38,910 bases of DNA from contig CANJEY010000002.1 of assembly GCA_947472615.1 (NCBI GenBank), positions 1 to 38,910 on the forward strand, written 5' to 3'. The stretch is from Beijerinckiaceae bacterium. GTDB lineage: Bacteria; Pseudomonadota; Alphaproteobacteria; Rhizobiales; Beijerinckiaceae. The notes under the pieces were generated by a model. The model searched no databases. It saw nothing but the letters and a program-made list of their open reading frames with translations, and was not told where the DNA came from. Shown here piece by piece: positions 1-38,910 of the stretch (position 1 is the first letter of the stretch; each line of letters starts with the position of its first letter). Position numbers and translations under genes: made by a program.

Positions 1-492
1 CACCGACATTCCTCGAAGCCTGTGAAGATCGTCGCCTCGGTGCAGCGTTCGGGCAAGTTCATGACCGGATACCGCGACATGACCATGCCGGAATCGACGC
101 AACGCGCCGCGAAGTTCATCTACGAGGAAAGCGGCCTCGGCCCCGAGGACATCGACCTCGTCGAGGTGCACGACGCGTTCACGGTCAACGAGCTGCTCTA
201 TTCCGACGCGCTTGGTTTCTCGAAACCCGGCGAGGCCGTGAAGCTGCTGGAAGACGGCGACTTCGAAGTCGACGGCAAGATCCCGCTCAACATCTCTGGC
301 GGATTGATTTCACGCGGCCACCCGATCGGCCCCTCCGGCATCGCCCAGATCGTCGAGGTGACGCATCAATTGCAGGGCCGAGGCGGCGCGCGGCAGGTCG
401 AAGGCGCGAAACTCGGCATGACGCATGTGACGGGCGGCGGCGTCGCCGGCCTCGATCACGGCGCCTGCACGATCCACATTCTCGGCGTCTGA
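1..492 (+). CDS. Thiolase / acetyl-CoA acetyltransferase-like protein, C-terminal part (5' truncated by window edge)
   Basis: Frame open to the window start; thiolase C-terminal motifs DLVEVHDAFTVNELL, NISGGLISRGHPIGPSGIAQ and HVTGGGVAGLDHGACTIHIL. Confidence 0.88.
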   Translation, partial: HRHSSKPVKIVASVQRSGKFMTGYRDMTMPESTQRAAKFIYEESGLGPEDIDLVEVHDAFTVNELLYSDALGFSKPGEAVKLLEDGDFEVDGKIPLNISGGLISRGHPIGPSGIAQIVEVTHQLQGRGGARQVEGAKLGMTHVTGGGVAGLDHGACTIHILGV

Positions 493-1760
493 TGACAAGC
501 CCCCTGCCCGCATCCGACGCCGGCGGCCCGCTCTCGCACATTCGCGTGCTGGATCTGACCGAGTTTCTGGCCGGCCCTTACGGCACGCAGATTCTCGGCG
601 ATCTCGGCGCCGAGATCATCAAGATCGAATCCGTGCACGGCGATTCCTCGCGCTCGGTCCCGCCAAACTTCGTCGCCGGATCAAGCACTTATTTCGCCTG
701 CATCAACCGCAACAAGAAATCCATCGTCATTGACCTCAAGTCGCCCGAGGGCGTCGAGATCGTGCGCGATCTGGCGCGCAAATGCGACGTGCTGTTCGAG
801 AATCGCCGCCCCGGCGTCCTAGCCCGCATGGGCCTTTCGTACGAAGACATCGCCAAGCAGAACCCCGGCATCGTCTGGTGTTCGGTCAGCGGCTTCGGAC
901 AGGACGGCCCGGATCGCGATCACGCGGCCTATGACATGATCGTTCAGGCCATGTCGGGCGGCATGAGCCTGACGGGCGAAAAGGGCGGCAGGCCAGTGCG
1001 GGCCGGCGTGCCGATCGGCGATCTCGCGGCCGGCATGTATGGCGTCATCGGTGTTCTGGCGGCGCTGACCAAACGCGCCCAGACAGGCCTCGGCGACTAT
1101 ATCGACGTCGCCATGCTCGATGTGCAGGTATCGTTCCTGAACTATCAGGCCGCGAATTATCTGCATTCCGGCAAGGTGCCCGGCCCGCAGGGCCGCGAGC
1201 ACGATTCGCTGCCGACCTATCGGTGCTTCGAGGCGCGCGATGGCGTCGAACTCGCCATCACGGCCAACACCGAAAAGATGTGGCAGGACATGTGCCGCGT
1301 GCTCGGCGTTCCGCACCTCATCGACGATCCGCGCTTTCTCACTGTGCCCGATCGCAACCGGCATCGAGCCGAACTGATCGCCCTGCTGGAAGCCGCCTTC
1401 AAGACGAAGGACGCCGACGAATGGGTGAAGCTGCTACGCGCCGAAGGCGTGCCGGTCGGCCCCGTCAACACAATCGACCGGGCGCTGGCCGAACCGCAGA
1501 TCGCCCATCGCGGTATGGTGCTGGAACTGAAGGGCCACGACCACGATCAACGGGTGCGGGTCGCGGGCGATCCAATTAAGATGAAGCGCTCGCGCCGCAA
1601 GGCCCATCGCTTTCCGCCGCGACTGGCGCAGGACACGCTCGACGTTCTCACCAACACGTTGGGCTATTCGGCCGAGCGCGCGGAAGCGCTGGTCCGCAAG
1701 GCCGTGGTGTCGACGCCCGAAACCGTCACGGCCGGCCGCACGCCGGCGAAGAAAGGATAG
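492..1760 (+). CDS. CaiB/BaiF family CoA-transferase
   Basis: LSHIRVLDLTEFLAGPYGTQILGDLGAEIIKIE and GLGDYIDVAMLDVQVSFLNYQAANYL are family hallmarks; ATG overlaps the thiolase stop (TGATG). Confidence 0.93.
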   Translation: MTSPLPASDAGGPLSHIRVLDLTEFLAGPYGTQILGDLGAEIIKIESVHGDSSRSVPPNFVAGSSTYFACINRNKKSIVIDLKSPEGVEIVRDLARKCDVLFENRRPGVLARMGLSYEDIAKQNPGIVWCSVSGFGQDGPDRDHAAYDMIVQAMSGGMSLTGEKGGRPVRAGVPIGDLAAGMYGVIGVLAALTKRAQTGLGDYIDVAMLDVQVSFLNYQAANYLHSGKVPGPQGREHDSLPTYRCFEARDGVELAITANTEKMWQDMCRVLGVPHLIDDPRFLTVPDRNRHRAELIALLEAAFKTKDADEWVKLLRAEGVPVGPVNTIDRALAEPQIAHRGMVLELKGHDHDQRVRVAGDPIKMKRSRRKAHRFPPRLAQDTLDVLTNTLGYSAERAEALVRKAVVSTPETVTAGRTPAKKG

Positions 1761-1764
1761 GCGC

Positions 1765-2523
1765 ATGGCGCGTCCCGACCCGCTCGCCGGAATGGTGGCA
1801 CTCGTGACCGGAGGCTCCCGCCGCATCGGCCGCGAAATCTGCCTGCGGCTCGCGCAGGACGGCGCGGCGGTGGCGGTGAACGCCCGCTCCTCGCGCGGCG
1901 AAGTCGACGACACCGTGCGGGCCATCGAATCCACTGGCGGCCGCGCCATGGCGGCGATGGCCGACATTTCCAACCCCACAGCCAATTCGGCCATGATAGA
2001 AGCAATCATCGCCACATATGGCCGCCTCGACATCATCGTGCATACGGCGGTCAATCGCGAACACGGCTCGTTCGAGTCGCTCGATCTCGACGCATGGCGG
2101 GCCGCGCAAGATGCTGTAGTCAACGGCGCATTCCTGACGACGAAATTCGCTGCGCCGTACTTGACGAAACAAGGCGGCGCTATCGTCTACGTCAGCGGTG
2201 CGACGGCCTTCACGGGCGCCAAAGGCCCCGCCACGCCCACCGCGAAATCGGCGCTCGTCGGCCTGATGCGATCCGTCGCCCAGAGCTACGGCGCGGCGAA
2301 CGTGCGCGCCAACGTGCTGTCGCCCGGCCGCATCGAGGCGGAGGACGATACGCCCGAGCGCAAGGCCGAACTGGCGCGCGGACGGCCCGACAGTCAGATC
2401 CCGCTGCGCCGCCCTGGCCGTCCGGCCGAGATCGCCAATCTGGTCGCCGCCATGGTGGGGCCCGATTTCAGCTATGTCACCGGGCAGGTTGTTCACGCCA
2501 CCGGTGGATATTACATGGGATGA
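1765..2523 (+). CDS. SDR family oxidoreductase-like protein (atypical active site)
   Basis: Rossmann motif VALVTGGSRRIGREI and C-terminal NVRANVLSPGRI / VTGQVVHATGGYYMG; YxxxK position reads TPTAK. Confidence 0.9.
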   Translation: MARPDPLAGMVALVTGGSRRIGREICLRLAQDGAAVAVNARSSRGEVDDTVRAIESTGGRAMAAMADISNPTANSAMIEAIIATYGRLDIIVHTAVNREHGSFESLDLDAWRAAQDAVVNGAFLTTKFAAPYLTKQGGAIVYVSGATAFTGAKGPATPTAKSALVGLMRSVAQSYGAANVRANVLSPGRIEAEDDTPERKAELARGRPDSQIPLRRPGRPAEIANLVAAMVGPDFSYVTGQVVHATGGYYMG

Positions 2524-3920
2524 CGCGCGTGGCCGCCGGATCGAATGACAGCAATCTGACGGCCCGCATCGCCGCCTACGCGGCTGCCGCCTGTTCGACT
2601 CCTCTGGCCGAAGACGTCGCCCATAAGGCGCAACATCACCTGCTCGATACAATCGCCGCGATGGTGTCGGGATCGACGCTTCCGGCCGGCGTCGCAGCCC
2701 GCAAGTTTGCCGGAGAAACCGCCGGCCGTCCCGTCGCCTCCGTGGTGATGAGCGGGCTACGCACAAACTCCGTGGATGCTGCGCTCGCCAACGCCATGGC
2801 GGCCCATGCGGACGAAACCGACGACGCACATCCGGCCTCCATCACCCACCCCGGCTGTGCGGTTGTGCCGGCCGCTCTCGCGGCTGCCGAAGCCGTGGGC
2901 GCGAGCGGCGCACAATTCCTGCGCGCCGTGGCGCTGGGATACGACATCTGCGCGCGCTTCGGGATCGCGGTCGGCGCCGGGCAATTTCTGACGGAACGCG
3001 GCTTTGATCCCCATGCGTTTGGCGGCGTGTTCGGCGCGGCCGCCGCCGCCGGCGCGCTGGCGACCCCTGATCCGACGAAGATGACACACGTATTCTCCTA
3101 TGCCGCGCAGCAGGCGAGCGGCCTCGCGACGCTGTTTCGCGACCGCGAACATATCGAAAAGGCTTTCGTGTTCGCCGGCATGCCGGCGCGCAATGGCGTC
3201 GCGGCGGCCATGATGGTGCGCTCTGGGATGCCGGGGGTCGCAGACGTGTTCGATGGCGATCCGAGTTTCCTCAGCGCCTTCGGCATCGACCGCGAGAAGG
3301 CCGCCCTGTTCGACGATCTCGGTCAGACATTCGAGATCACCCACACCAACATCAAGCGCTGGTCGGTCGGCTCGCCCGTGCAGGCGGCGCTCGATTCGCT
3401 CGAGGCGATGATCTCCGAGCATGGCGTTCGCGCGCGGGATGTGGCGTCGGTGACGATCCATCTGCCGTCGGAAGGCGCGCAAGTGGTGAACGACCGCAAG
3501 ATGCCGAGCGTCAATGCGCAGCACCTCGCCGCGCTGATGCTGGTCGACGGAACGATCGGATTCATTTCATCGCACGACGAAGTCCGCATGCGCGATCCCG
3601 ACGTTTTCGCGCTTCGCCAGCGCGTCACGCTGTCGGCCCATGAGGAATTGTCCCGAACCGCCGTCTCGCGGCAGGCGATCGTCGATCTGCATCTGCACGA
3701 CGGGCGAAAACTGTCGCACCGCACCCATGCTGTTCGCGGCACCGTGAAGAATCCCATGTCGCGCCCCGAGGTTGAAGCGAAAGCGCTCGACCTCATGCAG
3801 CCGCTGCTCGGAGCAGAGGCTGCGCGACGCGGCGTCGACATGATCTGGAATATCGAAAGCGCCGCCTCGCTCGCGCCGCTCGCGGCGCTCATCGGCGAGG
3901 CGTCGAAACAAAAAATCTGA
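2520..3920 (+). CDS. MmgE/PrpD family protein
   Basis: HHLLDTIAAMVSG, ANAMAAHADETDDAHPASITHPGCAVVPAALAAAE and IKRWSVGSPVQAALDSLEAM; start chosen at the ATGA overlap with the SDR gene, inside the listed ORF 2094-3920. Confidence 0.9.
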   Translation: MTRVAAGSNDSNLTARIAAYAAAACSTPLAEDVAHKAQHHLLDTIAAMVSGSTLPAGVAARKFAGETAGRPVASVVMSGLRTNSVDAALANAMAAHADETDDAHPASITHPGCAVVPAALAAAEAVGASGAQFLRAVALGYDICARFGIAVGAGQFLTERGFDPHAFGGVFGAAAAAGALATPDPTKMTHVFSYAAQQASGLATLFRDREHIEKAFVFAGMPARNGVAAAMMVRSGMPGVADVFDGDPSFLSAFGIDREKAALFDDLGQTFEITHTNIKRWSVGSPVQAALDSLEAMISEHGVRARDVASVTIHLPSEGAQVVNDRKMPSVNAQHLAALMLVDGTIGFISSHDEVRMRDPDVFALRQRVTLSAHEELSRTAVSRQAIVDLHLHDGRKLSHRTHAVRGTVKNPMSRPEVEAKALDLMQPLLGAEAARRGVDMIWNIESAASLAPLAALIGEASKQKI

Positions 3921-3939
3921 GCGCGCAGGAGGAGACCCC

Positions 3940-5025
3940 ATGCATCGCACATCCACGTTCATGCAGGCGCTAACGATCGCTGCTTCCGTCGCGGCAGCGC
4001 CCGCCGTCGCGCAGACGGACGGGTTCTATCGCGGCAAGACCGTCACCATTCTGGTCGGTCTCGAGGCGGGCGGCACGTCGGACATTTTCGCCCGCAACTT
4101 CTCCCAATATCTGCGTAAGTATATTCCGGGAGCGCCGAATATCGTTGTGCAGAACATGCCCGGCGGCGCCGGCCTTGTGGCGACAAATTATCTCGCCGAA
4201 CGCGCCAAGCCGGATGGGCTGACGATTCTGTGGGGGCCGTGGGATCCTCTCGCGCAGGCGCTCGGCAGCGCGGGCGGCATGCGCGTGCGATACGAAAAGC
4301 TCGAATATATCGGCGGCACCGGCGACGTGCGCGTCAACTACGCCCGCACCGACTCGATACCGGACAAGATCAGGAAGCCGTCCGACATCGCCAAGTCGCC
4401 GCTGGTAACGCTGGGCGAAACCAACACGACCGCTATTTCGGGCCTCATGGGACGCCTCGCGCTCGATACGCTGGGCATCAAGAACAAGCTTGTGATCGGC
4501 TATCGCGGCGGCGCGGACGTGTTCCTCGCGCTGCAACGCAACGAGATCCAGTTCCACAACACCAGCATCACGACATTCCGTAGCCGCTCAGCCGCCTTCG
4601 TGAAATCCGGCGAAGGCATAGGCATCAATTATTATGTGCCGGTTGACGACAAGGGGGTGTTCGAGCGGAACAAGTTCATCACCGAGATGCCGGCCTTCCC
4701 GGACCTCTATGTCGAAATCCACGGCAAGATGCCGTCGGGACCGACGTGGGACGCGCTGAACTGGCTCACCAATCAGGTCGGCGAGTTGACGTTCATCGCC
4801 TTCGCGCCGCCCGGAACGCCCGCCGACGTCGTGTCGCAATTGCGCACAGCCTACGAGAAGGCGTCGAACGATGCGGACTTCACGCAGGAGTCGATGAAGC
4901 AGAACGCAATTCCGTACAGCTTCGTCGGTCTGGAACGCGGTTCGTCGATCCTCCGCTCGCTGGCGGAGGTGTCTCCGGCCGTCCTGGACACGCTTAAGAA
5001 GACGATCGAAGCGCCGCAGCCGTAA
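3940..5025 (+). CDS. Tripartite tricarboxylate transporter (TctC/Bug) family solute-binding protein
   Basis: N-terminal signal peptide ending AVAQT; FYRGKTVTILVGLEAGGTSDIFARNFSQYLRKYIPGAPNIVVQNMPGGAGLVATNYL. Confidence 0.88.
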   Translation: MHRTSTFMQALTIAASVAAAPAVAQTDGFYRGKTVTILVGLEAGGTSDIFARNFSQYLRKYIPGAPNIVVQNMPGGAGLVATNYLAERAKPDGLTILWGPWDPLAQALGSAGGMRVRYEKLEYIGGTGDVRVNYARTDSIPDKIRKPSDIAKSPLVTLGETNTTAISGLMGRLALDTLGIKNKLVIGYRGGADVFLALQRNEIQFHNTSITTFRSRSAAFVKSGEGIGINYYVPVDDKGVFERNKFITEMPAFPDLYVEIHGKMPSGPTWDALNWLTNQVGELTFIAFAPPGTPADVVSQLRTAYEKASNDADFTQESMKQNAIPYSFVGLERGSSILRSLAEVSPAVLDTLKKTIEAPQP

Positions 5026-5038
5026 GCGGCGGCGCTTC
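5008..5038. terminator. Stem-loop between convergent genes, overlapping the TctC stop codon
   Basis: Perfect 10-bp arms GAAGCGCCGC (5008-5017) and GCGGCGCTTC (5029-5038) with an 11-nt loop; no clear T-tract. Confidence 0.45.
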
Positions 5039-5046
5039 GCACAAGA

Positions 5047-6129
5047 TCAGCGGAAGTATTTTTCCCAGATCGCGTTCGTCTTGCCGATGTTGCGCGCCAA
5101 CGTTTCGGGCGGCAGGAAGTTCTCCTGCGCGCCGATCAGGCGCGGCACATGCGCCAGCAATTGAGGCTTCGGCGGCACGTTCGGGTCCGGCGGAATTTCG
5201 TACACATCCACCAGCACTTTCGCGCCTTCCGGCGACAGCATGTAGTCGATCAGCAGCATGCCCGCGTAGGGATGCGGTGCGCCGATCGGATACATGACAG
5301 TGCCGTTGGTGCTCGGCACGATCGGCATCGGCTGCGACGCGACCGACGCGCCCTGATCGGCCGAAATGCGCGCGTGCTGCATGTAGATGTCGAGCGCCAC
5401 CGCGTATTCGCCCGAGATCACCTGATCCACGAGCGCCCGCGCGCTGGCGGTGAAATTGACGATCTTCTGTTCGCGCAACTTCTGGAAATAGGCGTCGGCC
5501 TTTTCTTCGCCCCAGGCGGTGCGCAGATTGGTGATGAACAATTGCGCGCCGCCACTTTCTGCGCCCGCACGCCACGCCATCTTGCCTTTCAGATGCGGCG
5601 CCAGCAGATCTTCGAAGGTCTTCGGCACCTGATCCGGCTTCAGCTGCTTCGTGCTGTAAGCAGAACCCATAAAGCTGATGCGAGTGGCCGCCCAAAGGTG
5701 ATTGGGATCGCGATATTGCGGCAGCGCCGCTTCGATGCCCGGGCTGTGGAAAGGCTGCGCGGCCTTTGCTTCGATGAGCGCAACCGCGATGCCGCTGCCT
5801 TCCAGTACATCGGCGAGCAGAGCATTGGCGGATCGTTCGGCCATCACCTTCGGAACGATCTTCTCGCTCTCGGCGCGCCAATACTCCATCTTGATGAATG
5901 GATACTTCTTCTGAAACGCATCAGCGAGCGGTCGCAGCACGATCTGGGCGATCAACGCAGAGTAAAGGACGACCTTGCCTTCCTTCTTCGCGCCTTCGAT
6001 CAGCAGCTTTTCACGGTCGGGCCCGGTGAGACTGGCGATCTCCGCCTGCGTCAGCGCATGCGCGACAGGCGTCCAAGACAGACTGGCGGCCAGTATGGCG
6101 GCCGCAATCCTCGTGTGCCGAGGCTTCAT
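5047..6129 (-). CDS. Extracellular solute-binding protein, Fe3+-type ABC (AfuA-like) fold
   Basis: Signal peptide (SWTPVAHA), then LTGPDREKLLIEGAKKEGKVVLYSALIAQIVLRPLADAFQKKYPFIKMEYWRAESEKIVPKV. Confidence 0.85.
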   Translation of the reverse strand: MKPRHTRIAAAILAASLSWTPVAHALTQAEIASLTGPDREKLLIEGAKKEGKVVLYSALIAQIVLRPLADAFQKKYPFIKMEYWRAESEKIVPKVMAERSANALLADVLEGSGIAVALIEAKAAQPFHSPGIEAALPQYRDPNHLWAATRISFMGSAYSTKQLKPDQVPKTFEDLLAPHLKGKMAWRAGAESGGAQLFITNLRTAWGEEKADAYFQKLREQKIVNFTASARALVDQVISGEYAVALDIYMQHARISADQGASVASQPMPIVPSTNGTVMYPIGAPHPYAGMLLIDYMLSPEGAKVLVDVYEIPPDPNVPPKPQLLAHVPRLIGAQENFLPPETLARNIGKTNAIWEKYFR

Positions 6130-6152
6130 TCATTCCCTCCCTGAAATTCAGG

Positions 6153-7190
6153 CTATTTCGCCGTGAACGCGATGATGTCGATCCCTTTCTGGATCGTTTC
6201 CTTCGGAAAACCGTAGACCTTCTCGACCACCACCTGCAAGTCCGCGGCGAGCAAAGGCGAGAGTTCGTAATCCTTCGCTTCGTTCTGAAACTCGGGATCG
6301 CTCATTGTTTTGGCGAACGCATCCTGCAACGCCTTCGCGCGCTCGGCCGGCAAACCGGGCGGCGCGAAGAACGGTCGGCCGAGTTCCTGACCGATGAACA
6401 TCAGTTCCATCAAGCGCCGATCATCCTCGGATTTCGCATAATCCATGATGATCGGAACGTGCTGGTAACTGGGGTGCTTCTTCACCGCGAGTTGCAGCAG
6501 CAATTTAGCCTGCCCGCGCGAGATCCAGCCATTGACGTGGATCGCCTCCGGTCCGGCGAAACCGGTGACGACGCGAGCGTCGACCTCACCATTCTCCATC
6601 GCCAGCATCGCTTCCGAACCGCCCGGATAACCGGTGACAATCTTGAATTTCGTACCAAGCAGTGCATTGAGCAAACGCGCCGACACCGCGCTGCCGGACG
6701 TCGCGCCGGACGCCGCCGACGTCACCTCGCGCTTCATCACATCCTCAATCGACGTTACATCCGACGATGTGCGCGCATACGCCATGCCGACTTCGCGGTT
6801 CGGCGTGCCCAGCCAGACGAACTTGCGGGAATCGTAATTCGCCTTCGAGTCCGCACCCGAGAACAACGGATCGAAGATCGCTTCACGCCCGACGACGGCA
6901 ATCACGGTTCCGTCCTTTTCGGCCACCGTGTTCATGTAATTGGTGGCGATGATGCCGCCTGCCCCCGGCATGCCGCGCACGATGACGCGCGGATTGCCCG
7001 GCACATACTTGCCCAGGTGCTTCGCCACGATGCGGCCGATGATGTCGTAACCGCTGCCCGCCGCGCCGCCCACCACCATGCTGATCTGCTTGCCGGCGTA
7101 GAACTGCTCGAGCGTCTGCGCCTTCGCGGAGGCAAATGACGTCGCCAGCAGCGCCGCAGCCAGAACCATTCGACGATCACAACCGAGCAT
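6153..7190 (-). CDS. TctC/Bug family solute-binding protein
   Basis: MLGCDRRMVLAAALLATSFASAKAQ signal; QISMVVGGAAGSGYDIIGRIVAKHLGKYVPGNPRVIVRGMPGAGGIIATNYM; start internal to the listed ORF. Confidence 0.87.
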   Translation of the reverse strand: MLGCDRRMVLAAALLATSFASAKAQTLEQFYAGKQISMVVGGAAGSGYDIIGRIVAKHLGKYVPGNPRVIVRGMPGAGGIIATNYMNTVAEKDGTVIAVVGREAIFDPLFSGADSKANYDSRKFVWLGTPNREVGMAYARTSSDVTSIEDVMKREVTSAASGATSGSAVSARLLNALLGTKFKIVTGYPGGSEAMLAMENGEVDARVVTGFAGPEAIHVNGWISRGQAKLLLQLAVKKHPSYQHVPIIMDYAKSEDDRRLMELMFIGQELGRPFFAPPGLPAERAKALQDAFAKTMSDPEFQNEAKDYELSPLLAADLQVVVEKVYGFPKETIQKGIDIIAFTAK

Positions 7191-7245
7191 GTTCCACCTT
7201 CGGGTCAGGGTTCGACGCAGACGATCAAGCAAGTTCGGGACCGGC

Positions 7246-8025
7246 TCAGTCGTAAAGCTTCTGCATGAAATGAATGTGTTTCGCCGGAGACGGCGGATAG
7301 GCCAGCGGCGAATGGACGATGCCCTGCCGCACGCACATTTCGGCAAACTGGATGCCGATCGCCTTGGTGTTCAGCACCGGCGCACCCGTCGCCTTCTCGA
7401 GCTCCGCCGGATCGACCAGATAAGGAATGAGCTTGCCGCCGAGAGGGATGATGCATTCCGCGCCCTTGTCGCGGATCAGTTCCTTCACCAGCGCGACGGT
7501 GCGATCGAAGATTTCCGCCTTCCGCTTCTTCATGTCGGCGCTGTAGATGCCGAGCCCGCGCATGCCGACGACGACATGATCCATATGATAGGCGCAGATG
7601 GATCGCCAGGCGCTCGGCAAATCGCTTTCCAGCGGGCCGAGGATCGCGATGCGATCGCAGATAGTCGACGCAACTGCGAGTGCAGTACGAAACAGGCCAA
7701 TCACCGGAATGCGAACCGCCAGCCGCCCGCCTTCAACGCCGGGATCGAATGTGTTGCTCTGGATCACCGCATCGAAGCCGTTCTCGGCCGCCCATGTGAT
7801 CCGTTGGATGATCGCGGGCGCCTCCATCACATGCGCGAGGCCATTCAGCGCCTGCGCCTTGCCGAGAACCTCATGCACCATCGCGCCCGGAAAATCGTCG
7901 CAAAAGCCATAGACGATCTCTGTGCCGGGCGACGCATAGCCGCGCAGCAACGTTTCGATCTCCCGGACATCCTCGTCGGTGGTGCGAGGATCGCGCGGCG
8001 CCTGATTGAGAAACATGATGCGCAT
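7246..8025 (-). CDS. Asp/Glu/hydantoin racemase superfamily protein, both catalytic Cys apparently absent
   Basis: MRIMFLNQ...; VIQSNTFDPGVEGGRLAVRIPVIG and ECIIPLGGKLIPYLVD align to the two Cys motifs of the family; SD GGAG 6 nt upstream of the start. Confidence 0.78.
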   Translation of the reverse strand: MRIMFLNQAPRDPRTTDEDVREIETLLRGYASPGTEIVYGFCDDFPGAMVHEVLGKAQALNGLAHVMEAPAIIQRITWAAENGFDAVIQSNTFDPGVEGGRLAVRIPVIGLFRTALAVASTICDRIAILGPLESDLPSAWRSICAYHMDHVVVGMRGLGIYSADMKKRKAEIFDRTVALVKELIRDKGAECIIPLGGKLIPYLVDPAELEKATGAPVLNTKAIGIQFAEMCVRQGIVHSPLAYPPSPAKHIHFMQKLYD

Positions 8026-8040
8026 AGAAATCTCCATTCG

Positions 8041-9459
8041 TCAGCTGGCGCATTCGCGCAGCACCGGCCGCTTCTTGCTCCACGACGTCGCCCGCTCCAG
8101 CGCATCCGCCACCCGAAGCACCTTCGCTTCTTCGAAATATTTGCCGACGATCTGGCACGACAGCGGAAGGCCATCGTGGCTGAATCCGTTGTTGATGCAG
8201 ATGGCCGGATTGCCGGTGACGTTGAACACGGCCGTGATGTTCGGCTTCTGAAAGAACTCGGTCGAATCGCGCGGCTTGGTCTGGATCTTCGGCGCGGGCC
8301 GGAAGTTGGACGCGGTCAGCAGCACATCGAACGGCGCCATCGTCTCCTGCATCTCCAGCGCAAGCCGCCGGCGCGCGCGCTGCGCCTGCAGATAGTCGGC
8401 AGCGCTCAGGAACGCGCCCTGAAATGTCTTTGTCTGCAGGTCCGCGCCATAGTCTTGGAATTTCGCAGCGAATTCCTGCTCGTGCACCGAATAGAACTCG
8501 GCGACGGAAATGATGAGCTTGCAGTCATGATAATCGAGCAACGGGCGCGCACGAACGTCCACCACCTGCGCGCCAAGATCGCCCAGCAACCTGATCGTCT
8601 CGTTCATCGCGGCAAGCGTGTCGGCGTCCGCCTGCATGTCCTCTTCGTGGAAATGGCGCAGCAGCCCTATGCGGACGCCGCGCAGATCACCGCGGAGCGA
8701 AGCTGTAAAATCAGGAACAGCCTGATCTGCGCTGCCCGGATCGTCCGCATCGTAACCCGCCATCGCGTTCAGCATGATGGCGCAATCTCGCGCCGTCCAC
8801 GCGAGCGGGCCGACGTGATCGAGCGAAAAAGAGTACGGAATGACTCCACGCCGACTGACGCGGCCATATGTCGGCATGATGCCGGCGATGCCGCACAGCG
8901 CCGCCGGATTGCGCACCGATCCGCCCGTGTCGGTGCCGACAGCGGCCGGCACGAAACTCGCCGCCACGGCGGCGCCAGAGCCAGTGCTCGATCCGCCGGT
9001 GAAGCCGTGATCGGTGTTCCACGGATTGCGCACCTGCGGCCAGCCCTGATCGGGAGTCGGACTCGCATGCGCGAACTCAAGGCAGCCGAGCTTGCCCAAT
9101 AGAATGCCGCCCGCCTGCGCCAGCTTTGCTTCCACCACGGCGTCCGCCTGCGGCACGTGATCGCGCAGCACGCGGGAATGCGCCGTGGTCGGAATGCCTT
9201 TCGTTTCGACGATATCTTTCAGCCCGTACGGCACGCCGTGCATCGGTCCGCGCCGCTTGCCGGCCATGATTTCCTGCTCGGCAGCGCGCGCCCGGTCCAT
9301 CGCCACATCAGCGGTGACGCGAATGAACGCATGAATGGCGTGATCGTATTTCTCGATACGCTCGATGTACGAGCGCACGAGTTCGACCGGAGACACCTGA
9401 CGCTTTCCGACGAGGTCGGAGACATCAGCCAGCGTGAGCGACGCAACGTCGATGCTCAT
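8041..9459 (-). CDS. Amidase-signature family protein
   Basis: MHGVPYGLKDIVETKGIPTT, GFTGGSSTGSGAAVAASFVPAAVGTDTGGSVRNPAALCGI (Ser-cisSer-Lys signature); start MSIDVASLTLADV at the ATGA overlap with the upstream small gene. Confidence 0.93.
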   Translation of the reverse strand: MSIDVASLTLADVSDLVGKRQVSPVELVRSYIERIEKYDHAIHAFIRVTADVAMDRARAAEQEIMAGKRRGPMHGVPYGLKDIVETKGIPTTAHSRVLRDHVPQADAVVEAKLAQAGGILLGKLGCLEFAHASPTPDQGWPQVRNPWNTDHGFTGGSSTGSGAAVAASFVPAAVGTDTGGSVRNPAALCGIAGIMPTYGRVSRRGVIPYSFSLDHVGPLAWTARDCAIMLNAMAGYDADDPGSADQAVPDFTASLRGDLRGVRIGLLRHFHEEDMQADADTLAAMNETIRLLGDLGAQVVDVRARPLLDYHDCKLIISVAEFYSVHEQEFAAKFQDYGADLQTKTFQGAFLSAADYLQAQRARRRLALEMQETMAPFDVLLTASNFRPAPKIQTKPRDSTEFFQKPNITAVFNVTGNPAICINNGFSHDGLPLSCQIVGKYFEEAKVLRVADALERATSWSKKRPVLRECAS

Positions 9460-9683
9460 TCGGCCGCATCCCGGGCGATAGGCGGTGAAAACCCGAAGGC
9501 TGGTTCGTCGTTGCGTTCGATGCGCGCGCGCAGCCGAGCCGCCGATTCGAGCATGCTGGTGGCCGCAATTGCGATCTTCCCCGCCTGAGCATCGGAGAAC
9601 GTAATGCCCTTGGCGTGGCCCAATTCCAGCACGTCCGCACTGGTCACCCGCCGTGAGGCCTGTGTCGTTCTGTCTGACGCCAT
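9456..9683 (-). CDS. Small GatC/AtzG-like amidase partner (DUF4089-like)
   Basis: 75-aa ORF directly upstream of the amidase with a 4-bp ATGA overlap; helical body and C-terminal NDEPAFGFSPP resembling the tail of AtzG-like proteins. Confidence 0.6.
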   Translation of the reverse strand: MASDRTTQASRRVTSADVLELGHAKGITFSDAQAGKIAIAATSMLESAARLRARIERNDEPAFGFSPPIARDAAE

Positions 9684-9777
9684 ATGTGTTCGCCCGCGAG
9701 TGATGTCCGCTTTGCGCAAAAGACTGGATCAAACGGCCGCCACTTGGCAAGATGCAATCTCGGTCAACTGCCTCAGA

Positions 9778-11187
9778 ATGGATGCGATGAGCGACACCCT
9801 TGTCCAGAAACTCGCCGATTGGGCGCTCGAATGCGAACATGGCCCCGACCGGGCCGAGGCTCTGGCGCTCATCAAGAATTCCGTGCTCGACTCGATCGGC
9901 TGCGCCTATATCGCGCGGGACGAGGAATGCACGCACGGCGTTCAGTCAGTGATGAAAGCCTCAGGCGGATCGCCGCAGGCCACGCTGATTGGCTCCGGCG
10001 GTCTGCGCCTTCCCCTGTCGGCTGCGGCGTTCGTCAATGGCACGTTGATCCGCGCCCTGGACATGAACGATCATCTGGCGATGGACCCGAACGATAACGC
10101 GAAGCTCGGCGGTCATCCTAGCGACAATCTCGCGGCGCTACTGGCGATCGCCGACCATCGCGGCGCATCCGGCGCAGCATTTCTGGATGCGGCGCTGCTT
10201 TCATATGAGATGTTCGGCCGCATCTACCGATTTCTGACGCCCGAACTGCCGTGGGATCATACGACCGCGTTCGGCTTTTCAATTCCCGCAGCGGCGGCGC
10301 GCATGTTGGGCCTGTCGCGAGAGGTGGCGGCGAACGCCATCGCGCTTGGCGGCGCGCAGTCGATCACGCTGGGCTGCGTGCGCCGCGGGCAATTGTCGCA
10401 CGCCAAATTCCTCGGCAGCAGTCTGGTCGCACAGGAAGCCGTGCAGTCGCTGCTGCTGGCCGAAGCTGGCGTCACCGGCCCTCTCACCCTGTTCGAGGAT
10501 TCGCGCGGCTTCAACGTCGGAGTCTTCCGCCGTTCGGACGGACTCGAGTTTCTGACGGCCCCGGCCCGTACCCGGCACATGATCGACGGCGTCACCATCA
10601 AGGGTTTTCCGGGATTGGACACCACGCAGGCGGCCGAAGAAGCCGCCATCATGGCCGCGCGCCGCGCCTCAAAGGACGGCCGCATCAGGGGCCGCGATAT
10701 CGCGTCGCTCGATGTAGTGATGAACGATCACCCCATGACGAAGACGCAAGCGGCCGATGCGGAACGCCGACGTCCGGCGACGCGCGAGACGGCAGACCAC
10801 AGCTATTATTATCTGATCGCCATTGCGCTACTCGATGGCGAAGTGACGCCGCGTCAATTCCTTAACGACCGATGGCACGACCCCGAGGTCGTCGACCTGA
10901 TGCGGCGCATGACGATCACGTCGGATACGAGCTGGAAAAATCGCGCGCCAGGCGGCTTTCCCTGCGCAATCAGGCTGAAATTGAACGACGGAAGCGTGAT
11001 CGAAACCGAGGTCGGCTACGCGACAGGTCACGCGCGTAACAAGATGGGCCGTGACGCCGTCATGGACAAATTCCACCGCTCGGTCGCCGGAAAGGTTCCG
11101 TCCAACCGAGCGGAGGACATCATACAAGCGGTGGATCAACTCGACGCCGCAACCAGCGTCGCCGAACTGACCCGATTGTTGACGTGA
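9778..11187 (+). CDS. MmgE/PrpD family protein (second copy)
   Basis: IKNSVLDSIGCAYIARDEE, FVNGTLIRALDMNDHLAMDPNDNAKLGGHPSDNLAALLAIADH, TIKGFPGLDTTQAAEEAA; start at 9778 or 9787. Confidence 0.87.
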   Translation: MDAMSDTLVQKLADWALECEHGPDRAEALALIKNSVLDSIGCAYIARDEECTHGVQSVMKASGGSPQATLIGSGGLRLPLSAAAFVNGTLIRALDMNDHLAMDPNDNAKLGGHPSDNLAALLAIADHRGASGAAFLDAALLSYEMFGRIYRFLTPELPWDHTTAFGFSIPAAAARMLGLSREVAANAIALGGAQSITLGCVRRGQLSHAKFLGSSLVAQEAVQSLLLAEAGVTGPLTLFEDSRGFNVGVFRRSDGLEFLTAPARTRHMIDGVTIKGFPGLDTTQAAEEAAIMAARRASKDGRIRGRDIASLDVVMNDHPMTKTQAADAERRRPATRETADHSYYYLIAIALLDGEVTPRQFLNDRWHDPEVVDLMRRMTITSDTSWKNRAPGGFPCAIRLKLNDGSVIETEVGYATGHARNKMGRDAVMDKFHRSVAGKVPSNRAEDIIQAVDQLDAATSVAELTRLLT

Positions 11188-11191
11188 CGCG

Positions 11192-11371
11192 TTACGGAGG
11201 GCCGACGCGGCCACGCCGCACAAAGCCGCCGATCAGCGAGATCACCAGCAGCACAATCGCCACGTAGAACACGATCTGCGCCGCCGACATGGCGGTTCCG
11301 GCGAGACCGCCGAAACCGAGCGCGGCGGCGACGAGTGCGATGATCAGAAACGTAATGGCCCAACTGAGCAT
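11192..11371 (-). CDS. DUF1328 small membrane protein (YtjA-like)
   Basis: [60 protein letters not shown] upstream of the ATG. Confidence 0.9.
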
Positions 11372-11514
11372 GGAATTCTCCTTTGGCGGACGCTCTTGCA
11401 GAGCTGACCGACAGACGGCCACGCCAGCAATTTTGTTCCGCAGCGCTCGGAGCGGCACTAAAATCCCCGCTGCCCGGCGCTCTTAACCAAACCCTGACGC
11501 ATTTGTTGAAAATT

Positions 11515-11529
11515 GTACAAAAAGAGAAC
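11515..11529. promoter_or_regulatory. Candidate LexA (SOS) box, one mismatch to alphaproteobacterial GAAC-N7-GAAC / GTTC-N7-GTTC
   Basis: GTAC AAAAAGA GAAC; lies downstream of a TTGAAA -35-like hexamer (11506-11511) and 33 bp upstream of the ATG at 11563. Confidence 0.5.
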
Positions 11530-11562
11530 ATACCATGATCATCGTTGGTATGGAGCAAATCG

Positions 11563-11664
11563 ATGATCCTCCGCAGTCTCCTCTCGGGCATGGCCGAAAT
11601 CGCCTCGCTGGGCGCCTTCCTCTCGATGATCGCCTGCTTCGCCAAGGCCGCCGGCGGCATCTGA
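11563..11664 (+). CDS. Candidate 33-aa hydrophobic micropeptide MILRSLLSGMAEIASLGAFLSMIACFAKAAGGI
   Basis: GGAG (11552-11555) 7 nt before the ATG; 31 of 33 codons end in G or C; hydrophobic core; below the ORF-track length cut-off. Confidence 0.6.
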   Translation: MILRSLLSGMAEIASLGAFLSMIACFAKAAGGI

Positions 11665-11748
11665 GCGGCGGCTGTTGACGGTTTGTCGTCAAGCCTCGAC
11701 GCGCACGCGCCGATCCGCGATCATGGAGTCTTCATCCGGAGACGCATC

Positions 11749-14700
11749 GTGAGTCGCATCCTCGACGAGGTTGGTTTCGTCCATCTGCACGCGCACACGG
11801 CGTTTTCGCTACGCGAAGGCGCGCTGACCATCGCGAAACTGGGCGCGTTCGCCAAAGCGGACAAGATGCCGGCGCTCGCCATCACGGACGTCAACAATCT
11901 GTTCGGCGCGCTCGAATTCTCCGAGAAGATCTCCAAGGACGGCATCCAGCCGATTATCGGCATCCACCTCACTGTCGATTTCGGCGACGCCGCGCAATTC
12001 GGCGGGCGCTCGCCGCATTCCGACGCCGGCCGCGCCGCGCTGGTGCTGCTCGGCCAGACGGAGGCCGGCTACGCGAACCTAATGAAGCTCGCCTCGCACG
12101 CCTGGCTTGGCCCGGAGCCGGGCGACACGCCGCACGTGTTGCTGCCCTATCTTGAACGATATTGCGAAGGCCTCATCGCCCTCACGGGTGGTCCAACCGG
12201 CGCGCTCGATCAGGCGTTTCGCGCCTCGCGGCCCGATGTGGCGCTGGCGCGGCTCGGGCAACTCGAACGCCTGTTCGACCGCAAGCTCTATGTCGAACTG
12301 CAACGCCACGGATTGCGCGAGGAACAGCAGATCGAAGCCGAATTGCTGGCAGCAGCCTATGAGCGCGGTCTGCCACTTGTCGCCACCAATGAGCCCTATT
12401 TCGCCGCGAAGTCCGACTATGAGGCGCACGACGCGCTGCTCTGCATCGCCGACGGCGCGCTGATCAGCGACGGCAATCGCCGCCAGTTGACGCCTGAGCA
12501 TCGCTTCAAGACACGCGCCGAAATGAAGCAATTGTTCGCCGACATTCCCGAGGCGACGCGCCACACGGTCGAGATCGCGATGCGTTGCGCCTATCGGCCG
12601 CGCACACGCAACCCGATCCTGCCGCGGTTCACCAGCCTCGACGGCTCCGCACTCGACGAAGTGGCGGAACTGCGCCAGCAGGCTGAAGATGGACTGGCGC
12701 AGCGGCTGCAGGAACACGGCTGCGCGCCGACATTCACCGTCACCGATTATCAGGAGCGTCTCGCGTTCGAGCTCGACATCATCACCCGGATGAAATTTCC
12801 CGGTTACTTCCTGATCGTGTCTGACTTCATCAAATGGGCAAAGGCGCAGGGCATTCCGGTCGGTCCAGGGCGCGGTTCGGGCGCGGGCTCCGTCGTCGCG
12901 TGGTCGCTCACGATCACGGATCTCGATCCGATGCGGTTCGGCCTGCTGTTCGAGCGCTTTCTCAATCCCGAACGCGTGTCGATGCCCGATTTCGACATCG
13001 ACTTCTGCCAGTATCGCCGTGACGAAGTGATCAAATATGTGCGCGAACGCTATGGACGCGAACGCGTCGCGCAGATTATCACGTTCGGCTCGTTTCTGGC
13101 GCGCGGCGTGATGCGCAACGTCGGGCGCGTGCTGGAAATGCCGCTCGGTCAGGTCGACAAGCTCGCCAAGCTTGTGCCACAAAATCCGGCCGCGCCCGTC
13201 AGCCTGAAACAGGCGATCGAATCCGAGGCTCGCCTGCGCGAAGCAGCCGAAGGCGACGAACGCGTCGCCCAGATGCTGAGCATCGCTGAGAAGCTGGAAG
13301 GCCTCTATTCCAACGCCTCGACCCACGCCGCCGGCATCGTCATCGGCGACCGCCCGCTCGATGAATTGGTGCCGCTCTACCGCGACCCGAAGTCCGACAT
13401 GCCGGCGACGCAGTTCAACATGAAATGGGTCGAACCCGCCGGCCTCGTGAAGTTCGACTTTCTCGGATTGAAGACGCTCACGACGCTTTCCACCACCGTG
13501 AAACTCATCGCGCAGCGTGGGATCGACATCGACATTTCGAAGATCCCGCTCGACGATAAGAAGTCTTACGAAATGCTCGGTCGGGCTGAGACGATCGGCG
13601 TGTTCCAGGTGGAAAGCGCCGGCATGCGCAAGGCGCTCGCCGAAATGCGCGCCGACCGGCTGGAAGACATCATCGCGCTTGTGGCGCTGTATCGTCCCGG
13701 CCCCATGGCGAACATCCCGACCTATTGCGCGGTCAAGCACGGCGAGCAGGAGGCCGATTACATCCACCCTCTGATCGAGCCGGTGCTGAAAGAAACCTTC
13801 GGGGTCATCATCTATCAGGAACAGGTGATGCAGATCGCCCAGATCCTGTCGGGATATTCGCTCGGCGAAGCCGATCTGCTGCGCCGCGCGATGGGCAAGA
13901 AGATCAAGGCCGAGATGGATGCGCAACGCGAGCGCTTCGTCAGCGGCGCGACGCAGCGCGGCATCACCAAGGCGAAGTCGGACGAGATTTTCGACCTGCT
14001 GGCCAAATTCGCCGACTACGGATTCAACAAGAGCCACGCGGCCGCCTATGCGCTGATCGCTTATCAGACAGCATGGTTCAAAGCCAACTATCCAGTCGAG
14101 TTCATCGCCGCCTCGATGACGCTCGACAAGGGCAACACCGACAAACTCTCGGAATTCCGCAACGAGGCGCAGAGGCTCGGCATCCGTATCGAGCCGCCGT
14201 CGATCAATCACTCGGGCGTCGACTTCGACGTGCGCCCCGGCGCGAATGGCGCATTGTCGATTTACTATGCGCTATCTGCCGTGAAGGGCGTTGGCGTCGG
14301 ACAGGCCGAAGCGCTGGTGGCGTCGCGAGGCGAGCGGCCGTTCCGCGATCTCGCCGACTTCGCGCATCGCATCAATCCGCGCGAGGTGAACAAGAAAGTG
14401 CTCGAAAGCCTTGCGGCTGCGGGCGCTTTTGACGGGATCGAGCCCGATCGCGCGCGATCCTTCGGGTCGATTGAAACGATCCTGCGCGTCGCCAATCGTG
14501 TTCAGGAAGAGCAGAACGCCGGACAGAGCGCACTGTTTGGCGGCTCCGATCCCTCTGCTTCGTTCGTCATGCCGAAGACGCCGCCGTGGGCCGCCGCCGA
14601 ACGCCTGCGCCGCGAGTTCGACGCGGTCGGCTTCTTCCTGTCGGGGCATCCGCTGGACGACTATGCGGGCGTGCTCAAACGTCTGCGCGTCGAGCGCTGG

Positions 14701-15213
14701 GCCGACTTTGCGCGCGCCGTCAAACACGGCGCATCGGGTGCAAGACTTGCGGCGACCGTGCTCGACCGCACGGAACGGCGCACGAAATCGGGTTCGAAGA
14801 TGGGCATCGTGACGCTGTCCGATCCATCCGGCCAGTATGAGGCGATCATGTTTCAAGAGGCGCTGAATCAATATCGCGACATGCTGGAAAAGGGCGCGGC
14901 CGTGCTGGTGACGTTGCAGGCGAACCTCGAAGGCGACGACGTGCGGGCGCGCATCGTGGCCGTCGATGCGCTCGAAACGGCCGCGAGCCGCATCCAGAAA
15001 GGCCTGCGCATTTTCGTGCGCGACGAGACGCCGCTGCCGTCCATCTCGCAGCGTCTCGCGGTGCGTGGCGAAGGCGAGGTCTCGCTAGTGCTGATGCTGG
15101 AAAAGGATCGCAGCGAAGTCGAGGTGAAACTGCCCGGCAAGTTTCAGGTCAGCGCGCAGGTCGCGGGCGCCCTGAAGGCGATTCCCGGAATCGTGGCTGT
15201 GGAGCACTTCTAG
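11749..15213 (+). CDS. dnaE: DNA polymerase III alpha subunit, replicative DnaE1 type
   Basis: PHP domain FVHLHAHTAFSLREG; PGRGSGAGSVVAW, MPDFDIDFCQYRRDEVI, SNASTHAAGIVIGDRPL, KFADYGFNKSHAAAYALIAYQTAWFKANYP; GTG start with SD GGAG preferred over the upstream TTG at 11683. Confidence 0.96.
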   Translation: MSRILDEVGFVHLHAHTAFSLREGALTIAKLGAFAKADKMPALAITDVNNLFGALEFSEKISKDGIQPIIGIHLTVDFGDAAQFGGRSPHSDAGRAALVLLGQTEAGYANLMKLASHAWLGPEPGDTPHVLLPYLERYCEGLIALTGGPTGALDQAFRASRPDVALARLGQLERLFDRKLYVELQRHGLREEQQIEAELLAAAYERGLPLVATNEPYFAAKSDYEAHDALLCIADGALISDGNRRQLTPEHRFKTRAEMKQLFADIPEATRHTVEIAMRCAYRPRTRNPILPRFTSLDGSALDEVAELRQQAEDGLAQRLQEHGCAPTFTVTDYQERLAFELDIITRMKFPGYFLIVSDFIKWAKAQGIPVGPGRGSGAGSVVAWSLTITDLDPMRFGLLFERFLNPERVSMPDFDIDFCQYRRDEVIKYVRERYGRERVAQIITFGSFLARGVMRNVGRVLEMPLGQVDKLAKLVPQNPAAPVSLKQAIESEARLREAAEGDERVAQMLSIAEKLEGLYSNASTHAAGIVIGDRPLDELVPLYRDPKSDMPATQFNMKWVEPAGLVKFDFLGLKTLTTLSTTVKLIAQRGIDIDISKIPLDDKKSYEMLGRAETIGVFQVESAGMRKALAEMRADRLEDIIALVALYRPGPMANIPTYCAVKHGEQEADYIHPLIEPVLKETFGVIIYQEQVMQIAQILSGYSLGEADLLRRAMGKKIKAEMDAQRERFVSGATQRGITKAKSDEIFDLLAKFADYGFNKSHAAAYALIAYQTAWFKANYPVEFIAASMTLDKGNTDKLSEFRNEAQRLGIRIEPPSINHSGVDFDVRPGANGALSIYYALSAVKGVGVGQAEALVASRGERPFRDLADFAHRINPREVNKKVLESLAAAGAFDGIEPDRARSFGSIETILRVANRVQEEQNAGQSALFGGSDPSASFVMPKTPPWAAAERLRREFDAVGFFLSGHPLDDYAGVLKRLRVERWADFARAVKHGASGARLAATVLDRTERRTKSGSKMGIVTLSDPSGQYEAIMFQEALNQYRDMLEKGAAVLVTLQANLEGDDVRARIVAVDALETAASRIQKGLRIFVRDETPLPSISQRLAVRGEGEVSLVLMLEKDRSEVEVKLPGKFQVSAQVAGALKAIPGIVAVEHF

Positions 15214-15326
15214 GCGGCGCATCAAGAACGCCGATTTGCGTCCTTCGCTGGCATTTGAGCGATCTGCTTTACGTTTTGGCGCGACGGAAGCCTTATTAGT
15301 CTGTGCGATCTCGACGGGGTGCGCAC

Positions 15327-15821
15327 ATGAAGACCTATTCGATTCTGCTCGTCGCCGGCCTGGCGGCCCTGCTCACCGGTTCAGGCGCCCGCATCTCCTC
15401 CGCCGATCCTGCCGCCTTTTCGGTTGTGAAGCCGCCGCAGGGGTTTGGCGCAACCACCGCAAACAATACGGCGCAGGATCGTGAGCAGCTGAAGTCCGCG
15501 TTTCAGGAATTACGCACCGATCGCGACAAGGCTCTCGCCGCCGCGTTGGAAGATCGCGCTGCGTTGCAGCGCGACAGGGCTGCGTTGGCGGCCAAACGCG
15601 CCGCTCTGAAGGCGGCCCGTGAAGACGCGCTCGCCGCTCGCAGGGCCTTCATGGAAAAGCGGCATCAGGCGCGGAATGATCGCGCCGCGCGGATTGAAGT
15701 CATCATGGGCGACCGGCTGAAGGTCGAAAATGCCCGCGCCCCGGCGCCGAACGATCCCTTGCAAGCGCAGATCGCGCGCGCGCGTCTGTCGCAGGTTCCC
15801 AACGGTGCGCCGCGTCCATGA
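15327..15821 (+). CDS. Predicted secreted Ala/Arg-rich coiled-coil protein of unknown function
   Basis: Signal peptide MKTYSILLVAGLAALLTGSGARISSA, then a long charged helix RTDRDKALAAALEDRAALQRDRAALAAKRAALKAAREDALAARRA. Confidence 0.65.
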   Translation: MKTYSILLVAGLAALLTGSGARISSADPAAFSVVKPPQGFGATTANNTAQDREQLKSAFQELRTDRDKALAAALEDRAALQRDRAALAAKRAALKAAREDALAARRAFMEKRHQARNDRAARIEVIMGDRLKVENARAPAPNDPLQAQIARARLSQVPNGAPRP

Positions 15822-15831
15822 TTCTGCAGCG

Positions 15832-16956
15832 TCAGGGCGCGTCGCCCGCGCCCCATCCGGCTTTCAAGGTCTCGCAATAATCCGCATAGCGGCCGTCCGC
15901 GATGGCCGCGCGCGCGCCAGTCATCATCTCCTGATAATAGGCGAGGTTGTTCCACGTCAGCAGCATCATCGCGAGGATCTCCTCGGATTTGACCAGATGA
16001 TGCAGATAGGCGCGTGAATAATCGCGCGCCGCCGGACAGGATGAGCGTTCATTCAAAGGACGATTGTCTGTAGCATGCTTCGCGTTGCGCAGGTTGATGC
16101 GGCCGTGCCGCGTATAGGCCTGCCCATGTCGGCCTGCGCGCGTCGGCATCACGCAATCGAACATGTCGACGCCACGCCGCACCGATTGCAGAATGTCGTC
16201 TGGCGTGCCGACGCCCATCAGATAATGCGGCTTGTCATCGGGCAGATGCGGCATCACGGTCTCGATCATCGCCAGCATCACGTCTTGCGGTTCGCCAACC
16301 GCCAGACCGCCGATCGCGAGACCGTGGAAATCCATATCGCTCAGCGCGCGCGCGCTTTCGATGCGCAGCGCCGGAACCGCACCGCCCTGCACGATGCCGA
16401 AACAGGCGCGGCCATGCTCGCCGCCAAAGGCGTTGCGCGAACGCTCCGCCCAACGCAGCGACAGGCGCATGGCGCGCTCCGCCTCAGCATCGCTGCACGG
16501 CAACTTCACACATTCGTCGAACTGCATCTGGATATTGGAGCCAAGCAGGCCCTGAATCTGCATGGATCGTTCGGGCGTCAGCACATGTCGCGATCCGTCG
16601 ATATGCGACTGGAACGTCACGCCATTCTCGTCGAGCTTGCGCAGCTTGGCGAGCGACATCACCTGAAACCCGCCGCTGTCGGTGAGGATCGGATAGGGCC
16701 AGTTCATGAACGTATGCAGGCCGCCGAGTTCGGCGATGCGTTCGGCGCCGGGCCGCAGCATCAGATGATAAGTGTTGCCCAGCACGATGTCCGCACCGAG
16801 CGCCTTCACCTGTTCGGGATACATGGCCTTGACGGTCGCGGCCGTGCCGACCGGCATGAAGGCCGGCGTCCGGATCGTTCCGCGCGGCATGACGATCTCG
16901 CCTGTGCGAGCAGCGCCGTCGCGCGCATGAATGTTGAAAGCGAACCCCGAACTCAA
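15832..16956 (-). CDS. tgt: tRNA-guanine transglycosylase
   Basis: [78 protein letters not shown] start with upstream AAGGAG. Confidence 0.95.
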
Positions 16957-16958
16957 CG

Positions 16959-17303
16959 TCAGATCTCCTTGCTGCCGAGCGCAGCCACTTTCTCGATGCG
17001 ATAGATCGCGCTGTCCTGCTCGTTCCAGCGCAATGAGAATCGCGTTCCAACCGTGATGTCGCAATCGCGCAGATCGGTGCGCCAGCGGCGATCGTCCAGC
17101 TTTCCAACGCCGAAGTCGATCACGCCATCTGCTTGCAAAATGAAAGGCGCGCATTGCGGGCCGGCCAGATCGACCGCGCCGAAGACGCTCCAACGTCCCA
17201 CGATGCGCTTCGTCGCTGCATTGACGCGCAGGTCGATGGTCAGCGGCGACTCGGTCGGGTCATCCTCCCAGATCGCCAGCACGCGAACATTCGAGGCGCT
17301 CAT
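16959..17303 (-). CDS. Conserved-looking hypothetical protein encoded between queA and tgt
   Basis: 114-aa ORF overlapping queA by 4 nt and ending next to the tgt start; coding-like operon spacing. Confidence 0.7.
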
Positions 17304-18394
17304 GCCACAGACCGTTCGCGAAATAGCAGGCAGGCGTCGCCATAGCTGTAGAAGCGATAGCCGGACGCAATCGCGTGCGCATAGGCGCGTTTCATGCGAT
17401 CGAGCCCGCTGAACGCTGAGACGAGCATGAACAACGTCGACTTTGGCAGATGAAAGTTCGTCAGCAGAATATCGACAGCGCGAAACCGATAGCCGGGCGT
17501 GATGAAGATCGACGTATCGCCCGCAAAGGCTTCCACAACTCCATCCGGCATCGTGGCGGATTCCAGAATGCGCAACGACGTCGTGCCGACGCAGACGATG
17601 CGGCCTCCGCGCGCCCGCGCCTCATTGAGCGCGCGCGCCACGCTCTCCGGCACCACGCCGAATTCGGCGTGCATGCGATGCGCCTCTGTGTCCTCCGCCT
17701 TTACTGGCAGAAAGGTGCCGGCGCCGACATGCAGCGTCACACGTTCGATGGTTACGCCTCGGGCGCCCAGCGCGTCGATCAACGCAGGCGTGAAGTGCAG
17801 ACCCGCTGTCGGCGCGGCCACGGCACCGAGCTTGTCGGCGAACAGCGTTTGATAATCGGCAATGTCGCGCGCGTCCTCGCCGCGTTTCGAGGCGATGTAG
17901 GGCGGCAGCGGCATGTGGCCGAGCCGCATGATCGCGTCATCCAGCGCCGGCCCGGTGAAGGCGAAACCGAGCAGCACTTCGCCGCCGTCGCCTTTATCCA
18001 GCACCTCCGCGTCGAGCGAACCGAGCAGACAGGCCATGCTTTCGGAGGCTTCGCCGAAGCGAATGCGCTCGCCAACCTTCAGCTTCTTCGCCGGCCGCAC
18101 AAAGGCGCGCCAGCGATCTTCGCCCTCCCGCTTGTGCAGCGTCGCCTCGATGCGCGCGACGGCGTCGCCGCGCACCCGCACGCCATCGAGCCTCGCCGGA
18201 ATGACGCGCGTGTCGTTGACCACCAGCACGTCGCCCGACCGAAGCATCCGCGGCAGATCGCGCACGATGCGGTCGTCAAGTTCGGGCGCGCCGGCCGGAT
18301 CGACCGCCAGAAGGCGCGCACTGTCGCGCGGTTCCGCCGGCCGCAGCGCAATGCGGTCTTCCGGCAATTCAAAATCGAACAGATCGACCCGCAT
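17300..18394 (-). CDS. queA: S-adenosylmethionine:tRNA ribosyltransferase-isomerase
   Basis: [80 protein letters not shown]. Confidence 0.96.
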
Positions 18395-18396
18395 GG

Positions 18397-19281
18397 CTAC
18401 ATGACCGACATGAGGAAGAGCGGCAGCAGCACAACCGACATCAGCGTCGAGACGACCACGATGCCGGCGACATTCTCCGCCTGATTTCCATAACGCGATG
18501 CGAATAGATAATTCAGCACCGCCGACGGCATCGCGCTCTGCGTCACCAGCACGCCGCGCTCGACGCCCTGCAGGCCGAGCAGCGTCGCCACGCCCCAGCC
18601 GATGGCGAAGCCGCCGAACAGGCGCGCGCAGGAGAACAGCACGCTGCGCGGCAGCGCCGCCACATGCAGCTTCGCGAGTGAATGGCCCAGCGACAACAGC
18701 ATCAGCGGAACGGAGACGCCCGCCAACAGATGGACGGAACGCAAAAAGATGCTCGGCGGCTGAACGCCGGTTCCCATTGTCAGCAGCACGACCGCGAGCG
18801 CCCACATGATCGGCATCTTGACGATATCACGCAGACTGAGGCCTCCCGCCGCGATCGCCTGCCCTACGGTGTAGTTCGAAATCGCCGATAGCGAAAACCA
18901 CGCGATCGCTAGCGCCAGCCCGCGCTCTCCGAACGCAAACAGCATCAGCGGCAGACCCATGTTGCCGCCGTTCGACCACACCAACACCGGCAGATAGGTG
19001 GCGGTTGGCAGGCCCTGCGCGCGCACGAACAGCCAGCCCAGTGCCATCGCCAGCCCCATGCTGATCGCTGCCCCGCCCGCCATCTGGCCCAGCACGGCGA
19101 GTTCGAGACGCGAGTTGAGCAGACTGTCGAGGATCAGCGCCGGCGTGCCGAGATTGTTCACCAGCACGGCCACGAAGGCAGCGTCGAACGAGGTTCCGCG
19201 CCGCGCCCAGACATAGCCGATCGCCGCCAGCAGAAACACCGGCCCCACCACGTCGATCAGAATTCCAACGAGACCCATCAT
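18397..19281 (-). CDS. AEC (auxin efflux carrier) family transporter
   Basis: [28 protein letters not shown], multiple TM segments, [40 protein letters not shown]. Confidence 0.9.
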
Positions 19282-19412
19282 GCCTCCGCGCGAGCGCCCT
19301 GCCCTACGCGGCGCGGCACTGTGGCGCAAGCCCGCAAGGGGAATCTGGCTGCCCCGGCGCTTGACCGCAGCGGGCCGCATGGGCTCTTTAGCCCGGCAGG
19401 GAGCGGGACGGC

Positions 19413-20114
19413 ATGGCGCAATCGGCTGCGATCGTTTTGGGGGCTGGTCCGGGCTTGGGCGCGGCCATCGTGCGCCGCTTCCGTCGCGACGGTCTCGCTG
19501 TCGCGGCTCTGGCGCGCAACGCCGAAAGGCTGGAGCAGACCTTCGGCGGCGACGCTGGCGTGAGGCGCTTCGCTCTGGATGGCACGGACGCGTCCGGGAT
19601 AGCGGCGCTGTTCGATCAGGTCGAGCGGGAGATCGGGCCCATCGAAATAGCGATCTCCAATCCGTCTCCATGGAAGTCCGCCGGCCTGCTCGACATGTCG
19701 GCGCAGGACTTCGAAATGGTGTGGCGGAACTCGATGCTGAGCGCCTTCAACCTCGCGCAAAACGCCGCGCGCGTCATGCTTCCACGCGGGCGCGGCACCA
19801 TCGCCTTCACGGGTTCCGCCGCCCAGATGCGCGCGCCGTCAGGCTTCGCTGCCATGGCGGTCGCGAAATCCGGACTACGGGCTTTTGCGCAATCTATCGC
19901 GCGCGAGCTTGGCCCAAAGGGCATTCACGTCGGCCACGTCATCGTCGATGGCGCGATCGACTCGGAGCGCACGCGCGCCAGCATTCCGGACGACGACAGG
20001 CGCATCGACCCAGACGCAATCGCGGACGCCTTCCACGCGCTTTACATGCAGCCGCGCAACGGCTGGACGAACGAAATCGACATCCGCCCCTGTGGGGCCA
20101 GGCCCGCCGGCTGA
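19413..20114 (+). CDS. SDR family oxidoreductase-like protein (atypical active site)
   Basis: AIVLGAGPGLGAAIVRRFRRDG; SIARELGPKGIHVGHVIVDGAID; YxxxK position reads MAVAK. Confidence 0.88.
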   Translation: MAQSAAIVLGAGPGLGAAIVRRFRRDGLAVAALARNAERLEQTFGGDAGVRRFALDGTDASGIAALFDQVEREIGPIEIAISNPSPWKSAGLLDMSAQDFEMVWRNSMLSAFNLAQNAARVMLPRGRGTIAFTGSAAQMRAPSGFAAMAVAKSGLRAFAQSIARELGPKGIHVGHVIVDGAIDSERTRASIPDDDRRIDPDAIADAFHALYMQPRNGWTNEIDIRPCGARPAG

Positions 20115-20131
20115 CGGCGATCGGAGGACAC

Positions 20132-21196
20132 GTGAGCAAACCGAAAATCCTGATGTTCGCGCCTCGTGAGGAGCCGAAGTCCATCATCCAGGACCTTGAA
20201 GGCAAGGGGTACGAACTCGTCTGGGGAGACAAGGCGTGGACGCTGCCGCGTGGCGAACACGAAGGCCCGTTGACCGAAGCCGCCCGCGACACGGTCGCCC
20301 TGATGGGCACCTCGATCCGCCACACACCGATCTCGCGTCGCGTGATGGAAGCCTCCCAACGTCTGCGCATCGTGGCGAAATACACCGTCGGCGTCGACGA
20401 CGTGGACACCGACGCCGCGACCGATCTCGGAATTCTGGTCTGCCATGCACCGACGGAAGCCAATTGCTTCGGAGTCGCCGAATCCACCATGGCGATGATC
20501 CTCGCGATGCTGAAGAAAGTCGTCGAGCGCGATCAGGACGTCCGCGCCGGGAAGTGGCGTGAACCTTATCACGGCACCACGTTTCTCGGCGCGCGTTCGG
20601 ACGGTTATCAGGGCATCACCATCGGTCTCGTCGGGCTCGGACGCATCGGCAAGCGCGTGGCGCAATTGCTCGCGCCATGGCGCGTCAATCTCATCGCCTA
20701 CGATCCTTATATTCCGCCGGCGGACTTCCTGCTCGCAGGCGTGAAGGCGGTCGATTATGAAACCCTGCTGCGCGAATCCGATGTGGTGTCGTTCCATGTC
20801 GTGCTGACTAAAGAGACGCGCTTCATGCTGCGCGACGCGCAGATCCGGTTGATGAAGCCGACCGCTACGATCATCAACACCGCGCGCGGCAAGGTGATCG
20901 ACGAAGCAGATGTCGCGCAAGCGATCAAGGAAAACCGCCTGCGCGGCGCGGCCATCGACGCATTCGAGGAAGAACCGCTGCAAATGGAATCGCCGCTGCG
21001 CAGCCTCGGCCATCGCGTGCTGATGTCGCCGCACTCCGCATCGTTTAACGAAGGCGGCGAACTACGCCCCGGCATTGCATGGGCGACGCGCTCGGTGATT
21101 TCTGCGCTCAACGGAATCGTGCCGGATAACGTTTACAACCGCGAGGTGATTTCGAAGTGGAAGGAACGTTTCGGCGGCGCGCCTGTGATCGGGTAG
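20132..21196 (+). CDS. D-isomer-specific 2-hydroxyacid dehydrogenase
   Basis: ITIGLVGLGRIGKRVAQLL (NAD-binding), INTARGKVIDEADVAQAI, AFEEEPLQ, SPHSASFNEGG; GTG start with SD GGAGG. Confidence 0.92.
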   Translation: MSKPKILMFAPREEPKSIIQDLEGKGYELVWGDKAWTLPRGEHEGPLTEAARDTVALMGTSIRHTPISRRVMEASQRLRIVAKYTVGVDDVDTDAATDLGILVCHAPTEANCFGVAESTMAMILAMLKKVVERDQDVRAGKWREPYHGTTFLGARSDGYQGITIGLVGLGRIGKRVAQLLAPWRVNLIAYDPYIPPADFLLAGVKAVDYETLLRESDVVSFHVVLTKETRFMLRDAQIRLMKPTATIINTARGKVIDEADVAQAIKENRLRGAAIDAFEEEPLQMESPLRSLGHRVLMSPHSASFNEGGELRPGIAWATRSVISALNGIVPDNVYNREVISKWKERFGGAPVIG

Positions 21197-21239
21197 TTTG
21201 CAGTAGCGCCTCAACGCGGAAGGCAAATGCCGAAATCGG

Positions 21240-21286
21240 CCTCGTGCTTCGAGACGAGCTGCTGCGCAGCGCTCCTCAGCATGAGG
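21240..21286. repeat. Palindromic intergenic repeat, copy 1
   Basis: CCTCGTGCTTCGAGACGAGCTGCTGCGCAGCGCTCCTCAGCATGAGG; reverse-complement relationship to copy 2. Confidence 0.8.
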
Positions 21287-21338
21287 CCTTGATGCTCACA
21301 AAATGAACTACGGAGCCATATCCAAATGAGCATTAGCC

Positions 21339-21383
21339 CCTCATGCTGAGGAGCCGCCGCAGGCGGCGTCTCGAAGCACGAGG
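21339..21383. repeat. Palindromic intergenic repeat, copy 2 (inverted relative to copy 1)
   Basis: CCTCATGCTGAGGAGCCGCCGCAGGCGGCGTCTCGAAGCACGAGG; outer blocks CCTCATGCTGAGGAGC and CGTCTCGAAGCACGAGG identical to the reverse complement of copy 1. Confidence 0.8.
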
Positions 21384-21497
21384 GGCGCTGGCGCACCTCC
21401 AGCGCTGTTGTCCAAGCAAACAACCTTGGCGCTTCATCCGTTTACTGCCTATCCTGCAGTATGAGCCGCAACGCGGCCGACACACCGGGAGGCAAAC

Positions 21498-22451
21498 ATG
21501 AAGGGCATCTGGCTCGCGCTCGCCATTACGAGCTGCAGCGCATCCGCATCGTTCGCGCAATCGACGCCGTGGCAGATGCCGCCGGAGAGCGATCGCTGTC
21601 CGTCCAAATGGGGCGCGGGCGACATGCGCGGCTCGGGCAACTGGATGAAGCCCGAAACGGTGCTGCGCGCCGCAAAGGCCATCAAGACCGGAGAGACGTT
21701 CGAGCTCGGCGCCATTCTGGCGCCCGACCCGAAGGAAACCTTCATCAACGAGAACCGCGTCTTCAACATCTACACGAAGCCCGCGATCCCGCAGCCGAAC
21801 GCGCGTGTGGCCAATGAGGAAGTCGTCGTCACCGAACTCGGCCAGATCGGCACGCAGTTCGATTCCTTCGTGCATCAGATGTGGGGCGACAAGTTCTACA
21901 ATTGCTTCAAGTTCGACGACCTCAAGGGCCGCTACGGCTTCTCCAAGATGGGCGTTGAAACGGTTGGCACGCTAATGTCGCGCGGCGTGATGATCGATGT
22001 CGCAGCACTGAAAGGCGTTGACATGCTGGAAGGCGGCTATGTGATCACCGACGAAGACCTGAAGCAGGCGCTCGCCAAGCAAAACATGACCCTGCAGCCC
22101 GGCGACGCCGTCATCATCCATACCGGATGGGGCAAGCTGATGGGAAAGGATAACGTGCGCTACGGCCGCTCGGTGCCAGGCATCGGCCGCGCCGCCGGTC
22201 AATGGCTTGTGTCACAAGATCCGATGCTCGTCGGCGCCGACAATTGCTGCGTCGAATCGCGTCCCTCGGAGCAAGGCACGAGCCTTCCGGTTCACGCGAT
22301 GATGCTGATCCAACACGGCATCTATCTCATCGAGAATATGGTTCTCGAAAAGGCTGCCGCCGCGAAGGCGTACGAATTCGCCTTTATCGTCCAGCCGCTG
22401 AAGATCAGGGGCGCGACCGGATCGACGGTCGCCCCGACGGCCATTCGATAG
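21498..22451 (+). CDS. Secreted cyclase family (PF04199-type, kynurenine-formamidase-like fold) hydrolase
   Basis: Signal peptide ending SFAQS; IGTQFDSFVHQM (variant HxGTHxDxPxH metal motif), RGVMIDVAALKGVD, GDAVIIHTGW. Confidence 0.82.
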   Translation: MKGIWLALAITSCSASASFAQSTPWQMPPESDRCPSKWGAGDMRGSGNWMKPETVLRAAKAIKTGETFELGAILAPDPKETFINENRVFNIYTKPAIPQPNARVANEEVVVTELGQIGTQFDSFVHQMWGDKFYNCFKFDDLKGRYGFSKMGVETVGTLMSRGVMIDVAALKGVDMLEGGYVITDEDLKQALAKQNMTLQPGDAVIIHTGWGKLMGKDNVRYGRSVPGIGRAAGQWLVSQDPMLVGADNCCVESRPSEQGTSLPVHAMMLIQHGIYLIENMVLEKAAAAKAYEFAFIVQPLKIRGATGSTVAPTAIR

Positions 22452-22462
22452 GTTTGAAAATG

Positions 22463-22487
22463 AGCGCCGGCCGTACTGGCCGGCGCT
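22463..22487. terminator. GC-rich hairpin between convergent genes, possible bidirectional terminator
   Basis: Perfect 10-bp arms AGCGCCGGCC / GGCCGGCGCT with a 5-nt loop GTACT; weak T-richness downstream. Confidence 0.65.
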
Positions 22488-22492
22488 ATTGT

Positions 22493-23581
22493 TCAGCGGA
22501 ATACGTCGCCCAGAATCTTCGCAGACGAGTCCGCGTATTTCTGCAGCGTCTCGGGATTGACGAACATTTCCTTGAAGCCCGCGTTCGTCGGCACGATGGG
22601 CGCGAGTTGCGGCAGCGCCGCCACGTCGGGCCTCGCCGGGAAATATTCCGATTTCGCCATGATTTCCTGCCCGTCCTTCGACAGGATGAAATCGACGAGC
22701 AGCATTGCGGCGTTCGGGTGCGGCAGGCCCTTGGCGACCAGCATCACACCGGCCGCGCTCGTCACCGGATCCATCAGCACAGTGTCGACCGGTGCGCCCT
22801 TGCCCTTCGAGATCAGCGGGTGATGCGCATAGATGGCGAGCCCAATCGCATATTCGCCAGCATAGACGCGGTCGACGACGGTGCGGGCGGTCTCGGCCAG
22901 ATTGGCGATTTTCTGCTTCGCCAGCTTGGCGAAATAGGCATTGGCCTTTTCCTCGCCGAGCGTGATGCGAATCGACGAGATGAACAGGCCCGCGCCGGTG
23001 GCGGGACCGAACGACCACGCCATCTTGCCCTGCCATTGGGGATCGAGCAGCGCGTCAAGATTGCGCGGAACCTTGTCGGGCGAAACCTGCTTGGTATTGT
23101 AGGCGGTGCCAAAATAGCTCAGCCGCGTCGGCGCCCAGAGGTGTCGTGGATCGCGATATTGTTCGGGATATTCGGCCAGCGCCGGCGTCAGGAACGGCTG
23201 CACAAGGCCGGCGCTGACGGCCAGTTCGCCGACGCCTGTGCCTTCGAGCAGATCGCCCACCATGTTGCCGGCGCGCTGTTCGGCCGTCATCTTGACGACG
23301 ATTTCCTCTGAATCGGCGCGCCAGTAATTCAGTTTCACGCCTGGATATTTCTTCTGGAACGACTCGGCCAAGGGTCGCAGCGTCTGGTTCGGAATCATGC
23401 CCGAATAGAAGACGACCTGCCCTTCCTTCTTCGCACCTTCGTACAGAACCGCGTTACGGTCTGCTCCGGTGTAATTGAGGACCTCCGCAGCCGTCAGCGC
23501 CGCCGCCGAATGCGGCGTCGCGACCGCGACGGCAGCCGCGAAGGATGCTGCGAGGGACGGGCGAACGAGACGATGGCGCAT
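22493..23581 (-). CDS. Extracellular solute-binding protein, Fe3+-type ABC (AfuA-like) fold
   Basis: Signal peptide; YTGADRNAVLYEGAKKEGQVVFYSGMIPNQTLRPLAESFQKKYPGVKLNYWRADSEEIVVKM; paralogous to 5047-6129 and 35148-36230. Confidence 0.86.
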   Translation of the reverse strand: MRHRLVRPSLAASFAAAVAVATPHSAAALTAAEVLNYTGADRNAVLYEGAKKEGQVVFYSGMIPNQTLRPLAESFQKKYPGVKLNYWRADSEEIVVKMTAEQRAGNMVGDLLEGTGVGELAVSAGLVQPFLTPALAEYPEQYRDPRHLWAPTRLSYFGTAYNTKQVSPDKVPRNLDALLDPQWQGKMAWSFGPATGAGLFISSIRITLGEEKANAYFAKLAKQKIANLAETARTVVDRVYAGEYAIGLAIYAHHPLISKGKGAPVDTVLMDPVTSAAGVMLVAKGLPHPNAAMLLVDFILSKDGQEIMAKSEYFPARPDVAALPQLAPIVPTNAGFKEMFVNPETLQKYADSSAKILGDVFR

Positions 23582-23714
23582 GTGTTTCCTCCGGGCCTCG
23601 CTTGTTGCGCGGCGCTGACGAAACCTATGTCGCGCCATCGCGCTCCGCAAGGCGGGATGCGATGAGCTGTTGAACGCTTGCTTTCTGCTGCGCAGTCAGT
23701 CGCGTGCTTTCGGC

Positions 23715-24932
23715 CTACAGCGGCACGATCCGGCAAGGATCGCCCGCCTTGGCGGCGGGCGCGTGCGGCGGCCGGATGACGAGGCACTGCGAATCCGCCA
23801 GCGTGCGCAGCATGGAAGAATCCTGCTGCCCGAACGGAATCGCCACCGGCAGACCGTCGCCGGACTTCAGAGTGGCGCGCAGATAATCCTGTCGCGTATC
23901 GTTCGCTTTCAGGTCGCCGCCCAGCACCGCCGCAACGGATGGGTCGCGCCCCGCCTGCGGGTCGCCCGACAACGCGCGGATCAGCGGCACCAGAAACAGC
24001 ACGCCGCAAACGATGGCCGACACCGGATTGCCCGGCAGGCCGAGAATGCGCATGTCGCCCAGCCGTCCGTGCATCAGCGGCTTGCCGGGCCGCATGGCGA
24101 TCTTCCAGAAGCCGAGCTCCATGCCTTCGCGGGTCAGCGCAGTCTGCACCAGATCGTGGTCGCCAACCGACGCCCCGCCGACCGTCACCAGTACGTCAAC
24201 CTTGGCGTCGCGCGCGCGGCGGATGGCTGCTTCGAGAGCCGCGAACGTATCGCCCGCGATGCCGAGGTCGAGCACCTCGGCGCCCGCCGCTTCCGCATAA
24301 GCCGCGACCGCGAACGTGTTGGACGCGACGATCTGGTCCGGCCCCGGCTCCTGACCCGGCGCGACGAGTTCGTCGCCGGTCGCCAGCAGGGCGATGCACG
24401 GCTTGCGGGCCACGGGCAGTTCGGCGCGGTTCATGGCCGCCGCCAGCGCCAGTTCAGGCGCGCCCAGTTTACGGCCCGCCGGGAGCAACACCTGACCGGC
24501 GACGAAGTCGAGTCCGGCCTTGCGGATATTGCGGCCGCGCGGTTCGTTCTCAACCGCCGTGACGCGCCCTTCCCCGGCCTTGGTATTCTCCTGAATCAGC
24601 ACAGTGTCGGCGCCAGCCGGCACCGGCGCGCCGGTGAATATCCGCACCGCCTGTCCGCGCTTCACGTCGCCCGCGAAACCATGCCCGGCGGCGCTGGTCC
24701 CGATCACGTCGAGCGTAGCCGGACAATTCGCGATGTCATCGAAGATCAGCGCATATCCGTCCATTGCCGAAACGTCGGCCGGCGGCTGCGTGCGGCGCGC
24801 AGCCAAATCCTGCGCCAGTGTGCGCCCGAGCGCCTGCGCAAGCGGGACCATTTCGACCGGAAGCGCCTGCGGCGCGCTCGCCAGAACGAGCTTCAGGGCA
24901 TCTGCAACGGGAAGGAGTGGTGAAGGAGCCAT
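23715..24932 (-). CDS. moeA: Molybdopterin molybdenumtransferase
   Basis: VSAMDGYALIFDDI, GAPVPAGADTVLIQEN, VLVTVGGASVGDHDLV, MRPGKPLMHGRLGDMRILGLPGNPVSAIV. Confidence 0.95.
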   Translation of the reverse strand: MAPSPLLPVADALKLVLASAPQALPVEMVPLAQALGRTLAQDLAARRTQPPADVSAMDGYALIFDDIANCPATLDVIGTSAAGHGFAGDVKRGQAVRIFTGAPVPAGADTVLIQENTKAGEGRVTAVENEPRGRNIRKAGLDFVAGQVLLPAGRKLGAPELALAAAMNRAELPVARKPCIALLATGDELVAPGQEPGPDQIVASNTFAVAAYAEAAGAEVLDLGIAGDTFAALEAAIRRARDAKVDVLVTVGGASVGDHDLVQTALTREGMELGFWKIAMRPGKPLMHGRLGDMRILGLPGNPVSAIVCGVLFLVPLIRALSGDPQAGRDPSVAAVLGGDLKANDTRQDYLRATLKSGDGLPVAIPFGQQDSSMLRTLADSQCLVIRPPHAPAAKAGDPCRIVPL

Positions 24933-24980
24933 GCGCCTATATGGCACGCCGGCACGCGGCGGAAAACAGTCCCGGACGCA

Positions 24981-25463
24981 TCAGGCCTCGTCGCGCTTCC
25001 AGTGGCCCGACTTGCCGCCGAGTTTCTCGACAAGGCCAATGCCCTCGATCCGCATGAAGCGATCGGCCGCCTTCACCATGTCGTAGATTGTCAGGCAGGC
25101 AATCGAAACCGCCATCAGCGCCTCCATCTCGACGCCGGTCTGGCCCGCGACTTTCGCCAGCGCCCGCACCCGCACGCCCGGCAGCGCATCGTCGAGTTCG
25201 AGATCGACCTGCACTTTCGACAGCAGCAGCGGATGGCACATGGGGATCAGGTCATGCGTCTTCTTCGCTGCCATAATGCCGGCGATGCGGGCCGTGCCCA
25301 GCACGTCGCCCTTCTTGGCGTCGCCGGAGCGGATCAGCGCCAGCGTTTCCCTGAGCATCACCAAGCGCCCCTCCGCGATGGCGGTGCGCGAGGTGACGTC
25401 CTTTTCGGAGACGTCCACCATGCGCGCCTCGCCGGAGGCGGATAGATGCGTCAGCTCGCTCAT
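24981..25463 (-). CDS. moaC: Cyclic pyranopterin monophosphate synthase
   Basis: [75 protein letters not shown]. Confidence 0.96.
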
Positions 25464-26281
25464 GTCTTGGCGCGCTTGGGAACGATCTTGCCGTGCAGCA
25501 GGTCGTGCGTGGCTTCCTGCACATTGGCGTGACGCATCAGACTCTCGCCGACTAGAAAGGCGTTGACCCCAAAGCCCGACAGCCGCAGGCAATCCTCGTG
25601 CGTGGCGATGCCGCTTTCCGACACCACGATCCGGCCCTTCGGCACAAGCTTGGCGAGACGTTCGGTGACGTCAAGCGTGGTCTTGAACGTGTGCAGATCG
25701 CGATTGTTGATGCCGATCATGCGGGTTTCAAGCGCCAGCGCGCGCTTCAGTTCCGCCTCGTTGTGTACTTCGACCAGAACGTCCATCTTGAGGTCGTGCG
25801 CGGCCTTGTTCAGCGAGCTCGCGGTCTCGTCGTCGACGGCGGCCATGATGATCAGGATGCAATCGGCGCCCCAGGCGCGGGCCTCGAAAACCTGATAGGG
25901 ATCGTAGAGGAAATCCTTGCGCAACGCCGGCAGATGGGAGGCGGCAGTGCGCGCCTGCGTCAGGTATTCAGGCTTGCCCTGAAACGACGGCCCGTCGGTC
26001 AAGACCGACAGGCAGGCCGCGCCGCCTTTTTCGTAATCCTTGGCCAGTTTCGGCGGATCGAAATCCTCGCGGATCAGGCCCTTCGACGGGCTCGCCTTCT
26101 TGATTTCCGCGATCAGCCCAAACAGATCGGACTCGATTTTGGCTTCGAGCGCGTGCACGAAGCCGCGCGGCGGGCTCTGCTTGTCGATCTGGCGCTCCAG
26201 TGCATGCAGCGGCATGCGCACCTTGGCGTCCGAAATCTCTCGACGCTTGTAGGCCTCGATCTTTCGAAGAATGTCGGCCAT
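25460..26281 (-). CDS. trpC: Indole-3-glycerol phosphate synthase
   Basis: [87 protein letters not shown]. Confidence 0.97.
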
Positions 26282-26284
26282 GCA

Positions 26285-27301
26285 TCAACCCCGGTTCGAG
26301 ACTTCGACGAGCTTGTCCAGCGCCGCTTTCGCACGGCCGGAATCGATCGCCTGGCCGGCGATTTCAGCGCCATCCTTCAATGTCTTGGCCTTGCCGCCGA
26401 TGACGAGCGCGGCCGCCGCGTTGAACACCGCGATATCCCGATAGGGCGACTTCAGCCCATCCAGCACCGCCAGCAACGCCGCAGCATTGTGCGCCGGATC
26501 GCCGCCCTTGAGATCGGCCGTCGTGGCGCGTTTCAGGCCCGCCTCTTCCGGCGTCACCTCGAACGTACGGATGTCGCCGTTCTCCAGCGCCGCCACCGAA
26601 GTCGGCCCCGTTGTGGTCATTTCGTCCAGCCCGTCGGAACCGTGCACGATCCAGACGCTCTGCGAGCCGAGATTTTTCAACACCTGCGCCATCGGCTCAA
26701 GCCAGGCTGACGAGAACACGCCGACCACCTGACGTTTCACGCCGGCAGGATTGGAGAGCGGTCCGAGAATGTTGAAGATCGTCCGAGTGCCGAGTTCGAC
26801 CCTTACTGGACCGACGTGTCGCATCGCCGCGTGATGGGTCGGCGCCATCATGAAACCGAGGCCCGCCTCGTGGATGCAGGCCTCCACGCCAGCGGCCGTG
26901 AGGCCGATCTTCACCTTCAGGGCGCTCAGAACGTCGCTGGCGCCCGACAGCGACGAGGCCGCCCGATTGCCGTGCTTGGCGACAGGCACGCCGCAGGCGG
27001 CCGTGATGATCGACGCCAGCGTCGACACATTGTAGGAGCCCGATCCGTCGCCGCCGGTGCCGACGATGTCGATGGCCCCCTCCGGCGCGTGAACGCGCAG
27101 CATCTTGTCGCGCATCGCCGCCACAGCGCCGGTGATCTCTTCCACCGTCTCGCCGCGTACGCGCAGCGCCATCAGGAAGCCGCCCATCTGCGATGGCGTC
27201 ACCTCGCCCGACAGCATGTCGTTGAACGCCTGATTGGCTTCCGCCCGCGTCAGGCTCGCGCCCGTGGCGACCTTCGCGATCAGCGGTTTGAACGCATCCA
27301 T
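26285..27301 (-). CDS. trpD: Anthranilate phosphoribosyltransferase
   Basis: [87 protein letters not shown]. Confidence 0.97.
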
Positions 27302-27313
27302 GTAAAACCTCTG

Positions 27314-27919
27314 TCAGCCCTGACGTGGGTGAGCGCTGTTCCATGCCTGCGCCAGATCGAGAAAATTGCGCAGGATCAGATGGCCGTGCTCGGAAAGAAT
27401 GCTCTCGGGGTGGAACTGCACGCCATGCACCGGCTGCGCGCGATGCGACACCGCCATAACGAGCCCGTCGTCCGTTTCCGCCGTGATGTGCAGATCGGCC
27501 GGCATGGTTTCGCGCCGCACGACGAGCGAATGATAGCGCGTCGCCTGAAACGGCCCGTTGATGCCGCGAAAGATCGTCTCGCCGTGATGGCGGATCTCGG
27601 ACAGTTTGCCGTGGATGGGCAGCGGCGCGCGGATGACATCGCCGCCATAGGCGTCGCCGATCGCCTGATGGCCGAGGCAGACGCCAAACAGCGGCACATC
27701 GCCCGCAGACGCCTTGATCAGATCGAGGCAGACGCCCGCTTCTTTCGGGGTGCAGGGACCGGGCGACAACACGATCGCGTCAGGCTTGGCGGCCAGCACT
27801 TCGCGTGCGCCGATCTGGTCGTTGCGATACACCCGCACGTCCGCGCCCAGAGACCCCAGGTAATGCACCAGGTTCCAGGTGAAACTGTCGTAATTGTCGA
27901 TCAGCGTGACGGAAAGCAT
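27314..27919 (-). CDS. trpG: Anthranilate synthase component II (glutamine amidotransferase)
   Basis: TLIDNYDSFTWNLVHYLGSLGADVRVYRND, VLSPGPCTPKEAG, PLFGVCLGHQAIGDAYGG, VHGVQFHPESILSEHG. Confidence 0.96.
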   Translation of the reverse strand: MLSVTLIDNYDSFTWNLVHYLGSLGADVRVYRNDQIGAREVLAAKPDAIVLSPGPCTPKEAGVCLDLIKASAGDVPLFGVCLGHQAIGDAYGGDVIRAPLPIHGKLSEIRHHGETIFRGINGPFQATRYHSLVVRRETMPADLHITAETDDGLVMAVSHRAQPVHGVQFHPESILSEHGHLILRNFLDLAQAWNSAHPRQG

Positions 27920-28099
27920 GGCGAGCTCGATATCATCGGGCACTTTTGGGACGGCGCGCCCTGAAGGTCAAGCCGGGGCCTCGTTGAGGGCGGCCACCGG
28001 GTTCCAGTCGACTTGACGACCGCATTCGCGGAAGTGTCACGCCATCTTCGTCCTGTCGTCGAACGACTCAGTCATCAGGCCGCCAGACAGGAGCGGCCC

Positions 28100-29764
28100 A
28101 TGACTTTCTCAACCGACTTCACGCGTCGAGGCGTTCTGTGCGGCGCGGCCGCAGCACTCACGATTCTGGCGCCGGGCGGCGCGGCGCGAACGACGCAGCC
28201 AAGTATCGCGCGCGGCCGCGTCCGGACGGCCGACGGAGCCGGCGTCCCGGGCGTCATGGTCACCAATGGAAGGGATGTCGTCACGACAGGCGGCGACGGA
28301 CAATACGAACTGTCTGTGAACCGCGACTGCATCATCTCGGTCGTCAAGCCGTCCGGTTACGCAATCGCACTGGACCCAGACACGAAACTGCCCCGGCACT
28401 ATTACGTCCACCGGCCAACTGGATCGCCGGCGCATATCCCGTTCGCCTACCCCGGCGTCGCCGCCACTGGGCCTTTGCCGTCATCGATCGATTTCACGCT
28501 GACGAAGCGCGATGAGCCCACCGCATTCAACGTCATCCTGTTCGCCGATCCGCAACCTGAAACCGACGCGGAGGTCGACTTCATTCGCGATGGCGTCATT
28601 CCGGCCGCAGCCGGTGTGGACGCCGCGTTCGGCGTCACGCTTGGCGATATCGTCGGCGACGATCTCTCGCTCTACGGCCGGATTAACGGTCTCATCGGGA
28701 CGCTCGAAAAGCCCTGGTACAACGTGTGCGGCAATCACGATCTGAACTACGAATCGCCCGACAATTCCTTCGCGCGCGAAACCTTCATCCGCACGTTCGG
28801 CCCGTCGCACTATGCGTTCGAACATGGCGAAGCGATGTTCATCATGCTCGACAACGTCGTCTACGAAGGCGCCGATCCGACCGAGCCCGGCCAGATGGGC
28901 CGCTACCACGACGGCATCAGCGACGAGCAACTGGATTTTGTGGCGAATGTTCTCGCGCGCACGCCGCCAAGCCGGCTCATCGTGCTTGGGATGCACATTC
29001 CGCTGCGCTCGCGCCGCGACCACAGCGGGCGTGAGATCGCTACGGATGATTGCGCCCGTCTGCTCGACATCATCGGCGACAGGCCAGCTGTCAGTTTCGC
29101 GGGCCATACGCACATGGCCGAACACCGCTACATCTGGCGAACTGGGGCCGGTGCGCCCCACCATCATCAGGTGCTCACCACGGTTTGCGGTTCATGGTGG
29201 AGCGGACCGTTCGACCGGCGAGGCGTCGCCATCGCCGATGCCTGCGACGGCGCGCCCAGCGGGTTCTATGTTCTGTCCGTCAATGGCAATTCGTGCCGGA
29301 CCACATTCCGGCCAACCAACGAACCGGCGGCCCGGCAGGTGCGCGCCGTTCTGTGCGAACGCCCTGAAGCCGAATATGCAGGCAAGGTCACGCCGAAGCT
29401 CCGACGCGCGACACTGCGCGCCCACGAGGCGCAGACCACCGAAATCGTCGCCAATGTGTTCGACGGCGGACCACGTACGCTGGTCTTCTGCAGCGTCGAT
29501 CACGGCCCCGAAATCGCCATGCGGCGCGAAGACCGGACCGATCCATTCGTCGCAGCGGTTTATGCGAACAATCGCGAGGCCATCAAACCATGGGTCAAAG
29601 CCGAGCGCTCGACGCATGTCTGGGCTGCGCCCCTGCCGGGCGACCTGACCCCCGGCGCACATGCGATCTCAATCCGCGCAACTGACGAGTTCGGCCGCAC
29701 CCATCGCGAAACGCTGGCGTTCGAAATCCAGTCCAGCGACCGCATGATCGCCGGGCGCGGCTGA
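28100..29764 (+). CDS. Tat-exported calcineurin-like metallophosphoesterase with N-terminal beta domain
   Basis: Tat-like TRRGVLCGAAAALTILAPGG; NVILFADPQ, VTLGDIVGDD, NVCGNHDLNYE, IVLGMHIPL, SFAGHTHMAEH. Confidence 0.88.
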   Translation: MTFSTDFTRRGVLCGAAAALTILAPGGAARTTQPSIARGRVRTADGAGVPGVMVTNGRDVVTTGGDGQYELSVNRDCIISVVKPSGYAIALDPDTKLPRHYYVHRPTGSPAHIPFAYPGVAATGPLPSSIDFTLTKRDEPTAFNVILFADPQPETDAEVDFIRDGVIPAAAGVDAAFGVTLGDIVGDDLSLYGRINGLIGTLEKPWYNVCGNHDLNYESPDNSFARETFIRTFGPSHYAFEHGEAMFIMLDNVVYEGADPTEPGQMGRYHDGISDEQLDFVANVLARTPPSRLIVLGMHIPLRSRRDHSGREIATDDCARLLDIIGDRPAVSFAGHTHMAEHRYIWRTGAGAPHHHQVLTTVCGSWWSGPFDRRGVAIADACDGAPSGFYVLSVNGNSCRTTFRPTNEPAARQVRAVLCERPEAEYAGKVTPKLRRATLRAHEAQTTEIVANVFDGGPRTLVFCSVDHGPEIAMRREDRTDPFVAAVYANNREAIKPWVKAERSTHVWAAPLPGDLTPGAHAISIRATDEFGRTHRETLAFEIQSSDRMIAGRG

Positions 29765-31282
29765 TTACTGCCCGCGCCGGGCGCTCGTGGCGAAGCGCAC
29801 CGCCTCATCGGCGGCCTTGAACAGGGCTTGCGCCTTGTTGACGCATTCGCGGTGCTCGTACGATGGATCGCTATCATAGACGATGCCGGCGCCAGCCTGC
29901 GCGTGCATCATGCCATCCTTGACGATGGCTGTGCGCAGCACGATGCAGGTGTCCATTTCGCCCGATGCGCCGAAATAGCCGATGCACCCGGCGTAGATGC
30001 CGCGCTTGTCGGTCTCCAGTTCGTCGATGATCTCCATCGCCCGGACCTTCGGCGCGCCCGACACGGTGCCGGCCGGGAAGCCGCCGCAGAGCGCGTCGAT
30101 CACGTCGTGCTTCGGGTCGAGTTCGCCCTCGACGTTCGACACGATGTGCATGACGTGGCTGTAGCGCTCGACGAAGAACTTGTCGGTCACGTTCACGGTG
30201 CCGATCTTCGCCACGCGGCCGACGTCGTTGCGGCCGAGATCGAGCAGCATCAGGTGCTCCGCCCGCTCCTTCTCGTCGGCCAGCAGATCCTTGGCCAGCG
30301 CGTCGTCCTCGGCCGGCGTCTTGCCGCGCCAGCGGGTGCCAGCGATAGGCCTGATCTGCACCTTGCCGTCACGCACACGCACAAGGATTTCCGGACTCGA
30401 ACAGACGATCTGAAAGCCGCCGAAATCGAGGTAGCACAGGAACGGCGACGGGTTGACGCGCCTCAGCGCGCGATAGAGCGACAACGCCGGCAGGTTGAAC
30501 GGCGCGCTGAAACGCTGCGACAGCACGACCTGAAAGATGTCGCCGGCCCGGATGTATTCCTTCGCCTGATCGACCATGTCGAGAAAGTGCGGCTCCGGCG
30601 TGTTCGACACGGAGGCGGCCGCCAGCAGATGCGGATCGGCCTGCGGCGGAGCATGGCCGAGCGGCCCTTCCAGCACGTCGATGGCGGCTTCGAGCCGCGC
30701 CACAGCCGCCTCGTAGGCGGCGCGCGCCGAAACGCCAGCCTGCGGACGCACGGGCGTCACGATGGACATTTCGTCCTTCACCGAATCGAACACGACCATG
30801 AGGGTCGGGCGGATCATCACCGCATCCGGCACACCGATCGGGTCGGGCTTCGCCGGCGCCAGACGCTCCATCTGCCGCACCATGTCGTAGCCCAGATAGC
30901 CGAAGACGCCAGCCGCCATCGGTGGCAGCGACCCATCGGCGTCGATCGCCGATTCGGCGATCAGCGCCCGCAGCGCATCGAGCGGCTTCTGCGGCATAGG
31001 CTCGAACGCATCCGGGTTCGTCAGCGCCCTGCGGTTGATCTCAGACCGGTCGCCATAAGTCCGCCAGATGACGTCGGGATCGAGGCCGATCATCGAATAA
31101 CGGCCGCGAGCCGCGCCGCCTTCGACGGATTCGAGCAGGAACATGTTGCCGGCCCGACCGGCCGACAGCTTGAGATAGGCCGACACCGGCGTTTCGAGAT
31201 CGGCGATCAGCTTCGTCGACAGAAGCGACGGCGCGCCCGCCTCCCACGCGCGCGCGAAGACCTCGAAGGAGGGAGAAATCAT
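29765..31282 (-). CDS. trpE: Anthranilate synthase component I
   Basis: FLLESVEGGAARGRYSMIGLDPD; DIFQVVLSQRFSAPFN; RPIAGTRWRGKTPAEDDALAKDLLADEKERAEHLMLLDLGRNDVGRV; GGFPAGTVSGAPKVRAMEIIDELE. Confidence 0.97.
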   Translation of the reverse strand: MISPSFEVFARAWEAGAPSLLSTKLIADLETPVSAYLKLSAGRAGNMFLLESVEGGAARGRYSMIGLDPDVIWRTYGDRSEINRRALTNPDAFEPMPQKPLDALRALIAESAIDADGSLPPMAAGVFGYLGYDMVRQMERLAPAKPDPIGVPDAVMIRPTLMVVFDSVKDEMSIVTPVRPQAGVSARAAYEAAVARLEAAIDVLEGPLGHAPPQADPHLLAAASVSNTPEPHFLDMVDQAKEYIRAGDIFQVVLSQRFSAPFNLPALSLYRALRRVNPSPFLCYLDFGGFQIVCSSPEILVRVRDGKVQIRPIAGTRWRGKTPAEDDALAKDLLADEKERAEHLMLLDLGRNDVGRVAKIGTVNVTDKFFVERYSHVMHIVSNVEGELDPKHDVIDALCGGFPAGTVSGAPKVRAMEIIDELETDKRGIYAGCIGYFGASGEMDTCIVLRTAIVKDGMMHAQAGAGIVYDSDPSYEHRECVNKAQALFKAADEAVRFATSARRGQ

Positions 31283-31289
31283 CGCGCCC

Positions 31290-33209
31290 TCAGAACAGGC
31301 TGTTCGGATCGCCGCCGCCGATCGCCAGACTGACGGCCGCGTCGTTGATCCGCACGCCCAGATCGCCCTGCAGACGGGTGATGTACTGGGTCAGGATTTC
31401 TTCCGAAATGCCCGCCTTGTACTGGTCGGCGATGCCCTTCACGGTATCCGAATCCAGATCGATCTGCGGCACGACGCTGTCGTTGATCTTGAACACCACG
31501 CGGCTCAGCCCCTCGCCAGACGCCGAACCCGCCGCCCCGACCGGCATGGCGAAGACGCGCGCCACCACCGCCGACGGCACGCTCTCGGTGCCGATGCGCT
31601 TGACCTGGTTGGACTGCTTCACTTCGAGCCCGCCCTCATCCTTGGCGACGACCTCGATCGCAGCGCCGCCCTTGATCTTGTCGACCATGGCTTCGGCCTT
31701 GGCGCTCAGGCGCTTGGTGATCTCGTCGTCCCGCCACGCCTTTTCGACCTCGGTTTTCACCTCGTCGAGGGTGCGCTCACGCGCCGGGTCGACAGCCGCG
31801 ACCTCGAACCAGATGAATCCGCCGTCGCGGGTGTTGATCGTGTCGTTGTCGAAACCGACATCGGACGCGAACACCGCCTTCAGGAAAGCGTCCTTCTCCG
31901 GCAGATCCGTGACGAGCTCGCCGTTGCGGCCAATGCCGGCTGACGTGATGCCGTCGATGGTGCGGACTTGCAGGCCGGCCAATGACGCCGCTTCCGACAG
32001 CGTCTTGCCGGAGGTGCGCTCATCCTCGATCTTGTCGCGCAGACGTTGCGCCTCGCCGCGCGCCCGCTCCGTGGCGATGTCCTTCTTCAGGTCGTCCGCC
32101 ACTTCCGCAAATGGCCGGACGCTTTCCGGATTGATCTTCTCGACCCGCACCAGAACCACGCCGAACTGGCCCTTCACGGGTTCGCTGACGCCGCCCGCCG
32201 GCAGCGCATAGGCGGCCTCCGCGACGGCCGCGTCGATGATGTCCTTCTTCGCCACGACGCCGAGGTCGATGTCCTTGTCGGTGAGCTTACGGTCGGCCGC
32301 GATGGAATCGAACGTCGCGCCAGCCTTGATCTTCTGGCTCGCCTCGGCGGCGTCCTGCTCGCTCGGAAAGACGATCTGCTGCAGATGACGCGTCTCGGAC
32401 GTGCCGAAACGTTCGCCCTTGACCCGCTCATAGCGGGTCTGCGCGTCGGCGTCGGAGATCTTGGCGGGATCGGCGATGGTGGCTGGCGTCACAACTAGCG
32501 TCACGACCTTGCGGTAAGCGTCCGAGCGGAAGGTCTGCTTGCGTTCGTCGTAGAACTTCTGCAACGCCTCTTGCGACGGGGCTTCGATGTCGCCCGCGAC
32601 CGAGACCGGCAGCGTCACATATTCGATCGCGCGCGTCTCGTTGCGGTAGCGATGGATCGCCTCGAGCGCGACCTTCGGGGTCGCAGCTCCGCTGACAATG
32701 GAATCTGCAATTTCCTGCCGCAGATAGACCTTGCGCTGTTCGCGCAGGAAGCTCTGCTCGTTCAGGCCGGCATCGCGCAGCGCCTCGTTGAAGCGCGTCA
32801 TATCGAACTTGCCGGTCGGCCCGGCGAACGACTTGTCGTTCTGGATCGCCTTGGCGATGTCGTCATTGGAAATGGCGAGCCCGAGCGCCCGGGCGCGCTG
32901 GTCGAGCGAGGCTTCGGCGATGAGGCGACCGAGCACCTGCTTGTCGAGGCCCATGGCGCGGGCCTGCTCGTTGGTGATCGCCTGCCGATACTGCTGCTGC
33001 AACCGCTGCAGCGCCGTCTGGTAATTGTAACGAAGCTGCTCGGCCGTGATCTCCTCGCCGCCAACGCTGGCGACGGTGTTGGAGCCGAATCCCTTGAAAA
33101 TGTCGCCGATGCCCCAGACGGCGAAGCTGAGGATAATGAAGCCCATGACCACCGCCATGATGGCGCGGCCGAACCAGTTCTGTGATGCCCTGCGCATCCC
33201 GTCGAGCAT
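31290..33209 (-). CDS. Membrane-anchored SurA_N/PpiD-type peptidylprolyl isomerase
   Basis: Single N-terminal TM MAVVMGFIILSFAVWGIGDIF; SVGGEEITAEQLRYNYQTAL; parvulin-like region TRHLQQIVFPSEQDAAEASQKIKAGATFDSIAAD. Confidence 0.88.
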   Translation of the reverse strand: MLDGMRRASQNWFGRAIMAVVMGFIILSFAVWGIGDIFKGFGSNTVASVGGEEITAEQLRYNYQTALQRLQQQYRQAITNEQARAMGLDKQVLGRLIAEASLDQRARALGLAISNDDIAKAIQNDKSFAGPTGKFDMTRFNEALRDAGLNEQSFLREQRKVYLRQEIADSIVSGAATPKVALEAIHRYRNETRAIEYVTLPVSVAGDIEAPSQEALQKFYDERKQTFRSDAYRKVVTLVVTPATIADPAKISDADAQTRYERVKGERFGTSETRHLQQIVFPSEQDAAEASQKIKAGATFDSIAADRKLTDKDIDLGVVAKKDIIDAAVAEAAYALPAGGVSEPVKGQFGVVLVRVEKINPESVRPFAEVADDLKKDIATERARGEAQRLRDKIEDERTSGKTLSEAASLAGLQVRTIDGITSAGIGRNGELVTDLPEKDAFLKAVFASDVGFDNDTINTRDGGFIWFEVAAVDPARERTLDEVKTEVEKAWRDDEITKRLSAKAEAMVDKIKGGAAIEVVAKDEGGLEVKQSNQVKRIGTESVPSAVVARVFAMPVGAAGSASGEGLSRVVFKINDSVVPQIDLDSDTVKGIADQYKAGISEEILTQYITRLQGDLGVRINDAAVSLAIGGGDPNSLF

Positions 33210-33355
33210 GATCGGTTCCTGTGTTCCCCAGCGGGCCGGACTATAGAAAGCAGCGTCCGGCGGCGCAACGACGCGTCCTTAACGCCCCGGACCGGCTTTG
33301 CATAGGCGCGCGGCTCTGCTAACCGGGGCGCATTCAAGAGATTTCGGGAGATTCC

Positions 33356-34114
33356 ATGGCCAGCCGTCCTCGCCCCCTCGTCGCCGGCAACTGGAAAATG
33401 AACGGCCTGAAGGCCTCTCTGGGCGAACTCGCCGGCATGGCGGCGCGCTACGACGCAGCACTCAAGGGCAAGATCGACCTCCTGATCTGCCCGCCCTTCA
33501 CGACAGCCGGGCTCGCCGCACAGGCCGCCAGCGGGACCGGAATCGCCATCGGCGGACAGGATTGCCACGCCAGGGAGAGCGGCGCCCACACCGGCGACGT
33601 CGCCGCCGAAATGCTGGCCGATCTCGGCCTGACCCATGTGATCGTCGGCCATTCCGAACGCCGGACGGACCACGCTGAATCGGACGCCGTCGTGAAGGCC
33701 AAGGCCGCCGCCGCGCTGCGCGCCGGCCTGATCGCCATCGTGTGCGTCGGCGAAACCCACGCCGAGCGCATGGCCGGCACGACGCTCGACGTCGTCGGCA
33801 GGCAGGTGAATGGCTCCCTGCCGGACGGCGCGACCGCCGCCAATCTGGTCATCGCCTACGAGCCCGTCTGGGCCATCGGCACGGGCCTGACGCCGACCGC
33901 CGCCGATGTGGCCGAGGTTCACGCCTTCATCCGCAAGGAACTGGAACGCCTGCTGCCCGATCAGGGCGCCGGCGTCCGCATTCTCTACGGCGGCTCGGTG
34001 AAGCCCAACAACGCCGTGGAGCTGATGGGCGTCGCCAACGTCGATGGCGCTCTTGTCGGCGGCGCGAGCCTCAAGGCCGCCGACTTCATGGCGATCGCCG
34101 ACGCCTACCGCTGA
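33356..34114 (+). CDS. tpiA: Triosephosphate isomerase
   Basis: [74 protein letters not shown]. Confidence 0.98.
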
Positions 34115-34117
34115 GGC

Positions 34118-35119
34118 TCAGCCGAGAAACTTCGCCGCCAGCCGGATGATCTCCTCCGGCGTTTCGAGAATCTCGCGGAACAGCTTTTCCTGTTCCTCGC
34201 CGATCTTCGGCGATGGATCGAGGTTCTGCCGCTTCGCGTCGGCCAGATAGCCTGGATCTCGCACAGCAGCGTCGAACGCGCGCCGCAGGACGTCGAGCCG
34301 TTCGGCCGGAATATCCGGTGGCCCCACGACCGGGCGCCCGAGATTGTTATTATCGGAAAAGAAGTCCGCGACATGCATCTGCTGCGGCGTCTTGATGAAT
34401 TGCCGGATCGACGGCGCGCCGAGCCCGGGGATCGGCTCTTTCTCGAGATTGAACAGCAGATTGGCCTTGCCCTGCGTGATCCAGCCCGGCCGCGAATGGT
34501 CGAAACCCTGATAGGTCTGACACACGCCTTCGACCTCGCCGCGGTCCATCGCCAGCATCACGTCGCCGGAATTCTTGTAGCCCTCGATCAGTTCGAACTT
34601 CATGCCGTAGATTTCGCGAAGGTAGATCGGGATCGTCGACACGCCGCTGCCTGCGCCGGCCCCGCCGACGATCAGGGTCTGAGTGAACAGGTCTGCGCCC
34701 TTCTTCACCCGCGCATCGGGCCGCGCGATACAGACCTGATTGGCAGTGTCGGTGCTGCCGATCCAGTTCATCCGGCGGAAGTCGGCTTCCAGACCGGGCT
34801 TGTTCTTCAGCGCTGCCGCCGTTGGGATGAGCTGCGAGATGATCCCGATCGAGGTGCCGTCGCGCGGTGCGACCGAATAGAGATAATTCGTCGCCTTGAT
34901 ATGCCCCGCGCCCGGCATCAGCCGGACGACGAAACTCGGATTGCCCGGAATATGTTCCGGCATGTAGCGCGCCAGCAGGCGCGCAAACCCGTCGTAGGAC
35001 GAACCACCCTCGCTGCCGACGATGAACTCGATCTGCCGGCCGCGATAGAAGCTCTCGACGGACTGCGCGTTCGCCGCGCCCGCGGCGCAGATCAGCGCCG
35101 CCACAAGCCCATTGCGCAT
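34118..35119 (-). CDS. TctC/Bug family solute-binding protein
   Basis: MRNGLVAALICAAGAANAQ signal; FYRGRQIEFIVGSEGGSSYDGFARLLARYMPEHIPGNPSFVVRLMPGAGHIKATNYLYSV; start internal to the listed ORF. Confidence 0.87.
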   Translation of the reverse strand: MRNGLVAALICAAGAANAQSVESFYRGRQIEFIVGSEGGSSYDGFARLLARYMPEHIPGNPSFVVRLMPGAGHIKATNYLYSVAPRDGTSIGIISQLIPTAAALKNKPGLEADFRRMNWIGSTDTANQVCIARPDARVKKGADLFTQTLIVGGAGAGSGVSTIPIYLREIYGMKFELIEGYKNSGDVMLAMDRGEVEGVCQTYQGFDHSRPGWITQGKANLLFNLEKEPIPGLGAPSIRQFIKTPQQMHVADFFSDNNNLGRPVVGPPDIPAERLDVLRRAFDAAVRDPGYLADAKRQNLDPSPKIGEEQEKLFREILETPEEIIRLAAKFLG

Positions 35120-35147
35120 CGTCCCCTCCTGCGTTCGGCTGAAGATA

Positions 35148-36230
35148 CTATTCCTTGAAATATTGCGAGAATAGCCGGTTCGCATCGTCCCGAGTTTCGA
35201 ATAATCTGGCGGGCGTGAATACCTGTTCTTTGAGGCCGTTGCGCTCGGGAATGATCTTCTGCAGCTTCGCATCGGCCTCGACATCGGGCCGAGCCGACAG
35301 ATAATCCGCCTTGCGCAGAATTTCCTGTCCCTCTTTCGATTGCAGATAATCAATCAGCAGCATCGCGGAGTGAACATGCGGCGCGTTCTTGACCAGCATC
35401 ATGGTGCCGAACGTGGAGGAAACCGGCGAGAGCATCTGCGCATCGAGAGGCGCGCCGATCGCCTTGCTGATCAACGGATGGTGCGCGAAAATTTCGATGC
35501 CAAGATCGTATTCGCCCTCCCCGACCTTGTCGACGAGCGCCCGCGCGCTGCCGTGAAAGTTGGCGATGTCCTGTTTCGAGAGCTTTTCGAGATAATTCGC
35601 GGTCGCATCCTTGCCGCGCGCTAAAAGCACATTGGCGATGAAAAGGTTTGCGCCGGACTCGCTCTCCGCATGCCAGGCCATGCGGCCCTTCCATTTAGGG
35701 TCGAGCAAATCGTCGTGGGTTTTCGGAACCTGCGCGGTGGGAACGCGGGACGAATTATAAGCGAGCCCGAAATAATTGACCCGATAGGCAGACCACCTGC
35801 CATTGGGGTCGACATAAGCAGCCGGCAACGCGCTCAGTTCCGGCGACCAGTATTGCTGAACCACGCCCTGCTTCATCGTCGGCTCGGCCACGCCGCTGGA
35901 TTCGAAGACATCGGCCTCGGGACGCCCCGCCTTCGCTTCGGTGATTACCTTCAGGATAATGTCGCGGCTCGTGCCCCGCCAGAACTGCAGATCGACGAAC
36001 GGGTATTTCGCCTTGAAACCCTTGCTCACCGGCAATAGCGCCTGATCGACGATCATGCCCGAATAGAAGACGACCTTGCCTTCCTTCTTTGCGCCGTCGA
36101 TCAGCAGGTTTTGCCGGTCCGCGCCCTTGTAGGTCGCGATATTGACGCCCTGCGCCACGGCGGGCGCCGCTGCGAGCGCTGCCGCGGCCGCTGCAGACTG
36201 CGCCCATCGGCGCATGGATGAATGCCACAT
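35148..36230 (-). CDS. Extracellular solute-binding protein, Fe3+-type ABC (AfuA-like) fold
   Basis: Signal peptide ending AVAQG; YKGADRQNLLIDGAKKEGKVVFYSGMIVDQALLPVSKGFKAKYPFVDLQFWRGTSRDIILKV. Confidence 0.86.
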   Translation of the reverse strand: MWHSSMRRWAQSAAAAAALAAAPAVAQGVNIATYKGADRQNLLIDGAKKEGKVVFYSGMIVDQALLPVSKGFKAKYPFVDLQFWRGTSRDIILKVITEAKAGRPEADVFESSGVAEPTMKQGVVQQYWSPELSALPAAYVDPNGRWSAYRVNYFGLAYNSSRVPTAQVPKTHDDLLDPKWKGRMAWHAESESGANLFIANVLLARGKDATANYLEKLSKQDIANFHGSARALVDKVGEGEYDLGIEIFAHHPLISKAIGAPLDAQMLSPVSSTFGTMMLVKNAPHVHSAMLLIDYLQSKEGQEILRKADYLSARPDVEADAKLQKIIPERNGLKEQVFTPARLFETRDDANRLFSQYFKE

Positions 36231-36292
36231 GTTTCTCTCCCGGAGAGTGTCGTGCGCGGCGGCGATTGTTGTTGCTCCCGCCGCTTCGTTCG

Positions 36293-37345
36293 TCAGGCGA
36301 CTTCGAGGCTCGCCGTATATGCGCCGGTCTTCGACTTCACGCCCGACATGCGTTTCGCAATGTCATCCGGCAAGGGCCGCACGCCGTTGCTCAGCCACAG
36401 CCGCAGCAGATGCCGCTTGCGGTGCGACTCCGGCCAATCCTCGAACGCCTTGCGCGAATGCATCAGCGTATGATTCATGACAAAGAAAATGTCGCCCGGC
36501 TCGAAATGAATCTCGAGCGCGAACTCGTCGCACATGGCGCGAAACACCGCGAGCGCCTCAATCTGCGACGGCGTCAGTTTCGGCGCCCCTGGAATTTTCT
36601 GCGCCTTGTCGATCGCCTGACTGGCGGCTCGCGATGTGAAATAGCCATCGTGGAACGCGAAGATCGACTGCATGATCCACGGCGTATCGGCCCCATAGCC
36701 GTCGCCCGGCCGCGCGCGCGGATAAAGCCCGATCAGTTCCTTCAGCAGATCGGGCCGGCGCTTCAGCATCTCGTTGTAGACCGTCACGGAACTGCACAGC
36801 AGATGCTCGCCGCCGGACTTGCCAGCGTGAATGCACGCCAGGCCCAGCACATCGCAACTGTCGCAATGGAACTTCAGCGCCGCCTTGGTGGTATAGGCGC
36901 GGTCTTCCAGATAGGCGCCGCCGATGTCTTTCACATGGCCAAGCAATTGCCCCTGCGCGTTCTGCGAAATCGGCGCGCCCAGATGCAGCCCGACGCCCCA
37001 GAACGCCGTCGCAAAGGCGGACTGGCTCATCGCCTCGAACGGAAGACCCCGAATGAGAACGAAGCCGCGCCCGGTCATCAACTCGTCGCGGATGTCGCGC
37101 AATCGCGCCGCGAAGGACGGCAGGGAAAAGTCTTCGCGCCTAGTGTCGAGCAGCGAGCCTCCGGCGGCCTCTCGAGAAGCGACAGCATCCAGAACTTCGC
37201 CGCGCTCGGCGTCGGACAACGTGTACGTCCATTCATCCGAGACAGCCATCTGCTTCGGATCCCAGCCGGCGGCGTCGATCAACGGCTGCATCGGCACGGC
37301 CGGCGCACGCGGCGCAACGGATCGCTTCCAGGCGTTGGCCTTCAT
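36293..37345 (-). CDS. TauD/TfdA-family Fe(II)/2-oxoglutarate-dependent dioxygenase-like protein
   Basis: HxD motif in LKFHCDSCDVLGLACIHAGKSGGEHLLCSS; distal His/Arg in FVMNHTLMHSRKAFEDWPESHRKRHLLRLWLS. Confidence 0.85.
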   Translation of the reverse strand: MKANAWKRSVAPRAPAVPMQPLIDAAGWDPKQMAVSDEWTYTLSDAERGEVLDAVASREAAGGSLLDTRREDFSLPSFAARLRDIRDELMTGRGFVLIRGLPFEAMSQSAFATAFWGVGLHLGAPISQNAQGQLLGHVKDIGGAYLEDRAYTTKAALKFHCDSCDVLGLACIHAGKSGGEHLLCSSVTVYNEMLKRRPDLLKELIGLYPRARPGDGYGADTPWIMQSIFAFHDGYFTSRAASQAIDKAQKIPGAPKLTPSQIEALAVFRAMCDEFALEIHFEPGDIFFVMNHTLMHSRKAFEDWPESHRKRHLLRLWLSNGVRPLPDDIAKRMSGVKSKTGAYTASLEVA

Positions 37346-37455
37346 CTTTCCTCCCGGCGGCGCTTCCGCGCCGCACCTGACTCCTGACGGCGCATCGCCG
37401 TCGAATTGTCCGGAAGGTTATCGTCTGGACTCGGCGTGTCAACGACCGACGTTAT

Positions 37456-37896
37456 TCACGCCAGTGGCCAGACGAACAGCGCCGATGCGCAAAGCCCGAT
37501 CGCCGTCACGCCCCACTCGAGCACGCCCCAGTCAGCCACGAGCCCACGAGACCCCAATGTGCCGCCGACCGCGACGTCCGCCAGCAGACGGTTGTTGAGC
37601 GGCGTCACCACGAAGAACAGATAAGGCCAGCTCGCCAGGATAACCGCCGCGCCCACCAGCCACGTTGCGTCGCCGCTTGTCTGATAAGTGACAAAGCCAA
37701 CGATCCCGGCCGCCAGCGCAAGCCCGGCCAGCATCGCGAAACCACGTCTGTCGCTCGGCTTCCATTCCTTCAGCATGGCGCGATCGTCGAGCCCGAGACG
37801 CGCCGGCTGTTCGACCAGATTGATATACGCCGCAGCGCCGGTGAAGGCTGCCGAAAAAGCAAGAGCCAAAGCACCAGACAACATATCAATCCCCAT
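37456..37896 (-). CDS. DUF1772-like small integral membrane protein
   Basis: GAAAYINLVEQPARLGLDDRAMLKEWKPSDRRGFAML, about four TM segments, VTPLNNRLL. Confidence 0.75.
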   Translation of the reverse strand: MGIDMLSGALALAFSAAFTGAAAYINLVEQPARLGLDDRAMLKEWKPSDRRGFAMLAGLALAAGIVGFVTYQTSGDATWLVGAAVILASWPYLFFVVTPLNNRLLADVAVGGTLGSRGLVADWGVLEWGVTAIGLCASALFVWPLA

Positions 37897-38029
37897 TTGC
37901 CCGAGCTGAACAATTGCGGGGGATAACTCAATTGGCGCTGTAAAGTTCCTTCATGGACGTCGGCCGCGACAACCTTGACGGCGGCTGCGAAGTCCACTCT
38001 TATCAATGCAACAAATTCGGGAGGACATC

Positions 38030-38809
38030 ATGAGCGCAGTCGTAACAAAACTGAACCTGCCGTCGCTTCGCGATCGTGTCAGCCCGGAAGAATGGCGCGT
38101 GCGGGTCGAGCTCGCAGCCACGCACCGGCTAGCGCATTATTACAACTGGATCGGCACCAATTTCGGCACCCATTTCTCTGCGCGCATTCCGGGCGAGCCC
38201 GAGCATTTCCTGTTGAAACCTGTCGATCTCACCTTCGACGAAATCAATGCGTCGAGCCTTATCAAGGTCGACATGAAGGGGACGAAGCTCACCGAAAGCC
38301 CTTATCGGGTCAACAACGCCGGCGTCGCCCTGCACGGCGGCTGTTATCAGGCGCGGCCGGACGTGATGAGCGTCCTGCACACCCACACCGACACGGGCGT
38401 GGCGCTGTCGATGCTGGAATGCGGGTTGCTGCCGGTCTCGATGGCGGCGGTGCGTTTCCACAAGCGCATCGGCTACTACGACTTCAAGGGCCCTGGCGAC
38501 AACATGAGCGACCGCCAGCGGCTCGGCGAAAGCCTCGGCGAACACATGGCGCTGATCATGCGCAACCACGGTCTGATTTCCGTTGGACGTTCGATCGGCG
38601 AAGCCTTTGTGGTGATGTGTGTATTGGAGCAGGCCTGCTCCTCGCAACTCAAGGCGATGCAGACGGGCGCGAAAATGCTCATCCCGGACGAAACGATTCT
38701 CGATCCAATGGCGTCGAAGCGCGACGGCATGAACGATCGCAACAATGACGGCAATTGGGCGACCATGATGCGCCTCGCCGACCGGCTGGATTCCTCTTTC
38801 CGCGAATGA
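38030..38809 (+). CDS. Class II aldolase/adducin family protein
   Basis: HYYNWIGTNFGTHFSARIPGEPEHFLLKP; VLHTHTDTGVALSM; GEHMALIMRNHGLISVGRSIGEAFVVM; SD GGGAGG before ATG 38030. Confidence 0.92.
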   Translation: MSAVVTKLNLPSLRDRVSPEEWRVRVELAATHRLAHYYNWIGTNFGTHFSARIPGEPEHFLLKPVDLTFDEINASSLIKVDMKGTKLTESPYRVNNAGVALHGGCYQARPDVMSVLHTHTDTGVALSMLECGLLPVSMAAVRFHKRIGYYDFKGPGDNMSDRQRLGESLGEHMALIMRNHGLISVGRSIGEAFVVMCVLEQACSSQLKAMQTGAKMLIPDETILDPMASKRDGMNDRNNDGNWATMMRLADRLDSSFRE

Positions 38810-38860
38810 TGACATCGCGGCCGCGAGCGCCCGCCCCGGCTTCAGTCAAGAGGTAGCGAC

Positions 38861-38910
38861 ATGACACCGATTTATCAGGGTGAAATCACCGCCGCCAGCG
38901 CCTGGACGCC
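38861..38910 (+). CDS. Start of an uncharacterised CDS truncated by the window end (MTPIYQGEITAASAWT...)
   Basis: ATG with upstream AGAGG, open to the window end, same strand as the aldolase; too short to assign. Confidence 0.45.
   Translation, partial: MTPIYQGEITAASAWT

Follow-up and report, generated by a model that had tools for sequence, protein, structure and literature searches.

The window analysed here, a stretch of 38,910 nucleotides from a Beijerinckiaceae bacterium, contains upstream of dnaE a 33-codon open reading frame (ORF), which an earlier note made from the sequence alone had read as an unannotated SOS micropeptide resembling the Caulobacter division inhibitor SidA. Direct reading of the sequence confirmed the elements on which that proposal was built: the ORF, the TTGAAA hexamer, the GTAC-AAAAAGA-GAAC motif and the GGAG-N7-ATG arrangement all lie where the note had placed them, and 31 of the 33 codons end in G or C, the exceptions being AGT and GAA. 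The locus comprises the following features:

11192..11458, reverse strand: DUF1328 small membrane protein, the divergent upstream neighbour, lying outside the unit and marking its 5′ limit
11506..11511, forward strand: −35-like hexamer TTGAAA, aligning with TTGA(C/A) of the relatives, 17 nt before a CATAAT-like hexamer
11515..11529, forward strand: LexA box GTAC-N7-GAAC (7 of 8 positions), the positional equivalent of the perfect GAAC-N7-GAAC of the relatives, starting 48 nt before the ATG
11526..11540, forward strand: second LexA-like site GAAC-N7-GATC, GAACATACCATGATC (7 of 8 positions), overlapping the first box and sharing its intact half-site
11529..11534, forward strand: CATACC, a weak counterpart of the −10, 17 nt downstream of TTGAAA (mostly CATAAT, CATATT or CATTAT in the relatives)
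11552..11555, forward strand: Shine-Dalgarno sequence GGAG, 7 nt before the ATG at 11563
11563..11664 including the stop codon, forward strand: very probable SidA-family micropeptide gene of 33 aa, assigned from the ORF as read directly, its relatives and profiles
11749..15213, forward strand: dnaE1, DNA polymerase III alpha subunit, the neighbour in most relatives too

The ORF at 11563–11664 translates as MILRSLLSGMAEIASLGAFLSMIACFAKAAGGI, for which a single helix spanning residues 2–31 was predicted (pLDDT 91), and searches of Pfam and NCBIfam with this peptide returned no match. An alternative in-frame start, TTG at 11545, would yield 39 aa and was disfavoured; ATG 11563 is preferred because both the alignment with relatives and the Shine-Dalgarno sequence point to it. 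The likely start of dnaE1, a full Pol III alpha by Pfam, is GTG 11749, 84 nt past the stop codon of the peptide. A generic promoter scan of the window gave no passing sigma-70-like promoter. Short inverted repeats (ATACCATGATCATCG/TTGGTAT and GATCATCG/TCGATGATC) are found at 11530–11571, between the LexA box and the start codon, and could fold as a hairpin covering the Shine-Dalgarno sequence.

The 33-aa peptide was searched against 149 genomes of the family to which the window belongs (E ≤ 1), and relatives were detected in 54 of them, representing 25 of 43 genera, with nearly all matches located in short open frames. Among 20 family loci that were fetched, that of the window included, dnaE was present downstream within the fetched DNA in 17, and the peptide usually lies 14–215 nt upstream of it. 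All 20 loci bear a LexA box near the start, perfect in 18 and matching 7 of 8 positions in the window and in L004, so that the joint conservation of peptide and upstream box, which the earlier note had suggested looking for, was indeed recovered. The same note had named lack of ORF conservation as one outcome that would speak against it; pN/pS in the family was 0.58 in frame, compared with 0.94 and 1.52 in the shifted frames, third positions being the most variable, and the Caulobacteraceae peptides gave 0.41 in frame, compared with 0.98 and 1.56. These values indicate that the relatives of the ORF are under codon-specific, protein-coding constraint, and the ORF of the window is almost certainly a real gene.

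Outside the order, the matches of a class-wide whole-genome HMM search were almost all fragments of long proteins, and this approach was therefore replaced by reading the DNA upstream of dnaE. Once dnaE had been mapped in genomes of the order and of the class, up to 900 bp before it were read and strict criteria were applied, namely a perfect box followed within 18–90 nt by a 24–50-aa frame with a Shine-Dalgarno sequence and a hydrophobic core. The strict unit was found in 44/89 genomes of the order, 16/106 in the rest of the class and 19/30 in Caulobacteraceae, and no such unit lay on the opposite strand (0/89, 0/106 and 0/30, respectively). In the rest of the class, the peptide is present in all 16 loci having a box; beyond the order and Caulobacteraceae, the short hydrophobic sequences have diverged very far, and some of them may not be related. 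The unit recurring across the class consists of a LexA box inside a TTGA(C/A)-N17-CATAAT-like promoter, a distance of about 48 nt, a Shine-Dalgarno sequence, a single-helix peptide of 29–36 aa, and dnaE1. Variants in arrangement were also observed: in L330 (G621) a SidA-like peptide (22.7 bits) lies on the strand opposite dnaE, with no box within 90 nt, and in L055 and L058 (family f192) about 580–660 nt separate the peptide from dnaE, compared with about 115 nt in their relatives.

One-mismatch LexA sites number 21 in the window against 29.4 expected from shuffles, and 94 of 100 shuffles reach 21; since the count is not above chance, the box was rejected as evidence by itself. It is regarded as more than a chance occurrence because its position matches that of the perfect boxes of the relatives between −35 and −10. 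In these relatives, the box sits between a TTGA(C/A) −35 and a CATAAT-type −10 with N17 spacing, and its distance to the start has a mode of 48 nt, the value of the window, with most values at 44–60 nt. The window shares this layout, except that one base of the box is substituted and the −10 (CATACC) is poor, and repression or promoter strength may therefore be weaker here. The published criterion for a Caulobacter LexA box is a match at 7 of 8 positions (PMC4211646), which is what the site at 11515–11529 shows, at the conserved position. Nothing better than a 7-of-8 box occurs in 6 of the 51 box-bearing loci of the order and in 8 of 26 Caulobacteraceae loci, and the box of the window falls inside the range of the family. 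Overlapping LexA-like sites similar to those of the window occur in L003 and L110 as well. The genome of the window encodes a LexA repressor with its own sites of the GAAC-N7-GAAC form: lexA, on C354, has a perfect box of its own (GAACACACCAAGAAC), and further perfect boxes belong to recA (GAACAAAAAAAGAAC), ssb (GAACATAAAGTGAAC) and an imuA-like gene (GAACAAATAGAGAAC).

The site directly upstream of dnaE1 is also that of sidA. Within genus g431, a 29-aa peptide immediately precedes dnaE and matches NCBIfam NF033228 (cell division inhibitor SidA) with 71.3 bits (E 4.5e-20), and named records, including Caulobacter vibrioides DSM 9893 and OR37 (C. vibrioides in L168 and L173), carry SidA before dnaE with the same boxes. 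SidA is described as a 29-aa protein (PMC4211646) encoded by CCNA_02004 (PMC11034885), and Caulobacter dnaE is CC1926 (PMC1839093); given the numbering offset visible in recN, which is both CC1983 and ccna_02062, the sidA locus tag is compatible with a place beside dnaE.

Profile comparisons link the families. An HMM built from the peptides of the order scored SidA at 18.5 bits, a value reached by 0 of 5,000 shuffles; for the window peptide the score was 11.5 bits (p 0.0008). In a blind test, the order-only HMM was positive in 26 of 30 Caulobacteraceae, all with a box within one mismatch, and in none on the opposite strand. With hhalign, P was 3e-7 for order and SidA, 1e-5 for family and SidA, and 2e-10 for family and order, the alignments having a common register around an invariant Phe, and 0 of 200 column permutations reached the real scores. 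Scored directly against the Caulobacteraceae HMM, the window peptide did not reach significance (p 0.057), and the claim of homology therefore rests on intermediates and synteny. The family HMM does not separate SidA from natural hydrophobic segments drawn from the same loci, a control that is conservative because true family members in longer open frames may be included in it. At the 35-bit cut-off of NF033228 the window peptide gives no match, and the best non-Caulobacter member reaches 13.2 bits; this model recognises only the Caulobacter peptide in the sample examined and appears to have been built on the Caulobacteraceae subgroup, so that the lack of a match means that the peptide is not an equivalog by NCBI's rule.

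Like SidA of Caulobacter crescentus/vibrioides, the window peptide is about 30 aa long and is encoded directly before dnaE1 with LexA-type boxes in front, and it shares with SidA a single hydrophobic helix with short ends and a mid-helix Phe following A/S-rich turns. It differs in having neither the Caulobacteraceae core FVWM(M/V)C nor an acidic residue 10 positions before the Phe (a Glu stands 7 positions before it), and its box matches 7 of 8 positions, whereas Caulobacter has one perfect box and two 7-of-8 boxes. Because the locus is the same and the profiles connect the families, homology is likelier than analogy, and the window peptide very probably belongs to the SidA family as a divergent, unannotated member. 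The reading of the earlier note, an unannotated SOS micropeptide resembling SidA, is thus supported by the conserved peptide and box, the shared locus and the profile link; the resemblance stands, and the relationship, for which the note had claimed no homology, can be raised to probable homology.

Other explanations of the ORF were weighed against this assignment. A chance open frame in GC-rich DNA would agree with a box no commoner than expected and with the long spurious frames that are plentiful in the window, but it is already contradicted by the comparative data, namely conservation, frame-specific constraint, synteny and the zero counts in the opposite-strand controls, and is highly improbable. 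As the most serious alternative, the ORF could be a uORF or leader peptide tuning dnaE1 expression, through which LexA would control the polymerase. The usual proximity to dnaE favours this, as does the fact that no terminator was found between the ORF and dnaE in the window; moreover, in Sinorhizobium meliloti, a member of the same order, a translated small ORF in the dnaE1 5′-UTR, sORF25, was found by Ribo-seq and proposed as a possible uORF, with no mention of SidA or SOS (PMC10117765). We set sORF25 beside the family of the window by its position and description. The Caulobacter member at the same site is, however, SidA, a division inhibitor in the literature (PMC4211646), and the conserved feature is a hydrophobic helix, not regulatory codons or RNA structure. 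Coupling to dnaE is, furthermore, not constant. In L002, L016 and L017 no dnaE was found in the 1.5 kb to the left or to the right: box and peptide adjoin a catalase-peroxidase-like gene (katG, named by eye) in L016 and L017, and in L002 the genes ahead of them are lolCD-like and the one after them is hydrolase-like (by eye), with no dnaE in 3 kb. In L007 (a 3096 bp locus) a VapBC/FitAB-like toxin-antitoxin pair (by eye), on the reverse strand at about 749–1428, lies between peptide and dnaE. As the unit is away or split from dnaE in these four genomes and the box is kept, they argue against a mere dnaE leader, which we consider unlikely. The toxin-antitoxin-like pair of L007 appears to be inserted, with LexA box and peptide intact.

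A further alternative retains both LexA control and homology with SidA, and proposes that the peptide no longer acts on FtsW, being for instance a toxin that depolarises the membrane in the manner of TisB or DinQ. Such small hydrophobic peptides are known among SOS products (PMC3567139, PMC11575346), and the strong sequence divergence, which has spared just a Phe and a few positions that are small or hydrophobic, would allow for such a change, whereas the site and register shared with SidA, together with an acidic residue that most of the order retains ahead of the helix, speak for an unchanged role; this change of target is distinctly unlikely. A search for an antisense RNA or antitoxin, confined to Rfam, gave no match.

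The best explanation, which we hold to be probable, is therefore a LexA-controlled inner-membrane division inhibitor of the SidA family, probably acting at FtsW/FtsI/FtsN. Cleavage of LexA in Caulobacter induces SidA, which interacts with both FtsW and FtsN and is believed to keep the FtsW/FtsI/FtsN subcomplex inactive, and mutations in ftsW and ftsI bypass it (PMC4211646); an FtsW/RodA-family protein is encoded in the genome of the window. By this model, LexA bound between −35 and −10 would repress the gene at 11506–11664, and DNA damage would lead through RecA activation to LexA cleavage and to synthesis of the 33-aa single-helix inner-membrane peptide. By analogy with Caulobacter SidA, the peptide would keep FtsW/FtsI/FtsN, the complex for septal cell-wall synthesis, inactive, delaying division until repair is complete. 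We infer the membrane insertion, the binding of LexA to the one-off box and the inhibition of division through FtsW; that the window peptide is a division inhibitor is, judged by analogy, fairly likely. Other small membrane proteins have comparable actions. DidA of Caulobacter is likewise a small membrane protein that inhibits division at the FtsW/I/N complex (PMC4211646), but it has 71 aa, its induction by DriD does not depend on SOS, it binds FtsN and it is encoded at an unrelated locus. YneA, SosA, ChiZ and DivS of Gram-positive bacteria are also small membrane proteins induced through LexA, and they arrest division at a late stage (PMC13396833); they are larger, have extracellular parts and belong to different phyla, and are likened here by mode of action, with no claim of homology.

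As judged from sequence comparison, the SidA brake appears to be spread across Alphaproteobacteria and not confined to Caulobacter. It is somewhat better than an even chance that the unit of LexA box, SidA-like peptide and dnaE1 goes back to the ancestor of a large part of the class and forms the unrecognised SOS checkpoint on division in rhizobia-like bacteria, carried together with the gene of the replicative polymerase. Systems of this kind are known; what is new, as far as the literature searched shows, is how far this one extends and its constant position before dnaE: no report was found there of SidA homologues beyond the Caulobacter group, nor of sidA before dnaE class-wide, though Modell et al. 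(2011) may hold an earlier remark. If this reading is true, a 33-residue peptide gene too short for annotation, ahead of the replicative DNA polymerase gene, would supply the missing SOS division inhibitor of many Hyphomicrobiales, and dozens of natural SidA variants would become available for mapping the FtsW contact. It would also suggest what translated small ORFs in dnaE1 leaders do, that of S. meliloti among them, and provide an annotation rule, i.e. a LexA box plus a hydrophobic ORF of 29–36 aa before dnaE.

Two further LexA boxes were noted. The sole perfect GAAC-N7-GAAC of the window, at 28307–28321, lies inside a long ORF (28013–29764, metallophosphatase-like by eye) and is probably due to chance. 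In L377 (G000:C76:7700-9600), a perfect box 27 nt before a gene for a TIGR03916 putative DNA modification/repair radical SAM protein suggests that this gene belongs to the SOS regulon of that genome.
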